Source: Marmoricola endophyticus
GTDB lineage: Bacteria > Actinomycetota > Actinomycetes > Propionibacteriales > Nocardioidaceae
Length of the DNA stretch: 64,000 nt
Assembly (NCBI RefSeq): GCF_014644415.1
Contig: NZ_BMKQ01000001.1
Coordinates: 1,912,861 to 1,976,860, forward strand
Direction of reading: 5' to 3'
A program made the position numbers and the translations under genes. The notes under the pieces were generated by a model. The model did no database searches. It was given only the letters and a program-made list of their open reading frames with translations, and had not been told where the DNA came from. This document shows, in pieces, positions 1 through 64,000 of this stretch. Position 1 is the first letter of the stretch. Each line of letters begins with the position of its first letter.

Positions 1-184
1 GCTCACCGCGGACGAGGAGGTACGACGTCGTGCCGGCGGCGAGCGCCGCGACGGCGGCCACCGAGACGGCGAGCAGGTCGCCCAGGACGACGGCCGCGAC
101 GACGACCACGCCGGCGAGGACCAGGAGCGAGAGCGCGCCGGTCAGCCGCGCGCTGCGACGGGTGCGACGTCCGGACGCTGCCAT
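1..184 (-). CDS. Hypothetical membrane protein, N-terminal part (cut by window start)
   Basis: The frame opens with ATG at 184 and runs off the left edge, so only about 61 residues are visible. The N-terminus is basic (RRTRRSARLTG), followed by two hydrophobic stretches around residues 16-35 and 37-57, so this is a membrane protein with a cytoplasmic basic start. It lies 10 bp downstream of the DUF3180 gene on the same strand and is probably the last visible gene of the folate operon. No family is recognisable from this fragment. Confidence 0.6.
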   Translation of the reverse strand, partial: MAASGRRTRRSARLTGALSLLVLAGVVVVAAVVLGDLLAVSVAAVAALAAGTTSYLLVRGE

Positions 185-194
185 GTCGCGAAGA

Positions 195-704
195 CTAGGT
201 CTCCTTGTCGTCCTCGCGGACGCGACACGCCCGCTCGAGCAGCAGCCCGGCGACGACGAGCAGGACGCCGCCGACGACCGCCACCAGGGCACGGACCACC
301 CGGTCCCCGGTCAGCGGGGTCACCGGGACGCCGAGCTGGGAGAGCGCGTAGCCGGCGTACCCGCCCACGACCAGCGCGCCGACGACCGCCGCCGCCTTGC
401 CCAGCACCATCCGGTTGACGGCCTGGTACGGCTCCATCGTCGCCCGCCGCTTCACGTCGCCCTTGGCCACGGCGCGCTGCAGCACCAACCAGGTCCGCAG
501 CGCGACGAAGCCGACCGCGAGCCCCAGCAGCCACACCACGACCACGCCGGACCAGCCCACCAGCGGCTGCGGTCGGCCCAGCGCAGCGGCCACGGGACGG
601 ATCGCCCACCCCGCCACGGCAGCCACGCACCCGGCGACCACCAGCGGACCCGGACGGGTCGGACGCGCGGTGGGCCGACCGGGGGGCTGCTGCTCGGGAC
701 TCAC
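195..704 (-). CDS. DUF3180 domain-containing membrane protein
   Basis: This 169-residue protein has four hydrophobic segments (about residues 20-40, 50-72, 100-122 and 135-157) and short polar ends. It matches the actinobacterial DUF3180 family in length, topology and place directly after folK. Its GTG start at 704 overlaps the folK stop in a GTGA tetranucleotide, which implies translational coupling. The biochemical role of DUF3180 is unknown; its place in the folate operon is conserved in actinobacteria but does not prove a folate function. Confidence 0.8.
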   Translation of the reverse strand: MSPEQQPPGRPTARPTRPGPLVVAGCVAAVAGWAIRPVAAALGRPQPLVGWSGVVVVWLLGLAVGFVALRTWLVLQRAVAKGDVKRRATMEPYQAVNRMVLGKAAAVVGALVVGGYAGYALSQLGVPVTPLTGDRVVRALVAVVGGVLLVVAGLLLERACRVREDDKET

Positions 705-1270
705 GAACCGATGTCGAGTCCGAGGTCGTCGCGTCGGGTCACACCGGCCATGCCGATGCCCTCGAGCAGCTCGCCGACGGGGCCGACGCCGGGGATGGAG
801 GCGTCCGGCTCCAGCTCGTACCAGGGCGCGAGGACGAAGGCCCGCTGGTGCGCCCGCGGGTGTGGGAGCACGAGCTGGTCGTCGTCGGCGCGTCGCTCAC
901 CCACGACCACCAGGTCGACGTCGAGGGTCCGCGGGGCGTTGCGCTCGCCGCGCTCACGGCCGTAGGCGTCCTCGATGGCCAGCGCCCGCTCGAGCAGCGT
1001 GTGCACGGCCAGCGTCGTGTCCAGCAGCACCACCGCGTTGAGGTAGTCCCCCGCCCCCTCCGGCGCGTCGACCGGCTCGGACTCGAAGACCGCCGACACG
1101 TCGGTCACCCACACCTCGGGGGTGTCGCGCAGCGAGTCGACCGCCCCCTGCAGGTTGTTCTCGCGCTCACCGAGGTTGGACCCGAGCGAGATCACCGCAC
1201 GGCGGATGGGGTGCATCTCGCCGGTCAGGGTGTCGGTGTCGGGGATGTTGGGGTTCGGGGTCTCGGTCAC
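701..1270 (-). CDS. folK: 2-amino-4-hydroxy-6-hydroxymethyldihydropteridine pyrophosphokinase
   Basis: FolK transfers pyrophosphate from ATP to hydroxymethyl-dihydropterin, giving the substrate that FolP joins to p-aminobenzoate. The 189-residue product has the family signature SLGSNLGERENNL near residues 29-41, the FESEPV segment, and the ATP/Mg site RTLDVDLV with HPR further on. The N-terminus carries about 20 extra residues before the first beta strand. The GTG start at 1270 overlaps the folB stop (GTGA), so the order folE-folP-folB-folK is translationally coupled. Confidence 0.95.
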   Translation of the reverse strand: MTETPNPNIPDTDTLTGEMHPIRRAVISLGSNLGERENNLQGAVDSLRDTPEVWVTDVSAVFESEPVDAPEGAGDYLNAVVLLDTTLAVHTLLERALAIEDAYGRERGERNAPRTLDVDLVVVGERRADDDQLVLPHPRAHQRAFVLAPWYELEPDASIPGVGPVGELLEGIGMAGVTRRDDLGLDIGS

Positions 1271-1629
1271 GTACGGCTCCGGGTGATGGTCAGGGCGACG
1301 TCCGCGAACGTCGCGTCGATGGGGGCGTCAGGCTTGTGCAGGGTCGTCTCCACCCATTCCACCCGGGGGTCGCGCAGGACCACGTCGGCTACGCGCTGGG
1401 CCAGGGTCTCGATCAGGTCGACAGGCTCCGACGTGACCGCTTCGACCACGTCTGCGACGACCTTTCCGTAGTCCACGGCGTCTTTCAAGTCGTCCCCGGC
1501 GGCAGCGGGCGCGGTGTCCACACCCAGGACGAGGTCGACCACGAAGCGCTGTCCGTCGCGCTTCTCGAAGGCGAAGACGCCGTGGTGCGCGAACACCTCG
1601 ATCCCGGTGAGCGCCAGTCGGTCGGTCAT
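1267..1629 (-). CDS. folB: Dihydroneopterin aldolase
   Basis: FolB cleaves dihydroneopterin to hydroxymethyl-dihydropterin and glycolaldehyde. The 120-residue protein is the normal family length and shows the opening LTGIEVFAHHGVF, the ETLAQRVADVVL segment and the conserved HKPDAPI near the C-terminus, which carries the catalytic lysine region. The ATG at 1629 was chosen because it overlaps the folP stop (ATGA) and fits homologue length; the frame is open further upstream without family similarity. Confidence 0.95.
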   Translation of the reverse strand: MTDRLALTGIEVFAHHGVFAFEKRDGQRFVVDLVLGVDTAPAAAGDDLKDAVDYGKVVADVVEAVTSEPVDLIETLAQRVADVVLRDPRVEWVETTLHKPDAPIDATFADVALTITRSRT

Positions 1630-2507
1630 GCGGACGGGCCCTCCTGGTCCTCGGGGAGCAGCCAGCGTTCCACGACCCGCAGCGCGTCCAGCGCCTTGCC
1701 CGCCTCGTGGACGCGTACGGCCCACACGCCGGCCAGCGCGGCGACGGTCGTCAGTGCCGCGTTGGCGTCCTCGCGCTCCAGCGCGGGGCGCGGCGTCCCG
1801 TCCGCGGAGGCGAGGAGGGTGCCGAGGAAGGACTTGCGGCTCGACCCGACCAGCACCGGCAGGTCCAGCACGGCCAGGGCGTCGAGCCGGCGCAGCAGCG
1901 CCCAGTTGTGGTCCGCGGTCTTCGCGAAGCCCAGGCCGGGGTCCACGGCGAGACGATCCGCGTCGATCCCCGCCGCGAGGGCCGCGTCGACCCGCTGCCC
2001 CAGCTCGGTGACGACGTCGGCGACGACGTCGTCGTACCTCGCGTGGCCGGCCATGACGTCGGCGTGCGCCCGCCAGTGCATGGCGACGTACGCCGCGTCC
2101 GCGTCGGCCACGACGTCCAGCACGGCCGGGTCGCCCAGCCCACCGCTCACGTCGTTGACCATGCGGGCGCCCCGTTCGAGCGCCGCGGCGGCCACCTCCG
2201 AGCGCATCGTGTCCACCGACACCGGCGCCCCCTCGGCGACCAGCGCCTCGATCACGGGCAGCACCCGGTCCAGCTCCTCGACGACCAGCGGACGGGTCGC
2301 CCCCGGCCGGGTCGACTCCCCTCCGACGTCGAGCAGGTCGGCACCCTCCTCGAGGAGCTGCAGCCCGCGCGCGACGGCGAGGTCGGGGTCGAGCCAGCGG
2401 CCACCGTCGGAGAAGGAGTCCGGGGTCACGTTGACCACGCCCATCACCAGCGGCCGGGTCCGCCGCGGCAGCCCGGCGACCGCGGCGGGAGGCAGCGGGG
2501 TGATCAC
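1626..2507 (-). CDS. folP: Dihydropteroate synthase
   Basis: FolP condenses the pterin pyrophosphate with p-aminobenzoate to give dihydropteroate; it is the sulfonamide target. The 293-residue TIM-barrel protein begins with the signature MGVVNVTPDSFSDGG at about residues 18-32, followed by GGESTRPGA, SVDTMRSEVA, NDVSGG, DPGLGFAKT and the late GSSRKSFLG motif with its substrate-binding lysine and serines. The start is set at GTG 2507, 2 bp after the folE stop. Longer versions of this frame read through folE and have no family support. Confidence 0.93.
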   Translation of the reverse strand: MITPLPPAAVAGLPRRTRPLVMGVVNVTPDSFSDGGRWLDPDLAVARGLQLLEEGADLLDVGGESTRPGATRPLVVEELDRVLPVIEALVAEGAPVSVDTMRSEVAAAALERGARMVNDVSGGLGDPAVLDVVADADAAYVAMHWRAHADVMAGHARYDDVVADVVTELGQRVDAALAAGIDADRLAVDPGLGFAKTADHNWALLRRLDALAVLDLPVLVGSSRKSFLGTLLASADGTPRPALEREDANAALTTVAALAGVWAVRVHEAGKALDALRVVERWLLPEDQEGPSA

Positions 2508-2509
2508 GC

Positions 2510-3127
2510 TCAGCGCCGCTGGGCCTGGATCAGCGACATCGCCTCGGCCCGGGTCGCCGACGCGGTCATCTGCCCGCGCACGGCGGAGGTGATCGTCCGA
2601 GCTCCGGCCTTGCGCACCCCGCGCATCGTCATGCACAGGTGCTCGGCCTCGATCACCACGATCACGCCCTGCGCCTCCAGGATCTCCACCAGCGCGTCCG
2701 CGACCTGCGTGGTCAGCCGCTCCTGGACCTGGGGCCGCCGGGCGTAGACGTCGACCAGCCGGGCCAGCTTGGACAGCCCGGTGATCTTGCCGTTCGGGTT
2801 GGGGATGTACCCGACGTGCGCCACCCCGGTGAAAGGCACCAGGTGGTGCTCGCACATCGACCACAGCTCGATGTCCTTGACCAGCACCATCTCCTCGTGA
2901 CCGAGGTCGAAGACGGTGGTGAGGACGTCCTCGGCCCGCTGGTGCAGGCCCCGGGTCATCTCCTCGTACGCGCGCGCGACCCGGGCCGGGGTGTCCCGCA
3001 GACCCTCGCGGTCGGGGTCCTCACCGATCGCGAGGAGCAGCTCGCGCACGGCCGCCGCGGCACGCTCGTGGTCGTACTCCTTCGCCGCGACCATCGGGTC
3101 GCTGACCGGCCCGATGGACGACGTCAT
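2510..3127 (-). CDS. folE: GTP cyclohydrolase I
   Basis: FolE converts GTP to dihydroneopterin triphosphate, the first committed step of folate synthesis. The 205-residue protein has the hallmarks of class [13 protein letters not shown], the zinc-binding MCEHH near residues 89-93 with the second cysteine in EHLCMTMRG near residue 163, and the [18 protein letters not shown] segment. The ATG at 3127 lies 7 bp after the ftsH stop, so folE is probably expressed with ftsH, an arrangement also seen in Mycobacterium and Streptomyces. Confidence 0.96.
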
Positions 3128-3134
3128 CGCGGCG

Positions 3135-5183
<2,049 letters not shown>

Positions 5184-5236
5184 CTACTCCGGCCCCGTGA
5201 CTGGACTGTCGCCCGGGACCCCTCTGGGAGAAACCG

Positions 5237-5265
5237 ACGGTACACGGATCGAAGAACGTTCGAAC
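5237..5265 (-). promoter_or_regulatory. Putative ftsH promoter region with overlapping palindromes
   Basis: On the minus strand the hexamer TACCGT (5242-5237) lies 17 bp after GTTCGA (5265-5260), a plausible -35/-10 pair about 55 bp before the ftsH start. The -35 region overlaps two interleaved perfect 8-bp palindromes, GAACGTTC (5254-5261) and GTTCGAAC (5258-5265), which could be a binding site. The -35 match is weak; treat as a hypothesis. Confidence 0.35.
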
Positions 5266-5346
5266 CCGCCGGTCGCGTTCCCGGAACCGGCGTTCACCCG
5301 TGGCGAACAGCCCTCGGGGTGGGCCGGGGAGCCTCCCGTGGAGCCC

Positions 5347-5898
5347 TCAGGAGTAGACGTGCGGCGCCAGCGTGCCGACGTCGCGCAGGTTGCGGTAGCG
5401 CTCGGCGAAGTCGAGGCCGTACCCGACGACGAACTCGTCCGGGATGTCCCACCCGACGTACGCCACGTCGAGGTCGACCTTGCCGGCCTCGGGCTTGCGC
5501 AGCAGGGTCGCCACGCGGACGGACCTCGGGTTGCGCGAGGACAGGTTGGAGACCAGCCAGCTCAAGGTGAGCCCGGTGTCGATGATCTCGTCGACGATGA
5601 GCACGTTGCGGCCCGAGATGTCGGTGTCGAGGTCCTTGAGGATCCGCACCACACCCGAGGACTTGGTGCCCGAGCCGTACGACGACACCGCCATCCAATC
5701 CATCTCCAGGTGCCGGTCCAGCGCCCGGGACAGGTCGGCCATCACCATCACCGCCCCGCGGAGCACGCCGACCAGGAGCAGGTCCTCGCCCTCGTAGTCG
5801 GCGCGGATCCGCGCCGCCATCTCGGCCAGCTTGTCCTGGATCTCCGCCTCGGTGAAGAGGATCTCGACCAGGTCACCCTCGACGTCGGCTGCGTCCAT
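5347..5898 (-). CDS. hpt: Hypoxanthine phosphoribosyltransferase
   Basis: Hpt salvages hypoxanthine and guanine with PRPP to make IMP and GMP. The 183-residue protein is the normal bacterial length. The PRPP-binding loop VLIVDEIIDTGLTL lies near residues 99-112, and the C-terminal segment DIPDEFVVGYGLDFAERYRNL matches the family's closing motif. It starts with ATG at 5898. ftsH next to hpt is a common pairing in actinobacteria, where tilS often also sits; no tilS is present here. Confidence 0.95.
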   Translation of the reverse strand: MDAADVEGDLVEILFTEAEIQDKLAEMAARIRADYEGEDLLLVGVLRGAVMVMADLSRALDRHLEMDWMAVSSYGSGTKSSGVVRILKDLDTDISGRNVLIVDEIIDTGLTLSWLVSNLSSRNPRSVRVATLLRKPEAGKVDLDVAYVGWDIPDEFVVGYGLDFAERYRNLRDVGTLAPHVYS

Positions 5899-5933
5899 GC
5901 CCGGCAGCCTTGCACACGTGGCCGCCCCCGGCG

Positions 5934-6146
5934 TCAGCGACCGGTGAGCAGGCCGACCGCCGCGGCCATGGCGGCCAGGCACAGCGCGATCACGAGCGTG
6001 CAGGCCAGGATGCCGACCGCCAGCCCGGCGACGCTGGTGGGCATCCGTCGCGACCACGGTGATGCCTCGGACGCCTCGGACGCCTCGGACGCCTCGGGCT
6101 CGTCCAGAGTCGAAGGGTCGTCGTCACTCGGCACGCGCGACAGCAT
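5934..6146 (-). CDS. Small single-pass membrane protein with EAS repeat
   Basis: A 70-residue frame starts at ATG 6146. Its acidic N-terminal half contains EASEASEASEAS, encoded by four 9-bp direct repeats at 6061-6096 that may vary in number between strains. A hydrophobic helix fills residues 36-66, followed by a short tail. It is divergent from the PGPGW gene at 6178 and upstream of hpt. The coding call rests on the transmembrane pattern and the lack of a competing frame. No function can be assigned. Confidence 0.5.
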   Translation of the reverse strand: MLSRVPSDDDPSTLDEPEASEASEASEASPWSRRMPTSVAGLAVGILACTLVIALCLAAMAAAVGLLTGR

Positions 6147-6177
6147 GCCAGCGGCGTGTGTGCGGCAGGATGGCCGC

Positions 6178-6645
6178 GTGAAGCTCCTCCGACGGTTCGG
6201 TGTCGAGGCCCTCGGCTGGCTGCTCGTGGTCGTCGGCATCGCTGCCCTGGTGCTGCCCGGGCCGGGCCTGCTCGCACTGTTCGCGGGCATGGCGCTGCTG
6301 TCCACGCAGTACGAGTGGGCCGAGCGCCGCCTCGAGCCGGTCAAGCGCGCGGCGCTGCGCACGGCGGCCGACGGCGTGGCCACGGTCCCCCGGATCGTCG
6401 CCTCCTGCCTCGGGGCCGTCGCCCTCGCCGCCGTCGGGGTCGTCTGGGGCCTGCACCCGCCGAGCCCGTCGTGGTGGCCGCTGCCGGAGAAGTACTGGCT
6501 GCTCGGCGGCTGGGGCACCGGCGCCACCCTGATCGCCTCCGCCCTGATCGCGGCCGCGACGATCGTCTACTCGGTGCGGAACTTCCGCGGGAAGTCCGAG
6601 GCCGAGCAGGAGCGGGTCATCGACGCCGCCGTCGAGCCCGACTGA
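6178..6645 (+). CDS. PGPGW-type putative transmembrane protein (TIGR02611-like)
   Basis: The 155-residue protein carries the family motif LVLPGPGLL in its first membrane hairpin (about residues 10-45), a polar linker with ERRLEPVKR, then a second membrane pair (about 68-85 and 118-140). This matches the PGPGW family of unknown function. The start is GTG 6178: a -10-like CAGGAT at 6166-6171 stands only 6 nt before it, suggesting a leaderless transcript. The last codons (VEPD, stop) belong to a 97-bp unit repeated downstream, so the C-terminus may have been reshaped by repeat expansion. Confidence 0.8.
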   Translation: MKLLRRFGVEALGWLLVVVGIAALVLPGPGLLALFAGMALLSTQYEWAERRLEPVKRAALRTAADGVATVPRIVASCLGAVALAAVGVVWGLHPPSPSWWPLPEKYWLLGGWGTGATLIASALIAAATIVYSVRNFRGKSEAEQERVIDAAVEPD

Positions 6646-6960
6646 CGGCCTCGCGGACACCTCGCCGGCCCTCGACGCGCTCGCTGGCGCTCGCTGCTCG
6701 ACCACCTCAAGCGCGACCACCCGGGTGGTCGAGCCCGACTGACGGCCCCGCGGACACCTCGCCGGCCCTCGACGCGCTCGCTGGCGCTCGCTGCTCGACC
6801 ACCTCGAGCGCGACCACCCGGGTGGTCGAGCCCGACTGACGGCCCCGCGGACACCTCGCCGGGTCTCGACGCGCTCGCTGCTCGGCCACCTCGAGCGCGA
6901 CCACCTGGGTGGTCGAGCCCGACCGAGCGCCAGCGAGGGAGGACGTCGAGACCACCGCGC
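6643..6960. repeat. Three tandem 97-bp units plus inverted partner; GC-rich palindromic intergenic repeat
   Basis: This 320-bp stretch without a gene is filled by repeats. Units start at 6643, 6740 and 6837, each opening with the TGACGGCC that includes the upstream stop codon; the third lacks about 12 bp. Each unit holds a core of the type TCTCGACGCGCTCGCTGG followed by CTCGACCACC. The block ends at 6909-6952 with a copy in the opposite orientation (GGTGGTCGAG ... GACGTCGAGACC). It lies between the convergent PGPGW and menD genes. Related copies occur at 20181, 25119 and 40263. Confidence 0.85.
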
Positions 6961-6966
6961 GCGCCC

Positions 6967-8577
6967 CTAGTCGGCCAGGGCCCGGATCCGGGCGTCGAGG
7001 GCGCGACGGTCCGAGCGAGGGACGCGGGCCTCGACGACCTCGATGCCGCCGTTCGGCGAGGCGAGCGCCTGCTGCAGCTCGGGCAGCGACTCGACGCGCC
7101 AGTGCGGGGTGCGGCTGGCGGCGCACAGCGCGGCGAGGTCGGTGCCGTGGGGGGTGCCGAAGAGCCGCTCGAAGGCGGCCGCGTACTCCGGCGCGCCCTG
7201 CTCGAGCCCCGCGAAGATCGAGCCGCCGTCGTCGTTGACCACCACGACGGTCAGGTCCGGGCGCGGCTCGCCGGGACCCAGGACGAGCGCCCCGGCGTCG
7301 TGGAGGAACGTCACGTCGCCGATCAGCGCGTACGTGTGTGCGTCGGGGCGGCTCAGTGCCACCCCGACCGCCGTCGAGACCGTCCCGTCGATGCCCGCCA
7401 GCCCGCGGTTGGCCAGCACCTTGCGGCGCTCTCCCACCGGGTGCGCACGCCCGACGAGGTCGAGGTCGCGCACCGGGTTCGAGGCGCCGACGACGAGCTG
7501 GTCGCCCGGGCGGAGGGCGCGGCTGACCTCGCGGGCGACCGCGTGCGGGCCCAGCCCGTGGGTCGCGGCCTCGGTGTCGACGAGCGCGTCGAGACGTCGT
7601 ACGACCTCGGCGTCGCGCCCGCGCCACTCGCCGAGCCAGGCGGGGTCGTCCGGGTCGGCGACCAGCGTGACCTCGGGCCCGACCTCCACGGCCACCGGGT
7701 GGGGGCGGCGGGGCCACCGGCCCCGGGCGCGCACCGAGACCACCTCGACGTCGTCGCGCGCCAGCAGCCGGGTGACCGGCCGGGAGAGCGTCGGGTGGCC
7801 CAGGACCACGACGCGCTGGACACGCGCACCGAGGTCGGTGGCCAGCAGCAGGCGGTACGCCCGGATCGCGTGGTCGCCGGTCCGCGAGCCGCTGGACGGC
7901 TCGGCCAGCAGCGGCCAGCCGGCCCGCTCGGCCAGCCGCCGCCCGGCGGGACCGGCGTCGTCCCCGGCGACGACGACGGTGCGGGGCCCGAGCCCGAGCA
8001 CCTCCCGGTGCGACGCCTGCTCGTCGGGCCGCTCCGGGTGGGACGGCTCCGGGACCCAGCCGAGCGCGTCGGGGACGAGCGGCTCGGCGAGCTGCACGTT
8101 GAGGTGGGTCGGGGCGTCGCGGGCGATCGTCAGGTCGGCGAGGTCCTCGGGCGCGGCCACGTCCACCGTCGGGGCGGCGTCGGCGTACATCCCCACCTGC
8201 AGGGTCGTCTGGTTCGCGCCGGTGCCGCGCAGCGCCGCCGGACGGTCGGCGGTCAGCGCGACGAGGGGGACACCGGCGTGGGCCGCCTCGAGGACGGCCG
8301 GGTGCAGGTTCGCCGCGGCCGTGCCCGAGGTGCACAGCACCGGCACCGGGCGGTGCGACCCCTTGGCCAGGCCGAGCGCGAGGAACGCCGCGGTCCGCTC
8401 GTCGGTGCGCGTGTGCAACCTCAGCCGGCCCGCCCGCTCAGCGTCGTACGCTGCGAAGGCCAGCGGCGCGCTGCGCGAGCCGGGGCACAGCACGAGGTGC
8501 TCGACGCCGGCGTCGAGCAGCCGGGTGAGCACGGCTCGGGCCAGGCCGGTGGCGTCGGCGGCGTCGGGGGCGCTCAC
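6967..8577 (-). CDS. menD: 2-succinyl-5-enolpyruvyl-6-hydroxy-3-cyclohexene-1-carboxylate synthase
   Basis: MenD is a thiamine-diphosphate enzyme adding 2-oxoglutarate to isochorismate in menaquinone synthesis. The 536-residue protein begins with the family pattern LCPGSRSAPL near residues 26-35, then TRTDERTAAF with the ThDP-activating glutamate region and VLCTSGTAAANLHPAV. The C-terminal ThDP/Mg site is VVVVNDDGGSIFAGLEQG. The GTG start at 8577 overlaps the menC stop (GTGA), so it is the last gene of menE-menC-menD. Confidence 0.95.
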   Translation of the reverse strand: MSAPDAADATGLARAVLTRLLDAGVEHLVLCPGSRSAPLAFAAYDAERAGRLRLHTRTDERTAAFLALGLAKGSHRPVPVLCTSGTAAANLHPAVLEAAHAGVPLVALTADRPAALRGTGANQTTLQVGMYADAAPTVDVAAPEDLADLTIARDAPTHLNVQLAEPLVPDALGWVPEPSHPERPDEQASHREVLGLGPRTVVVAGDDAGPAGRRLAERAGWPLLAEPSSGSRTGDHAIRAYRLLLATDLGARVQRVVVLGHPTLSRPVTRLLARDDVEVVSVRARGRWPRRPHPVAVEVGPEVTLVADPDDPAWLGEWRGRDAEVVRRLDALVDTEAATHGLGPHAVAREVSRALRPGDQLVVGASNPVRDLDLVGRAHPVGERRKVLANRGLAGIDGTVSTAVGVALSRPDAHTYALIGDVTFLHDAGALVLGPGEPRPDLTVVVVNDDGGSIFAGLEQGAPEYAAAFERLFGTPHGTDLAALCAASRTPHWRVESLPELQQALASPNGGIEVVEARVPRSDRRALDARIRALAD

Positions 8578-9515
8578 ACCAGGTCCTCGACGGCGGCGAG
8601 CCGCTCGGTCCAGTGCGCGGTGCGCTCCGGGTCGGCCGCCAGCCGCCGCAGCGCGGCCGGGTCGGGCACGGGCCGGCGGACCGGCAGCGCCCCGTCGACC
8701 GGGAGCAGCGGGTCGGCGACGAGGTCGTCGGTGAGCAGCTGCACGGTGGCGAGGCCGCAGGCGTACGGCAGCTCCGGCAGCGCCGCCGCGAGCGCGACGC
8801 CGGCGGCGATCCCGACCGAGCTCTCCAGCGCGCTGGAGACGACCACCGGCAGCCCGATGTCCGCCGCGATCCTCAGGCACGCCCGGACCCCGCCCAGCGG
8901 CTGCACCTTGAGCACGGCGACGTCCGCGGCGGCGAGGTCGCGCACGCGGTACGGGTCCTCCGCCCGCCGGATCGACTCGTCCGCCGCGACCGGGACGTCG
9001 ACGAGTCGACGCACCGCGGCGAGGTCCTCGACGGACGCGCACGGCTGCTCGACGTACTCCAGCCCGCCGGCCGCCCGGTCCAGGGCGCGGACCGCCTCGA
9101 CGGCCGCGTCGACGTCCCACCCGCCGTTGGCGTCGACCCGGACCCGCCCGTCGGGCCCGAGGGCGTCACGGACCGCCTCGACGCGGGCGAGGTCGTCGCC
9201 GAGCGTCTGGCCGGGCTCGGCCACCTTGACCTTGGCGGTCCGGCACCCGCCCGCCGCCACGATCCGGTGCGCGCGGTCGGCGCCGGTCGCGGGGACGGTG
9301 ACGTTGACGGGGACGGTGTCGCGGACCGCCTCCGGCCACGGCTCGTACGCCGCCTCGCGCGCCGCCTGGAGCCACGGCGCGGCGACGGGGGCGTCGTACT
9401 CCAGGAAGGGCGAGAACTCACCCCATCCCGCCGGCCCCTCGAGCAGGACGCCCTCGCGGACGGTGATGCCGCGGAAGCGGGTGCGCATCGGCACCGACCA
9501 CACGTGCACGCTCAC
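8574..9515 (-). CDS. menC: o-Succinylbenzoate synthase (enolase superfamily)
   Basis: MenC dehydrates SHCHC to o-succinylbenzoate. The 313-residue protein shows the enolase-superfamily active site: the lysine pair in TAKVKV, metal ligands in RVDANGGW, EYVEQP and PVAADES, and the second base in VLKVQPLGG. It is somewhat shorter than generic superfamily members but normal for actinobacterial MenC. The GTG start at 9515 overlaps the menE stop (GTGA). Position between menD and menE supports MenC rather than a dipeptide epimerase. Confidence 0.93.
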   Translation of the reverse strand: MSVHVWSVPMRTRFRGITVREGVLLEGPAGWGEFSPFLEYDAPVAAPWLQAAREAAYEPWPEAVRDTVPVNVTVPATGADRAHRIVAAGGCRTAKVKVAEPGQTLGDDLARVEAVRDALGPDGRVRVDANGGWDVDAAVEAVRALDRAAGGLEYVEQPCASVEDLAAVRRLVDVPVAADESIRRAEDPYRVRDLAAADVAVLKVQPLGGVRACLRIAADIGLPVVVSSALESSVGIAAGVALAAALPELPYACGLATVQLLTDDLVADPLLPVDGALPVRRPVPDPAALRRLAADPERTAHWTERLAAVEDLV

Positions 9516-10519
9516 GCCCCCACCAGCTCCCGCAGGCGCTGGCGGTCGGTCTTGCCGTTGGCCAGGAGCGGGAGCGCGTCCACGCGACGCACCTCGCGCG
9601 GCGCCCACGTGCGCGGGTGCTCGGCCGCGACCCAGTCGCGGGCGGCACCGAGGTCGAGACGACCGACGACCACGGCGACCACGCGCTCGCCCCACTCGGG
9701 GTCGGGGACGCCGAGCACCTCGGCCGTCTCGACGTCCGGGTGCTCGCGCAGTCTCCGGGCGACGGCCGCGGCCGGCACCTTGACCCCGCCGGTGTTGACG
9801 ACGTCGTCCACGCGACCCAGGACGCGCAGCCGTCCGTCGGGCTCGATCTCGGCGAGGTCGGAGGTGCGGAACCAGCCGTCGACGAGGGTCTCGGCGGTGA
9901 GAGCGGGGTCGGCGTCGTAGCCGTCGAAGAGCGTGGGCCCGCCGACGAGCAACCGTCCGGCAGCATCGGTCCGCAGCCGCACCCCGTCGAGCGGGTAGCC
10001 GTCGTACACGCAGCCGCCGGCCGTCTCGCTGGAGCCGTACGTCGTCACCACCCGTACGTCCGCGGCCTCCGCCCGCGCACGGAGCGCGGGGTCGAGCGAG
10101 GCGCCGCCCACGAGGACGGCGTCGTACGACGCGAGCAGCGCGGCCTCGTCGGGGTCGGCGAGCATCCGGACCAGCTGCGTCGGCACGACCGAGACGTAGC
10201 TGCGTGTCTCGTGGCGCGTCAGCGACTCGTCGGGCGCCGCGCCGGCGAGCAGGGCGCGGACCACCACCTGCACCCCGGCCACGTACGACGACGGCAGCAG
10301 CAGCGTCCACAGCCCGGGTCCGCCGAGCCGCTCGTGGGTCGCGGTGGCGGACGCGACCACGGCGTCCCGGGACAGCGCGACCCGCTTGGGCCGCCCGGTC
10401 GAGCCGGACGTCTCGATCAGCAGCGGCGCGGGGGCCTCGGCGACCAGCCAGTCGCCCAGCAGCCCGACCACCTCGGCGGTCGCCCCCACGACCGGACGCA
10501 GACCCGCGCGCTCACTCAC
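9512..10519 (-). CDS. menE: o-Succinylbenzoate-CoA ligase (AMP-binding)
   Basis: MenE activates o-succinylbenzoate as the CoA thioester for MenB. The 335-residue protein is short for an ANL-family ligase but close to the short MenE type of mycobacteria. It has the P-loop TSGSTGRPKRVAL near residues 38-50, the TTYGSSETAGG motif, the hinge DGWFRTSDLAEIEPDGRLRV with RVDD, and a C-terminal lysine in LANGKTDRQ. It heads a coupled menE-menC-menD operon and is divergent from menA 43 bp away. Confidence 0.93.
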   Translation of the reverse strand: MSERAGLRPVVGATAEVVGLLGDWLVAEAPAPLLIETSGSTGRPKRVALSRDAVVASATATHERLGGPGLWTLLLPSSYVAGVQVVVRALLAGAAPDESLTRHETRSYVSVVPTQLVRMLADPDEAALLASYDAVLVGGASLDPALRARAEAADVRVVTTYGSSETAGGCVYDGYPLDGVRLRTDAAGRLLVGGPTLFDGYDADPALTAETLVDGWFRTSDLAEIEPDGRLRVLGRVDDVVNTGGVKVPAAAVARRLREHPDVETAEVLGVPDPEWGERVVAVVVGRLDLGAARDWVAAEHPRTWAPREVRRVDALPLLANGKTDRQRLRELVGA

Positions 10520-10562
10520 CCTGCGAGGCTAGTCGCGCCTCCCGGTGACAGAATCGCGCCCC

Positions 10563-11447
10563 GTGGCGACGACGGCGCAGTGGATCGAGGGTGCGCGTCC
10601 GCGCACGCTGCCGGTGGCGGTCGCGCCGGTGCTGGCGGGTACGGCGGTCGCGGCGTACGCCGGCGACCCGGTCTGGTGGAAGGCCGTCCTGGCGCTGGTC
10701 GTCTCCCTGGCCCTGCAGGTGGGCGTCAACTACGCCAACGACTACTCCGACGGGATCCGCGGCACCGACGACGAGCGGGTGGGCCCGCTCCGGCTGGTCG
10801 GGTCCGGCGTCGCCTCGCCCGGGCACGTCAAGGCCGCGGCGTTCGCCTGCTTCGGCGTCGCCGCCGTCGCCGGCCTGGTGCTCGCGGTCGCGACCGCGTG
10901 GTGGCTGGTCGTCGTCGGGGTGCTGTGCATCGTCGCCGCCTGGTACTACACCGGCGGGTCGACGCCGTACGGCTACCTCGGCCTGGGCGAGGTGATGGTG
11001 TTCGTGTTCTTCGGGCTGGTGGCCGTGGGCGGGACGACGTACGTCCAGCTCGCCGGCACCGGCCGCTCCCCCTGGACGGCGACGCTGGCGGCAGCGGTCG
11101 CGATCGGCGCCCTGGCCTGCGCGATCCTCGTGGCCAACAACCTGCGCGACATCGACTCCGACACGGTGGTCGGCAAGCGCACCCTCGCGGTGCTGCTCGG
11201 CGACCGCCGCACCCGGACGCTCTACGCCGCGCTCGCCCTCCTCGCCCTCGCCGGCGTGGTCGTGCTGGCGGCGGTCACCTCGTGGTGGGCGCTGCTCGGC
11301 CTGGTCGGTCTGCTCCCCGTCGCCCGCGCGACGCGCACCGTGCTGCGCGGCGCGCGCGGCCGCACCCTGATCGCCGTCCTCGCACAGACCGGCGCCGGCG
11401 ACCTGCTGCTCGGCGTCGGGGTCTTCGTGGGGCTGCTCGTCGCCTGA
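10563..11447 (+). CDS. menA: 1,4-Dihydroxy-2-naphthoate polyprenyltransferase
   Basis: MenA attaches the polyprenyl tail to dihydroxynaphthoate in the membrane, giving demethylmenaquinone. The protein has about eight hydrophobic helices and the two UbiA-family aspartate motifs: NDYSDGIRGTDDE in the first cytoplasmic loop and DIDSDTVVGKRTLAV in the second. GTG 10563 is preferred over an in-frame GTG at 10545 because a -10-like CAGAAT lies 8 nt before it, as for other genes here, and the product then starts MATTAQWIEGARPRTLP as is usual in the family. It gives 294 residues. Confidence 0.94.
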   Translation: MATTAQWIEGARPRTLPVAVAPVLAGTAVAAYAGDPVWWKAVLALVVSLALQVGVNYANDYSDGIRGTDDERVGPLRLVGSGVASPGHVKAAAFACFGVAAVAGLVLAVATAWWLVVVGVLCIVAAWYYTGGSTPYGYLGLGEVMVFVFFGLVAVGGTTYVQLAGTGRSPWTATLAAAVAIGALACAILVANNLRDIDSDTVVGKRTLAVLLGDRRTRTLYAALALLALAGVVVLAAVTSWWALLGLVGLLPVARATRTVLRGARGRTLIAVLAQTGAGDLLLGVGVFVGLLVA

Positions 11448-11471
11448 CCCGGGCCGCGGCAGGGTGGAGCC

Positions 11472-11972
11472 GTGGAGCTGACCCTCGACGAGCTGCGCGC
11501 CGTGACCGGCTACGCCCTTGCTCGGGCCGAGCGGGTGCTCCCGGTCTTCGAGGCGAGCCGCTCCGACGACCACCGACCGCGTCGCGCGCTCGACGCCGCG
11601 GCGGCGTTCGCCGCCGGCGGACGTCGTACGGCACTGCTGCGCACGAGGGCCGCGGACGCCCTCCGGGCCGGCCGCGAGTGCCCCGACGAGGCAGCGGCGC
11701 TGGCCGCCCTCGCGGCGGGGGACGCGGCCGCGTCGGCGTACCTGCACCCGCTCGCTCACGCGACCCAGGTGCCGCACCTCCTGCGCTCGGCGGCACTGGC
11801 GGTGCGGGTCGCGGAGCTGACCGACGGGGCCTCGGTAGACGAGGCGCTGCGCGACGCGAGCGACGCGGCCGGGCCGGTCGTGCGGGAGGTGCTGCGGCGC
11901 TACCCGGGGCCCCCGGACGGCGGCGGCCGCACCGGGGCGCTGGTACACACGCTGGACGCGTTGCTGCGCTGA
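11472..11972 (+). CDS. Helical alanine-rich protein, resembles Imm5-like putative immunity proteins
   Basis: The 166-residue, Ala/Arg-rich, all-helical protein opens with LTLDELRAVTGYALARAERVLPVFEA, followed by DDHRPRRALDAAAAFAAGG. That pattern resembles a family annotated as putative immunity protein (Imm5-like) or wrongly as SbcC. No toxin or secretion gene is nearby, so an immunity role is not supported by context. The GTG at 11472 follows CAGGGT (11460-11465) by 6 nt, suggesting leaderless expression. Family assignment is from memory of the sequence pattern and is uncertain. Confidence 0.6.
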   Translation: MELTLDELRAVTGYALARAERVLPVFEASRSDDHRPRRALDAAAAFAAGGRRTALLRTRAADALRAGRECPDEAAALAALAAGDAAASAYLHPLAHATQVPHLLRSAALAVRVAELTDGASVDEALRDASDAAGPVVREVLRRYPGPPDGGGRTGALVHTLDALLR

Positions 11973-11973
11973 G

Positions 11974-12216
11974 TCAGCCGGTCGGTGCCGGCGGCGGGTC
12001 ACCGCCGGTGTCGCCACCCTCGCCCTGCTGCTTGCGGTGGGCGTCGCGACGGCGCTCCCAGTCCAGCTGGCGCAGGAAGTCCTCGTCGTCGTCCGGACCG
12101 ACGGGCCCGCGCGGACCGGCCGGCTGCTGCGGACCGTCGTTGCGCCGGTTGATCGCCCAGAACACGGCATAGATCACGGCCGCGAGGAGGAGGATCACGA
12201 ACAAGAACCGGACCAC
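11974..12216 (-). CDS. Small membrane protein of unknown function
   Basis: This 80-residue protein has one N-terminal transmembrane helix (about residues 3-21, FLFVILLLAAVIYAVFWA) and a charged cytoplasmic tail with DDDEDFLRQLDWERRRDAHRK, ending in Gly/Pro. Such short proteins are common near men/ccs genes in actinobacteria. The GTG start at 12216 follows TAGTCT (12228-12223 on this strand) by 6 nt. Its stop is 1 bp from the stop of the convergent gene ending at 11972. No function can be assigned. Confidence 0.65.
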   Translation of the reverse strand: MVRFLFVILLLAAVIYAVFWAINRRNDGPQQPAGPRGPVGPDDDEDFLRQLDWERRRDAHRKQQGEGGDTGGDPPPAPTG

Positions 12217-12288
12217 GCGAGAAGACTAAGCACCCCGCCCAAGGGGTGTCAGGCGACCGCGGTGGGGCGCGTCCGTACGCTCGGAGGC

Positions 12289-12549
12289 GTGAAGGCGTTC
12301 TGGAGCTACACCCTCATGCGCATCGGCCTGTTCGTGGCCTCGTTCGCCGTCGTCTGGGGCGTGTACGCGATCGTCGCCGACCGGATCAACCTGATCGTCG
12401 TGGTCCTCCTGGCCGCCGCGATCTCCGCGGTCGCCTCGTGGAAGCTGCTCGAGGGCCCCCGTGAGCGGCTCGCCGAGAACGTCCAGGCCCGGGCTTCTCG
12501 CGCCACCGAGCGCTTCGAGGAGATGCGCTCGAAGGAGGACGCGGACTGA
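12289..12549 (+). CDS. DUF4229 domain-containing membrane protein
   Basis: The 86-residue protein has two transmembrane helices (about residues 8-28 and 33-52) separated by DRIN, then a charged helical tail EGPRERLAENVQARASRATERFEEM. This matches the actinobacterial DUF4229 family, found beside menaquinone and cytochrome c biogenesis genes, role unknown. The GTG at 12289 follows TACGCT (12276-12281) by 7 nt; the GGAGG inside that gap could alternatively be a ribosome binding site set too close. Confidence 0.75.
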   Translation: MKAFWSYTLMRIGLFVASFAVVWGVYAIVADRINLIVVVLLAAAISAVASWKLLEGPRERLAENVQARASRATERFEEMRSKEDAD

Positions 12550-12569
12550 GCGGTCGCGCGGCTCGGAGG

Positions 12570-12644
12570 TCGACGTACCTACCGGCGCGGGACCGGCCAA
12601 GAGGAGCGTTGCGACCGCGCCGGTGCTCTCGTTGGGTACGTCGA
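12570..12644. terminator. Nested inverted repeat between convergent genes, probable bidirectional terminator
   Basis: Two perfect 10-bp inverted repeats are nested: TCGACGTACC (12570-12579) pairs with GGTACGTCGA (12635-12644), and ACCGGCGCGG (12581-12590) pairs with CCGCGCCGGT (12615-12624). The inner loop is 24 nt, with a 10-nt bulge on the right side only. It stands in the 139-bp gap between the DUF4229 gene and ccsB, which converge. No T-run follows, as is usual for high-GC actinobacteria. Confidence 0.6.
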
Positions 12645-12688
12645 GCTACGACCAGCGCCGCGTCGTGCGGCGCCAACGGAGGGCGGGC

Positions 12689-13690
12689 CTAACCCCCGAC
12701 GCTGCGGACGATCAGCTCGGCGGCGTACGAGTGCTGGCTGCCGGCACCGAAGAAGAAGTTGATGCCGACGAAGTTGAACCACAGCGTCGCCAGCCCGACG
12801 AGGGCGACGATCGCGGCGCGGCGGCCCTTCCACCCGGCCGTGGCGCGGGCGTGCAGGTAGCCGGCGTACACGACCCAGGTGATGAAGGCCCAGACCTCCT
12901 TGGGGTCCCAGCCCCAGTAGCGGCCCCAGGCGTACTCCGCCCAGATCGGGCCCGCGATCAGCGCCGCGAAGGTCCACACGGGGAACGAGAAGGCGTGCCA
13001 GCGGTACGCCAGCCGGTCCAGCGCGTCGAGGCTCGGGATCGAGGCGAGCCAGCCCCGCGCGGTGCCGTGCTTGGTCTGCGAGCGGTCCTTGACGAGGTAG
13101 AGCGCCGAGCAGATGCCGCCCATCGTGAAGGCGCCGGTGGCGGTGATCGCCGCCAGCACGTGGATGACCAGCCACGGCGACTGCAGCGCGTCGCGCAGCG
13201 GCACGACGGGCTCGTACAGGAACAGCACGTCGACCATCAGCACGACGAGCACGAAGACCGACAGCACGGGCGCGAGCCAGGCCAGCTTGAAGCGCTTGTA
13301 CGTCACGAGGAACAGCGCCACGACCACCCAGGTGGCGGTCAGCGTGAACTCGTACATGTTGCTCCACGGCACCCTGACCGGGTCCGCGGCCAGGCCGCGG
13401 GTGACCAGCGCGAGCAGGTGGATCACGGCGGCGACGACGGTCAGCGAGACCGCGATCCGCTTCCACAGGTCGGCGCGGTCCGACCCGCCACCGACGGTGT
13501 CCTGCGCCGGAGGGTCGGCGACCGCGACGCCCCCGGCCGTTCCGGTCGACACGGCCGCCGGCGTGGCGGCGGCGACCTCGCGCGGGCGGGTCACCCAGGC
13601 GGCGAGGTGGGACAGGAACACGAGGAAGTAGACGAACGCGCAGGCGGCGACCGCCTGGTTGCTGAGGACTTCGAACTGGTCGTGGCTCAC
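12689..13690 (-). CDS. ccsB: Cytochrome c biogenesis protein CcsB (heme handling)
   Basis: CcsB works with ResB in System II cytochrome c maturation, moving heme across the membrane and attaching it to apocytochromes. The 333-residue protein has about eight membrane helices and the tryptophan-rich heme motif YWGWDPKEVWAFITW near residues 259-273, with flanking histidines (ALVIHLLALV, SPWLVIHVLAA, YRWHAFSFP). The region around residues 38-70 is a flexible Ala/Gly/Thr linker. Its start overlaps the resB stop, so it is the last gene of the hemL-to-ccsB operon. Confidence 0.94.
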   Translation of the reverse strand: MSHDQFEVLSNQAVAACAFVYFLVFLSHLAAWVTRPREVAAATPAAVSTGTAGGVAVADPPAQDTVGGGSDRADLWKRIAVSLTVVAAVIHLLALVTRGLAADPVRVPWSNMYEFTLTATWVVVALFLVTYKRFKLAWLAPVLSVFVLVVLMVDVLFLYEPVVPLRDALQSPWLVIHVLAAITATGAFTMGGICSALYLVKDRSQTKHGTARGWLASIPSLDALDRLAYRWHAFSFPVWTFAALIAGPIWAEYAWGRYWGWDPKEVWAFITWVVYAGYLHARATAGWKGRRAAIVALVGLATLWFNFVGINFFFGAGSQHSYAAELIVRSVGG

Positions 13691-15294
13691 GTGCTCTCCT
13701 CGCGTTCTCCGGACGTGCCCGCCGTCGCTGCCGCGGGGTCGAGCTCGCGCTGCAGCCGGTCGAGCGCACCGGCCAGGTCACCGCCGCTGGAGCGGTCCAG
13801 CCCGGCCAGCGTCACGATCGTACGGTCCCCCTCGCGGCGGGTGCGCAGCCAGACCCTGCGGGGTCGGATGAACAGCGACCCGCACAGCCCGATCAGCGCC
13901 AGGATCGTGCCGCCGAGGGCGACCCCGGTCCCCGGGGTGCTGCTCACCTGCAGCCGCACGAACCGGCTCAGCCCGTCGAAGGTCACGCTGCCCAGCCCGT
14001 CGGGCAGCTGCTTCGTGGCCCCCATCGGCAGGTCGATCCGCAGCGGCTTCCCGTCGGCGTCCCGGATCGGCTTGAGCCCCTTCTTGTCCAGGGAGTACAC
14101 CGACTGCGGGTCGCCGGAGTCCAGGCCGAGGTCGCCCTCGTAGGCGAGCATCGAGATCGCCGGGTTCTTCGCGTCCGGGTAGGCCGAGAACGGACCGGTC
14201 GCCTGCGTGAAGGCGTACGTCGGGTAGAACTCCCCCTCGAGCCCGATCTGCTCGGGCAGCGCGTCTGCCGCCTTGACCACGCCGAAGGACCGGAAGTCCG
14301 CGCTCTCCGGGAGGAAGACCGTCGACTTCGGCGTCACGACGTTGCCCTCACCGTCACGGACCGTGATGTGCGGGGCGTAGCCGTGCCCGATCAGGAAGAC
14401 CTTGGTGCCGTCGACGTTCAGCGGCTTGTTCACCCGGATCCGCGTGTCCGTCTCCGCGGCGGTCGGCGAGGACCGCACCCCGAGGTCCGCGACGAACTTC
14501 TGCGCCGACCCGGCTCCACGGCCCTTGGTGATGAAGCGGACGTCGAACTTCTTCACGTCCACGGTGAACGGCTTGAGCGAGCCGGCCGAGAAGAGGGCGC
14601 CGGGATCGAAGTCGTCGTACTGGCTCACCGAGTTGGAGAACCCGTCGCCGGTCACCACGATCACGCCGCCCTTGAAGCCGAGCAGCGCGCCCCAGGCGAA
14701 GCCGACCAGCACGACGAGGATCGCCAGGTGGAAGATCAGGTTGCCGGCCTCGCGCATGTAGCCGCGCTCGGCGGAGACCACGCCGGCGGCGTCGTCACCG
14801 CGCACGCGGTAGCCGAAGTCCTTGCCGACCACCCGGCGGGCCCGCTCGAGGAAGGTGCCCTCGTCGTCGGGCACCTCGAAGACCCGGTGCTCCGGGAGCC
14901 GTTCCAGGCGCCGGGGCGCGGAGGGCGGCTGCGCGCGGGCGGCGCGCCAGTACACCTTCGTCCGCGGCAGGATGCAGCCCACCAGCGAGATGGTGAGCAG
15001 GACGTAGATCGCGGCGAACCACGGCGAGGCGTAGACGTCGAACAGGCCGAGCTTCTCGTAGATCGGCGTCAGCGAGGCGTGGTCGGTCTTCCAACGGGCC
15101 ACGCGCTGCGGGTCCACGCCCTCCTGGGGTACGACGCTGCCGGGCACGGCGGCGAGCGCGAGGAGGAACAGCAGGATCAGCGCGGTCCGCATCGAGGTGA
15201 GCTGGCGCCACGCCCAGCGCGCCAGCGCCACCGGTCCGAGGTCGGGCGGCAGCGGCTCGGCCTGCCGGTCGACGCGCTCGGTGACGTCGGTCAT
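13687..15294 (-). CDS. resB: Cytochrome c biogenesis protein ResB (Ccs1)
   Basis: ResB is the second membrane subunit of System II heme ligation. The 535-residue protein has three N-proximal helices (around residues 37-55, 88-106 and 185-205), a large extracytoplasmic beta-rich domain containing GTKVFLIGHGYAPHITVRDG, and a C-terminal helix (GTGVALGGTILALIGLCGSLF) followed by a basic tail. This is the typical ResB layout. ATG 15294 overlaps the ccdA stop by one base (TGATG), and its own stop overlaps ccsB. Confidence 0.93.
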   Translation of the reverse strand: MTDVTERVDRQAEPLPPDLGPVALARWAWRQLTSMRTALILLFLLALAAVPGSVVPQEGVDPQRVARWKTDHASLTPIYEKLGLFDVYASPWFAAIYVLLTISLVGCILPRTKVYWRAARAQPPSAPRRLERLPEHRVFEVPDDEGTFLERARRVVGKDFGYRVRGDDAAGVVSAERGYMREAGNLIFHLAILVVLVGFAWGALLGFKGGVIVVTGDGFSNSVSQYDDFDPGALFSAGSLKPFTVDVKKFDVRFITKGRGAGSAQKFVADLGVRSSPTAAETDTRIRVNKPLNVDGTKVFLIGHGYAPHITVRDGEGNVVTPKSTVFLPESADFRSFGVVKAADALPEQIGLEGEFYPTYAFTQATGPFSAYPDAKNPAISMLAYEGDLGLDSGDPQSVYSLDKKGLKPIRDADGKPLRIDLPMGATKQLPDGLGSVTFDGLSRFVRLQVSSTPGTGVALGGTILALIGLCGSLFIRPRRVWLRTRREGDRTIVTLAGLDRSSGGDLAGALDRLQRELDPAAATAGTSGEREEST

Positions 15295-16058
15295 CAGATC
15301 CCCGGGGTGTAGCCGACGAGGAACGACGCCTGCATCCACGCGATCATCGCGTCCCAGGCCCCGGTCACGAGCAGGACGCCGACCACGACGAGCAGCCCGC
15401 CGCCGATCCGGGTCACCCAGGCCTGGTGGCGGCGCACGACCCGCAGCGCGCCGAGGACCTTGCGCCAGGCCAGCCCGGCGACGACGAACGGCACGCCGAG
15501 ACCGAGGCAGTAGGCGAACGCCAGCACCGCTCCGCGCGTCGGCGAGGCGTCGTTGATCGACAGCCCCAGGACGGCGCCCAGGGTGGGGCCGACGCAGGGG
15601 GTCCACCCCAGGCCGAAGATCACGCCGAGCAGCGGCGCGGCGGCCAGTCCGACCGCAGGCACGCGGTGGATGCGGACGTCGCGCTGCAGCAGCGGCACCA
15701 GGCCCATGAAGGCCAGGCCCAGCAGCACGATGACGACTCCGGAGACCACCGAGATCGCCCGCTGGTGCTCGATCAGCAGGTCGCCGACACCGCCGAGCGC
15801 GGCGCCGAGCGCGACGTAGAGCACTGCGAAGCCGAGCACGAACAGCAGTCCGCCCAGCACCATCCGACCCCGCTTGGCGCTCTCCAGGTCCGCACCGGAC
15901 AGGCCGGTCGCCCAGGACAGGTAGCCGGGCAGCAGGGGCACCACGCACGGCGAGAGGAACGACACGAGCCCGGCGAGCATGGCGACCGGGACGGCGAGCA
16001 GCAGCGTCCCGGAGTACGCGATGCCGGCGAAGTCCTGCCCGATGTCCAGCGGGGTCAT
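15294..16058 (-). CDS. ccdA: Thiol-disulfide transporter CcdA
   Basis: CcdA passes electrons across the membrane to keep the TlpA-type thioredoxin and apocytochrome CXXCH cysteines reduced. The 254-residue protein has six helices and the two redox cysteines in LSPCVVPLLPGY (first helix) and GWTPCVGPTLG (fourth helix). The start codon ATG 16058 overlaps the upstream tlpA-like stop (ATGA). The order TlpA, CcdA, ResB, CcsB matches Rv0526-Rv0529 in M. tuberculosis. Confidence 0.95.
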   Translation of the reverse strand: MTPLDIGQDFAGIAYSGTLLLAVPVAMLAGLVSFLSPCVVPLLPGYLSWATGLSGADLESAKRGRMVLGGLLFVLGFAVLYVALGAALGGVGDLLIEHQRAISVVSGVVIVLLGLAFMGLVPLLQRDVRIHRVPAVGLAAAPLLGVIFGLGWTPCVGPTLGAVLGLSINDASPTRGAVLAFAYCLGLGVPFVVAGLAWRKVLGALRVVRRHQAWVTRIGGGLLVVVGVLLVTGAWDAMIAWMQASFLVGYTPGI

Positions 16059-16624
16059 CCGGCGTCCTGCACCAGCTCGGCCAGCGTCCGCGCGGTCGGG
16101 ACCGCGCCGACGACGGTGGCCGCCAGCCGACCCTTCGAGTCGATCACCAGCGTGCTCGGGATGGAGACGGAGGCGGTACGGCCGGGGGTACGGAGCAGGC
16201 TGCGCCCCGTGGGGTCGTAGAGCGAGGGGTAAGGGACCTCGAAGCGCCGCTCGAACGCCTTCGCCTGGTCCTGCGCACCGGAGTCCCGGATGTTGATCCC
16301 GAGGAAGGCCACGTCCTCGCCCAGCCTGCGCTGCGCAGCGACGAGGACCGGCGCCTCCTTGCGGCAGGGCGCGCACCACGACCCCCAGGTGTTGACCACC
16401 GCCGGTCGGCCGGCGGCGTACGAAGCCAGTCGCAGCTGCTTGCCGTCGAGCGTCTCGCCCTCGATCGTTCCGATCGGCTTGCGGTCCGACGGGGAGACCT
16501 GCGAGATGCTGCCCGTGCCCGTGACGTAGCCCTTGACGCCCGTGCCGTCGGTCCCGCAGGCGACCAGGACCGGCGCCAGCAGCAGGCCGGCGGCGGCAGC
16601 GAGGAGGCGGCGGGAGGCGATCAT
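16055..16624 (-). CDS. TlpA-like thioredoxin lipoprotein (ResA-type)
   Basis: This 189-residue protein is an exported thiol-disulfide reductase expected to reduce apocytochrome c heme-site cysteines outside the membrane. It has a lipoprotein signal (positively charged MIASRR, hydrophobic core, lipobox LVAC with the lipid cysteine at residue 23) and a thioredoxin fold with WCAPC near residues 82-86, preceded by VVNTWGS. A cis-proline segment occurs in SVSIPSTLVID. It is coupled with ccdA by an ATGA overlap. Confidence 0.93.
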   Translation of the reverse strand: MIASRRLLAAAAGLLLAPVLVACGTDGTGVKGYVTGTGSISQVSPSDRKPIGTIEGETLDGKQLRLASYAAGRPAVVNTWGSWCAPCRKEAPVLVAAQRRLGEDVAFLGINIRDSGAQDQAKAFERRFEVPYPSLYDPTGRSLLRTPGRTASVSIPSTLVIDSKGRLAATVVGAVPTARTLAELVQDAG

Positions 16625-17364
16625 CGGGGGCCGTCCACCTCCGCCTCGGCGGCCTCCTCCTGCTCGCTGCCCGGCGCGACGCCGGGCAGCATCTCGCCGG
16701 CACCGCCGGAGGAGAAGTTCGCCCGCCGGTCGGCGACCGGGATCAGGTCCGCGGCGGGCTCGGCGTAGCCGACCGCGACCACGTCCGTGCCGTCCTCGCC
16801 GCCGAAGACGACGGAGGTGACGCTGCACAGCGTGCACTGGCGACTGCGTGGGTCGTGCCAGAGCCGGCGGCCCTCGGCGTGCAGCCGGCACACCCACACC
16901 GGCAGCTGGTGGGAGACCAGGACGGCTTCGTGCCCCTCGGCGGCGGCGCGCGCGTCGAGGACCGCGGCCCACATCCGGGCGGCGACCTCGTCGTACGCCT
17001 CGCCCCACGACGGGCGGAACGGGTTCCACAGCTTCGGCCAGGCCTGCGGGTTGAGCAGCAGCCCGCGGCGGATCGTGAAGCGAGCGCCCTCGAAGAAGTT
17101 CTCCGACTCGATGATCCGCTCGTCGGTGCCGATCTCGAGCCCGAGCAGCGCGGCGAGCGGACCCGCGGTCTGCTGCGCGCGCTCCAGGGGCGACGCGGTC
17201 ACCGCGACGACGTCACGGGTGGCCAGCGCCTCACCGACCCGGTCGGCCATCGCCTCGCCGCGGCGGGAGAGCCGGTAGCCGGGCGCCCGGCCGTACAGGA
17301 CACCGTGCGGGTTGTAGACCTCGCCGTGGCGGACCAGGTGGACCGTCGTGCCGGGGGCGCTCAC
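16621..17364 (-). CDS. Histidine phosphatase family protein
   Basis: The 247-residue protein belongs to the phosphoglycerate-mutase-like histidine phosphatase superfamily: LVRHGE with the nucleophilic histidine at residue 13, ERAQQT after the second strand, and the second catalytic histidine in [11 protein letters not shown]. It occupies the position of Rv0525 between hemL and the thioredoxin in mycobacteria. Its substrate is unknown; linkage to heme and cytochrome assembly is from context only. The C-terminal 40 residues are acidic and probably disordered. GTG 17364 overlaps the hemL stop (GTGA). Confidence 0.9.
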
Positions 17365-18713
17365 GAGGCGGAGGCCCGGGCCGCGGCCTCGGCGGCGGCC
17401 GGCAGCGCGTCGACGACCTGCTGCACGTCGGCGTCGGTGTGCGCGGCGGAGACGAACCAGCACTCGAAGGCGCTCGGCGGCAGGTGGACGCCCTGGTCGA
17501 GCATCGAGTGGAAGAACGCGGCGTACGCCGGGACGTCCTGCTCGCTCGCACCGTCGAAGTCGACGACCTCGTCACGGCCGGTGAAGAACACGCTGAACAT
17601 GCTCGAGTCGTGCTGCACCAGGTGGGGTACGCCGGCGGCGGTCAGCGCTTCGTGCGCGGCGCCCGAGATCGCCGAGGACACCTCGTCGAGGCGGGCGTAC
17701 ACCGAGTCGTCGGCCAGGCGCAGCGTGGCGAGCCCGGCTGCCGTGGCGACGGGGTTCCCCGACAGCGTGCCGGCCTGGTAGACGGGACCGTCCGGCGAGA
17801 GCACCGACATCACGTCGGCGCGTCCACCGAAGGCCGCGGCCGGGAAGCCGCCGCCCATCACCTTGCCGAAGGTCATCAGGTCCGGCGCCCAGCCCTCGAC
17901 GGCCCCGTCGAGGCCCCACTGGCCGCTGCGGCTGACCCGGAAGCCGGTCATCACCTCGTCGGAGAGGAACAGCGCACCGTGCCGGCGGCAGGTCTCGGCG
18001 AGGAAGCCGTTGAAGCCCGGCTCGGGCGGGACGACGCCCATGTTGCCGGGGGACGCCTCGGTGACCAGGCAGGCGATCTCGTCGCCGCGCTCGGTGAAGA
18101 CCTTCTCGACCGCGGCCCGGTCGTTGTAGGGCAGCACGATCGTCGCCGCGGTCGCCGCCTCGGGAACGCCGGGCGTGCCGGGGATGCCGAAGGTGGCCAG
18201 CCCGGAGCCGGCCGAGGCGAGCAGCGCGTCGAGGTGGCCGTGGTAGCAGCCGGCGAACTTGACCACGAGCTCGCGCCCGGTGAACCCGCGCGCCAGGCGT
18301 ACGGCCGACATCGTGGCCTCGGTGCCGGAGGACACCAGGCGCACCCGCTCGACCGGCGTCCGCCCGACGATCTCCTCCGCGAGCTCGACCTCGGTCCGCG
18401 TCGGGGTGCCGTACGACGTGCCGCGCCCGACCGCCGCCGTGGCCGCGGCGACCACCTCGGGGTGCGCGTGACCGAGCAGCATCGGCCCCCACGAGCCGAC
18501 CAGGTCGACGTACTCGAGGCCGTCGACGTCGGTGAGCCGGGCGCCCTGCGCGTGCGCGATGAAGCGGGGAGTGCCGCCGACGGCGTGGAAGGCACGGACC
18601 GGGGAGTTGACCCCGCCGGGCGTGACCGCGCGGGCGCGCTCCATCAGCTCCTGCGACGCGACAGGATCGACGGGGCCGCGAGCGCCTGAGGGGGCAGCAG
18701 CGGATCCGGACAC
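17361..18713 (-). CDS. hemL: Glutamate-1-semialdehyde 2,1-aminomutase
   Basis: HemL is a PLP enzyme that converts glutamate-1-semialdehyde to 5-aminolevulinate, the product used by HemB. The 450-residue protein has [26 protein letters not shown], the DEVMTGFRV aspartate motif and the PLP lysine in [13 protein letters not shown] near residue 284. The start is set at GTG 18713, preceded 6 nt upstream by the -10-like CACAAT. The longer open frame to 18800 would run over that promoter. It heads the hemL-to-ccsB operon, tying heme supply to cytochrome c assembly. Confidence 0.95.
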
Positions 18714-18719
18714 CTCAGC

Positions 18720-18748
18720 ATTGTGTCCGTCGCCCCACGGGCAGCCAA
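18720..18748 (-). promoter_or_regulatory. hemL operon promoter (housekeeping-type)
   Basis: On the minus strand TTGGCT (18748-18743) and CACAAT (18725-18720) are 17 bp apart, a good -35/-10 pair. The -10 is only 6 nt from the hemL GTG, which suggests that the transcript starts at or next to the start codon. It is divergent from the ECF-type promoter at 18780. Confidence 0.55.
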
Positions 18749-18779
18749 ACCCACCGGTGGGCAGAATGCCGTACTGGAG

Positions 18780-18807
18780 CGTAACCTCGGCCACACTCAC
18801 GCGTTGA
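18780..18807 (+). promoter_or_regulatory. BldN-type ECF sigma factor promoter
   Basis: CGTAAC (18780-18785), a 16-bp spacer and CGTTGA (18802-18807) match the consensus reported for Streptomyces BldN exactly. Transcription would start near 18814, about 55 nt before the lytic transglycosylase start. A similar site precedes the anti-sigma gene at 33278. The match is seen in the sequence; the sigma factor assignment is inference. Confidence 0.65.
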
Positions 18808-18817
18808 CGTGACGAGG

Positions 18818-18840
18818 GTTACCCCTGGCGGAGGGGTAAC
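18818..18840. repeat. 9-bp perfect inverted repeat at the predicted transcript start
   Basis: GTTACCCCT (18818-18826) and AGGGGTAAC (18832-18840) are exact reverse complements separated by GGCGG. The element lies just after the predicted start of the BldN-type promoter and 30 bp before the ATG. It could be an operator or a 5' mRNA hairpin. The arms contain GTAAC/GTTAC, the core of reported MtrA boxes, so control by a two-component regulator is another possibility. Confidence 0.6.
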
Positions 18841-18869
18841 GGGGAGAGCAACAGAAGGTAGTGCGGTCC

Positions 18870-20180
18870 ATGGCATCGAAGAAGCTGACTCGTCGCCAGA
18901 AGGCGATGACGATCGTCCCGCTCGCCATCGTGTGCGGCGTCTGGACCGCGAGTCTCGGCGGCCTCGGCGCGGCGACCGCGGTGGACGCGAAGATCGAGCC
19001 GAAGCTCCCCGACGGCGCCTCCGTCCCGTCCGAGGCGATCCAGGCGCCGGCCAACGTCTCGCTGCCCGGCGTCGTCGCCCCCGGCGTGCCCAACGGCGCG
19101 ACCGACTCGGTCGTCGACGGCGCCTCGACCAGCGGCATCCCGTCCGCGGCGCTGTCCGCCTACCAGCGCGGAGCCCAGATCATCGACTCCGCCGACACCA
19201 CCTGCAAGATCCCGTGGGAGCTGATCGCGGCGATCGGCCGCGTCGAGTCCGACCACGGCCGCTACGGCGGCAACGTGCTGTCCGCCCAGGGCGTGAGCAC
19301 GCCGGGCATCTACGGCATCCCGCTCGACGGCACCAACGGCACCATCAAGGTGCCCGACACCGACGCCGGCCAGCTCGACAAGGACCCGGTCTGGGACCGC
19401 GCCGTCGGCCCGATGCAGTTCATCCCCAGCACCTGGTCCTCGGTGAAGGTCGACGCCGACGGCGACGGCCAGCGCAACCCCCAGGACATCGACGACGCCT
19501 CGCTCGCGACCGCCGTCTACCTCTGCTCCGGCTCCGACGACCTGTCGACGACCGCCGGCCAGCGCGCGTCGGTCTACCGCTACAACCACAGCCAGTCCTA
19601 CGTCGACCTCGTGCTGCGGCTGATGCAGGCGTACTCCCAGGGCGACTACACGGCCGTCCCGAACAGCACCACCTCCGGCTCGCTGTACTCGCTGACCAGC
19701 GAGGGCGGGACGACGTCGTTCGGCAGCGGCAGCAGCAAGGCCGGCGCCAAGGGCGGCAAGGCCGGCAAGGGAGCGACCGGCGGCGGCTCCGGTAAGGCTG
19801 GTACCCCCGGGACGGCAACGGCGCCTGGTTCGTCGGCCACAAGCCCGAGCAGCCCGAGCAGCCCGGCGGGTCCTAGCGGCCCGAAGGGCCCCAGCGACAA
19901 TCCCACCAAGAAGGCCGGCGATGCCACCAAGAAGGCGGTCGAGAACGCGACCAACGGCTTGAAGAAGACCGTCGACGACACGATCAGCGATCTGAAGGCC
20001 CAGTCGCTGTGTATTGGCGCGAACAAGCAGATCGAGAATTTCCCCAAGTTGTTGAGTCAGTGCGTGGCGGATTTGACGGTCAAGACCCTGTCCGACGCGA
20101 CCGCCAATGCTCGAAGCGTGGTTGGGACACTTCTCGAAGACGTGCTCGGACTCGGCGGCATCCTCGGCCGAAACAGCTGA
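18870..20180 (+). CDS. Secreted lytic murein transglycosylase
   Basis: The protein has an N-terminal signal or membrane anchor (hydrophobic about residues 15-38), then a lysozyme-like fold: IPWELIAAIGRVESDHGRYGG with the catalytic glutamate in RVESD, GPMQFIPSTWSSV, the metal-loop-like DADGDGQRNPQDIDD, and ATAVYLCSG. After about residue 270 comes a long Gly/Ala/Lys/Ser/Pro tail and a helical end with two cysteines (SLCIG, LSQCVADL). It should cleave peptidoglycan glycan strands outside the cell. ATG 18870 is used; GTG 18861 in frame is possible, and AAGG at 18855 fits both. The 3' end uses A/T third positions more freely than neighbours. Confidence 0.88.
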   Translation: MASKKLTRRQKAMTIVPLAIVCGVWTASLGGLGAATAVDAKIEPKLPDGASVPSEAIQAPANVSLPGVVAPGVPNGATDSVVDGASTSGIPSAALSAYQRGAQIIDSADTTCKIPWELIAAIGRVESDHGRYGGNVLSAQGVSTPGIYGIPLDGTNGTIKVPDTDAGQLDKDPVWDRAVGPMQFIPSTWSSVKVDADGDGQRNPQDIDDASLATAVYLCSGSDDLSTTAGQRASVYRYNHSQSYVDLVLRLMQAYSQGDYTAVPNSTTSGSLYSLTSEGGTTSFGSGSSKAGAKGGKAGKGATGGGSGKAGTPGTATAPGSSATSPSSPSSPAGPSGPKGPSDNPTKKAGDATKKAVENATNGLKKTVDDTISDLKAQSLCIGANKQIENFPKLLSQCVADLTVKTLSDATANARSVVGTLLEDVLGLGGILGRNS

Positions 20181-20240
20181 CCTCGACCACCGGAGGTCGA
20201 GCAGCGACCGAGCGCTAGCGAGGGAGCGGTCGTCGAGACC
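20181..20240. repeat. Copy of the dispersed GC-rich palindromic repeat
   Basis: The sequence between the convergent transglycosylase and SDR genes reads CTCGACCACCGGAGGTCGAG, then AGCGACCGAGCGCTAGCGAG and ends GTCGTCGAGACC, the same elements as the copies at 6643, 25119 and 40263. The first part is itself an inverted repeat (CTCGACC/GGTCGAG). A terminator-like role fits the convergent setting. Confidence 0.75.
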
Positions 20241-20265
20241 GGCGACCGTACGCCTTGAGGCGACC

Positions 20266-21096
20266 TCAGCCCAGCGCGTCCCTCACCAGCCGGTCCGACA
20301 ATCCACGCACCCACGCCCGCGCGGCGGGGTCGTCGGCCTGGGGGTCGGGGTCGGCGATCTCCTGCCCGTCGAAGTACCGCCCGCTGACGTCGTCCAGGTC
20401 GGCGTCGGCGACCAGGCGCCAGACGGCGTCGAGGCCCTCCTCGAGCGTGCTCTGGGCGGGCAGCTCGGTGTCGCGGACCATGGTGGTGTCCATCATCGTC
20501 GCGGGGTGGACCGCGTTGACGCTGACGCCGGTGCCGACGAGGTCGGCGGCGAGGTCGAAGGTGGCCATCACCTGGGCGAGCTTGGCGCGGCGGTACGCCT
20601 TCAGGCCGCTGTAGCCGCTCTCCGTCAGCGGGTCGTCGGGGTCGAGCGCGAGCTGACCGGCCGAGGCGACCTGCACGACCCGGGAGGGGGCGCTGGTCTC
20701 CAGCAGCAGCCGCAGGCGCTGGGCCAGGTGGTAGCCGGCGAGGTGGTTCACCGCGAACCGCAGCTCGATCCCGTCCTGGCTGGTCTCACGGGGCGCGTCG
20801 GGCGGGCCGAAGCCGACCCCGGCGTTGCTGACCAGGCAGTGGAGGGCGTCGTACTCCGCGATCACGGCGGAGGCGAGGGCGTCCACCTCGCGCAGCGACG
20901 CGAGGTCGGCCACCACGGTGTCGATCGCGACGCCGTGCTCCCGGTCGACCTCCTCGACGAGGTCGGCCAGCTTGCGCGGGTCGCGCCCGTGCGCCACGAC
21001 CAGCGCCTGGTGCTCGGCCAGCCGGTGCACCAGCGCCCGGCCGAGGCCGTCGGTCGCGCCGGTCACCAGGACGGTCTGCTCGCTCAGCTCTCGCAC
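20266..21096 (-). CDS. Short-chain dehydrogenase/reductase
   Basis: The 276-residue SDR has the cofactor motif TGATDGLGRAL, the NAG motif in LVSNAGVGFG, the catalytic serine in QVASAGQ and the YRRAK pair (tyrosine and lysine four apart), followed by VNAVHPATMMDT. HGRDP after the second strand suggests NADPH use. It resembles retinol-dehydrogenase-like SDRs of actinobacteria. The substrate is unknown. It stands alone between a repeat and the universal stress gene. Confidence 0.9.
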   Translation of the reverse strand: MRELSEQTVLVTGATDGLGRALVHRLAEHQALVVAHGRDPRKLADLVEEVDREHGVAIDTVVADLASLREVDALASAVIAEYDALHCLVSNAGVGFGPPDAPRETSQDGIELRFAVNHLAGYHLAQRLRLLLETSAPSRVVQVASAGQLALDPDDPLTESGYSGLKAYRRAKLAQVMATFDLAADLVGTGVSVNAVHPATMMDTTMVRDTELPAQSTLEEGLDAVWRLVADADLDDVSGRYFDGQEIADPDPQADDPAARAWVRGLSDRLVRDALG

Positions 21097-21117
21097 GGTG
21101 CCGAGGCTAGCGGCGCC

Positions 21118-22005
21118 TCAGCGGCGGGGCAGCACCACGGCGGGTACGGGCGAGTGCCGCAGGATCCGGGTCGCCGTCGAGCCGAGGAAGACGCTGGCCA
21201 CCTGGCTGTGCCGGCTTGAGCCGACCACGAGCAGGTCGCCGTCGGCCCACTCGACACCGTCCAGCGCGGAGGACCAGCGCTCCCCGGTGACCAGCCCGGC
21301 GCCGGAGACGGGGACCGGGTGGTCGCCCGACGAGAGCGCGGCGCGGACCTCGTCGTGGGTCTCACGGACCTGCGCGCGCCAGGCGTCGTACACGCCCTGG
21401 TCGGCCAGGGCGCCGAGGGCAGAGCGGCGACTCGGCCGGACGCCGAACGTCACCACCTCGATCTCGGCTCCCAGCCGCTCGGCCAGGGCCCGCACCTTGG
21501 GCGCCAGCGCGACGTCGCCGCGAGTGGGCTCGACGGCGAGCACGATGCGGGTGAGCCGGTCACCGACCGGGTAGCCGCGGGGGGCGAGCGCGACGGGGAC
21601 CTGCGACGAGTGCACCAGCCGGTCGGAGGTGGACCCCAGCGAGATCCGGCCGACGCTGCCGACCGACGCGGAGCCCACGACCAGCAGGTCCGCTCCCCGA
21701 CGGGCACCCTCCTCGGCCAGGGCGGCCGGCACCGAGCGGCCCGAGCGGACCACCTCGGTGACGGCGACGTCGTCGGGCAGCTCCGCGCGGGCCTCGGCGA
21801 TCGCCTCGCGCGCGGTCTCGGTGAGGTACGTGCGCCACTCCGCCCCCACGTCGTGGCCGTCGCGCAGGGTCGGGGTGTCGTAGGAGTCCTGCACCACGCA
21901 GCACAGCACGAGCGAGTCGTCGGTCGAACGGGCCAGCCGGGCCGCGAGGTTGAGCCCGGACCGGCTGCGCGACTCCGGCCCGAAGCCGAGGACGACGCCG
22001 CTCAT
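21118..22005 (-). CDS. Universal stress protein, two tandem UspA domains
   Basis: The 295-residue protein has two UspA domains (about residues 1-140 and 150-295). Each ends with an ATP-loop-like pattern: VVGSASVGSVGRISLGSTSD and VVGSSRHSQVASVFLGSTAT, close to the G-2x-G-9x-GS consensus, so nucleotide binding is likely in both. Its ATG overlaps the permease stop (ATGA), giving a permease-Usp operon; such pairs are frequent, with Usp thought to modulate the transporter. Confidence 0.92.
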   Translation of the reverse strand: MSGVVLGFGPESRSRSGLNLAARLARSTDDSLVLCCVVQDSYDTPTLRDGHDVGAEWRTYLTETAREAIAEARAELPDDVAVTEVVRSGRSVPAALAEEGARRGADLLVVGSASVGSVGRISLGSTSDRLVHSSQVPVALAPRGYPVGDRLTRIVLAVEPTRGDVALAPKVRALAERLGAEIEVVTFGVRPSRRSALGALADQGVYDAWRAQVRETHDEVRAALSSGDHPVPVSGAGLVTGERWSSALDGVEWADGDLLVVGSSRHSQVASVFLGSTATRILRHSPVPAVVLPRR

Positions 22006-23495
22006 CGCCGGCTGCCCGCGGTCTCGCCGCGGCCGACGCGGGAGTGCCGCATGCCGTAGGCGAAGTAGACGACGAACCCGAGCAGCAGCCAGACCAGGAA
22101 CCGCAGCCAGGTCTCCACCGCCAGCGACGCCATCAGGCCCACGCAGCTGAGCACCGACAGCGGCGCCACGACCGCGACCAGCGGGGTCCGGAAGGGACGC
22201 TTCATCTCGGGCTGGGTACGACGCAGCACGAGCACCGCGACCGACACCACGACGAACGCGAACAGGGTCCCGATCGAGACCATCTCCGAGAGCACCGAGA
22301 TGGGGATGAAGCCGGCGAGGACCGCCACCGCTGCGACGGTCAGCCCCGTCATCAGCACCGGGGTCCCCCAGCTGGGGTGGATCTTCTTGAACATCGGCGG
22401 CAGCAGCCCGTCGCGAGCGATCGCGAATCCGATCCGACCCATGGCGACCATGTCCACGAGGATCACCGAGGTCAGGCCGGCCACGGCCGCGACGCCGATG
22501 AGGATCCCGGCCCACCCCAGGCCCACCTGCTCGAAGACGTCGGCCACCGCGTCGCCCTCGGAGAGGTTCTTGTAGAACACCATCCCGGTGATCACCAGGC
22601 AGACGCCGACGTAGAGCAGCGTCGAGATGCCGAGGGTGCCGAGCAGGCCCAGCGGCATGTCCCGGGCGGGCTTCTTGGTCTCCTCGCCCAGGTTGGCGAC
22701 GGCCTCGAAGCCGGAGTAGGCGAAGAACACGACGGCGGCGGCGACGAAGACGCCGGCGATGCCGTACGTGGCCGGGGAGATGCCGGAGACGAACTGCCAC
22801 AACGGCGCCTTCAACGTCTGCGAGGCGTCGTCGTCCCCGGGCACCGCCTTGGGGATGAACGGCGAGAGGTTGCCGCCCTTGACGTAGAACGCGCCGGCGA
22901 CGATCACGAAGAGGCAGACCGACACCTTGATCACGACCAGGCCGTTGGTGACCCACTTGGACTCGCGGATCCCGCGCAGGGCGACGTACCCGAGCACCAG
23001 GGTGATGAAGATGGCGCCGACGTTGACGATCGACCCCTCCTCCGCGAACCAGGCCGTCGGCAGGTCGAACACACCCGCCAGGTAGCCCGACCAGCCGCGG
23101 GCGACCACGGCCGCGCCGAGCGCGAACTCGAGGATCAGGTCCCAGGCGATGATCCAGGCGAAGATCTCGCCGATCGTCGCGTACGCGTAGGTGTAGGAGC
23201 TCCCCGCCGTCGGGACCGCCGAGGCCAGCTCGGCGTAGCACAGTGCGGCGAGCAGGCTGACGAACCCGGCGATGAGGAACGAGATGACGATCGCCGGACC
23301 GGCGTTCTCCTTCGCCTGCAGACCGGTCAGGGTGAAGATGCCGGTCCCGATCACGATGCCGATGCCGAAGCCGATGAGGTCCTTGGTGGTGAGGTTCTTC
23401 TTGAGCTGGCCGTCACCCTCCTCGGGATCGGCGTCGTTCTGGTGGATGACCTCGTCGACGCTCTTGGTCCGGGTCAGGGACGACAGGAAGCTCAT
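22002..23495 (-). CDS. APC-superfamily cationic amino acid permease
   Basis: The 497-residue protein has about 12-14 helices and opens with the APC signature DLIGFGIGIVIGTGIFTLTG near residues 39-58, the substrate-binding first helix. AYSGFEAVANLGEETKKPARDMP in the middle is typical of the CAT subfamily, which imports basic or neutral amino acids. The first 35 residues are polar and acidic. Substrate cannot be fixed from sequence. It is co-transcribed with the universal stress gene. Confidence 0.92.
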   Translation of the reverse strand: MSFLSSLTRTKSVDEVIHQNDADPEEGDGQLKKNLTTKDLIGFGIGIVIGTGIFTLTGLQAKENAGPAIVISFLIAGFVSLLAALCYAELASAVPTAGSSYTYAYATIGEIFAWIIAWDLILEFALGAAVVARGWSGYLAGVFDLPTAWFAEEGSIVNVGAIFITLVLGYVALRGIRESKWVTNGLVVIKVSVCLFVIVAGAFYVKGGNLSPFIPKAVPGDDDASQTLKAPLWQFVSGISPATYGIAGVFVAAAVVFFAYSGFEAVANLGEETKKPARDMPLGLLGTLGISTLLYVGVCLVITGMVFYKNLSEGDAVADVFEQVGLGWAGILIGVAAVAGLTSVILVDMVAMGRIGFAIARDGLLPPMFKKIHPSWGTPVLMTGLTVAAVAVLAGFIPISVLSEMVSIGTLFAFVVVSVAVLVLRRTQPEMKRPFRTPLVAVVAPLSVLSCVGLMASLAVETWLRFLVWLLLGFVVYFAYGMRHSRVGRGETAGSRR

Positions 23496-23504
23496 CGCTG
23501 AAGA

Positions 23505-23813
23505 TTAGGGCAGCCCGAGGGCCCGGGCGAGTGCCGCCACACCGACCCCGAGCAGGACGACGCCGAGGAAGGGCACCCGCAGGGCCAGCGCCGCGGCGGC
23601 GACGCCGAGCGCGAGGAGCCGCGAGTCGAGCGCCAGATCGGTGCCGTCCGCCACGGTGTTGGTCGCGGTCAGTGCGGCGAGGAGCCCGACCGTGACCGCA
23701 CCGGCCACGTGCAGGGCGCGCGGGTTCTCCACCACGCGGAGCGGGACGAGGAAGCCGGCCAGCTTCACGACGTACGCCGTCGCGCAGGCCGCCAGCAGCC
23801 ACCCCCAGCTCAC
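23505..23813 (-). CDS. azlD: Branched-chain amino acid exporter small subunit AzlD
   Basis: The 102-residue protein has four hydrophobic segments and matches the AzlD/BrnE family in size, including FLVPLR after the first helix and LTATNTVADG in the middle. AzlD pairs with AzlC to export branched-chain or related amino acids. The GTG start at 23813 overlaps the azlC stop (GTGA). Confidence 0.88.
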   Translation of the reverse strand: MSWGWLLAACATAYVVKLAGFLVPLRVVENPRALHVAGAVTVGLLAALTATNTVADGTDLALDSRLLALGVAAAALALRVPFLGVVLLGVGVAALARALGLP

Positions 23814-24481
23814 GAGCGCACCCAGCCGATCGCGGCGGCGACCACCGCGGCGAGAAGGATCGGCAGGCCGGCCGGCAGCACGGGCACGGCGACCACGGTG
23901 ACCAGCGCGCAGACCACCGCGACGGCCCAGCCGTCCCGGTCGACCAGCTTCGGCCAGAGCAGGGCCAAGAAGGCCGCGGCCGCTGCCGCGTCCAGCCCCC
24001 AGCGCCGGGGGTCGCCGAGGGCGTCGCCGGCGACGGCGCCGAGCGCCGTGAAGAGGTTCCACAGCAGGTAGACGCCCAGACCGGCGGCCCAGAAGCCGCG
24101 CCGCTGCTCGTCCGGGTCGTCCTGCGACACCGACGTCGCGGTGGACTCGTCGATGGTCAGCTGGGCGGCGACCAGCCGTCGCCAGCCACGGGGGCGGAGC
24201 ATCGCGCCGACCTGGACGCCGTAGACCGCGTTGCGCAGGCCGAGCAGCGTCGCCGCACCGTACGCCGTCACCGGTGCGCCACCGCCTGCCACCACCCCGA
24301 CCAGCGCGAACTGCGAGCCGCCGGTGAACATCAGGAGGCTCAGCGCGCAGGTCTGCGCGACGCTCAGCCCGGCGGTGACGCCGAGCGCGCCGAAGGAGAC
24401 GCCGTACAGGCCGGTCGCGGTCGCGACCGCGAGGCCGGTACGGGTCGCGGGGCTCGAGCGCACGAGGTCGACGGCGGACAC
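23810..24481 (-). CDS. azlC: Branched-chain amino acid exporter large subunit AzlC
   Basis: The 223-residue membrane protein fits AzlC/BrnF: the early GLYGVSFGALGVTAGLS segment, FTGGSQFALVGV, and the loop LRNAVYGVQVGAMLRPRGW followed by QLTIDESTATS are all family features. With AzlD it forms an exporter for branched-chain amino acids or analogues. It starts with GTG at 24481, only 17 bp from the divergent XRE regulator, which probably controls it. Confidence 0.92.
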   Translation of the reverse strand: MSAVDLVRSSPATRTGLAVATATGLYGVSFGALGVTAGLSVAQTCALSLLMFTGGSQFALVGVVAGGGAPVTAYGAATLLGLRNAVYGVQVGAMLRPRGWRRLVAAQLTIDESTATSVSQDDPDEQRRGFWAAGLGVYLLWNLFTALGAVAGDALGDPRRWGLDAAAAAAFLALLWPKLVDRDGWAVAVVCALVTVVAVPVLPAGLPILLAAVVAAAIGWVRS

Positions 24482-24498
24482 ACGTCTAGGCTGAGGGG
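24482..24498. promoter_or_regulatory. 17-bp divergent promoter between azlC and XRE regulator
   Basis: The only space between the two divergent start codons is ACGTCTAGGCTGAGGGG. On the plus strand TAGGCT (24487-24492) is a -10-like hexamer 6 nt before the XRE ATG; the minus strand reads CTAGAC over the same bases. Both transcripts would be leaderless or nearly so and the two polymerases would compete. The annotated regulator start may instead be GTG 24550, giving a 68-bp region. Confidence 0.5.
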
Positions 24499-25089
24499 AT
24501 GAACAACGTTCGTCAAGATGAACGAAACGATCATCTCACCGAACAGACCGTGGCGTCCCGGATCGGCGCGGCCGTCCACGCCCACCGCACCGCGGCCGGG
24601 ATGAGCCTCTCCGAGCTGGCCCGGCGGGCCGACGTCGCCAAGTCCGGGCTGTCCCAGCTCGAGTCCGGCCGCGGCAACCCCGGCGTGGAGACCGTGTGGG
24701 CGCTGGCGACCGCCCTCGGTGTGCCGTTCTCGGCGCTGATCGACCCCACCGAGCCGGAGGAGACGCTGGTCCGCGCCGGCGAGGGCGAGGCGACCCGCGC
24801 GGACGCGGCGACGTACGCAGCGGTGGTGCTGTCCCACTCCCCCGCCGGCGTGCGCCGCGACCTGTACCGCATCGACGCCGAGCCCAGCCCGGCCCGCGTC
24901 TCCGACCCGCACGCCGGCGGCACCGTCGAGCACGTCGTCGTGGTCACCGGCCGCGCCCGGGTGGGCCGCACGGAGGACCCGGTCGAGCTGGGCGCGGGCG
25001 ACTACCTGCGCTACCCCGGCGACGTCCCCCACCTGTTCGAGGCGCTCGAGCCCGGCACCAGCGCGGTCCTCGTCTCCCAGCAGGTGTAG
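24499..25089 (+). CDS. XRE-family regulator with C-terminal cupin domain
   Basis: The 196-residue protein has a helix-turn-helix (about residues 20-75; ARRADVAKSGLSQLESGRGNPGVETVWALA) and a cupin fold (about 110-190; HAGGTVEHVVVVTGRARVG, LGAGDYLRYPGDVPHLFEA). Such regulators sense small molecules through the cupin; divergent placement suggests control of azlCD. ATG 24499 is used, but the first 17 codons are unusually A/T-rich and contain inverted half sites (GTTCGTC, GATGAAC), so GTG 24550 is a real alternative start with the earlier bases as operator. Confidence 0.88.
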   Translation: MNNVRQDERNDHLTEQTVASRIGAAVHAHRTAAGMSLSELARRADVAKSGLSQLESGRGNPGVETVWALATALGVPFSALIDPTEPEETLVRAGEGEATRADAATYAAVVLSHSPAGVRRDLYRIDAEPSPARVSDPHAGGTVEHVVVVTGRARVGRTEDPVELGAGDYLRYPGDVPHLFEALEPGTSAVLVSQQV

Positions 25090-25118
25090 CGGTGCTCGCG
25101 CGGCGCGTTCACCGCACC

Positions 25119-25214
25119 GGGTCTCGACGCGCTCGTCGCTAGCGCTCCTCGCTGCTCGACCACCTCGGTGGTCGAGGTGGTTGAGCAGCGACGAAGGAGC
25201 GCGTCGAAACCACC
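25119..25214. repeat. Copy of the dispersed palindromic repeat, full hairpin
   Basis: Between the convergent XRE gene and hemB lies a 96-bp imperfect palindrome: GGTCTCGACGCGCTCGTCGC near the left end pairs with a right arm ending GAAGGAGCGCGTCGAAACC, and the centre has CTCGACCACC facing GGTGGTCGAG. It is the most complete inverted form of the repeat seen at 6643, 20181 and 40263. Confidence 0.8.
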
Positions 25215-25236
25215 GTGCCCGCCCCGCGAGCGGGCG

Positions 25237-26232
25237 TCAGCGCGGCAGGAGCCGCTGGGCCGCCTCGAGGGCCCAGTACGTCAGCACCAGGTCGGCGCCG
25301 GCCCGACGGATCGACGTCAGCGTCTCCAGGATCGCGGCGTCACGGTCGATCCAGCCGTGGGCGGCGGCGCCCTCGACCATGGCGTACTCCCCGGAGATGT
25401 TGTACGCCGCCACCGGCACGTCGACGGCCTCGCGCACGGCGGCGATCACGTCGAGATACGCCAGCGCGGGCTTGACCATCACCATGTCGGCACCCTCGGC
25501 GACGTCGAGCAGCGCCTCGCGCACGCCCTCGCGGCCGTTGGCCGGGTCCTGCTGGTACGTCTTCCGGTCGCCGGTCAGCGAGGAGTCGACGGCCTCGCGG
25601 AACGGGCCGAAGAAGGCCGAGGCGTACTTCGCGGAGTACGCCAGGATCGCCGCGTCCGTGTGGCCCGCGGCGTCGAGCGCCGCCCGGATCCGGCCGACCT
25701 GGCCGTCCATCATCCCCGAGGGGCCGAGCACGTGGGCGCCGGCGGAGACCTGCGCGAGGGCCATCGCGGCGTACACCTCGAGCGTCGCGTCGTTGTCGAC
25801 CGTGCCGTCCTCGGCGAGGACACCGCAGTGCCCGTGGTCGGTGAACTCGTCGAGGCACAGGTCCGCCATCACGGTCAGCTCGTCGCCGACCTCGGCGCGG
25901 ACGTCGGCCAGCGCGAGGTTGAGGATGCCGTCGGGGTCGATCGCACCGGAGCCGGTGGCGTCCTTGCGCTCGGGCACCCCGAACAGCATGATTCCGCCGA
26001 GCCCCGCCTCGGCCGCCTCGGCAGCGGTCCGGCGCAGCGTCTCCCGCGAGTGCTGGACCACGCCCGGCATCGACGAGATCGGCACCGGCCGGTCGGCGCC
26101 CTCGCGGACGAACGCCGGCAGGATCAGCTGGGCGGGGCGGACGTGGGTCTCGGCGACCGAGCGCCGCAGCGCGGGCGTACGGCGCAGCCGCCGCGGCCGG
26201 ACGGCCGGGAAGGAACCCTGGTCAGCGGGCAT
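25237..26232 (-). CDS. hemB: Delta-aminolevulinic acid dehydratase (porphobilinogen synthase)
   Basis: HemB joins two 5-aminolevulinates to porphobilinogen. The 331-residue TIM-barrel protein has both active-site lysines, in [15 protein letters not shown] and [12 protein letters not shown]. The metal segment [14 protein letters not shown] keeps two of the three cysteines of zinc-type enzymes, with aspartate at the middle position, a mixed pattern. It ends the rex-hemA-hemC-cobA/hemD-hemB operon and follows the previous stop directly. Confidence 0.96.
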
Positions 26233-27855
26233 TCAGGAGCTGGCCTTGCGCCGCGCCGCCGGGCGTCGCTCGGACGGCTTGGTGACCGGCTGCCCGGCCT
26301 CGACCATCTCCTCGCGGCGGGCCCCGGCGAAGTCGGCGAGACCGTCGACGAGCTCCTCCACCGACGGCGAGGACGCCATGACGTCCACCCGCAGGCCGTG
26401 CTCCTCGGCGGTCTTGGCCGTCGCCGGCCCGATCACCGCGATCACGGTCGAGGCGTGCGGCTTGCCGGCGATGCCGACGAGGTTGCGCACGGTCGAGGAC
26501 GAGGTGAAGACCACCGCGTCGAACTTGCCGGTCTTGATCGCGTCGCGCACGGGCGCGGCCGGCGGAGCGGCGCGGACGGTGCGGTACGCCGTCACGTCGT
26601 CGGCCTCCCAGCCGAGGTCGACCAGCCCGGCGACGAGGTTCTCCGTGGCGATGTCCGCACGCGGCAGGAACACCCGGTTGATCGGGTCCAGCACGTCGTC
26701 GTACGGCGGCCAGTCCTCCAGCAGCCCCGCAGCGCTCTGCTCGCCCGACGGGACGAGGTCGGCGCGGAGCCCCCAGGCGGCGATCGCGTCGGCGGTCTTG
26801 TCGCCGACAGCGGCGATCTTCAGCCCGGAGAAGGCGCGGGCGTCCAGGCCGTACTCCTCGAACTTCTCGCGCACCGCCTTGACCGCGTTGACCGAGGTGA
26901 ACGCGATCCACTCGTAGCGGCCCTCGACCAGTCCGCGCACGGCCTTGTCCATCTGCTGGGGGTTGCGCGGCGGCTCGACCGAGATCGTCGGCACCTCCTC
27001 GGGCACCGCGCCGTAGCCGCGGAGGCTGGCCGACAGCGCGCCCGCCTGCTCCTTGGTCCGAGGCACGAGGACCCGCCAGCCGAACAGCGGCTTGGTCTCG
27101 AACCAGGACAGCGTCGGGCGCAGGTCGACGACGTGGCCCACGACCGTCACCGCGCGGGTCGGCAGCTGGCTGCCGGCGGTGTCGGCGACCAGGTGGCCGA
27201 GGGTGGACACGATCGTCTCCTGGCCGGTGGTGGTGCCCTCGGCGGTCACGGCGACCGGGGTGTCGGCGTCGCGACCGGCGGCGACGAGCTTGTCGGCGAT
27301 GGTGGCCAGCTGCTCGCCCGCCGCCAGGACGACGAGGGTGTCGTGGTGGGCGTGGGCGGCCCAGTCGACGCCTCGGTCGCCGGCGGAGACGACGACGAAC
27401 TCGCGGTGGTCCTTCGAGGTCACCGGGATCCCGGCGTAGGCCGGCACGGCCGTCGCCAGCGAGACGCCCGGCACGACCTCGAAGCCGATCCCGGCCTTGA
27501 CGACCTGCTGGGCCTCCTCCGGGGAGGAGCCGTGCACGAACGGGTCGCCGTTGACCAGCCGGACGACCTTGCGACCGGCCTTGGCCGCCTTGACGACGAC
27601 CTTGGCCCGCTGCGCGCGGGTGAGCGGCTGGCCGTCCTCGCCGAAGCTGGCGTCGACCAGCTCGGGGCCGCCCTCGGCCGACCCGACGAGCGACTGCACC
27701 AGTGCGACGTGCTGGGGGTTGTCGGTGACGACGACCTCGGCGCCCCGCACGAGCTCGACGGCGCGCACGGTCAGCAGGTCGGGGTCGCCCGGGCCGCTGC
27801 CCACGAAGGAGACCCAGCCGCGGGTCGTCGGGGGGGTCTGCTGGTTCTTGGTCAC
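26233..27855 (-). CDS. Fused uroporphyrinogen-III C-methyltransferase / uroporphyrinogen-III synthase
   Basis: The 540-residue protein joins two enzymes. The N-terminal domain (about 12-255) is a SUMT methylase with VGSGPGDPDLLTVRA, LVNGDPFVHGSSPEEA and VVPGVSLATAVPAYAGIP, leading to precorrin-2 for siroheme and cobalamin. The C-terminal domain (about 275-520) is HemD-like, with VLVPRTKEQAGALSASL and FTSVNAVKAVREKF. The fusion is usual in actinobacteria. Basic Ala/Arg/Pro residues form the tail. GTG 27855 overlaps the hemC stop (GTGA). M. tuberculosis has the same arrangement at Rv0511. Confidence 0.94.
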   Translation of the reverse strand: MTKNQQTPPTTRGWVSFVGSGPGDPDLLTVRAVELVRGAEVVVTDNPQHVALVQSLVGSAEGGPELVDASFGEDGQPLTRAQRAKVVVKAAKAGRKVVRLVNGDPFVHGSSPEEAQQVVKAGIGFEVVPGVSLATAVPAYAGIPVTSKDHREFVVVSAGDRGVDWAAHAHHDTLVVLAAGEQLATIADKLVAAGRDADTPVAVTAEGTTTGQETIVSTLGHLVADTAGSQLPTRAVTVVGHVVDLRPTLSWFETKPLFGWRVLVPRTKEQAGALSASLRGYGAVPEEVPTISVEPPRNPQQMDKAVRGLVEGRYEWIAFTSVNAVKAVREKFEEYGLDARAFSGLKIAAVGDKTADAIAAWGLRADLVPSGEQSAAGLLEDWPPYDDVLDPINRVFLPRADIATENLVAGLVDLGWEADDVTAYRTVRAAPPAAPVRDAIKTGKFDAVVFTSSSTVRNLVGIAGKPHASTVIAVIGPATAKTAEEHGLRVDVMASSPSVEELVDGLADFAGARREEMVEAGQPVTKPSERRPAARRKASS

Positions 27856-28844
27856 GTCACTGCCTCGCTGGGAGTCGGGTGCCCGTGCGGGCCTGTCTCG
27901 TCGTCCTGCATGAGCTCGGCGGCGCCCTCGCCGAGCATCTCGGTGGCCAGGTCGTGCCCGACCCGGCCGGCGTCCTGGGTCGGGCCCGAGCCCGAGCGGC
28001 GTACGGCGACCGCGCCGTCGTGGGACAGCGCCACCGCGCGCACCCACAGCTCCTCGCCGTCCTCGCCCTCGACCACCTCGGCGAGCGCGCCGACGGGTGC
28101 GGAGCAGCCCGCCTCGAGCCCGGCCAGCACCGCACGCTCGGCGGTGACGGCGGCCCGGGTGCGCGGGTCGTCCAGGTGGGTGCGGAGCTCCTCGGCCAGC
28201 GGGTCGTCGGCCCGGCACTCGACCGCGAGCGCGCCCTGCCCCGGTGCCGGCAGCACCTGAATCGGGTCGAGCAGCTCGGTCGCCTCGGGGGCCCGGCCGA
28301 GCCGGGAGAGCCCGGCGTGGGCGAGGACGACACCGTCCAACTCGCCGCTGGCCACCTTGTTGATCCGGGTGTCCACGTTGCCGCGGACCCCGACCAGCTC
28401 CAGACCGAGCCCGAGGGCGTGGATCTGGGAGACCCGCCGCGGGGAGCCCGTACCGACGACACTGCCGACCGGGAGCTCGCCGAGGGTCATGCCGTCGCGC
28501 GCCACGAGCACGTCCCGCGGGTCCTCACGAGGGGGTACGGCGGCGACCTGCAGGCCCTCGGCGGGCGCGGTCGGGAGGTCCTTGAGCGAGTGCACCGCGA
28601 CGTCGACGCGGCCCTCGAGCAGCGCCTCGCGCAGCGCACCGACGAACACGCCGGCACCGCCCATCGAGGCCAGCGGCGCCGAGGACGCGTCCCCCTCGGT
28701 GCGGATCTCGACGAGCTCGACCTCGCGGCCGGTCGCCGCGGCGAAGGCGTCGGCCACCTGGCCGCTCTGGGTCCGGGCGAGCAGCGAGCCGCGCGTGCCG
28801 AAGCGAACAGCAGCGCGCTGCGTCTGTGTCCCACTCATGCTCAC
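27852..28844 (-). CDS. hemC: Porphobilinogen deaminase (hydroxymethylbilane synthase)
   Basis: HemC polymerises four porphobilinogens into hydroxymethylbilane. The 330-residue protein has FGTRGSLLARTQSGQVA, HSLKDLPT, GTGSPRRVSQ, the RGNVDTR arginines and the dipyrromethane-cofactor cysteine in LEAGCSAPVGA. GTG 28844 overlaps the hemA stop (GTGA) and is preferred; ATG 28838 two codons later is the alternative. Confidence 0.95.
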   Translation of the reverse strand: MSMSGTQTQRAAVRFGTRGSLLARTQSGQVADAFAAATGREVELVEIRTEGDASSAPLASMGGAGVFVGALREALLEGRVDVAVHSLKDLPTAPAEGLQVAAVPPREDPRDVLVARDGMTLGELPVGSVVGTGSPRRVSQIHALGLGLELVGVRGNVDTRINKVASGELDGVVLAHAGLSRLGRAPEATELLDPIQVLPAPGQGALAVECRADDPLAEELRTHLDDPRTRAAVTAERAVLAGLEAGCSAPVGALAEVVEGEDGEELWVRAVALSHDGAVAVRRSGSGPTQDAGRVGHDLATEMLGEGAAELMQDDETGPHGHPTPSEAVT

Positions 28845-30130
28845 ACCTCCCCGGGCCGGGTGACGGCGTCGACGGCCTCGGGGTCGAGCGCGAACAGCTC
28901 GGCCAGGGCGGCGGCGTACGAGACCGCCCCGTCCTCGTTGGCCAGCTCCTTGACCCGGACGGTCGGCTGGTGCAGCAGCTTGTCGGCGACCCGCCGGACC
29001 GTGTGCAGCACCTCGGCCCGGGTCGTCGGGTCGAGGCCGGGCAGCTTGTGGTCCAGGCGCTCCATCTCGGCCTCGACGACGCCCGTGGCCATGCTGCGCA
29101 GGGCGACGACGGTCGGGGTCACGCTGGCCGAGCGACGCGCGGCCAGGAACGCCTTCAGCTCCTCGGCGACGATCCGGCGCACGCCGTCGACCGCCGCGCC
29201 GCCGTCGGTGTGCTGCAGCTCCTCGGCCAGGCTCCTGAGGTTGACCAGGGTCACCCCGGGCAGGTCCGCGACGGCCGGGTCCACGTCGTGCGGCAGGGCG
29301 AGGTCGGCGACGATCAGCGGCTCGGGGTTGCCCAGGCGTGCCGCGGCGACCTGGCCGGCGTCGAGCACCTGCCCGGACGACGCCGTGCAGGAGATGAGGA
29401 CGTCGGTCGTGGCCAGCTCGGCGGGGATCGCGGAGAGGTCGACCGAGCGGGCGTCGTACTGCCCGGCGAGACGGTCGGCGTTGGTCGGCGTCCGGTTCGC
29501 GACGGTGAGCTCCGCGCCCGCCCGGCTGGCGGTGCCGACGGCCAGGGCCGCCAGGGACCCCGCGCCGATGACCAGGACCCGCTTGCCGGCGAGGTCACCG
29601 AAGTGGGTGGCGGCCTGCTCCATCGACGCGGTGACCAGCGAGGGCGCGTAGCGGTCGATGTCGGTCTCGGCGTGCGAGCGCTTGCCGACCCGCAGCGCCT
29701 GCTGGAAGAGCAGGTTCAGCGACGCACCGACGGTGCCGCCCTCCTGGCCCTGCCTCAGCACGTCGCGCACCTGGCCGAGGATCTGGCTCTCCCCGACCGC
29801 CATCGAGTCCAGGCCGGACGCGACCTGGAGCAGGTGCGAGACGGCGCCGTCGTCGTAGTGCACGTAGAGGTGGGGGACGAACGCCTCCGGCTCGCCGCCG
29901 GCACGCTCGCACAGCAGCCGGGAGAGCGCCTCGACGCTGCCGTGGAAGCGGCTGACGTCGGCGTAGACCTCGACGCGGTTGCAGGTGGCCAGCACCGCGG
30001 CCTCGGAGACGTGCTCCTCGTGGACCGCGTCCACGGCCAGCTTGCTCGCACCGGGCTGGTCGAGAGCGAGCTGCTCGAGCACCGCGACGGGTGCGCTGCG
30101 GTGGGAGATCCCCACGACGAGGACGCTCAT
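28841..30130 (-). CDS. hemA: Glutamyl-tRNA reductase
   Basis: HemA reduces glutamyl-tRNA to glutamate-1-semialdehyde, the substrate for HemL, and is the usual control point of heme synthesis. The 429-residue protein has the catalytic cysteine in LATCNRVEVYA near residue 50, GESQILGQVR, the NADPH-binding VLVIGAGSLAALAV and the C-terminal dimerisation helices. ATG 30130 fits the family start (SVLVVGISHRSAP). It lies 61 bp downstream of rex, so its expression should respond to the NADH/NAD+ ratio if Rex acts here. Confidence 0.95.
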   Translation of the reverse strand: MSVLVVGISHRSAPVAVLEQLALDQPGASKLAVDAVHEEHVSEAAVLATCNRVEVYADVSRFHGSVEALSRLLCERAGGEPEAFVPHLYVHYDDGAVSHLLQVASGLDSMAVGESQILGQVRDVLRQGQEGGTVGASLNLLFQQALRVGKRSHAETDIDRYAPSLVTASMEQAATHFGDLAGKRVLVIGAGSLAALAVGTASRAGAELTVANRTPTNADRLAGQYDARSVDLSAIPAELATTDVLISCTASSGQVLDAGQVAAARLGNPEPLIVADLALPHDVDPAVADLPGVTLVNLRSLAEELQHTDGGAAVDGVRRIVAEELKAFLAARRSASVTPTVVALRSMATGVVEAEMERLDHKLPGLDPTTRAEVLHTVRRVADKLLHQPTVRVKELANEDGAVSYAAALAELFALDPEAVDAVTRPGEV

Positions 30131-30191
30131 TCGGGGCCCCCTCGGCGTCGTTCGGAGGAGCGGAGCGGAGGAGACGGACGTCGTGGGGTGT

Positions 30192-30881
30192 TCATGCGGT
30201 CTCCACCTCTGCGGCCACACCGGCGAGCAGGTCGTCGACCGGTTCCTCGCCAGGGCCCTGCCGCTGCTCGTGGTAGGCGAGGATCTGCAGCTCGGTGGCC
30301 AGGTCCACCTTGCGGACCAGCACCGTCTCCGGCACCGAGAGGACGGCCGGAGCGAAGTTGAGGATGCTGCGGATCCCGGCGGCCACCATCGCGTCGGCGA
30401 CCTCCTGGGCGGCCAGGGCCGGGGTCGTGATGACCCCGATGCCGGCACCGTTCTCGACGACGACGTCGGTCAGGTCGGCGAACGGGCGGATCGCCAGTCC
30501 GGCGACCTCCTGGCCCGTACGGGCCGGGTCCGCGTCCAGCAGCGCCACCGTGGAGAAGCCGCGGGAGCGGAAGCCCGACGAGCTGGCCAGGGCGTGGCCG
30601 AGGTTGCCGATCCCGACGATGACCACGGGCCAGTCCTGACTCAGCCCCAGCTCGCGGGTGATCTGGTAGCGCAGGTACGCGACGTCGTAGCCCACCCCGC
30701 GGGTGCCGTACGACCCCAGGTGCGAGAGGTCCTTGCGCAGCTTCGCCGAGCTCACACCGGTGACGGCCGCGAGGTGCTCGCTGGAGCAGGTGGACGCTCC
30801 GGAGTCCGCCATCGAGGTCAACGCCCGGAGATACACCGGAAGTCGGGCGATCGTCGCCTCGGGGATCCGGGAAGTGGTCAC
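30192..30881 (-). CDS. rex: Redox-sensing transcriptional repressor Rex
   Basis: Rex binds DNA when NADH is low and controls respiratory genes. The 229-residue protein has an N-terminal winged helix (ATIARLPVYLRALTSM through SSEHLAAVTGVSSAKLRKDLSHLGSYGTRGVGYDV) and a Rossmann domain with GIGNLGHAL, followed by DADPARTGQ. GTG 30881 was chosen because the winged helix starts there and GGTGGAG lies about 12 nt upstream; the longer frame to 30998 covers the likely operator region. It heads the hemACDB operon, as in Streptomyces. Confidence 0.94.
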   Translation of the reverse strand: MTTSRIPEATIARLPVYLRALTSMADSGASTCSSEHLAAVTGVSSAKLRKDLSHLGSYGTRGVGYDVAYLRYQITRELGLSQDWPVVIVGIGNLGHALASSSGFRSRGFSTVALLDADPARTGQEVAGLAIRPFADLTDVVVENGAGIGVITTPALAAQEVADAMVAAGIRSILNFAPAVLSVPETVLVRKVDLATELQILAYHEQRQGPGEEPVDDLLAGVAAEVETA

Positions 30882-30956
30882 AGCTGAAGAACTCCACCGT
30901 CGCCCCGGGCCGGGTCCGGCCCTCACGAAGGCGGCGTGCTGCTCACCATAGGAGGA

Positions 30957-30974
30957 TCGTGAACGCGCGAACAA
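30957..30974. promoter_or_regulatory. Possible Rex operator
   Basis: The 18 bases TCGTGAACGCGCGAACAA match the Rex operator consensus TTGTGAACGCGTTCACAA at 14 positions; the left half site is strong (GTGAAC) and the right one is degenerate. It lies 76 bp upstream of the rex start, where autoregulation is known in Streptomyces. One-sided matching makes this uncertain. Confidence 0.45.
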
Positions 30975-30993
30975 ACCGAGAGCGGGCCGGGCT

Positions 30994-31018
30994 ACCACAT
31001 GTGGTGATGGTCACCACA
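30994..31018. promoter_or_regulatory. Two overlapping perfect palindromes upstream of rex
   Basis: ACCACATGTGGT (30994-31005) is a perfect 12-bp palindrome, and TGTGGTGA (31000-31007) with TCACCACA (31011-31018) form a perfect 8-bp inverted repeat separated by TGG. The shared half site is TGTGGT. The block is 113-137 bp upstream of rex and 11 bp beyond the glutaredoxin-like stop. It does not match Rex, and spacing excludes CRP. It looks like an operator for an unidentified dimeric regulator. Confidence 0.5.
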
Positions 31019-31028
31019 CCCCACCCCC

Positions 31029-31301
31029 TCACCGCCGGGCGGACAGGCTGTGCCGCAGCCGCGCCTCGTCGACCCGCCAGAAGTCGTGCCGCTCGCCGTC
31101 GACGAGCGTCACCGGGATCTCCTCGGCGTACGACGCCAGCAGGTCGTCGTCGCCGGTGATGTCGACCTCGACGAACGTCTCCTCGAGGTCGGCGCAGACG
31201 CGGGCCACGATCTCGAGCGCCGCCTCGCACAGGTGGCAGCCGGGCCGGCTGTAGACCACGACGCGAGGCTCGGGGCGGGAGGCGTCGGCGGGATCGGGCA
31301 C
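31029..31301 (-). CDS. Glutaredoxin-like protein (DUF836 type)
   Basis: The 90-residue thioredoxin-fold protein has VVYSRPGCHLCEAALEIV with a CHLC redox motif near residues 23-26, DITGDDDLLASYAEEIPVTLVDG with a cis-proline, and a C-terminal helix. It matches the short glutaredoxin-like family next to rex/hemA (Rv0508 position). GTG 31301 follows CAGGAT on this strand by 6 nt, so a leaderless start is likely. Partner proteins are unknown. Confidence 0.88.
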   Translation of the reverse strand: MPDPADASRPEPRVVVYSRPGCHLCEAALEIVARVCADLEETFVEVDITGDDDLLASYAEEIPVTLVDGERHDFWRVDEARLRHSLSARR

Positions 31302-31366
31302 CGCTCGATCCTGCCACGCCGCGCCGGGCGGACCCGGAGGCGTGAGCGGCGTCCTACGATCACGTC

Positions 31367-32251
31367 GTGGCCAAGTCCGCACGCCCGCGTCCCCTCGATC
31401 TCACCCGCCGGTCGGTGCTGGCCGGAGAGGCGGCCGCCGCGGACGTCGAGGTCGAGGCCGCGCTGCGGGTGCCACCGGACCCGAGTGCCGCGGCGTTCTT
31501 CGACGTGGACAACACGATCATGCAGGGCGCGTCGATCTTCCACCTGTTCAAGGGGCTCCACCAGCGGGAGTTCTTCACCACCCGCGAGCTGGCCGGGGCG
31601 GCCTGGAAGCAGGCGTGGTTCCGGGTCGCCGGCTCCGAGGACCCCGAGCACATCGCCCAGACGCGTGCGGCCGCGCTCGGCTTCATCGCGGGCCACCCGG
31701 TGAGCAAGCTCGAGGAGCTGGGCGAGGAGATCTTCGACGAGGCGATGGCCCACCGGATCTGGCCGGGCACCCGGGCCCTGGCCCAGCGCCACCTCGACCG
31801 CGGTGAGCGGGTCTGGCTCGTGACGGCCGCACCGGTCGAGATCGCGCGGATCATCGCCCGGCGGCTCGGGCTGACCGGCGCCATGGGCACCGTCGCCGAG
31901 CACGTCGACGGCGTGTACACCGGCTCGCTGGTCGGCGACATGCTGCACGGCCCCGCCAAGGCCGAGGCGGTCGGCGCCCTCGCCACGCGGGAGCGGCTCG
32001 ACCTCAGCCGGTGCTCGGCGTACTCCGACTCCTCCAACGACCTGCCGATGCTCGAGCTCGTCGGCCACCCGACGGCCGTCAACCCGGACCGCGCGCTGCG
32101 CGAGCACGCACGCCGGGAGGGGTGGCCGGTGCGCGACTACCGCTCGGGTCGTCGCGCGGCGCGGACGGGTCTGGCCGGGGCCGCCCTCGCCGGAGCTGCG
32201 ACCGGCGCCGTCGCCGGGGGCCTCGCGATCCGGCGGCAGACCCGCCGCTGA
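31367..32251 (+). CDS. HAD-IB family phosphatase (SerB-like)
   Basis: The 294-residue protein has the HAD core: FFDVDNTIMQG (nucleophile aspartate in DVDNT, about residues 46-50), LVTAAP (motif II threonine), and DSSNDLPML (motif IV). The subfamily acts on phosphoserine or lysophospholipid-like substrates. After residue 265 there is an Ala/Gly-rich hydrophobic helix and a basic end, suggesting a membrane anchor. It sits in the position of serB1 (Rv0505c). GTG 31367 follows TACGAT by 6 nt. Confidence 0.88.
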   Translation: MAKSARPRPLDLTRRSVLAGEAAAADVEVEAALRVPPDPSAAAFFDVDNTIMQGASIFHLFKGLHQREFFTTRELAGAAWKQAWFRVAGSEDPEHIAQTRAAALGFIAGHPVSKLEELGEEIFDEAMAHRIWPGTRALAQRHLDRGERVWLVTAAPVEIARIIARRLGLTGAMGTVAEHVDGVYTGSLVGDMLHGPAKAEAVGALATRERLDLSRCSAYSDSSNDLPMLELVGHPTAVNPDRALREHARREGWPVRDYRSGRRAARTGLAGAALAGAATGAVAGGLAIRRQTRR

Positions 32252-32361
32252 CCGAACGGGCCCTCGCACAGCGGTGTCCGATTCGGTGGTCGCCACGCCG
32301 TGTCGCGATCTACAGTGAGGCGAACGTCTCAACGCATGCCTGACCGGGGAGGGAGGCGGAG

Positions 32362-33156
32362 GTGCTCGAGCGTCCGCACGACGGCCTCGACGCGCTGCGT
32401 CGCGCCCTCGCCCGGGTGCTCGCCGACCCGTCCCTCGCGCTCCCCACCCCGGCGCTCGCGGGCGGCCCCCCGGTCCACCGGAGGGCGGGCCTGCCGGGTC
32501 TCCTCGCCCACGAGACGGCGGCCGACCCGAGCACGGGGACCCTCGACCGGCCGCCGGGTGAGCCCGCCGACCACGACCTGGCCGTCTCCTCGGCGGAGGA
32601 CGAGGCCGAGCGGAGCCGGCTGATCGCGCTGGTGGAGCTGGCCCGCGGCGGGGACAAGGACGCCTTCGGCCTCCTGTACGACCACTACCAGCCCTCGGTC
32701 TACCGGTTCCTCTACTACCGGCTCGGCGTCGTGCAGCTGGCCGAGGACCTGACGGCCGAGACCTTCTTCCGCGCACTGCGCAGCATGAACGGCTTCCGCT
32801 GGCAGGGCCGTGACTTCGGTGCCTGGCTGATGACGATCGCGCGGAACCTGACCGTGGACCACTACAAGTCGAGCCGGACGCGCCTGGAGCAGACCACCGA
32901 GGACATCGGGACCCTGGACGCAGCCACCGACGGGCCGGAGGCCGACGTGCTCGCCTCGCTCACGAACGAGGCGCTGCTCGACGCCGTCCGCGCGCTGCCC
33001 GTCGACCAGCAGGAGTGCCTGACCATGCGTTTCCTGCAGGGACTCTCCCTGGCCGAGACCGCCGAGGCCATGGAGCGCAGCTCCGGCGCCATCAAGCAGC
33101 TGCAGCTGCGTGCGGTGCGCAACCTCGCCAAGCACCTCCCCGAGGAGTGGCGATGA
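32362..33156 (+). CDS. BldN-like ECF sigma factor with N-terminal pro-sequence
   Basis: The 264-residue protein has sigma region 2 (about 88-155: AFGLLYDHYQPSVYRFLYYR, LAEDLTAETFFRAL, GAWLMTIARNLTVDHYKS) and region 4 (about 200-260: LPVDQQECLTMRFLQGLSLAETAEAM, SGAIKQLQLRAVRNLA). It has about 86 residues before region 2. Streptomyces BldN is made with a pro-sequence of about this length that is removed by proteolysis, and the next gene is an RsbN-like anti-sigma factor as for bldN. GTG 32362 follows GGGAGGGAGGCGGAG closely. A TACAGT hexamer at 32311 may be part of its promoter. Confidence 0.9.
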   Translation: MLERPHDGLDALRRALARVLADPSLALPTPALAGGPPVHRRAGLPGLLAHETAADPSTGTLDRPPGEPADHDLAVSSAEDEAERSRLIALVELARGGDKDAFGLLYDHYQPSVYRFLYYRLGVVQLAEDLTAETFFRALRSMNGFRWQGRDFGAWLMTIARNLTVDHYKSSRTRLEQTTEDIGTLDAATDGPEADVLASLTNEALLDAVRALPVDQQECLTMRFLQGLSLAETAEAMERSSGAIKQLQLRAVRNLAKHLPEEWR

Positions 33157-33205
33157 CCCCCCGGGCACTCGGCGCACGCCCCGGTCCGACCCGTGGGGTC
33201 GGACT

Positions 33206-33234
33206 CGTAACCTCCGCACCCCGTGAGTCGTTGT
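33206..33234 (+). promoter_or_regulatory. BldN-type ECF promoter before the anti-sigma gene
   Basis: CGTAAC (33206-33211) and CGTTGT (33229-33234) are 17 bp apart, one more than the BldN consensus and one mismatch in the -10. It lies in the 121-bp gap before the anti-sigma gene. In Streptomyces rsbN is itself a BldN target, so a feedback loop is plausible here. Confidence 0.55.
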
Positions 33235-33277
33235 CGCGGTGGGGAGGCTCGCACCACGAGCTGAGTAGGACCAGACC

Positions 33278-34498
33278 ATGATCGACTTCTCGGGGCCTGC
33301 GGCCCTGCGCGCACGACCGGCCGAGCGGTTCGCTCGGCTGATCGACGAGGGCGCGGGTGCGACCGGGCCCGCCGACGCGGCGCTGATCGACCTCGTCGGC
33401 GCACTGCGCGCGCTGCCCGAGGCTCCGGCGCCGTCGGCGTCGTACACCGCGGACCTGCGTGAGCGGTTGATGGCCGAGGCCGACACCGCCCTCGTCCCCG
33501 CCGAGCCGCAGCTCCTCCTGCCCGAGGTCTCGCGCAGCGGGCGCGCCCGCCGACGCGCCACGGTGGCCGCGGCCGCGGCCGTGCTGGTCGGCAGCACCGG
33601 CGGCCTCGCCGTCGCGGCCCAGGGCACCGTCGAGGGCGACCCGTTGTACGGCGTCAAGCGCGGCATCGAGGCGATGACCACCTCGATGAGCCTCTCCGAG
33701 GCCTCCCGCGGCCAGGACTACCTCGACCAGTCCCGCACCCGCCTCGCCGAGGTCTCGACGCTGATGGCCGACGACCCCGACGTCTCGTCGCGCACCGCTG
33801 ACGCCGTCCGCTCCACCCTGGCCCGATTCGCCTCGAGCGCTGCCGAGGGGTCGGACCTGCTGTTCACGAGCTACCAGCGCGACGCGTCGGCCGACCACGT
33901 CGCCAGCGTCCGGTCGTTCGCCGGGACGTCGATGCGCGACCTGGACGCCGTCGCCGCCGAGGCACCGCCGAGCATGCAGGACGCCCTGTCCGAGGCGGCG
34001 ACGATGCTCACCGACCTGGACCAGCAGGCGCGCGTGCTCTGCGCCGCGTGCGGCGCCCGTGAGCCGCTCGCGCTCACCACGACCCTGGAGCCGGCGTCGG
34101 CCAAGGGTGCGCTGGACCGGCTGATCGAGTCGGGGACGGCGGGTGCGCGCCCCGCCTCGCCCGCTCCCGGTGCGAAGCGGTCGCAGCCCGCGACGTCGCC
34201 GTCGGGCAGCACGACGGCTCCGGGGTCGTCGAGGTCGCCCGCCCCGGCGTCGACGACGGCACCCGGCACGGCCGCCCAGAAGCAGGCCGGGAAGGCCGCG
34301 GGACGAGCGAGAGGTACGACGTCCTCGGCCCCGGCACTGGACGGTCTGGTCAAGCTTCCCGGCAGCCAGTCCGGTGCTCCGTCGGTGATCGACCTGGACA
34401 AGCTGACCAAGGACCTGACCGACGGGCTGACGACGACCACGAAGGGCCTGACCGACGGGCTGGCCAAGGGCCTGAACGGCTCTCGCACGACCCCCTAG
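33278..34498 (+). CDS. RsbN-like transmembrane anti-sigma factor (DUF5667)
   Basis: The 406-residue protein has a cytoplasmic N-terminal domain (about 1-88, expected to bind the sigma factor), one transmembrane helix (about 95-112, ATVAAAAAVLVGSTGGLAVA) and an extracytoplasmic DUF5667 domain beginning GDPLYGVKRGIEAM. A CAAC pair lies near residues 251-254. The rest is Pro/Ser/Thr/Lys-rich, ending with a repeated LTDGL segment. It probably holds the upstream BldN-like sigma factor inactive at the membrane. ATG 33278 is supported by AGGACCAG upstream, though the ribosome site is weak. Confidence 0.86.
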   Translation: MIDFSGPAALRARPAERFARLIDEGAGATGPADAALIDLVGALRALPEAPAPSASYTADLRERLMAEADTALVPAEPQLLLPEVSRSGRARRRATVAAAAAVLVGSTGGLAVAAQGTVEGDPLYGVKRGIEAMTTSMSLSEASRGQDYLDQSRTRLAEVSTLMADDPDVSSRTADAVRSTLARFASSAAEGSDLLFTSYQRDASADHVASVRSFAGTSMRDLDAVAAEAPPSMQDALSEAATMLTDLDQQARVLCAACGAREPLALTTTLEPASAKGALDRLIESGTAGARPASPAPGAKRSQPATSPSGSTTAPGSSRSPAPASTTAPGTAAQKQAGKAAGRARGTTSSAPALDGLVKLPGSQSGAPSVIDLDKLTKDLTDGLTTTTKGLTDGLAKGLNGSRTTP

Positions 34499-34532
34499 GG
34501 TCGAGCACGTCCTAGGGGCGTTGCTCCCTAGG
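34491..34532. terminator. Bidirectional terminator with CTAG-centred palindromes
   Basis: CCTAGGG (34511-34517) pairs with CCCTAGG (34526-34532) around an 8-nt loop, and a further CCCTAGGG palindrome lies at 34493-34500 over the anti-sigma stop. The right arm contains the TAG stop (minus strand) of the acyltransferase. Position between two convergent genes supports termination in both directions. Three CTAG tetramers in 42 bp is notable in such GC-rich DNA. Confidence 0.6.
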
Positions 34533-35677
34533 CGCCGAAGACCGACGACCTCTGCATGAGCAGGGAGTACAACGACCGCTGGATCGACTCGCGGACCTGG
34601 TCGGTGACGTTGAAGGCCAGCATCGGGTCCTCGGCGCCGCCGCTGCCGTAGGAGTCGGTTACGGATCGGCTCGCCGAACTCGATCAGCCACTTCGAGGGC
34701 AGCGGGATCAGGCCCAGGGGCCCGAGCCACGGGAAGGTCGGCGTGATCGGGAGGTACGGCAGCCCCGCCAGCCGCGCCAGCGACGGCACGTTGCCGATCA
34801 GCGGGTAGATCTCCTCCGCGCCGACGACGGCGGTCGGGATGATCGGGACGCCGGTGCGGACCGCTGCGGAGACGAAGCCGCCCCGGCCGAAGCGCTGCAG
34901 CTTGTAGCGCTGGGAGAAAGGCTTGCCGATCCCCTTGAAGCCCTCGGGCCAGACGCCCACCAGCTCGCCGGCGCGCAGCAGCCGCTCGGCGTCCTCCTGG
35001 CAGGCCAGCGTCCCGCCGCCCTTGCGGACCAGCTCGGAGACGAACGGCAGCGCGAACACCAGGTCGGCGGCCAGCGGCCGCAGGTCCCGTCCCGTGTGGT
35101 CGTTGATCGTCACCGCGGTCATCAACCCATCCATCGGGACGGTCCCCGAGTGGTTGGAGACCATCAGGGCACCACCCTCGGCGGGGATGTTCTCCAGGCC
35201 GCGGACCTCGATCCGGAACCACTTGCGGGCGATCGGCCGCAGCGCGGTGAGGAAGAACCGGTGCGCGAGCTCGGGGTCGAAGCCGAAGTCGTCGACCTCG
35301 TAGTCGCCGGTGATCCGACGCCGGAGGAAGGCCAGCACCTCGGCCAGCCGGCGCTCCCACGCCTCGCCGAACATCTCCTGGGAGGCGGTGGTCAGCGCCT
35401 GCGCCCACTCGCGGACGGGGATCCCCTGCTCCCCCGCCGGGGCGGGGCCGGTGGGCTCGACCACGCGGACCGACGGGCGCTCGGGCTCCGGCGCCGCAGC
35501 GTCCTCGGCCCCGTCGTCGGGTCGCGCCGGCGGGGCCGCCGAGCGCTGGGACCGGCCGGGAGCGAGGTCGCGGGAGGAGGCGGACGGACGCGCACGGCCT
35601 GTCCCGCGGCCCGGCTTCCCGCGGGTCCCGAGCGGCCGGTCCGGGTCGCCCATCGCGATGATCTCGGCGTCAGGCAC
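34528..35677 (-). CDS. Lysophospholipid acyltransferase family protein, C-terminus frameshifted
   Basis: The frame from GTG 35677 encodes a Pro/Arg/Ala-rich leader (about 1-85), then an acyltransferase domain: ALMVSNHSGTVPMDGLM, GELVGVWPEGFKG and VPIIPTAVVGAEEIYP. At about 34658-34661 the frame goes wrong after EFGEPIR. One base further on, another frame reads a credible C-terminus (EDPMLAFNVTDQVRESIQ... VFGA) and stops at 34528. Without a correction the frame would run more than 500 codons antisense to the anti-sigma gene. The genomic position matches Rv0502. Either a sequencing error or a real one-base insertion; intact length would be about 380 residues. Confidence 0.82.
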
Positions 35678-36692
35678 CGGACTCGCCCTTGGTCAGCAGC
35701 TGCCGCACCGAGCCCTCCGCGCGCGCCACGCGGGGCGCCGCGAGCAGTCCGGGCCGCAGCGAGGCCCCGAAGTCGGCGACGGCCTCCGCCGTGGAGTACG
35801 ACGCGGAGAACCCGAGCGCGTCGCGGCACCGGGTGGTGTCGAGGACCCGTCCGTACTTCACGAAGGCGACCAGCTCGGGCGGGAAGTCGCCGAGTCGTGC
35901 CGATCGGGCCGCCTGGCCGACCCGGGCGACCGCGAACGACGGCATCGGCAGCGGGGGGCGGCCCAGCCGGCGGATCACCTGGCTGAGCAGCAGCACGCCG
36001 TCACCGGCGACGTTGAAGGTGCCGTGCACCGGCTTGGTCGTCGCGTGCTCGAGCACACCGAGGACGTCCTGCTCGTGGAGGAACTGCAGCCGTCCGTCGA
36101 AGCCGACCACGGTCGGGATCGCCGGCAGCCGGAGGTACTGCGTGATCGGCGAGACGACCTGCGGCCCGATCACGTTCGCGGCCCGCAGCATGGTGACCGT
36201 GACGTCGGGCCGCCGACGGGCGAAGCCGCGGACGTACGTCTCGACCTCGTTGACGTCCTTGCCGAACCCGGAGCGCGGCAAACGGCGCGGCTCGCTGTCC
36301 TCGGTGAAGATCGCCGGGTCGCGCGAGGACGCGCCGTACACCGTGCTGGAGGACTTGACCACGAGGTGGCGCACCGTCGCCGACTGCTGGCAGGCGGCCA
36401 GCAGCTGCATCGTCCCGATGACGTTGAGCTCCTTCATCGAGGAGCGGCCGGCGCTGTGGCTGGCCACGACGTTCATGTGGACGACCGTGTCGACCTGCTC
36501 GCGCGCGATGATCTTGCCGATCACCGGGTTGCGGATGTCGGCGCGCACGAAGTGCACACCGGCGTCGTCACCGCGCGGCGGCCGCACGTCGACCCCGATC
36601 ACCCGGTCGACGTCGTCGCGGGTGACCAGCCGACGCGAGAAGCGGCGGCCGAGGTCGGTGGCGACCCCGGTGACCAGCACGACACGACCCAC
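35670..36692 (-). CDS. NAD(P)-dependent sugar epimerase/dehydratase (extended SDR)
   Basis: The 340-residue extended SDR has VVLVTGVATDLGRR at the cofactor site, DIRNPVIGKII, HMNVVASHSAG, a serine run SSSTVYGA (the catalytic tyrosine motif is not a clean YxxxK), and FNVAGDGVLLLSQV near the end. It is the counterpart of the GalE-like protein of the BldC-bS22-epimerase-acyltransferase block in mycobacteria (Rv0501). Substrate is unknown. Its stop overlaps the start of the acyltransferase by 8 bp, so both are likely co-translated. Confidence 0.85.
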   Translation of the reverse strand: MGRVVLVTGVATDLGRRFSRRLVTRDDVDRVIGVDVRPPRGDDAGVHFVRADIRNPVIGKIIAREQVDTVVHMNVVASHSAGRSSMKELNVIGTMQLLAACQQSATVRHLVVKSSSTVYGASSRDPAIFTEDSEPRRLPRSGFGKDVNEVETYVRGFARRRPDVTVTMLRAANVIGPQVVSPITQYLRLPAIPTVVGFDGRLQFLHEQDVLGVLEHATTKPVHGTFNVAGDGVLLLSQVIRRLGRPPLPMPSFAVARVGQAARSARLGDFPPELVAFVKYGRVLDTTRCRDALGFSASYSTAEAVADFGASLRPGLLAAPRVARAEGSVRQLLTKGESGA

Positions 36693-36728
36693 GCGAGGCG
36701 CCCCTCCGGTTGGTGCGGCCTGATCGGC

Positions 36729-36830
36729 CTACTTGCCGAGCTTGCGGCGCTGGACCCGCGTCCTCTTCAGCAGCTTGCGGTGCTTCTTCTTGGCCATGCG
36801 CTTGCGGCGCTTCTTGACGACAGAACCCAC
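36729..36830 (-). CDS. Small ribosomal subunit protein bS22 (AURKAIP1/COX24 domain), 33 residues
   Basis: A 33-residue, extremely basic frame starts at GTG 36830: [17 protein letters not shown], then [16 protein letters not shown] and TAG. This is the actinobacterial bS22 protein, a ribosomal subunit found in mycobacterial structures and in the same place between bldC and the epimerase (Rv0500B). AAAGGTCCACTC lies just upstream as a ribosome site. Half the residues are Lys or Arg. Confidence 0.93.
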
Positions 36831-36868
36831 GAGTGGACCTTTCACGACGACGTACGACTTCGGGTCTC

Positions 36869-36887
36869 CTGCCGGAGGGACCGGCAG
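36869..36887. terminator. Short hairpin between bldC and bS22
   Basis: CTGCCGG (36869-36875) and CCGGCAG (36881-36887) are perfect 7-bp arms with loop AGGGA. In the minus direction it lies 60 bp after the bldC stop and 39 bp before the bS22 start, so it may end bldC transcripts or fold in the bS22 leader. Confidence 0.4.
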
Positions 36888-36946
36888 AGCAACGCCGCCA
36901 GCCTAGCCGCCGGGACTCGGGCGGGCGAAACGCGGTGGTGCGCCGG

Positions 36947-37153
36947 TCAGCCGGTCTGGAAGAAGGAGCCCTTGAGGTACTCGTTGACGTCGCTCTCGCT
37001 GACCCGGAAGGAGCGCCCGACACGGACCGCCGGCAGCTCACCGGAGTGCAGCAGGCGGTAGACCGTCATCTTGGAGACGCGCATGACCGAGGCCACCTCG
37101 GCCACGGTCAGGAACTTGACCTCGGAGATGTCCCCGTTGAGGTTCGAGCTCAT
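36947..37153 (-). CDS. bldC: BldC-family DNA-binding protein (MerR-like helix-turn-helix)
   Basis: The 68-residue protein equals Streptomyces BldC in length. It is a single winged helix-turn-helix: FLTVAEVASVMRVSKMTVYRLLHSGELPAVRVGRSFRV, then ESDVNEYLKGSF. BldC binds direct repeats cooperatively and holds back development in Streptomyces; its orthologue Rv0500A is conserved in non-sporulating relatives. ATG 37153 fits the family start; the longer frame to 37246 covers the promoter, where TATCCT (37210-37205 on this strand) is a -10 candidate. Confidence 0.93.
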   Translation of the reverse strand: MSSNLNGDISEVKFLTVAEVASVMRVSKMTVYRLLHSGELPAVRVGRSFRVSESDVNEYLKGSFFQTG

Positions 37154-37263
37154 CTGCACACCACTTTCGCACTGGCGCGGAAGGCTCCGCGCGTCGTTCA
37201 AGTGAGGATAGGGCCTCGTGTGACTGTTGGGGAAGTCGAACCCCATTAATCGTCTCAGTCAGC

Positions 37264-38472
37264 TCACAGGTGCGGGTCCAGACCGTTGAGTGGGAACGCC
37301 GCCTGACGGGTCGCGTGGACCGTGCGGTCCAGCCAGGTGTCCGGGTTGTAGCCGTTACCCCACGGGTCGAACCGTGGCTCGACGCCGTCGGTCATCCGCA
37401 GCGGCGCGTCCTGGCCCGTACGGTCGCGCACCAGCCGGCGCCAGTCCTCGGGCGTCTCGAGCGCCGAGTCCAGCGGACGGCCCGCCACGACGCCGAGCAG
37501 GTGGGTCCAGGCGCGGGGCACGACGTCGACGACGGCGTACCCGCCACCACCGGTGGCGACCCAGCGCCCGTCGGCGACCTCGTGGGCGAGCTCGTGCAGG
37601 GCGGCGTACGCCTGCCGCTGGCCGTCGACGGAGAGCATCAGGTGGCCCAGCGGGTCGTCGCGGTGGGCGTCGCAGCCCTGCTGCGTCACCAGCACCTGCG
37701 GGGAGAACTCCCGCAGCAGCGGGGGGACGACGGCGTCGAACGCCCGCAGCCAGCCGGCGTCCGCAAGCCCGGGCGGCAGCGCGACGTTGACCGCAGCACC
37801 CTCCGCATCGGGGCCACCGACGTCGTGCGCGAAGCCGGTGCCCGGGAAGAGCATCTGGCCCGTCTCGTGCAGTGAGACGGTGAGGACCCGCGGGTCGTCC
37901 CAGAACACCTTCTCGACGCCGTCGCCGTGGTGGACGTCGAGGTCGACGTACGCCACCCGCTCCACCCCCTGGGACAGCAGCCAGGTGATCGCGACCGCCA
38001 CGTCGTTGTAGACGCAGAACCCGGAGGCCCGGTCGGGCATCGCGTGGTGCAGCCCGCCGGCGACGTTGGCGGCGTGGAGGTACTCGCCCTCCCAGACCAG
38101 CCGGGCCGCCTCCTTCGTGGCCCCCACGACGTGGCGCGCCGCCTCGTGCATCCCGACGAAGGTCGGGTTGTCCTCGGTGCCCAGGCCGAGCCTGGCCTCG
38201 ACCCGGCTCGGGTCGTCGCTGGAGCGTCGTACGGCCTCGATCAGCTCGGGGGTGTGCACCGTCAGCAGGTCCTCGTCGGTGCCGTGCGGCGCCGGGACCA
38301 GCGGGAGGCCGTGCGGGGAGTCACCGCCCTCGAGCACACCGAGCTGGCCGGCCAGCCGCATCGTGAGGTCGACGCGCACGGGGTTCATCGGGTGCGCCGG
38401 ACCGAAGTCGTAGCCGGTCAGCGACTCGTCGAAGACCACGCACGCTGAGCAGGCTTCCGGGCGGGGCTCCAT
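37264..38472 (-). CDS. AcuC-like histone-deacetylase-family hydrolase
   Basis: The 402-residue protein has the zinc deacetylase pattern: GGLHHAM (general-base histidines), YVDLDVHHGDGVEKVFW (zinc aspartate and histidine), the second metal aspartate in QGCDAHRDDPLGHL, and GGGGYAV with the catalytic tyrosine. AcuC proteins remove acetyl groups from lysines such as that of acetyl-CoA synthetase. ATG 38472 follows TAGGGT by 7 nt on this strand, which favours it over GTG 38490. No acs gene is adjacent. Confidence 0.88.
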   Translation of the reverse strand: MEPRPEACSACVVFDESLTGYDFGPAHPMNPVRVDLTMRLAGQLGVLEGGDSPHGLPLVPAPHGTDEDLLTVHTPELIEAVRRSSDDPSRVEARLGLGTEDNPTFVGMHEAARHVVGATKEAARLVWEGEYLHAANVAGGLHHAMPDRASGFCVYNDVAVAITWLLSQGVERVAYVDLDVHHGDGVEKVFWDDPRVLTVSLHETGQMLFPGTGFAHDVGGPDAEGAAVNVALPPGLADAGWLRAFDAVVPPLLREFSPQVLVTQQGCDAHRDDPLGHLMLSVDGQRQAYAALHELAHEVADGRWVATGGGGYAVVDVVPRAWTHLLGVVAGRPLDSALETPEDWRRLVRDRTGQDAPLRMTDGVEPRFDPWGNGYNPDTWLDRTVHATRQAAFPLNGLDPHL

Positions 38473-38506
38473 GCCGGGGACCCTACCCACGACGCCGTTC
38501 GCGCGA

Positions 38507-39304
38507 TCACTCGCCGGAGAGCTCCCGGGAGCGGTTGGCCGCGGCCTCCATCGCCGTCATGAACGCCGCGCGGACCCGGTGGTCCTCAAGCTGGCGGACC
38601 GCCGCGGCGGTGGTCCCGCCCGGGGACGTGACGCGCTCGCGCAGCACCGTCGGGTGCTCACCGGTCTCGCGCAGCAGCTTCGCCGAGCCGGACACGGTCT
38701 GGACGACGAGGTCGGTCGCGGTCGCCCGCGGCAGGCCCAGGCTGACGCCGGCGTCGATCATCGACTCGACCACGTAGAAGAGGTACGCCGGGCCCGACCC
38801 GCTGATCGCCGTGACCGCGTCGAGCTGTCCCTCGGGGACGCGCGCCACCTTGCCCGTCGTGGCGAGCATCTCCTCGACCCGCGCCAGGTGCTCCTCGTCG
38901 CAGTGGCTGCCCGGCGCGATCGCGTGCATGCCCTCGTCGACCAGGGCGGGCGTGTTCGGCATGGCCCGGACGACGGGCAGCCCGTCGGGCACCCGGGCCT
39001 CGATGAAGCCGGTGGTGATGCCGGCGGCGAGCGACACCACGAGCGTGCCCGGGCGCAGGGACGCACCGACCTCGGCGAGCACGGCGCCCATGTCCTGGGG
39101 CTTGACCACCAGCAGCACCGAGTCGGCCTCGGCGACCGCCTCGGTGTTCGCCAGGACGGTCACTCCGTGCTTCTCGGTCAGCTGCCGCGCACGGTCGGGC
39201 CGCTTCTCCCCGACCCGCACCTGGTCCGGGGACAGGCCACCGGACAGCAGGCCCGCGAGCAGCGCCTCGCCCATCACCCCGACTCCGAGGATGGCAACGG
39301 TCAT
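38507..39304 (-). CDS. proC: Pyrroline-5-carboxylate reductase
   Basis: ProC reduces pyrroline-5-carboxylate to proline with NAD(P)H. The 265-residue protein has the Rossmann motif AILGVGVMGEALLAG, VKPQDM, RAMPNTPA, and the signature TAISGSGPAYLFYVVES with TSPGGTTAAA. It starts at ATG 39304, 3 bp after the proline dehydrogenase stop, so synthesis and breakdown of proline are in one operon. Confidence 0.95.
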   Translation of the reverse strand: MTVAILGVGVMGEALLAGLLSGGLSPDQVRVGEKRPDRARQLTEKHGVTVLANTEAVAEADSVLLVVKPQDMGAVLAEVGASLRPGTLVVSLAAGITTGFIEARVPDGLPVVRAMPNTPALVDEGMHAIAPGSHCDEEHLARVEEMLATTGKVARVPEGQLDAVTAISGSGPAYLFYVVESMIDAGVSLGLPRATATDLVVQTVSGSAKLLRETGEHPTVLRERVTSPGGTTAAAVRQLEDHRVRAAFMTAMEAAANRSRELSGE

Positions 39305-39307
39305 GGC

Positions 39308-40237
39308 TCAGCCCTTCGTGAGCAGGGATCGGGCGAAGAAGGTCAGGTTGCTCGGGCGCTCGGCCAGGCGACGCATGAGGTAGCCGTACCACTGCACGCC
39401 GTAGGGGACGTAGACACGCATGGTCTCCCCCGCGTCGGCCAGCCGCTCCTGCTCGGCGGGGCGGATGCCGTAGAGCATCTGGTACTCGTAGGAGTCCGGG
39501 GTACGGCCGTGCCGGCTGGCCAGCGCGCCCGCGATCTGCACCAGCTGGGGGTCGTGGCTGGCCACCATCGGGTAGCCGGCGCCGCCCATCAGCACCTTGA
39601 GGCAGCGGACGTACGACAGCGAGACCTCGTGGCGCTCCTGGTAGGCGACCCGGGCGGGCTCGTCGTACGCGCCCTTGCACAGGCGCACCCGCGAGCCCTC
39701 GTACGCGAGGTCACGGCAGTCCTGCTCGGTGCGGTGGAGGTAGGCCTGCAGCACCGCCCCCGTCTCGGGGAAGTCGACCCGCAGCGTGCGCAGCGTCTCC
39801 AGCGTGCGGTCGGTGGTGGTGTGGTCCTCCATGTCGAGGGTGACCGTGGTGCCGAGCTCCCGCGCGGCACGGCAGATGGTGCGCGCGTTGGTCAGCGCCA
39901 GCGCGTCGCCCTCGGAGCCCAGCGCCTGGCCGACCGCGGACAGCTTCACCGAGACCTCGGCACCGTGCGCGAGGTTGTGCGCCGCGAGCCCGGCCAGCAG
40001 GTCGACGTACGCCTGCGTGGTCGCGTTCGCCTGCGCGACGTCGGTGGTGTCCTCGCCGAGGTAGTCCAGCGTCACCCGCCGCCCGGTGCCCACCAGCTCC
40101 TGCGTCGCCGTCACCGCGTCGGCGTTGGACTCGCCCGGCACATAGCGGCGCACGATCCCGCTGCTCACCGGCATCGTCTCGGCCAGGTGCTTCACCCGGT
40201 CGCTCTTGGCCAGCCAGAGGATGGAGTCGCGCAGCAC
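39308..40237 (-). CDS. Proline dehydrogenase (monofunctional PRODH)
   Basis: This FAD enzyme oxidises proline to pyrroline-5-carboxylate. The 309-residue protein is the short single-domain type: VTLDYLGEDTTDV, VSVKLSAVGQAL, TLDMEDHTTTD, VRLCKGAYDEP, and the closing YEYQMLYGIRP with RVYVPYG and YLMRRLAERPSN. GTG 40237 follows TACCGT by 6 nt on this strand; the frame continues upstream only into repeat DNA. The enzyme probably passes electrons to the quinone pool. Confidence 0.94.
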   Translation of the reverse strand: MLRDSILWLAKSDRVKHLAETMPVSSGIVRRYVPGESNADAVTATQELVGTGRRVTLDYLGEDTTDVAQANATTQAYVDLLAGLAAHNLAHGAEVSVKLSAVGQALGSEGDALALTNARTICRAARELGTTVTLDMEDHTTTDRTLETLRTLRVDFPETGAVLQAYLHRTEQDCRDLAYEGSRVRLCKGAYDEPARVAYQERHEVSLSYVRCLKVLMGGAGYPMVASHDPQLVQIAGALASRHGRTPDSYEYQMLYGIRPAEQERLADAGETMRVYVPYGVQWYGYLMRRLAERPSNLTFFARSLLTKG

Positions 40238-40262
40238 GGCGACACGGTACGCCCTCCGGACG

Positions 40263-40433
40263 AGGTCTCGACGCCCGCTCGCAGACAGCCGGGAGGTCTC
40301 GACGCGCTCGCTGGCGCTCGCTGCTCGACCACCTCGGTGGTCGAGCCCGACCGAGCCCTGCGAGGGAGGACGTCGAGACCTCAAGCGGTGGTCGAGCCCG
40401 ACCGAGCCCTGCGAGGGAGGACGTCGAGACCTC
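40263..40433. repeat. Dispersed palindromic repeat with a 47-bp direct duplication
   Basis: This 171-bp block lies between the proline dehydrogenase promoter and the end of the TIM-barrel gene. It has two left-type elements (GGTCTCGACGC..., GGAGGTCTCGACGCGCTCGC), a central CTCGACCACC facing GGTGGTCGAG, and two identical 47-bp segments starting at 40336 and 40387 (GGTGGTCGAGCCCGACCGAG ... GACGTCGAGACCTC). It is the only copy here not between convergent genes. Confidence 0.85.
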
Positions 40434-40445
40434 CGCACTCGTGAC

Positions 40446-41249
40446 CTACTGCGGCGACGTGGCGAAGTGCAGCCGGGCGAAGGCGAGCGACTCGGCGAGG
40501 TCGCGCTCGCGGTCCTCGCGGCTGCCGGACTTGCGGGTGTTCACCTCGGCGACGATGTGGCCGGTGAACCCCTCGTTCGCCAGGTGCTCGAGCAGGGGGC
40601 CGACGGGCATCGCCCCGCGACCGGGGACGAGGTGCTCGTCCTTGGCCGACCCGGAGCCGTCGGTCAGGTGGACGTGGCGCAGCCGGTCACCGAGGCGCTT
40701 GCACATGTCGACCGGGTCGGACTGGGCGGTGGCGGCGTGGGAGAGGTCGACGGTGGTGTTCGCGTACGACTCCTCCGAGGGGTCCCAGCCGGGGACGTAC
40801 ACCTGCACCTCGCGCTTGGAGGTGGCGCGCCAGGGGTACATGTTCTCCACGGCGAAGGCGATGCCGGTCTCGTCCTCGAGCCGGGCGATCCCCTCGACGA
40901 AGCCGGCGGCGTAGTCGCGCTGCCAGCGGAACGGCGGGTGCACGACCACGACGTCGGCCGACAGGTCGCGCGCCATCCGCGCCGAGCGGCGCAGCTTCTC
41001 CCACGGGTCGGTGCCCCACACCCGCTGCGTGATCAGCAGGCAGGGTGCGTGCACGGCGCACACCGGCACCTGGTGGTAGTCGACGAGGTGGGCGATCTGC
41101 TCGGTGCTCTGGGAGAGGTCGTCGAGCGCGACCATGACCTCGACGGCGTCGTACCCGAGGCGGGCGGCGTACTCGAAGGCCTGCGCCGGCGACTCGGGGT
41201 AGACCGACGCCGTGGACAGAGCCATCAGCGGGCCCGTCGACCCGCTCAC
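40446..41249 (-). CDS. Sugar phosphate isomerase/epimerase family TIM-barrel protein
   Basis: The 267-residue protein fits the AP-endonuclease-2 / xylose-isomerase-like TIM barrel: [29 protein letters not shown], then [26 protein letters not shown] with a metal glutamate, VDLSHAATA with histidine, HVHLTDG and IVAEVNTRK. Substrate is unknown. It pairs with the Ppx-like gene through a GTGA overlap, as Rv0496-Rv0498 do in M. tuberculosis. Confidence 0.88.
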
Positions 41250-42205
41250 GAGAGCGGGTCGCCGGAGTCGTCGGGGTCCTGGCTGGTGATCTGGTCCAGG
41301 CGGCGCAGGATCACGCCCTCGCGCAGCGCCCACGGGCAGATCTCCAGCTCGCTCAGGCCGAAGATGTCGAGCACCGCGTCGGCGACCAGGGCGCCGGCGA
41401 GCATCTGGTGGGACCGGCTGGCGGAGACGCCGGGCAGGCCGGCGATCTCGTCGTCGCTCATCTCGGCCAGCTTGGGGATCCAGCCGCGCAGGTCCTCCGC
41501 CGACAGCGTGCGCGGCACGAACTCACCGTCGCTGGAGGGCGCGGCACCGCAGATCCGGGCGAGCGAGCGGAACGTCTTCGAGGTGGCGACGGCGCGGTCG
41601 GGGGTGCCGGCGCGCAGCAGCTTGCCGGCGTCCTCGGCGACCGCCGAGCGCACCAGCTTGCGCAGCGCGCGTACCGAGGCCTCGTCGGTCCCGCCGGCGA
41701 GGTGGTCGCGGGTCAGCCGGGCGGCACCGAGCGGCATCGACCAGGCGACGTCGGGGGCCTCGTCGCCGCCGCCGGCGACCTCGAGCGAGCCGCCTCCGAT
41801 GTCGAAGACGGCGAGGCGACCCGAGGACCAGCCGAACCAGCGTCGTACGGCCAGGAAGGTCAGCCGCGCCTCGTCCTCCCCGGGGAGGACGTCCACGACG
41901 ACGCCGGTCCGCTCGGCCACGTGGGCCAGGACCTCCTCGGCGTTCACCGCGTCGCGGACCGCGGAGGTCGCGAAGCCCACGGTCTCCGCGCAGCCCTTGT
42001 CCTCCGCGACCTCCAGCGCCTCCGAGACGAAGTCGGTCAGCGCCTCGACCCCCTCGGCGGACACCGCCCCCGCGTCGTCGAGGTGCTCGGCCAGCCGCAG
42101 CCGCCGCTTGTGGGAGAAGGCGGGCGTCGGCGCGGCTCCGCGGTGGGCGTCCACGACGAGCAGGTGCCCGGTGTTGGACCCGATGTCGAGCACGCCGATG
42201 CGCAT
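41246..42205 (-). CDS. Ppx/GppA family exopolyphosphatase
   Basis: The 319-residue protein of the ASKHA fold has the phosphate loop [16 protein letters not shown], a second loop [13 protein letters not shown], and the catalytic glutamate region [10 protein letters not shown]. It should hydrolyse polyphosphate or (p)ppGpp-type nucleotides; the short form (no C-terminal HD domain) is like Rv0496 (PPX1). ATG 42205 follows TAGTTT by 7 nt; TTG 42214 is an alternative. It is divergent from the Cys-rich gene at 42241. Confidence 0.92.
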
Positions 42206-42212
42206 GGGCCCC

Positions 42213-42233
42213 AAACTACCCGGGGGCTACGGT
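42213..42233. promoter_or_regulatory. Back-to-back divergent -10 elements for two leaderless genes
   Basis: TAGTTT on the minus strand (42218-42213) lies 7 nt before the Ppx ATG, and TACGGT on the plus strand (42228-42233) lies 7 nt before the GTG at 42241. Only 9 bp separates the two hexamers, so both genes share one short control region and their -35 sites must overlap the other gene's -10. Confidence 0.5.
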
Positions 42234-42240
42234 GTGCCCC

Positions 42241-43044
42241 GTGCCCGAGGTCGACCTGGACTTCCCCCGTGCGTGGGTCGAGTTCCCCGACCCCGCCGAC
42301 GACGACCAGGTCTTCCGCTGCGACCTGACCTGGCTGACGTCGCGCTGGAGCTGCATCTTCGGCCAGGGCTGCCCCGGCATGTACGACACCTCGCCCGACG
42401 CGGGCTGCTGCACGCTGGGCGCCCACTTCAGCGACGACGAGGACCAGGAGCGGGTCGCCGGCTGGGTCGAGCGCCTCGACGACTCCACCTGGGAGCGGCG
42501 CCCCCTCGCCCTCGACGAGGCCGGCGACGTGGCCCGCGCGGGCTGGGTCGAGGCCGAGGAGAACCCCGAGGACCCGGAGACGCCCGAGCTCAAGACCCGC
42601 GTCGTCGACGGGGCGTGCATCTTCCACAACTCGCGCGGCTTCGAGGGCGGCTACGGGTGCTCGCTGCACGCGCTGGCGCTGCGCGAGGGGGTCTCGATCG
42701 TGGAGACCAAGCCGGACGTGTGCTGGCAGCTGCCGCTGCGGCGCACCTTCCGCGACGTGGAGCGGCCCGACGACACCTCGTACACCGAGGTCTCGATCGG
42801 GGAGTACGACCGCCGCGGCTGGGGCCCCGGCGGCCACGACCTGGACTGGTACTGCTCGGGCAACACCGAGGCCCACGTCGGCCGTGAGCCGGTCTACCGG
42901 ACCAACCGCGACGAGCTGGTGGCCCTGATGGGCCGGCCGGCGTACGACGTCCTCGTGCGGCTGTGCGAGGAGCGCGAGGCCGCACGCGCCGCCGGAGCCC
43001 CGCTGGCACCGCACCCCGCGGACCCCGCACCGTCCGACGGCTGA
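42241..43044 (+). CDS. Conserved cysteine-rich protein (Rv0495c-like)
   Basis: The 267-residue protein opens [20 protein letters not shown] and contains many cysteines: [59 protein letters not shown] and WYCSG. Together these could bind a metal or Fe-S cluster. The [19 protein letters not shown] segment and position beside Ppx match the mycobacterial conserved protein Rv0495c, of unknown function. GTG 42241 follows TACGGT by 7 nt. No catalytic domain is recognisable. Confidence 0.8.
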
Positions 43045-43068
43045 GACCGCGCGTCTTGCATCGCGGAG

Positions 43069-43086
43069 CGACACACCCCGGTGTCG
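43069..43086. terminator. Weak hairpin after the Cys-rich gene
   Basis: CGACAC (43069-43074) and GTGTCG (43081-43086) are perfect 6-bp arms around ACCCCG, 25 bp after the stop at 43044 and before the -10 of the next gene. It may end transcription of the first gene, but short arms make the call weak. Confidence 0.35.
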
Positions 43087-43119
43087 AGTGAGATCCGTCG
43101 CACCCTCACAATCGTCGGC

Positions 43120-43758
43120 ATGCGTTTGGACCACCTTTCGTTCGCGGCCGGGCCGGGCGGACTCGAGGCCACCTCGGAGCGGCTCTCGGACCTGCTCGGC
43201 GAGCCGTTCCGCGACGGTGGCGTGCACCCACGCTTCGGCACCCGCAACCGCGTGCTCCCGCTGCGCGACCGGACCTACCTCGAGGTCGTCGAGGTCCTCG
43301 ACCACCCCGCCTCGGACAAGGCGCCGTTCGGCCAGGCCGTCCGCGCCCGCTCCGAGCTCGGTGGCGGGTGGATGGGCTGGGTCGTCGCGGTCGACGACAT
43401 CACCGAGCTCGAGCAGCGCCTCGGCCGCGAGTCGGTCAACGGCAACCGGCACCGCCCCGACGGCAGCGAGCTGCGCTGGAAGCAGCTGGGCGTGAAGGGC
43501 CTGCAGTCCGACCCGCAGCTGCCCTTCTTCGTCGAGTGGCGCTCCGAGCGCGGCGACCACCCGAGCAGCGGCGCCAGCGGCGAGATCTCCTTCGCCTCGC
43601 TCGAGATCGCAGGCGACCCGGAGCGGGTCAGCGAGTGGCTCGGCCAGCCCGTCGAACGGCCGCTGGAGGACGTCAAGGTGGACTGGGTGGCGCCCAACGG
43701 CACCCCCGGCGTCCTGGCCGTGCAGTTCCAGACCGCCACGGGCATGGTCCGGATCTGA
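43120..43758 (+). CDS. VOC-family (glyoxalase-like) protein
   Basis: The 212-residue protein begins LDHLSFAAGPGGLEATSERLSDLLG, with GVHPRFGTRNRVLPL and YLEVVEVLDHPA, typical of the glyoxalase-like domain group in which an N-terminal histidine binds metal. A second half with SFASLEIAGDPERVSEWLG repeats the fold. It could be a lyase or binding protein; no substrate is evident. ATG 43120 follows CACAAT by 7 nt, favoured over GTG 43081. Confidence 0.85.
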   Translation: MRLDHLSFAAGPGGLEATSERLSDLLGEPFRDGGVHPRFGTRNRVLPLRDRTYLEVVEVLDHPASDKAPFGQAVRARSELGGGWMGWVVAVDDITELEQRLGRESVNGNRHRPDGSELRWKQLGVKGLQSDPQLPFFVEWRSERGDHPSSGASGEISFASLEIAGDPERVSEWLGQPVERPLEDVKVDWVAPNGTPGVLAVQFQTATGMVRI

Positions 43759-44489
43759 CTCCCCCTCCACGGATCTCGCGGGGCGCGGTCCGCAGCCCCA
43801 ACATCTGGGAGCACCCGGCGGTCTACGAGCTGGAGAACCGCGCCGCGGACCCCGACCGGCTGATCGAGCAGACGATGGCGGGCCTGGCCCCCTGGGACGA
43901 CCGCACCGTCCTCGACCTCGGGTGCGGCTCCGGCTTCCACCTGCCGCGCTGGGCGGACTCCGCGTACGGGCGCGCGCAGTCGGTGATCGGCGTCGAGCCC
44001 CACGGCGGGCTGGTGGCGATGGCGCGCCGGCGCACCGCGGGCGAGCCGCGGATCGACGTACGCCAGGGCAGCGCGACCGACCTGCCGCTCCCCGACGCGA
44101 GCGTGGACGTGATCCACGCGCGGTGGGCGTACTTCTTCGGGCCGGGCTGCGAGCCCGGTCTGCGCGAGGTCGACCGGGTCCTGCGCAGGGGCGGGACCGC
44201 CTTCGTGATCGACAACGACGGCAGCCGGAGCACGTTCGGCGGCTGGTTCCGCCGCGGCTACCCCGACATCGACCACGACCGGGTCGTCCGCTTCTGGCGC
44301 GCCCGGGGCTGGGAGCGCCACCCGCTGACCATCCGGTGGTCCTTCACCCGGCGTGAGGACTTCGAGGCGGTCGTACGCATCGAGTTCGACCGGCGCACGG
44401 CGGACGCCGTGCTCGCCGAGCACCTCACGCCGCCCGGTGACGGGGTGGAGGTCGACTACGCCGTCGACCTGTGGTCGCTCACCCGCTGA
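43755..44489 (+). CDS. Class I SAM-dependent methyltransferase (start codon unresolved)
   Basis: The frame encodes a methyltransferase with DLGCGSGFHLPRW (SAM motif I), GVEPHGGLVAMARRR, GSATDLPLPDASVDVIHARW and VDRVLRRGGTAFVIDND. Similarity appears to start at NIWEHPAVYELENRA (43800), yet no ATG, GTG or TTG lies in this frame just upstream; the first ATG is 43875, inside the domain. The nearest plausible initiator is CTG 43755, which overlaps the previous stop. Either a rare start or an indel near 43760-43795 is involved. The 3' end overlaps the lacI-type gene by 11 bp. Substrate unknown. Confidence 0.72.
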   Translation: MTPPPRISRGAVRSPNIWEHPAVYELENRAADPDRLIEQTMAGLAPWDDRTVLDLGCGSGFHLPRWADSAYGRAQSVIGVEPHGGLVAMARRRTAGEPRIDVRQGSATDLPLPDASVDVIHARWAYFFGPGCEPGLREVDRVLRRGGTAFVIDNDGSRSTFGGWFRRGYPDIDHDRVVRFWRARGWERHPLTIRWSFTRREDFEAVVRIEFDRRTADAVLAEHLTPPGDGVEVDYAVDLWSLTR

Positions 44490-45492
44490 CCGACGAGCCC
44501 CGGACCACCAGCGACGGCGCGAGCACCGTGCCCTGCTCGGGCGCGGGCGCGCCGGCGAGGGTCTCGTGCAGCAGCCGGACCACCTCGACGGCCACGTCCT
44601 CCAGCGGCTGCCGGACCGAGGACAACCCCGTCACCTGGGCCACGGCGGAGTCGTCGAACCCGACGACCCCGATGTCGGTGCCCGCGCGCAGCCCCCGCTC
44701 CTCGAGCGCCCGGAGGACGCCGACGGCCATGGTGTCGCTGGCGCAGACGAACGCCGTCGCGCCGATCCCGATCCGCTCGTGGGCAGCCATCCGGGCCGCG
44801 TCGGCGTTGTCGGTCAGCCGGCCGCCGAGCCGCTCGGTGGGCTTCTGCGCGCGGCTCATCGCCGCCTTCCAGCCCGTGCGCCGGTCCTCGCCGATCCGCG
44901 AGGACCGCTCCCAGCCGAGCCAGCCGATCCGCTCGTGACCCTGCTCGAGCAGGTGCGCGGTGGCCAGCCTCGCCCCGGCCGCGCCGTCGACGTCCACCCA
45001 GGCGTGGTGGGCACGCGGGTCGTCCCACGGGCGCCCGAAGGCCACGAAGGGGGCGTCGCGGTCCTGCAGCCACGCCGCCTGCGGGGTGCCTGCGTAGGTG
45101 TCGGTGAGGACGAAGGCGTCGACCGCAGTCGAGCGGAGCAGGTCGTCGTACCCGTCGAGGGGATCCTCGGGGTCACCGGAGAAGAGCAGGATCTGGTGCC
45201 CGGTCTCGCGGGTGGACTCCACCAGCGTGTGCAGGAACCGGTCCATCAGCGCGTTGGCCGTGCCCTCCTGCGCCGGCTCGAAGCGCAGGCCGATCAGCCG
45301 GGAGTTTCCGCTGCGCAGCTGTCGCGCCGCCCGGTTCGGGGTGTAGCCGACCTCGGCGATCACCCCGAGCACGCGGTCCAGGGTCTCGGGGCGCAGCAGC
45401 TCGGGGTTGTTCAGCGCGTTGGAGACGGTCTGCCGGGACACCCCGGCGCGCGACGCGACGGTGCTCAGCGTGGGCGGAGCGGTCTCGCTCAC
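44479..45492 (-). CDS. LacI-family transcriptional regulator
   Basis: The 337-residue protein has the LacI helix-turn-helix at its start (LSTVASRAGVSRQTVSNALNNPELLRPETLDRVLGVIAEVGY) with hinge PNRAARQLRSGNSRLIGL and a periplasmic-binding-protein sensor domain (ASDTMAVGVLRALEERGLRAGTDIGVVGFDDS). The inducer is unknown and no sugar operon adjoins. The start is GTG 45492 or the GTG just before it, both behind GGAAGGGGG; the frame opens at 45513. A perfect palindromic operator at 45518 suggests autorepression. Confidence 0.92.
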   Translation of the reverse strand: MSETAPPTLSTVASRAGVSRQTVSNALNNPELLRPETLDRVLGVIAEVGYTPNRAARQLRSGNSRLIGLRFEPAQEGTANALMDRFLHTLVESTRETGHQILLFSGDPEDPLDGYDDLLRSTAVDAFVLTDTYAGTPQAAWLQDRDAPFVAFGRPWDDPRAHHAWVDVDGAAGARLATAHLLEQGHERIGWLGWERSSRIGEDRRTGWKAAMSRAQKPTERLGGRLTDNADAARMAAHERIGIGATAFVCASDTMAVGVLRALEERGLRAGTDIGVVGFDDSAVAQVTGLSSVRQPLEDVAVEVVRLLHETLAGAPAPEQGTVLAPSLVVRGSSVSG

Positions 45493-45517
45493 CACCTGGC
45501 CCCCTTCCGTCACGTGC

Positions 45518-45529
45518 TGGAACGTTCCA
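45518..45529. promoter_or_regulatory. LacI-type operator, probable autoregulation
   Basis: TGGAACGTTCCA is a perfect 12-bp palindrome with the central CG typical of LacI-family operators. It lies 26 bp upstream of the regulator start and about 90 bp from radA on the other side. I saw no second copy in the window. Confidence 0.65.
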
Positions 45530-45620
45530 AGGCTAGACCGTCCCGCCGCACGCCGCGCCGGGCGCCGACACCACCGGCACCGACGACGAACTGTCGGACC
45601 TCTCGCCTACCGTCCTCGTC

Positions 45621-47018
45621 ATGGCCAAGAGCACGCCCCGACCCCGTCCCGCCTACCGCTGCAGCGAGTGCGGCTGGGAGACCGCGAAGTGGGTCGGTCG
45701 GTGCGGGGAGTGCCAGGCCTGGGGCAGCGTCGCCGAGACGGCCGCGCCGAAGAGCCGCGTGGAGGCGGGCCCCGTGACCCGTGCCGCGGTGCCGATCGGG
45801 CAGGTGCCCGTCGAGGAGTCCGCGGCCCGCGACAGCGGCGTGGCCGAGCTCGACCGCGTGCTCGGCGGCGGCCTGGTCCCCGGGGCCGCGATCCTGCTGG
45901 CCGGGGAGCCCGGGGTCGGCAAGTCGACACTGCTGCTCGAGGTCGCCTCGCAGACCGCGCGCACGAGGCAGCGCACGCTCTACATCACCGGCGAGGAGTC
46001 GGCGGCCCAGGTCCGCCTGCGGGCCGACCGCACCGGCGGCGTGCACGAGGAGCTCTACCTCGCCGCGGAGACCGACCTCGGCGCCGTCCTCGGCCACATC
46101 GAGGAGGTGCGTCCGACGCTGCTGGTGATCGACTCCGTGCAGACGATCAGCGCCGCCGACGTCGAGGGCGTGCCCGGCGGCGTCTCGCAGGTCAAGGAGG
46201 TCGCGGCGGCCCTGATCCGCACGGCGAAGCTGCGCAACATCACCGCCGTGCTCGTCGGCCACGTGACCAAGGACGGCAGCATCGCCGGACCCCGCGTGCT
46301 CGAGCACCTGGTCGACGTGGTGCTGCACTTCGAGGGCGAGCGCAACTCCCGGCTGCGCCTGGTGCGCGCGGTCAAGAACCGCTACGGCCCCGTCGACGAG
46401 GTCGGCTGCTTCGACCTCTCCTCCGACGGGATCGTCGCGATCGCCGACCCGACCGGCCTGTTCCTCGACTCCCACCACGGCACGATCCCCGGCACGTGCG
46501 TGTCGGTGGCGATGGAGGGGCGTCGTCCGATGCTGGCCGAGGTGCAGGCGCTGGTGGCCGAGACCGGCGCGGAGCGCCCCCGTCGTACGACCTCCGGCGT
46601 CGACGGCTCGCGCGTGGCGATGATCCTCGCCGTGCTCCAGCAGCACGCCGGCATCCGCCTGACCAGCCACGACGTCTTCGTCTCCACCGTCGGCGGCGCA
46701 CGACTGGTGGGCAGCGCCAGCGACACCGCCGTGGCCCTGTCCATCGCCTCGGCGACGGCGCAGCGAGCGCTCGGGCAGCAGACGGTCGCCATCGGCGAGC
46801 TCGGCCTGTCCGGCGAGCTGCGCCGGGTCCCGGACCTGACCCAGCGCGTGGCCGAGGCCGCCCGCCTCGGGTTCCGGCTCGCGGTCGTGCCCGCCGAGCG
46901 GCCCGAGAGCAACGGCCGCAGCCGGATCGTGGAGGGCATGCGCGTGGTCGAGGTGGGTCACCTGCGTGACGCCCTGCGCCTGGTCGGCCTGTCCGGACGT
47001 GCCAGCGAGGTCGCGTGA
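45621..47018 (+). CDS. radA: DNA repair protein RadA
   Basis: RadA is a RecA-like helicase that processes recombination intermediates. The 465-residue protein has an N-terminal zinc finger (YRCSECGW and [10 protein letters not shown]), Walker [17 protein letters not shown] (about 92-107), Walker B LLVIDSVQ, the RadA motif [13 protein letters not shown] and a C-terminal Lon-protease-like domain. ATG 45621 follows TACCGT (45608-45613) by 7 nt. It precedes disA by 70 bp, as in mycobacteria (Rv3585-Rv3586). Confidence 0.96.
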
Positions 47019-47088
47019 GCCCGGCCACGAATACGGCCTGGGCCGGTTCGAGCGAATCACCTTAGACTCCCCCGCGGGAGGTCGAACG

Positions 47089-48165
47089 ATGCATCACGAT
47101 GACGAGCAGGAGCGGCTGCGGGCGACGCTGGCCACCATCGCGCCCGGGACCGCCATGCGCGACGGGCTCGAGCGCATCCTGCGGGGCCGCACCGGCGCAC
47201 TGATCGTGATGGGCCACGACCGCACCGTGGACGCGCTGGCCACCGGCGGCTTCCGTCTCGACGTGCCGTTCACCTCCACCGCGCTGCGCGAGCTGGCGAA
47301 GATGGACGGCGCGATCGTCCTCTCCGAGGACGGCTCGCAGATCCTGCGGGCGGCCGTCCACCTGATGCCCGACTCCTCGATCCCGAGCGAGGAGACCGGC
47401 ACCCGGCACCGGACCGCCGACCGCGTGGCCAAGCAGACCGGCTGGCCGGTGATCTCGGTGTCGCAGTCGATGCAGATCATCGCGGCGTACGTCGGCCAGA
47501 CGCGGCACGTGCTCGAGGACACCGCCTCCATCCTGTCCCGCGCCAACCAGGCGCTGGCCACGCTGGAGCGCTACAAGAACCGCCTCGACGAGGTCTCCAG
47601 CGCACTGTCCGCCCTCGAGATCGAGGACCTCGTCACCGTGCGCGACGTGGCCGTCGTCCTCCAGCGGCTGGAGATGGTGGTCCGCATCGCGCGCGAGATC
47701 GAGGGCTACGTCCTCGAGCTGGGCACCGACGGTCGCCTGCTCTCGCTCCAGCTCGACGAGCTGATCACCGGTGTCGAGCTGGACCGCGTGATGGTGGTGC
47801 GCGACTACCGCCCTCGGCTGCGCCGGCGCCGCTCCACCGAGGAGATCCTCGACGCGCTGGGCAGGCTCGGACAGGGCGAGCTGGTCGACCCGGGCGCCGT
47901 CGCCGCGGTCGTCGGCCTGCCCTCCACCGAGCCGTTGGACTCCGCGCTCACCCCCCGCGGGCACCGGCTGCTCGCCCGGGTCCCCCGTCTGTCGATCCTC
48001 GTCGCCGACCGGCTGGTCGAGCACTTCGGCTCGCTGCAGAAGCTCCTCGCCGCCTCCGCGGAGGACCTCCAGCTCGTCGACGGTGTCGGCGAGCTGCGGG
48101 CGCGAGGTGTGCGCGAGGCGCTCACCCGGCTGGCCGAGTCCAGCGTGGTCGACCGCTACTCCTGA
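47089..48165 (+). CDS. disA: DNA integrity scanning diadenylate cyclase DisA
   Basis: DisA scans DNA and makes cyclic di-AMP from two ATP. The 358-residue protein has the DAC domain (about 1-140) with [11 protein letters not shown] (catalytic DGA) and [10 protein letters not shown] (RHR), a helical spine, and C-terminal helix-hairpin-helix ([32 protein letters not shown]) for DNA junctions. ATG 47089 has GGGAGG 8 nt upstream, so unlike many neighbours it has a leader; TAGACT at 47063-47068 is a -10 candidate. No c-di-AMP riboswitch was seen in the window. Confidence 0.96.
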
Positions 48166-48175
48166 GGACCCGGGC

Positions 48176-48931
48176 TCAGCCCTTCGGGGTCTCCACCGGC
48201 TTGGTCGGCTTGGGCTTCGCAGTCTTCGTGACCACCGGTCGCGGCGGGACCCCGAGCGCGAACTGGACGTCGCTCTGCTGGCCGCCGTACGTCGCGGCGA
48301 CGACGTGGTAGCTGCCCGCCCGCGCCCACGCGGTGCCGCCCGCGCAGCCCTCCGTGGAGCGCCGCCCGGACCACGCGAGGTTGATCGCGGTGGCCTTCTC
48401 GTCGGTCGGCCGCACCGTCACCGACGTGGCGGGGATCGCGGCCGGGCAGTCCTGGCTGGACCAGATCCGGTCCGAGCCGCTGGTGATCTTGGCGACCACG
48501 GTCTTGGCCGACACGGCGAGGGTGCAGGCGTCCCCGTCGGTGGTCAGCACCAGCGGGATCGTGACCGCGCTGCCACCCACGGTCTGCTTCGGGGCCGCCC
48601 GGACCGTCACGTCCTTCGGGTCGCACAGACCGGTCGCGGCCGACAGCGCCTTCCCCGACCTCTTCGGCGCGGTCGACGGGGTCGTCGACGGCGCGGTGGA
48701 GGGCGAGGCCGAGGTGGACGTGCTCGGCGAGGGGGTGCCCGTCGGGGACGCCGGTGCCGCGGCTGTCACCGCACGGTCGGAGGGCTGGTCGTCGCCACCG
48801 AAGGAGCCGACCAGGGCCACCAGCCCGCCGACCAGGAGCACCGCGAGGCCGACGACCAGACCGCGGCGGAACCAGTACACGCGCGGGGGCAACGGGCCTC
48901 GGGGCCGAGTGACGGGGCTCGGGTTGCTCAC
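48176..48931 (-). CDS. Membrane-anchored exported protein (Rv3587c position)
   Basis: The 251-residue protein has a basic, Pro-rich cytoplasmic start, one transmembrane helix (about residues 25-45), a Ser/Thr/Pro-rich linker (residues 60-90, TPSPSTSTSASPSTAP), then an extracytoplasmic beta-rich domain with four cysteines (GLCDPKD, GDACTL, SQDCPA, EGCAGG) that may form two disulfides. The end is Lys/Pro/Thr-rich. GTG 48931 follows TACGGT by 6 nt. Its place between disA and mutY equals Rv3587c, of unknown function. Confidence 0.72.
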   Translation of the reverse strand: MSNPSPVTRPRGPLPPRVYWFRRGLVVGLAVLLVGGLVALVGSFGGDDQPSDRAVTAAAPASPTGTPSPSTSTSASPSTAPSTTPSTAPKRSGKALSAATGLCDPKDVTVRAAPKQTVGGSAVTIPLVLTTDGDACTLAVSAKTVVAKITSGSDRIWSSQDCPAAIPATSVTVRPTDEKATAINLAWSGRRSTEGCAGGTAWARAGSYHVVAATYGGQQSDVQFALGVPPRPVVTKTAKPKPTKPVETPKG

Positions 48932-49013
48932 TGGTGCACCGTAAGCACCGCCGTGCCCGGGATCGGGGAGGCCACGCGGGGGCACCGCGCCTGCTCCGTA
49001 GCCTGGGCTGGCC

Positions 49014-49877
49014 ATGACGACCCTGCACGACACGCTCCTGGACTGGTACGACGACCACCGCCGTGACCTGCCCTGGCGCCGGCCCGAGGCATCGGCGTGG
49101 GGCGTCCTGGTCAGCGAGCTGATGCTGCAGCAGACGCCCGTCGCGCGGGTGCTGCCGGTCTGGGAGGCCTGGCTGGAGCGCTGGCCGACGCCGGCGCGCC
49201 TGGCGGCCGAGTCGAGCGGCGAGGCGGTGCGCGCCTGGGGCCGGCTGGGCTACCCGCGGCGGGCGCTGCGGCTGCACGCCGCAGCGGTGGCGATCACCGA
49301 GCGGCACGGCGGCGAGGTCCCCGACGACCACGCCGCGCTGCTGGCGCTGCCGGGCGTGGGCGACTACACCGCCGCGGCGGTCGCGTCGTTCGCCTTCGGC
49401 CAGCGCCACGTCGTGCTGGACACCAACGTCCGCCGCGTCCTCGAGCGCGCCCTGGGCGGGCGCGCCTTCCCTGGGACGTCCCCGACCCGGCCCGAGCGCG
49501 ACCGCGCCGCCGCGCTGCTCCCGGACGACCCGGCGACGGCGGCCACCTGGGCGGTCGCCGTGATGGAGCTCGGCGCCCTGGTCTGCACGGCCCGGCGGCC
49601 CCGCTGCGAGCAGTGCCCGCTCAGCGGGACGTGCCGCTGGCGGTCCGCCGGGTTCCCCGACGCCGAGGCGCCGCGTCGGGTGCAGACCTACGACGGCACC
49701 GACCGCCAGTGCCGTGGCCGCCTGCTGGCGGTCCTCCGGGACAGCCCCGGCAGCGTGGCCGCCGACCGGCTGGACACGGCGTGGGCCGAGCCGGTGCAGC
49801 GACGGCGAGCACTGGACTCGCTGCTGGCCGACGGACTCGTCGTCCGCACCGAGCGCGGCCGCTACGCGCTGCCCTGA
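49014..49877 (+). CDS. mutY: A/G-specific adenine glycosylase MutY
   Basis: MutY removes adenine mispaired with 8-oxoguanine. The 287-residue protein has the catalytic glutamate in SELMLQQTPVARV, the helix-hairpin-helix LPGVGDYTAAAVASFAFG, the catalytic aspartate in VVLDTNVRRVLE and the iron-sulfur loop C-x6-C-x2-C-x5-C (VCTARRPRCEQCPLSGTC). It lacks the C-terminal Nudix-like domain, ending instead in a winged-helix-like segment (SLLADGLVVRTERGRYALP), as usual in actinobacteria. TAGCCT lies 9 nt before the ATG. Confidence 0.95.
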   Translation: MTTLHDTLLDWYDDHRRDLPWRRPEASAWGVLVSELMLQQTPVARVLPVWEAWLERWPTPARLAAESSGEAVRAWGRLGYPRRALRLHAAAVAITERHGGEVPDDHAALLALPGVGDYTAAAVASFAFGQRHVVLDTNVRRVLERALGGRAFPGTSPTRPERDRAAALLPDDPATAATWAVAVMELGALVCTARRPRCEQCPLSGTCRWRSAGFPDAEAPRRVQTYDGTDRQCRGRLLAVLRDSPGSVAADRLDTAWAEPVQRRRALDSLLADGLVVRTERGRYALP

Positions 49878-50644
49878 GCCAGGGCCAGCTCGCCGAGGTC
49901 GAGCGCACCGGTACGGTCCACCGCCAGCCGCCACCGCGCCTCGGGGCTGTCGCCGACGACGAGCACGGCCACCGACGCCTCCCGGCTCTCGACCAGCGCG
50001 GTCAGCCGTCGCGCGACCGCGGGGCTCGGCGGGGACTGCAGCACGAGCACCCGCAGACGCCGGTCGCGCACCGGTGCCACCCGGCCGACCAGCACGTCGT
50101 CCGGGACCGGCTCGTCCACGCCGCCCAGCAGCTCCGGCGCCGTGTCCGGGTCGGTGGGCGTCGAGACCTCCAGCTCGGCCACGGTGGTGCGTACGAGCAG
50201 GTCGCGGACCGCCTGCAGGGCCGTCCGCCGCGCGAGGGCCGGGTCGCCGCCGAGCGAGACGAGCCCGGGTGCACGACCGAGGTCGACGAGCACGTCCGAG
50301 CCGTCCTCGACGGCCAGCCGTACCACCGCGGCGTACGACCCCGGCCTGGATGCCACGGGCAGGTCGTCACCCGCCACCGACCACCACCCGTCGCTGCGCC
50401 GCACCCACGGGGCCGGGAGGTCACCGGCGACCAGGACCCGGACCTCACGGTCCGCGAGCCGGACCGCGTAGGCCGCAGCAGGCGCGAGCGAGGCGAGCGC
50501 ACGACCGAGGAGGTCGACCCGGTGCGGCCGGACCGGCGCGTGCGGCCGCGGCGTTGGGGAGCGGCGGCCCCGCACCACCCACGTGGCACGGGCCAGCGCG
50601 AGAGCACCGACCAGGATGAGCAGCACCCCCGCGAGCCCGGTCAT
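49862..50644 (-). CDS. Membrane-anchored protein of unknown function
   Basis: The 260-residue protein has an N-terminal transmembrane helix (about residues 4-24), a basic Pro-rich linker (RGRRSPTPRPHAPVRPHRV) and a soluble domain with SDVLVDLGRAPGLVSLGG, then AVRDLLVRTTVAELEVST. That central segment recalls cytoplasmic proteins with a bacterial transcriptional activator domain, but the match is weak. Its 3' end overlaps the 3' end of mutY by 16 bp in convergent orientation. No function assigned. Confidence 0.6.
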   Translation of the reverse strand: MTGLAGVLLILVGALALARATWVVRGRRSPTPRPHAPVRPHRVDLLGRALASLAPAAAYAVRLADREVRVLVAGDLPAPWVRRSDGWWSVAGDDLPVASRPGSYAAVVRLAVEDGSDVLVDLGRAPGLVSLGGDPALARRTALQAVRDLLVRTTVAELEVSTPTDPDTAPELLGGVDEPVPDDVLVGRVAPVRDRRLRVLVLQSPPSPAVARRLTALVESREASVAVLVVGDSPEARWRLAVDRTGALDLGELALAQGSA

Positions 50645-50714
50645 GGCCTCGGTCTACCCGGGCGACGGGCCACCGTCCAGCGACGGCGTCGCCGCCTGTG
50701 GACAACCGTCGGGG

Positions 50715-51305
50715 TCAGCCCCCGACGGTGACGGTGACCGGGTTGGACGCGGTTCCGGTCCCCTGGTCGAGCACGCGGAACCTCTGCTCGCCGTTCTGCG
50801 AGGTGACGACGTAGGTCGAGAAGTCGTCGCCACGCACTCGCACGGTCACGTCGGCGAACGGCTGCCACGAGCCTCCCGTCCGTCGCTGCACCTGCAGGAC
50901 GGTGCCGTCCTTCCCGGCGTACTGACCGGTGAGGTCGATCTGCTGCCCGGGCGCGACCTGGGACTGCCCGGCCGCGAGCGTGAGCTTGCCCTTCGGCTTC
51001 TCCGACGGCGACTCGCTGGGCGACTCGCTGGGGTCGCCGGAGGTGGTCGAGGACGGCGCACCCGAGGGCGTCAGCGCCACGGTCGGCAGCGGCGAGCGCG
51101 ACGACCCGCCCGCCGGCAGGTCGGCGGTCGGCGACTCGTCGCTGCCGACCCCGAGCGCACTGACCACGACGAAGATCCCGCCACCGAGGACCAGGCCGAT
51201 CACCACGGCGATCCCGACGATCTTGACCAGGGCACTGGCCATCGCGCCCTCGTCGGGCACGTGTGCGGGGTCGCGATCGTCGTCGCGACTGTCGTGCTCA
51301 GCCAC
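50715..51305 (-). CDS. Membrane-anchored exported protein, unknown function
   Basis: The 196-residue protein has an acidic cytoplasmic start (HDSRDDDRDPAHVPDEG), one membrane helix (about residues 25-50), a Ser/Pro/Thr linker with PSESPSESPSEKP, and an extracytoplasmic beta-sandwich-like domain (LTLAAGQSQVAPGQQIDLTG ... VLQVQRRTGGSWQPFADVTV) that resembles Ig-like or filamin-type surface modules. It may be a cell-envelope structural or adhesion protein. It is separated by 57 bp from the next small gene upstream. Confidence 0.65.
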   Translation of the reverse strand: MAEHDSRDDDRDPAHVPDEGAMASALVKIVGIAVVIGLVLGGGIFVVVSALGVGSDESPTADLPAGGSSRSPLPTVALTPSGAPSSTTSGDPSESPSESPSEKPKGKLTLAAGQSQVAPGQQIDLTGQYAGKDGTVLQVQRRTGGSWQPFADVTVRVRGDDFSTYVVTSQNGEQRFRVLDQGTGTASNPVTVTVGG

Positions 51306-51362
51306 CGAGGCCGTCCCTTCCGAGTGCGCTGGTCGTGTCCGGACCAGGGTAGTGCCAGCGAA

Positions 51363-51587
51363 TCAGTCAGAGGTAGACCGCGAGCCCGCCCGCAGTGCCT
51401 TCAGGCCCCAGCCGCCCAGGACCGCGGCGATCACGAAGTTGACCACGATCAGCACCGAGTGCGCGACGTAGTAGCCGGTGGGCTCGCCGTCGGTCGTCGC
51501 CAGCGCGACGATGAACCGCGCCCAGGTGAGGACCAGCCACACCGCGACGACGAGCAGGACCACGGCGTGCTTGCGCTCGAGCTTCAC
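51363..51587 (-). CDS. Small membrane protein, SCO4848-like
   Basis: The 74-residue protein has two transmembrane helices (about residues 8-28 and 39-60) with a short loop TTDGEPTGYYVAHS and a basic tail (ALRAGSRSTS). Length, topology and the motif around YYVAHSVL resemble the SCO4848-type membrane proteins of actinobacteria. Function unknown. Confidence 0.65.
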   Translation of the reverse strand: MKLERKHAVVLLVVAVWLVLTWARFIVALATTDGEPTGYYVAHSVLIVVNFVIAAVLGGWGLKALRAGSRSTSD

Positions 51588-51616
51588 GCCACGAGCGTAC
51601 GGGCCACGGACACGCC

Positions 51617-52027
51617 TCAGGAGCGCGGCAGCGACCGGCCGATCGCGGCCAGCGCCGCGAGCGTGGCGGCGATCCCGCGCCGGGTGTCGGGGTCGCGCAG
51701 CCGGCGCAGGAGCGCGAGCGGTCCCTCCGGCCGGCCCGAGGCCGCGGCGACGGCGTCGGCGCGGGCCTGTCGTACGCCGGCCGCGACGCGGGCGGACTCG
51801 TCCGGGTCCAGGTCGCGCAGCGCCCCACCCAGCTCGATCGCCGAGCGCAGGGCGTTGGCGTCCATCGACTGCAGCAGGGTGCGCAGCAGCTGGGGGTACG
51901 CCCGGGCCCCGCCCGCCATCACCCGCAGCAGGCCGCTCTCGTGCAGCGCCTGCACCAGGTCGTCGACCTCGTCGCGAGCACCCGTGTCCTCCGGCACCGG
52001 CGGGAGGTAGCTGATCGGCTCGGCCAC
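51617..52027 (-). CDS. DUF1641 protein, formate dehydrogenase partner
   Basis: The 136-residue helical protein fits DUF1641: DEVDDLVQALHESGLLRVMAGGARAYPQLLRTLL, then the Ala-rich C-terminus. Genes of this family accompany a formate dehydrogenase catalytic subunit, as in Bacillus (YrhD-YrhE, YjgD-YjgC), and probably serve as an accessory subunit. GTG 52027 overlaps the fdh stop by one base (TAGTG), so the two are translated together. Confidence 0.82.
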   Translation of the reverse strand: MAEPISYLPPVPEDTGARDEVDDLVQALHESGLLRVMAGGARAYPQLLRTLLQSMDANALRSAIELGGALRDLDPDESARVAAGVRQARADAVAAASGRPEGPLALLRRLRDPDTRRGIAATLAALAAIGRSLPRS

Positions 52028-55000
52028 TACGCCTTCGCCCCCTTCGGCTCGGTCTCGGTGGGTGGCACGTAGTCCTCGCGCTCCCACTTCAGGTCCACCC
52101 GGACGCCCAGCTGCGGTGTCGGGTGGCCGTAGCGGTGGTGGTGCGGCGGCAGCGGCGACCCGGTCGGCACGTCCTCCCGGTCCCGCGCACCGTGCCGTGC
52201 CCGGTCGGCGCCCCGACGCCAGCCGCCGCGCCGCTCGATCGGGCCGTCGGTGCGCTCGACGCGGGCCGAGGTCTCCTTGTACGCCGGCGTGTGCGAGTCG
52301 GGGTCGGTGTCGTTGGAGGTGAGCCGGTTGATCTCACCGGCCTGCATGGGGACGTACACCTCGCCGTCGGCGACCTCGTCGGAGAGCAGGATCCGCGCCG
52401 ACATCTCGCCGCTGGGACTGATCAGCTTCACCCAGTCCCCCGTCCTCAACCCGCCCTGCTCGGAGGCGGTGCGCTGGGTCATCTCGACGTACGTGTCGGG
52501 CTCGATGCGCGAGAGACCCTCCGAGCGCAGCGTCATGTTGCCCTCGTGGAAGTGCTCCAGCGTGCGGCCGTTGTTGACGTGGAGCGGGTACTCGTCGGTG
52601 GTCTGGTTGACCGGCTCGCGGAACTCCAGCGGGTAGAGCCGCGCCTTGCCGTCGTCGAAGTGGAACGACTCCTCGTAGAGCAGCGGCGAGTCGGTGCCGT
52701 CCTCGGCGACCGGCCACTGCAGCGAGCGGTAGCCCTCCAGCCGCTCGTAGCTCACCCCGGCGAACATCGGGGTCAGGTCGGCGATCTCTCCCATGATGTC
52801 GCTCGGGTGGGTGTAGCCCCACTCGGTGCCCATCCGCTCGGCGATGCCCTGCAGGATCCGCCAGTCGGCCCGGGCCTCGCCGATCGGGTCCATCGCCTTG
52901 TTCAGCCGCTGGATGCGCCGCTCGGTGGAGGTGAACGTGCCGTCCTTCTCCAGCGAGGCGGCGGCCGGCAGCACCACGTCGGCGAACTCACAGGTCCGGG
53001 AGAAGAACAGCTCCGAGACCACGAGGAAGTCCAGCTTGGTCAGCGCCTCCTGGACGTAGTTGACGTTGGCGTCGACCAGGGAGATCTCCTCGCCGATCAC
53101 GACCAGGCCGCGCAGCGAGCCCTCCTGGATCGCGTCGACCATGCCGTGGTTGTCCAACCCGCCCTCGAGCGGGAGCCGGTCGATGTGCCAGGCCGCGGCG
53201 AACTTGTCGGCGACGGCCTCGTCGGAGACGGGCTGGTAGCCGGTGTAGAAGGTGTTGATCGTGCCGAAGTCGCTGCAGCCCTGGACGTTGTTGTGCCCGC
53301 GCAGCGGGTACGCGCCCGTGCCGGGCCGGCCGTAGTTGCCGGTCACGAGCAGCAGGTTGGAGATCGCCGTCGAGGTGTCCGAGCCCATCGAGTGCTGGGT
53401 GACGCCCATCGCCCACAGCGCGCACACCGACTCGGCCGCGGCGATGGTGCGCGCCGTGCTGCGCAGCGTGTCGGCGTCGATGCCGGTGCGCTCGGCGGCG
53501 TACTCGATGGTGTACGCCGCCAGCGACTCGCGGTAGTCGTCGAGCCCGTTGACCCGCTGCTTGAGGAAGTCGTCGTCGGCCAGCCCCTCGTCGAGGATGT
53601 ACCTCGTCATCGCCGACATCCACACCAGGTCGGTGCCGGGCGCGGGCTTGAGGAAGATCTCCGCCCGCTGGGCCATCTCGTGGCGGCGCAGGTCGGCGAC
53701 GACGTGCTGCTGCCCGTGGAGCTTCTGGGCCCGTCGCAGCCGCGAGGCGATCACCGGGTGCGAGGCGGCGGTGTTCGTGCCGACCATGATCACCAACGAC
53801 GCGCGCTCCATGTCGCTGATCGAGCCGGAGTCGCCGCCGTACCCGACGGTGCGCCACAGGCCCTGCGTCGCCGGCGCCTGGCAGTAGCGCGAGCAGTTGT
53901 CGACGTTGTGCGTGCCGATCACCTGCCGGGCCAGCTTCATCGTCAGGTACGACTCCTCGTTGGTCGCCTTCGAGGAGCCGATCACCCCGAGCGCGTCGGC
54001 GCCGTGCTCGCCCTTGATCGCGCCGAGCCGCTCGGCGATGACGTCGAGCGCCTCGTCCCACGTGGTCTCGCGGAACCGCTGCCCGTCGCGGACCAGCGGC
54101 TTCGTCAGCCGGTCGGAGGCGTTGATGTGGTCCCAGCCGAACTTGCCCTTGACGCAGGTGGAGATGGAGTTGGCCGGTCCGTCGTACGACGGCTGGATCT
54201 TGAGGATGTCGCGGTCGCTGGTGACCACGTCGAACGAGCAGCCGACCCCGCAGTACGTGCAGACGGTCTTGGTGACGTCGTTGACGCTCATCCGGGCCTT
54301 CGCCTCGGCGTCGGACAACGCGTACAGCGGCAGGTAGCCGGTCGTCGGCTCGACGTCCTTGACGAGGTCGATGGCCAGCTTGCGCACGTCACCGGGCCAG
54401 TCGGTCATCAGCCCGTGCTTGCCGAGCATGGACTTCTCCATCAGGGCGTTGCACGGGCAGACGCTGACGCAGTGGCCGCACGAGACGCACGAGGACTCCC
54501 CCGCCGGGACGCCGCCGTCCCACAGCACCCGCGGGTCGTCCGAGCCCCAGTCGATGGACAGCGTCTCGGTGACCTGGACGTCCTGGCAGGCCTCGACGCA
54601 GCGGCCGCACAGGATGCACTGGTCGGGGTCGTAGCGGTAGAACGGGTGGCTGTCGTCGACCTCGTACGGCTTCGGCTCGAACCCGATCGTCTCGTGGGTC
54701 AGCCCGGTGGCCTCGACGCCCTTCTTGAGCGTGCAGGCACCGTCGTTGTGGTCGCAGACCGTGCAGTACAGCGTGTGCTTGCGGACCAGCCGCTGCCCGG
54801 CCTGCTCGCGCGCGTCGGCACTCGCGCCGCCCAGGCCCACCTCCAGACCGTCGGTGGCCGGTGTCGCGCAGGCGCGGACCACCTCGCCGTCGATCTCGAC
54901 CGCACAGGTGTCGCAGGTCTGGATCGCACCGAGGGCCGGGTGGTAGCAGACCGAGGGGAACGTCCCCGGGGTGCCGTCGCGGCTCACCAGCGCTTCGATC

Positions 55001-55140
55001 AGCGGTCGGCCCTCGACGGCGGTGAGGTCGCGACCGTCCACGCGGACGGTGACGTGCCGGTCCGGCGGGGCCGCGGCGTCCTCGGAGAGTGGCGCCCAGG
55101 TCGCCCGGCGGTCACGGTCCTGCTCAGGGCTGAGAGTCAC
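52027..55140 (-). CDS. Formate dehydrogenase catalytic subunit (molybdopterin, NuoG-type N-terminus)
   Basis: The 1037-residue protein oxidises formate to CO2 at a bis-MGD molybdenum or tungsten site. From the N-terminus: a [2Fe-2S] domain (about 29-105; VCYHPALGAIQTCDTC, RAC), a His/Cys4 cluster segment (HTLYCTVCDHNDGACTLKK), two [4Fe-4S] sites (CILCGRCVEAC and CVSCGHCVSVCPC), then the molybdopterin domain with CTYCGVGCSFDV and the metal-binding cysteine in NCSRYCQAPA near residue 420 (Cys, not selenocysteine). The tail is His/Pro-rich. GTG 55140 follows TAGGTT by 6 nt. No FdhB, FdhC or FdhD gene is in the window. Confidence 0.93.
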   Translation of the reverse strand: MTLSPEQDRDRRATWAPLSEDAAAPPDRHVTVRVDGRDLTAVEGRPLIEALVSRDGTPGTFPSVCYHPALGAIQTCDTCAVEIDGEVVRACATPATDGLEVGLGGASADAREQAGQRLVRKHTLYCTVCDHNDGACTLKKGVEATGLTHETIGFEPKPYEVDDSHPFYRYDPDQCILCGRCVEACQDVQVTETLSIDWGSDDPRVLWDGGVPAGESSCVSCGHCVSVCPCNALMEKSMLGKHGLMTDWPGDVRKLAIDLVKDVEPTTGYLPLYALSDAEAKARMSVNDVTKTVCTYCGVGCSFDVVTSDRDILKIQPSYDGPANSISTCVKGKFGWDHINASDRLTKPLVRDGQRFRETTWDEALDVIAERLGAIKGEHGADALGVIGSSKATNEESYLTMKLARQVIGTHNVDNCSRYCQAPATQGLWRTVGYGGDSGSISDMERASLVIMVGTNTAASHPVIASRLRRAQKLHGQQHVVADLRRHEMAQRAEIFLKPAPGTDLVWMSAMTRYILDEGLADDDFLKQRVNGLDDYRESLAAYTIEYAAERTGIDADTLRSTARTIAAAESVCALWAMGVTQHSMGSDTSTAISNLLLVTGNYGRPGTGAYPLRGHNNVQGCSDFGTINTFYTGYQPVSDEAVADKFAAAWHIDRLPLEGGLDNHGMVDAIQEGSLRGLVVIGEEISLVDANVNYVQEALTKLDFLVVSELFFSRTCEFADVVLPAAASLEKDGTFTSTERRIQRLNKAMDPIGEARADWRILQGIAERMGTEWGYTHPSDIMGEIADLTPMFAGVSYERLEGYRSLQWPVAEDGTDSPLLYEESFHFDDGKARLYPLEFREPVNQTTDEYPLHVNNGRTLEHFHEGNMTLRSEGLSRIEPDTYVEMTQRTASEQGGLRTGDWVKLISPSGEMSARILLSDEVADGEVYVPMQAGEINRLTSNDTDPDSHTPAYKETSARVERTDGPIERRGGWRRGADRARHGARDREDVPTGSPLPPHHHRYGHPTPQLGVRVDLKWEREDYVPPTETEPKGAKA

Positions 55141-55198
55141 TCGGACAACCTACGTCGCCCAGGTCACATCGCCGAAGACCCTCTGGGAGGGTGGCCGC

Positions 55199-55801
55199 AT
55201 GGAGTTCTCGGAGGTCGTCCGGCGCCGACGCATGGTCCGCAGCTTCGACCCCGAGCGCGCGGTGGACGAGGCCGTCGTACGCCGGATGCTCGAGCACGCG
55301 ACCCGGGCGCCCAGCGCCGGGTTCTCCCAGGGCTGGGCCTTCCTCGTCCTCGACACCCCGGCCGACCGGGAGCGGTTCTGGACCTCCACCGGGATCACCG
55401 GCGAGGAGGACAACCGCTGGCTGCGCGGCATGCGCAGCGCCCCGCTGCTGATCGTGGCGCTGTCCTCGAAGGAGGCGTACCTGGACCGGTACGCCGAGGA
55501 CGACAAGGGCTGGTCGGACCGGGACGAGGCCCGGTGGCCGGTGCCGTACTGGGACGTCGACACCGGCATGGCCAGCCTGCTGATCCTGCAGACCGCGGTG
55601 GACGAGGGTCTCGGCGCCTGCTTCTTCGGCATCCCGGCCGACACCGTCGGGGCCTTCGCCGCGGAGTTCGGGGTGCCCGGCACGCACCGACCGGTCGGCG
55701 CCATCGCGATCGGGCACCCGGCCGCAGGGGGCGCTCGCGGCTCCGCCGCCAGGCGTACGCGACGTAGGTTGGACGACGTCGTCCACCGAGGGAGCTGGTG
55801 A
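55199..55801 (+). CDS. Nitroreductase family protein
   Basis: The 200-residue FMN-dependent protein has FSEVVRRRRMVRSFDPERAVDEAVVRRMLEHA and RAPSAGFSQGWAFLVL, the flavin-binding start, and GMASLLILQTAVDEGLGACFFGI. It ends RRRLDDVVHRGSW, a usual close for the family. It is divergent from the formate dehydrogenase gene, 58 bp away, with GGGAGGG as ribosome site. Substrate unknown; NADPH or F420 as donor cannot be told apart from sequence. Confidence 0.88.
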   Translation: MEFSEVVRRRRMVRSFDPERAVDEAVVRRMLEHATRAPSAGFSQGWAFLVLDTPADRERFWTSTGITGEEDNRWLRGMRSAPLLIVALSSKEAYLDRYAEDDKGWSDRDEARWPVPYWDVDTGMASLLILQTAVDEGLGACFFGIPADTVGAFAAEFGVPGTHRPVGAIAIGHPAAGGARGSAARRTRRRLDDVVHRGSW

Positions 55802-55805
55802 GCCC

Positions 55806-56258
55806 ATGACCGACCGTCCCGACGACCGCCCGAGCGAGCGCGAGCCACGCACCGGCCGCGCCGCGGCGCGCAACCGCGCCGAGCACCAAGCGTCGTACGT
55901 CGACCAGCAGGTGCGCCTGGCGATGGCCAGGGGCGACTTCGACGACCTGCCGGGGGCCGGGAAGCCGATCGAGGGTCTCGGCGGGCGGCACGACCCCGAC
56001 TGGTGGGTCAAGAAGATGGTCGAGCGGGAGCAGGTCAGCGTGCTGCCGCCGGCGCTGGCCCTGCGCCAGGAGGACGCCGATCTGGACGCGACCCTGGACC
56101 GAGAGACCGCGGAGAAGGTGGTCCGCGATCTGCTCGAGGACTTCAACCGCCGGGTCGTCGAGGCCCGCCGGCAGCTCCAGGGCGGCCCCCCGGTCATCAC
56201 GAAGCTGCGCGACGTGGACGCCGAGGTGGCCGCCTGGAAGCAGCGGCGCGGCCGCTAG
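55806..56258 (+). CDS. DUF1992 (DnaJ-homologue subfamily C member 28-like) protein
   Basis: The 150-residue protein has the DUF1992 core: YVDQQVRLAMARGDFDDLPGAGKPI, EGLGGRHDPDWWVKKMVEREQVS and a coiled-coil-prone C-terminus. It has no J-domain, so chaperone function is not shown. ATG 55806 is 4 bp after the nitroreductase stop. Its own stop overlaps the convergent MFS gene stop. A 14-bp palindrome (GGACGACGTCGTCC, 55771-55784) with TAGGTT just before it lies upstream, within the previous gene. Confidence 0.85.
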   Translation: MTDRPDDRPSEREPRTGRAAARNRAEHQASYVDQQVRLAMARGDFDDLPGAGKPIEGLGGRHDPDWWVKKMVEREQVSVLPPALALRQEDADLDATLDRETAEKVVRDLLEDFNRRVVEARRQLQGGPPVITKLRDVDAEVAAWKQRRGR

Positions 56259-57757
56259 GGCTGGCTCGGCGGCTCCTCGAGGCGCCACTTCTCGTCGGTG
56301 TCGGCGTCGTCGGCCGTCTCCGCCTGGACCGCCGCGAACTCCGCGGTGCTGGCCTCGGCCATCTCCACGGCCTCCTCGTCGTCGACCGCGGCCGGCGGCG
56401 AGCCCCACATCTTCATCCCGTTCGGCTCAAGCAGGAACCACACCGCGACGGCGCCGATGACGCCGGCGGCGACGAGGTAGTACCCGGGCCAGTTCAGGTC
56501 GCCCGTGGCCTTGACCAGTGCGGCCACCACGGTCGCGGTGGTGCCGGCGAAGATCGAGATCGAGACGTTGAACGCGATCGACAGACCGGCGCCGCGGACC
56601 TTGGTCGGGAACAGCGACGGCAGCGTCGAGGGCATCGTGGAGCTGAACAGGATCAGCAGCAGACCCATGATCAGCAGCCCGACCAGCTGCGAGATGAAGG
56701 ACCCCTGCCGGATCAGCAGGATCATCGGGACGCCGAGCACGATCAGCCCGATCGCACCGGTCCAGGCGATCGGCTTGCGGCCGATCCGGTCCGAGAGCAG
56801 CCCGATGTAGGGGATCGAGAGCATGGCGACCACGAGCACGACGATCTGCAGCACCTGAGAGACCGTGTCGCTCTGCCGGTCGGTCTTGGGCAGCGTCTCG
56901 GTGAGGTACGTCGGCATGTACGCCGTGAGCATGTAGTTGGTGACGTTCCAGACGATCACCAGGCCGGAGCAGACGAGGACGAACGGCCACAGCCGGGCCA
57001 GCTCACCGGCCTCCTGCGCCGCACGGTTCTCCTTCTCCCGCTCCTCGCTCTCCTCCTCCATCGCCCGGAAGGCGGGGGTGTCGGCGAGGCGGCTGCGCAG
57101 GTAGATCCCGACGAGACCGAGGGGCAGCGCGAGGAAGAACGGGATCCGCCAGGCCCAGGACTCCAGCTGGTCCTCGGTGGTCAAAGCGCTCACGACCGTC
57201 ACCATGATCGCGCCCATGAGGTAGCCGGTGAACGTGCCGAACTCCAGCCAGGAGCCGAGGAAGCCGCGCCGGCGGTCGGGGGCGTACTCGGCGATGAAGG
57301 TCATCGCATTGCCGTACTCACCGCCGGTGGAGAAGCCCTGGACCAGCCGGCAGGCCAGCAGCAGCAGCGGGGCGGCGAAGCCGATCGAGTTCTGGCTGGG
57401 GATCAGGCCGATGGCGAAGGTGCCGAGCGCCATCATGATCATCGTGATGGCGAGCACCTTCGTGCGTCCGATCCGGTCGGCCAGCGGACCGAAGAACATC
57501 CCGCCGAAGGGCCGGATGAGGAAGGCCACGGCGAAGGTGCCGAAGGTGGCGATCTGGCGCTGCGACTCGGGCAGGCCCGAGAAGAAGACGGTCTCGATGG
57601 TGGTCGCGAAGTACGCGTAGACGCCGAAGTCGTACCACTCGGTGACGTTGCCGATCGCGGCGGCGGCGATCGCCTTCTTGATGATGCCGGACTCGGTGAC
57701 TGTCACCTCCTCGGCGGACCACGCGCGGGGCTCTTCGGTGGGTACGAGTACGGCCAC
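56255..57757 (-). CDS. MFS transporter, metabolite:H+ symporter (ProP-like) family
   Basis: The 500-residue protein has about 12 helices and MHS-type features: IGNVTEWYDFGVYAYFAT at the first helix, RPFGGMFFGPLADRIGRTKVL in the first conserved loop, and GEYGNAMTFIAEYAPDRRRGF; the second half repeats GLLSDRIGRKP. Such proteins import proline, betaine or dicarboxylates with protons. An acidic tail of about 50 residues follows. GTG 57757 has GAAAGG 8 nt upstream; GTG 57703 is an alternative. Confidence 0.88.
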   Translation of the reverse strand: MAVLVPTEEPRAWSAEEVTVTESGIIKKAIAAAAIGNVTEWYDFGVYAYFATTIETVFFSGLPESQRQIATFGTFAVAFLIRPFGGMFFGPLADRIGRTKVLAITMIMMALGTFAIGLIPSQNSIGFAAPLLLLACRLVQGFSTGGEYGNAMTFIAEYAPDRRRGFLGSWLEFGTFTGYLMGAIMVTVVSALTTEDQLESWAWRIPFFLALPLGLVGIYLRSRLADTPAFRAMEEESEEREKENRAAQEAGELARLWPFVLVCSGLVIVWNVTNYMLTAYMPTYLTETLPKTDRQSDTVSQVLQIVVLVVAMLSIPYIGLLSDRIGRKPIAWTGAIGLIVLGVPMILLIRQGSFISQLVGLLIMGLLLILFSSTMPSTLPSLFPTKVRGAGLSIAFNVSISIFAGTTATVVAALVKATGDLNWPGYYLVAAGVIGAVAVWFLLEPNGMKMWGSPPAAVDDEEAVEMAEASTAEFAAVQAETADDADTDEKWRLEEPPSQP

Positions 57758-57919
57758 GGGCCGGACCTTTCGTCGACAGCAGGGAAGTGCCGGGCACGGG
57801 TGGACGAGGAGTCCACGAGGCGCCCCCGGGCGGCGCTCAAGACTGCTACCGATCGTTGCCGGCGTCAAACGTCACCCGGTTCGACGGGCACCCGTACGGG
57901 GGTCGAGACTGGTCGCGCC

Positions 57920-59275
57920 ATGTCTCCTCAGCCCACCGACCGCGTCCCGCCGGAGGAGGTCTACGCCACCTTCGACCTGGCCCTGCGGATCGGCGAGGTC
58001 CTGCAGTCCTCCGGTGCCGGAGCCGGCGACGTGGCGGCGCAGATGAGCAACGTCGCGCTCTCCTGCGGACTGCGCGGGGCCAACGCGGACGTGACCTTCA
58101 CCGAGCTCGCGATGAGCTACCAGCCGCGGCAGGCCGAGCCGGTGCTGCTGCAGGTCCGGCAGGTGCGCTACCGCGAGACCGACTACGGCGACCTGACCTC
58201 CGTGGACCACCTGGTGCGCGACCTCGCCGAGGGCCGGATCGACCGCGAGGAGGCCGCTCAGCGCCTGAACCGGATCGTCTCCACGGGGCGCACCCGGCCG
58301 CGCTGGGCGACCACGGCGGGCTCCGGCCTCGTCGGCGGTGGTCTGGCGGTGCTCCTCGGCGGCAGCTGGCTGGTCATCCTCCTGGCCCTGGGGACCGCGG
58401 TCGGCATCGACGTGCTGCAGCGCCGGATGGCGCGCCGCCGGCTGCCGGCGTTCTACCGCCAGGTGGCAGGCGGGCTGTTCGCCACGATGGTCGTCGTCGG
58501 CGTCGTCGCTCTGGGGGTCGACCTCAGCCCCTCCCGGCTGGTCACGTCGAGCATCATCGTGCTGCTGGCCGGCGTGAACTTCCTCGGCGCCATCCAGGAC
58601 GCGCTGACCGGCTACCCCGTGACCGCGGGCGCCCGGATCCTCGAGGCCCTGATGTCGACCGCGGGCGTGATCGCGGGCGTCTCCGGAGGGTTCCAGGTGG
58701 CCGGCGTGCTCGGCGTCGACCTCGGTCCGGTGCGCTCGGAGGTGCTGGGCCTGGCACCGGCGCCGATCTCGATCCTGGGGGGCGCGATCACCGCCGGCGC
58801 CTCGGCGTACGCCGCGTACGCCCCGCTGCGCTCGGTCGCACCGATCGCCGTGATCGGCGGCGCTGCCATCGCCGTCTACCAGCTCGCGCTGGACAACGCC
58901 CTCGGGGCGCCGTGGTCGGCGGCCCTGGCCGCGCTGCTGGTCGGGCTGGTCGCGTTCGCTGTCGCCGCCCGGGTCCGGATCCCTGCCCTGGTCGTGGTGG
59001 TCACCGGCATCATCCCGCTGCTGCCCGGTCTCTCGATCTACCGCGGGCTGATCGACCTGACGACGGGCGGCAACGGGATCTTCTCGATGGCCAGCGCCGC
59101 CACCATCTCGATCGCACTGTCGTCCGGCGCGATCCTCGGCGAGTACCTCGCCCAGCCGCTGCGGCGCGAGGCGCACCGGCTGGAGAACCGGCTCGCCGGG
59201 CCGCGGCTGGTCGGGCCGCTCTCGGTGCGTGCGGTCCGCCGGCGGCGCAAGCCGAAGCAGCCCACCGCGGAGTGA
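57920..59275 (+). CDS. thrE: Threonine/serine exporter (ThrE family)
   Basis: The 451-residue protein joins the two halves of the ThrE family. The soluble N-terminal domain (about 15-125; ALRIGEVLQSSGAGAGDV, LRGANADVTFTELAMSY) is followed by about ten helices, with GAIQDALTGYPVTAGARILEALM in the loop after the fifth and LVVVVTGIIPLLPGLSIYRGL in the second half. It exports threonine and serine in Corynebacterium; substrate here is by family. ATG 57920 is close to the -10-like GAGACT. Confidence 0.9.
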   Translation: MSPQPTDRVPPEEVYATFDLALRIGEVLQSSGAGAGDVAAQMSNVALSCGLRGANADVTFTELAMSYQPRQAEPVLLQVRQVRYRETDYGDLTSVDHLVRDLAEGRIDREEAAQRLNRIVSTGRTRPRWATTAGSGLVGGGLAVLLGGSWLVILLALGTAVGIDVLQRRMARRRLPAFYRQVAGGLFATMVVVGVVALGVDLSPSRLVTSSIIVLLAGVNFLGAIQDALTGYPVTAGARILEALMSTAGVIAGVSGGFQVAGVLGVDLGPVRSEVLGLAPAPISILGGAITAGASAYAAYAPLRSVAPIAVIGGAAIAVYQLALDNALGAPWSAALAALLVGLVAFAVAARVRIPALVVVVTGIIPLLPGLSIYRGLIDLTTGGNGIFSMASAATISIALSSGAILGEYLAQPLRREAHRLENRLAGPRLVGPLSVRAVRRRRKPKQPTAE

Positions 59276-59279
59276 GGGC

Positions 59280-59900
59280 TCAGCCCTTCGGCGTCGGCTG
59301 GTCGTCGTCGCGGGGTCCGAAGACGCCGATCCGGTCCAGCACCTCGTCGGCCAGGCCGGTGCCCCACGCCCGCAGCTGGGTGCGCGAGCGCCGGGAGAAG
59401 GCCGCCCGGAACAGCTCGTACGGCGCCACCCGGTCGACCAGCTCGGCCGCCCGGCTCTGCGCGATCGCGTCCACGACCGGCTGCCAGTAGCGCTCGGCGG
59501 GACGGTCCAGCCCGAGAGCCTCGTGCAGGTCGGCCAGGTGAGTGGCGATGTCGTACACGACCGGCGCGCGCTTGACGTCCTCCAGCAGCGAGGCCACGAC
59601 CGCCTCCTGGTTGCGGGCCAGCTCGGCGGTCAGGTCGAGCACGGACCGGCCGCGCCGCTCGACGACGTGCCGCGCGGTCCACTCCGGGCCGGGTGCGCCC
59701 TCGGTACGCCCGCTGACCGTGTCCGCCGGACCGCCGGCGAGGTGGGCCAGCACGTCGCGCACGCTCCACTCGGGCGTGCCGGGGACGAACGCCGAGAGCT
59801 CCTCGGGCGTGAGGCGTCGGGCCAGCTCCGTCACCGCGGCCACGTGGTCGCGGTACAGCTGGCCCCAGTCCGTGCCCCGGTCGCCTCCTGAGTCCTGCAC
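59280..59900 (-). CDS. Maleylpyruvate isomerase family, mycothiol-dependent-type enzyme (DinB-like)
   Basis: The 206-residue protein is a four-helix DinB/MDMPI fold with GQLYRDHVAAVTELARRLTPEE, PGTPEWSVRDVLAHLAGGPADTV (histidine of the metal triad) and PVVYDIATHLADLHEALGL (two more histidines). Such proteins use mycothiol as thiol cofactor; mycothiol is characteristic of actinobacteria. Reaction unknown. GTG 59900 follows TAGGGT by 6 nt on this strand. Confidence 0.82.
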   Translation of the reverse strand: MQDSGGDRGTDWGQLYRDHVAAVTELARRLTPEELSAFVPGTPEWSVRDVLAHLAGGPADTVSGRTEGAPGPEWTARHVVERRGRSVLDLTAELARNQEAVVASLLEDVKRAPVVYDIATHLADLHEALGLDRPAERYWQPVVDAIAQSRAAELVDRVAPYELFRAAFSRRSRTQLRAWGTGLADEVLDRIGVFGPRDDDQPTPKG

Positions 59901-59909
59901 GGGGCGACC

Positions 59910-60542
59910 CTACTGCGGTGTCATCGGTGGTGCCGTGTGCGTCCGGGCGGCCGCGCGGTGCGACCACGGCGAGGCGTCTCGCCACGCCTCGCCCAGGTCG
60001 GTGCGCTGGCCGTCCCCCCAGAACCGCGGCAGGCCACGGGCCTCGTTGAGGGCGGCGGCGACCGCCAGGAGCGTGCTGGCCAGCCCGCGGCGTCGCGCCT
60101 GCGGAGCGACGTAGATCTGGTCGACCTCGCCCGAGCGCGGGTACCACCGGACGGCGGCGAGCTGATCCGTGCCGGTGACCGGCGGGTCACCGTGCCCGCC
60201 GCCCGCGCGCAGGCTCCACGCCGGTACGTCGTGGCCGGAGAAGACCATCACGGTGCTGGCCGGGGGCGAGGCCGCCGGCTCCGGCACCTCGACGAACCAG
60301 GGGGCGTCGTACGTCGTGCGCGAGCCGCCGTGCACCTCGACCGCGACGATGGCGCCGTCGTCGTACGTCACGACGACCCGCGGGCTGTCCGCCACCCGCT
60401 CCGCCGCCCGGTCGACCGGGAGCTCGACGACCTGATCCGCAGGGGTCGGCCCGTCGGCTCGTACGAGTGCGAACCAGGCCACGGACCCGTCGGATCGCAG
60501 CGCCCGGCACCGCCACCAGTCGGACGCCCGGTCCCCCGTCAC
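59910..60542 (-). CDS. GNAT-like N-acetyltransferase domain protein
   Basis: The 210-residue protein has a GNAT acetyl-CoA loop: VDQIYVAPQARRRGLASTLLAVAAA, preceded by AAVRWYPRSGE. The N-terminal 110 residues do not resemble GNATs and may bind substrate (DWWRCRALRSDGSVAWFALV). Substrate unknown. It starts 4 bp after the LPXTG gene stop and ends 9 bp before the next gene, so the three minus-strand genes may be one unit. Confidence 0.75.
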   Translation of the reverse strand: MTGDRASDWWRCRALRSDGSVAWFALVRADGPTPADQVVELPVDRAAERVADSPRVVVTYDDGAIVAVEVHGGSRTTYDAPWFVEVPEPAASPPASTVMVFSGHDVPAWSLRAGGGHGDPPVTGTDQLAAVRWYPRSGEVDQIYVAPQARRRGLASTLLAVAAALNEARGLPRFWGDGQRTDLGEAWRDASPWSHRAAARTHTAPPMTPQ

Positions 60543-60546
60543 CGGG

Positions 60547-61851
60547 TCAGACCCGCGTACGCCGTCGGGACACCACCGTCACGAGACCTCCGGCGGCGAC
60601 CAGACCCGCGGCGACGCCCAGCAGGGCGGCCTCGGGTCCACCGGTGTCGGGCAGGTTCCCCGTCGCCGGTGTCGCCGTGTCGACGGCGGAGGAGGTGGCG
60701 GTGCGAGCCGCGGCGACCGAGCCCCCGCCGGAGGACGGGGTGGAGGGGGTGGAGGGGGTCGCCGGCGCCGCCGGCGTGCCGACCTGCACCGAGACCCGGC
60801 CGGTGGCGCTGCCGTTGGCGGTGGTGAAGGTGTAGGCGAAGGTGTCGACCCCGGAGAAGCCCGCCTGCGGCACGTACCGGACGACCGGCCCGCCCACGAT
60901 CGCGGCCGTCCCCGCACCGCCACCGGAGGCGACGAACGACGCGGTGCCGTGGCCGGGAGCCGTGGACACGCTGTAGTCGGTCAGCGGCGCACCGTTGCCG
61001 TCGTCGTCGTTGGCGAGCACGTCGACGTCGACCGGCGCGCCCACCTCCGTCGTGGCCTCGTCGCCGGACGCGCGCGGTGGCGTGCCGTTGTCGGTGACCA
61101 CCAGGTCGCTGCCCTGGCACGGGATGTCGATGTCGAGCCCGGGGATGGTCCCCCCGCCGGTGCAGCTCTCGACCGACACGGCGGGGCCCGCGACGAGGCC
61201 GGCGTTGGCGCCCTGCTGCGTTGCGGTGACCGTGCCGCCCTGCGGGCCGGTGACGTAGCCGTCGCAGAAGCTCGAGCCGTCGGCGCCGGCGGTCCCGGTG
61301 GTGCAGGTCTGCGGGTCGCCGCCGTTGGTGAACGTCACGGTGAGCTCCGTGCCGGCCGTCGTCGTGCCCTCCGGCACGTAGGCACCACTGGCGATCTGGA
61401 CGCCGACGCGGTACTTGCCGGTGCCGAAGTCGGGTGCCGGGGCGGCCAGCGCGCGCACGTCGCCCTCGTCGTCGGCGGCCCCGGAATCGTCCGACGGGGT
61501 GGCTGCGGGGGTGGGCGTGGCCGACGGCGCGTCGTCGGCGGCGTCGTTCTCGCGCGGGTCCTGGTCGTCCCCCGGCTGCGTGACCTCGGCGGACGGGTCC
61601 GCCGTCGGGTCGGCGTCGCCGGTCGGACTCGGGCCCGGGCTCGGGCTCGCCGGCGACGTCTGCTCGGCACCGGGGGCCGGGGTCACCTCGTCGGTCACGG
61701 GACCCGTGGTGCTCTCGACGCCCGACCCGTCCGCGTCGTCGGCCAGGGCGGCCGAGGGAGCGCCGACGAGGACCAGCACGCCCAGCGTCGAGGCCGCGGC
61801 GAGGACCCTGCGGCGGGTGCGGCGGGAGGTACGTGGAGCGGCGGTCATCAT
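60547..61851 (-). CDS. LPXTG-anchored cell surface protein with Ig-like (Big_9-type) module
   Basis: The 434-residue protein has a signal peptide (basic RTSRRTRRR, hydrophobic core, end near residue 38 at SAALADD), a Ser/Thr/Pro/Asp-rich region (about 45-125), a domain with CTTGTAGADGSSFCDGYV, a Big_9-like domain (VDVDVLANDDDGNG ... PVVRYVPQAGFSGVDTFAYT), and a sorting signal: LPDTG at about residue 400, a hydrophobic helix and the RRRTRV tail. Sortase should link it to peptidoglycan; no sortase gene is here. ATG 61851 is set 4 nt after GGAG; 61848 is the alternative. Confidence 0.85.
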   Translation of the reverse strand: MMTAAPRTSRRTRRRVLAAASTLGVLVLVGAPSAALADDADGSGVESTTGPVTDEVTPAPGAEQTSPASPSPGPSPTGDADPTADPSAEVTQPGDDQDPRENDAADDAPSATPTPAATPSDDSGAADDEGDVRALAAPAPDFGTGKYRVGVQIASGAYVPEGTTTAGTELTVTFTNGGDPQTCTTGTAGADGSSFCDGYVTGPQGGTVTATQQGANAGLVAGPAVSVESCTGGGTIPGLDIDIPCQGSDLVVTDNGTPPRASGDEATTEVGAPVDVDVLANDDDGNGAPLTDYSVSTAPGHGTASFVASGGGAGTAAIVGGPVVRYVPQAGFSGVDTFAYTFTTANGSATGRVSVQVGTPAAPATPSTPSTPSSGGGSVAAARTATSSAVDTATPATGNLPDTGGPEAALLGVAAGLVAAGGLVTVVSRRRTRV

Positions 61852-61961
61852 CGATCTCCGGCTGGTACGGGCGCAGGTCGCGCCGAGGGGGGAGGACTCG
61901 CGCAGACTAGGGTCGCTCGGCGAGGAGCGAGGGCGAATGGCGCCCTGTCTAGCCCGCCAGC

Positions 61962-64000
61962 TCAGGCCGCGTCGGCCCCGGCCGGCTGTGCCGGCTCGAG
62001 CGTGGGCCGCGGCGTCGGACCGGCGATCTGGGTGAGAGTGCCGGCCAGGTGGTGCAGGTGGCGTACGACCGGCTCCTCGTCGCGCCCGGTGGAGCGCTCG
62101 AACAGGGCACGGTCCCCCGCGCGCACCTCCTGCCCCGCTTCCGGTGCCGCCGCCCCCACGCCGACGCTGGTGAGCTCCTCCGCGGCGTGCGCCAGGGCGC
62201 GGGCCGCCGGGGCCACCTCGACGTCGGGGACGGGGCGGCGCTGCAGCGCGAGGCTGAGCGCCCGGCACTGCGAGACCGCCGCGACGTAGAGCTGCAGCCG
62301 GCGGCGCGAGGACGTGCTGGAGTTGCCGGGGATCAGCGGCCGCACCAGTGGCCGGTAGACGAGCGTCAGCCGCCGGGCGTGGTCGTCGAGCGTCCGGGTG
62401 AGCGCGTCGAGGTCGACGCGCGCGCCGTCGGCGTACGCCGCCGCGCCCTGCAGCATCTCGCTCATCGCCGTGAGCAGCTCGTCACGCGCCGCGCGCACCG
62501 TGTCCCGGGTGGACAGCGGGGTGAACAGCAGCGCGACCGCGACGCCGGCGATCGCACCGACCGCGGTCTCCCCGAGCCGCAGCGCGAGCAGCGAGTCGCT
62601 GAAGGTCCCGAGCACGGTGTAGAGCTGCCCCAGCAGCACCGTGATGAAGAAGGTCATCGCGGCGTACGACACCTTCTGCAGGTAGAAGGCCAGGAAGATC
62701 GAGACCAGGATGGCGGCGAAGATCGCGGGGGTGTGCCCGATGGTCACGTGCGCCAGGCCGATCGCGGCAGCGATCCCGACCAGCGTCCCGCCGACGCGCG
62801 CCGCGCCCTTGAGGAACGTCTCCGAGCGGGTGCCGGTGCCGGTGAACGTCACGAAGGCGGCGATCACCGCCCAGTAGTAGCGCTGCGGCGAGAGCAGCGT
62901 GCCGGCAGCGATCGCGATGACGCCGGCGATGGTGACCTGGACGGCCTGGCGAGTGCTCATCGACAGGCCGAGCAGCGGGTTGAACCTGCCACCCCTGGGT
63001 CGTACGTCCCGGGCGACCGCCGGCGACCCCGCGAGGCCGCCGAAGACGAGTCCGGTGGCCGCCTCGAACTCCTCCTCGCCGGGGTCGACCTCGGGCGGGC
63101 TGGCCGAGGCGACGTCGAACTCGAGGAACTCGCGGACGGCGTGCGCGAGGTGCAGCGCCGGCCACCAGCCGCTGTCGTCGTCGGCGTGTCGGCCGACGAG
63201 CCGGTCGCGTACCGCCTCGCCGTCGTCCTGCAGACGGCACGCGGCGGCCACGGCCGCCAGGTCCCGCCGCGCGGCGAGGTGGTCCAGCACGGTCCAGCCC
63301 CCCTCGACCAGGCGCGGGTCGGCGCCGCGGAGCGTGACCGCGGCCCCCGCGAACCGGTCGACCGCCTGCTGGGTCTCCAGCAGGCGCCGCCGCAGCGCGC
63401 TCGCCGACCAGCCCTCGGGCACGGCCCCACGCTCGGCCGACCAGGCCTCGGCCAGCAACGAGGTGCTCGCCATCGCCGCCTGGGCGTCCTGGAGCCGACG
63501 CATCGCCCTGCCCCGCCGATCGGTGCCCTCGGTGGTCTCGAGCAGGTCGGCGGCCCGCCGGGCGACGCTGCGGCCGGTGGTGAAGAAGGCCGCGAGCGTC
63601 GTCTTGAGCACCGCACGGGGGTTGGTGCGGAAGACGGTGGTGCTCAGCAGCAGCACCCACGCCGTCGAGGCCACCGCCGCGACCAGCAGCTCGGGTACGA
63701 GGTCCAGCGTCGCGCGGAGAAAGGTCGCGAAGAAGAACCCCATCCAGCCCATGAAGCCGTAGAAGAACCAGGACAGCCCGAAGCGGCGGACGTAGACCGC
63801 CAGGAAGAGCGTCACGGCGAAGCCGATCACCTGGTAGAGCTCGCGGCCGGCGGTGAACGTCGCGGGGATCACCCCCACGGCCACGGCGACCGGGAAGAAG
63901 ACGGCCGTCTTGACCTTGCCCCAGGTGTCGGTGCCGTTGAGCGCGTTGGCGCCCAGCATCGCGACCACGGCCCCGAACATCGCGGCGACGAAGCCCGCTT
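61962..64000 (-). CDS. FUSC-family membrane protein (cut by window end)
   Basis: At least 678 residues are visible and the frame is open to the window edge; the first in-window ATG (63980) lies within a membrane helix (AGFVAAMFGAVVAM), so the true start is outside. There are two membrane blocks (about residues 5-115 and 345-480 from 63980) each of several helices, with a soluble Ala/Arg-rich region between and a soluble C-terminus. This resembles the FUSC/aromatic acid exporter fold (YYWAVIAAFVTFTGTGTRSE is the typical motif). Substrate unknown. Confidence 0.85.
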   Translation of the reverse strand, partial: AGFVAAMFGAVVAMLGANALNGTDTWGKVKTAVFFPVAVAVGVIPATFTAGRELYQVIGFAVTLFLAVYVRRFGLSWFFYGFMGWMGFFFATFLRATLDLVPELLVAAVASTAWVLLLSTTVFRTNPRAVLKTTLAAFFTTGRSVARRAADLLETTEGTDRRGRAMRRLQDAQAAMASTSLLAEAWSAERGAVPEGWSASALRRRLLETQQAVDRFAGAAVTLRGADPRLVEGGWTVLDHLAARRDLAAVAAACRLQDDGEAVRDRLVGRHADDDSGWWPALHLAHAVREFLEFDVASASPPEVDPGEEEFEAATGLVFGGLAGSPAVARDVRPRGGRFNPLLGLSMSTRQAVQVTIAGVIAIAAGTLLSPQRYYWAVIAAFVTFTGTGTRSETFLKGAARVGGTLVGIAAAIGLAHVTIGHTPAIFAAILVSIFLAFYLQKVSYAAMTFFITVLLGQLYTVLGTFSDSLLALRLGETAVGAIAGVAVALLFTPLSTRDTVRAARDELLTAMSEMLQGAAAYADGARVDLDALTRTLDDHARRLTLVYRPLVRPLIPGNSSTSSRRRLQLYVAAVSQCRALSLALQRRPVPDVEVAPAARALAHAAEELTSVGVGAAAPEAGQEVRAGDRALFERSTGRDEEPVVRHLHHLAGTLTQIAGPTPRPTLEPAQPAGADAA

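Follow-up and report, generated by a model that had tools for sequence, protein, structure and literature searches.

A predicted BldN-type promoter before a lytic transglycosylase gene and a candidate surface-gene regulon in Marmoricola endophyticus

Results

A conserved promoter-like site precedes a lytic transglycosylase gene

The 64-kb stretch of Marmoricola endophyticus DNA analysed here (the window) encodes a lytic transglycosylase (LT), an ECF sigma factor of the BldN family and an RsbN-like protein, and carries closely similar promoter-like sites before the LT gene and before the rsbN-like gene (Table 1). The initial annotation had read CGTAAC, 16 bp and CGTTGA at 18780–18807 and the LT ATG at 18870, and this is exact.

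Table 1. Features of the window discussed in the text
Feature	Position	Strand	Basis
-35 element CGTAAC	18780..18785	+	sequence; aligned CGT[AG]AC in 20/22 genus LT orthologues
-10 element CGTTGA	18802..18807	+	sequence; CGTT kept in the same 20/22 genus LT orthologues
Predicted transcription start region	18813..18815	+	inferred from start-codon peak at genus sites
Inverted repeat in predicted 5' leader, 9-bp stem	18818..18840	+	fold z -3.2 (window)
LT gene, SLT_2/MltB type, 436 aa, hydrophobic N-terminus	18870..20180	+	Pfam SLT_2, genus orthologues
BldN-family ECF sigma factor gene	32362..33156	+	TIGR02952, PDB 6dxo_A, gene order
Second site CGTAAC-N17-CGTTGT, inferred autoregulatory promoter	33206..33234	+	22/22 genus, 80/80 named loci
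RsbN-like anti-sigma gene with DUF5667 domain	33278..34498	+	Pfam DUF5667; profile match 6dxo_D

CGTAAC-N16-CGTTGA occurs once in the 64-kb window and in neither 100 shuffled windows nor a further set of 200. Allowing up to two mismatches yields 2 matches versus 2.5 expected; only the exact match is therefore informative. The looser pattern C[GA]TAAC-N16/17-CGTT finds two sites, at 18780–18807 and 33206–33232, where 200 shuffles average 0.025, and the second – the window's sole other close motif site – sits between the sigma gene and the rsbN-like gene. A genome-wide motif scan, which the initial annotation had proposed, returned three exact sites in the 3.66-Mb genome and none for a reversed-pattern control; with up to one mismatch there were eight sites versus two control matches.

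An open start codon falls 5–7 nt past the -10 box at 25 of 90 genus sites (6, 8 and 11 per offset, versus mostly 1–3 elsewhere), with repeats of one sequence counted once and two sites from genomes without the sigma (L099, L100) left out. This peak fits transcripts that begin with the start codon itself at those sites. The repeat in the predicted LT leader is GC-rich, and other LT leaders have different stems or none. As a general LT element the hairpin was rejected, with z at or below -1 in just 7 of 19 genus leaders, and there was no known riboswitch before the LT gene, as no Rfam model matched the window at its gathering score.

The LT promoter and its linkage to the sigma gene are conserved

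The LT matches Pfam SLT_2 (PF13406; E 2.4e-10, 40.5 bits, cut-off 24.3) over 43 residues and scores far under the cut-offs of the NCBIfam MltB models, including MltB_2. Its stretch VESDHGRYGG resembles what we take to be the catalytic glutamate region, with the Glu codon at 19245–19247. Matches occur in 23 of 24 genus genomes, one of them weak (G021), leaving strong orthologues in 22.

CGT[AG]AC-N16/17-CGTT precedes 20 of these 22 orthologues (19 plus L019, which has a short upstream flank); of the others, L014 has no site and L025 a degenerate one. Among the 19 aligned promoters, 18 have CGTGAC as the -35 element, leaving CGTAAC unique to the window, and the spacer is 16 bp in 16 and 17 bp in three. 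The LT promoter of the genus is therefore one base off the exact motif seen elsewhere. No site was found before second LT-like copies in three genomes (G008, G012 and G017; L032, L034 and L033, respectively). Among the named loci – the best 80 of 390 relatives, partly the same genomes as the genus set – the site is present in four of the six with at least 100 bp upstream of the LT. L259, an LT from a different family that is 45% identical across 347 aa, stands behind an exact site. These observations support the LT as a probable member of the motif-bearing set, and by its sequence and conservation the site at 18780–18807 is most probably a real BldN-type promoter.

The two genomes without an LT orthologue (G021, G022) also lack an orthologue of the sigma. 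The initial annotation described the LT promoter as far from the sigma gene. The start codons are indeed 13.5 kb apart, but the linkage is conserved, so that the distance is not meaningfully far: LT and sigma genes share a contig and strand in 18 of 22 genus genomes, with starts 8.6–14.8 kb apart, and lie on different contigs in the other four, all assemblies of at least 200 contigs.

A BldN-family sigma factor is encoded beside an RsbN-like protein

The sigma, drawn with an approximate GTG start, has TIGR02952 (BldN) as its best NCBIfam model, at 175 bits and below the curated cut-off of 206. Its best PDB match is 6dxo_A (177 bits; next, 59 bits). The gene order hemB, hemCD, hemA, glutaredoxin, HAD hydrolase, sigma, DUF5667 gene, epimerase, HTH protein, AcuC is common to the window and to two loci, L296 and L297, that appear to come from Streptomyces or Streptomyces-like genomes. 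It is partly kept in eight further loci, all but L303 being from families other than that of the window; L299 shows just hemA, glutaredoxin, HAD and sigma, and L302 is a short stretch. A DUF5667 match is absent at 3 of the 10 wider sigma loci (L299, L304, L305). A small HTH_17 protein (36947–37246) weakly matches the BldC model, and its place near the sigma is kept in 9 of these 10 loci.

We take PDB 6dxo to be the RsbN–BldN complex. That complex is named in the available passages of PMC7406223 and PMC8103513. A profile of 35 relatives of the RsbN-like protein had as its top match the S. venezuelae chain 6dxo_D (E 0.0013, profile positions 1–73; next, 0.2); the window's protein, used as a single sequence, gave no RsbN match. 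Since chain A matches the sigma, we read chain D as RsbN, the depositors' label being 'BldN'. A structure model of the RsbN-like protein has N-terminal helices at 14–24, 31–44 and 54–71 and a long helix that would fit a membrane anchor; a fold search with this model returned nothing at E below 0.001. RsbN binds through three helices, according to a passage of PMC7406223 in which the two names are exchanged. The RsbN-like protein probably binds and inhibits the sigma.

A C[AG]TAAC-N17-CGTT site lies between the sigma and rsbN-like genes in 22 of 22 genus loci, at a null rate of 0.002 per region and with none of 22 on the opposite strand. Of the best 80 of 390 relatives, all 80 have both a DUF5667 gene and the intergenic site, reading CGTTG in 53 and CGTT plus another base in 27. 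L296 and L297 carry CGTAAC-N17-CGTTGT before their rsbN-like genes, identical to the window, and CGTAAC-N16/17-CGTT stands beside the sigma in 8 of the 10 wider loci (not in L302 or L305). The part of the review PMC4255298 available to us gives S. venezuelae rsbN its own BldN-dependent promoter.

The motif is enriched where the sigma is present

Across the 24 genus genomes, CGTRAC-N16-CGTTGA occurs at 108 sites, versus 9 for reversed-pattern controls. The excess is confined to genomes with the sigma: sites and controls number 104 and 4 in the 22 genomes that have it, and 4 and 5 in the two that do not. We extended the comparison to 196 Actinomycetes genomes, calling the sigma at E 1e-45 (80 with, 116 without); the 96 genomes without a match were assumed to be common to the motif and sigma searches. 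The exact motif occurs 64 times versus 4 controls in genomes with the sigma, and 13 times versus 17 where the sigma was not found. At least one exact site is present in 46 of 80 sigma-bearing genomes versus 13 of 116 others (Fisher p 4e-12, or 6e-7 with family f18, 18 genomes, removed; both values are too small, the genomes being related), and 34 of the 80 have none.

Family f18 is presumably Streptomyces. Nearly the same exact site is shared by 17 of its 18 genomes, and in the one read (L256) it lies 125 nt before a response regulator that we take to be BldM-like. CGTAAC-N16-CGTTGA itself is, we presume, the promoter consensus of Streptomyces BldN. We assign the motif to the BldN-type sigma because a version of it adjoins the sigma gene in all 80 named loci and the exact motif exceeds its control just where the sigma is found. 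Its enrichment in sigma-bearing genomes and its place before the BldM-like gene suggest a shared promoter code, which together with the conserved rsbN neighbourhood supports the sigma as a BldN orthologue.

Predicted targets are largely surface, secreted or envelope proteins

The initial annotation predicted a regulon in which the sigma controls a wall-cutting enzyme. The tie between motif and sigma, the sites at 20 of 22 LT genes and the other surface or secreted genes behind the motif support this prediction. We examined the genes downstream of 93 of the 108 genus sites, 91 of which had a candidate frame; 53 of these genes fall into 15 groups and 38 are single. By our reading, 38 of the 53 grouped genes encode surface, secreted or envelope proteins: Ig-like secreted (7), beta-propeller-like secreted (6), anchored by a C-terminal tail (6), LT (5 in the examined set), serine-protease-like (4), another anchored kind (3), YrbE-like Mce permeases (3), MceG-like ATPases (2) and PhoD-like (2). 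The remaining 15 comprise small proteins of two kinds (4 and 3), MetK (2) and three pairs, one with a poor frame. Pfam searches with nine target proteins left six without a family and identified Sortase (L266, from another family), Lipase_2 (L005) and ABC_tran (L001).

L001, from the M. endophyticus genome (C1:1701565), has an exact site 75 nt before a MceG/MlaF-like ATPase gene that follows rplL. MceG-like genes with a site were found at four loci from three families (L001, L142, L260, L262) in the same site–gene arrangement; with the L001 protein, that of L260 shares 79% identity and that of L262 82%. We regard the LT gene as one candidate in a conserved group of genes behind the motif whose products are surface, secreted or envelope proteins.

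Two classes of known BldN target were also considered. No BldM relative was found at E 1e-30 in the M. endophyticus genome, and a relative at 38–45% identity occurs in 6 of the 24 genomes of the genus; the missing relative concerns the target set and not the descent of the sigma. Chaplin domains occur in 6 of 24 genus genomes. In M. endophyticus the one protein of this kind, which is long and ends in LPQTG, has two chaplin-domain matches over the cut-off (L312, C1:2868500–2875500). We rejected its gene as a target: the ~3 kb upstream holds just a poor AGTAAC-N16-CGTTTT, ~1.3 kb away.

A CGTGACCGAGTGG-like sequence ending in CGTTGA recurs at nine of the 93 examined sites (L097, L098, L129, L133, L136, L138, L147, L148 and L165, from G016, G019 and G020), six of them before a poor reading frame or none. 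These sites, retained in the motif counts, may belong to a scattered repeat resembling the promoter.

A small-RNA-like element lies behind some sites

The third exact site of the M. endophyticus genome (L003, C1:2898702) lies 248 nt before guaA. CGTTGA followed by CCACCCTCCCTCCCC within 85–115 nt occurs in 21 of 148 family genomes, versus none for the control; the M. endophyticus genome does not have that pattern. Among 20 such elements read (L276–L295), CGTAAC-N16 precedes 19 and CATAAC one. Three hairpins form in most of them, the first and the last carrying CUCCCUCCC in the loop, and the M. endophyticus copy has one such hairpin. Covariation is visible at 12 of 30 predicted pairs, which change on both sides yet stay paired. 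Four copies (L003, L270, L273, L274) sit upstream of guaA. None of these four matched Rfam at the cut-off; a sub-threshold match to ar14 (best E 0.0094, 30.7 bits versus a cut-off of 58.8) was taken as similar shape only. As a guess, a small RNA with C-rich loops might pair with ribosome-binding sites.

Discussion

We propose, with a probability of about 0.85, that the promoter at 18780–18807 is read by the BldN-orthologous sigma encoded at 32362–33156, that the RsbN-like protein holds this sigma, and that the LT belongs to a conserved surface and envelope set. The model that follows, drawn from comparison of sequences, treats sigma binding and sigma dependence, the start site, membrane holding, the signal, release and the enzymatic activity of the LT as putative. 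At rest, the RsbN-like protein would hold the sigma at the membrane until some signal from the envelope or outside freed it. RNA polymerase with the freed sigma would then start near 18814 and transcribe the LT gene, and would also transcribe the rsbN-like gene from 33206–33234, giving negative feedback. By cutting wall strands, the LT would serve insertion or the separation of cells.

Another ECF sigma with overlapping specificity, for example of the SigD/ShbA type, might instead use the site. GTAAC-like boxes are shared by several ECF sigmas, the -35 box of the SigD/ShbA type among them, and among named models ShbA ranks second in similarity to the window's sigma, the general superfamily aside. 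The M. endophyticus genome has 11 sigma genes by a region-2 family search, however, and none of the six other ECF-type proteins scanned there is of the SigD/ShbA type. With the motif excess following the BldN-type sigma through the 196 genomes, and the motif beside that sigma in every named locus, we regard a different sigma as improbable.

We consider it highly improbable that the site is not a promoter but an operator for a regulator of the MtrA or GlnR type, both of which bind GTAAC repeats. GTAAC does occur three times in 18781–18840, once on the other strand, and the inverted repeat at 18818–18840 contains GTAAC as well. Against this, the leader GTAAC repeat is not conserved; relatives instead keep two boxes 16–17 bp apart, the first containing GTGAC or GTAAC and the second CGTT, and start codons peak 5–7 nt past the second box. 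The slightest chance goes to a fortuitous match without function: the 13 exact matches among 116 genomes without the sigma and the repeat-like 9 of 93 genus sites show that such matches arise, but position and sequence are kept in 20 of 22 genus orthologues and none of 300 shuffled windows had a match. Reading by the BldN-type sigma thus remains our preferred explanation.

The initial annotation supposed that the bacterium probably has no aerial-hyphae lifestyle, a guess that we treat as tentative. Marmoricola is reportedly coccoid, according to a cited title. The syntenic sigma/RsbN-like pair and the promoter code are present in 22 of 24 genomes of the genus, whose named relatives include Marmoricola. 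The available part of a 2013 review confines convincing syntenic BldN orthologues to morphologically complex genera, without stating whether its Nocardioides strain is one of these, and calls Nocardioides mycelial and sporulating (PMC4255298); several Nocardioides species without aerial mycelium are noted in an excerpt of PMC12890105. We found no description of such a BldN-type regulon in the literature searched, which lacks most subscription papers; in the same literature, BldN, ECF sigma factor and Nocardioides came together just in that review, and DUF5667 was not mentioned.

Streptomyces employs the BldN switch in the formation of aerial filaments. The promoter code before a wall-cutting enzyme and other surface and secreted proteins of a soil actinobacterium hints at surface remodelling as a possibly older role. 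More broadly, and tentatively – at a little under even odds – BldN–RsbN may be an older envelope system, with aerial development not its primary function. Its neighbourhood and code would have been kept in the Nocardioidaceae, coccoid forms included, where it would remodel wall and surface (LT, Mce lipid import, proteases, lipase, anchored proteins); in relatives of Nocardioides it would also make the small RNA with C-rich loops, which could mute mRNAs via their ribosome-binding sites, and bldM, chaplins and rodlins would be later additions in Streptomyces. With the syntenic pair and the promoter code present in this genus, how a developmental sigma arose becomes testable in simple cells, with candidate targets listed.

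Among known systems, MltB and other SLT_2 lytic transglycosylases have the SLT_2 domain in common with the window's LT, which differs in its short Pfam coverage (43 residues) and long C-terminal extension. The promoter boxes of sigma-E differ from BldN-type boxes. The sigma-E envelope stress regulon of S. coelicolor is likewise a cell-wall regulon of an ECF sigma, as the accessible text of PMC6767563 describes it, but sigma-E is a different sigma, for which M. endophyticus carries a SigE-type gene in addition (L042). A paper on sigma-E was also the only one to combine BldN, ChIP-seq, sigma factor and transglycosylase in the literature searched, which covers few subscription papers. The closest counterpart is Streptomyces sigma-BldN/RsbN (PDB 6dxo; ASDIII anti-sigma class), to whose chains A and D the sigma and the profile of its neighbour point, respectively; the gene order and the N17 site before the rsbN-like gene are alike in the Streptomyces-like loci L296 and L297. 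The predicted targets differ: bldM, chaplins and rodlins are key targets of Streptomyces BldN in the part of PMC4125116 available, whereas the site found here precedes the LT and other surface genes.
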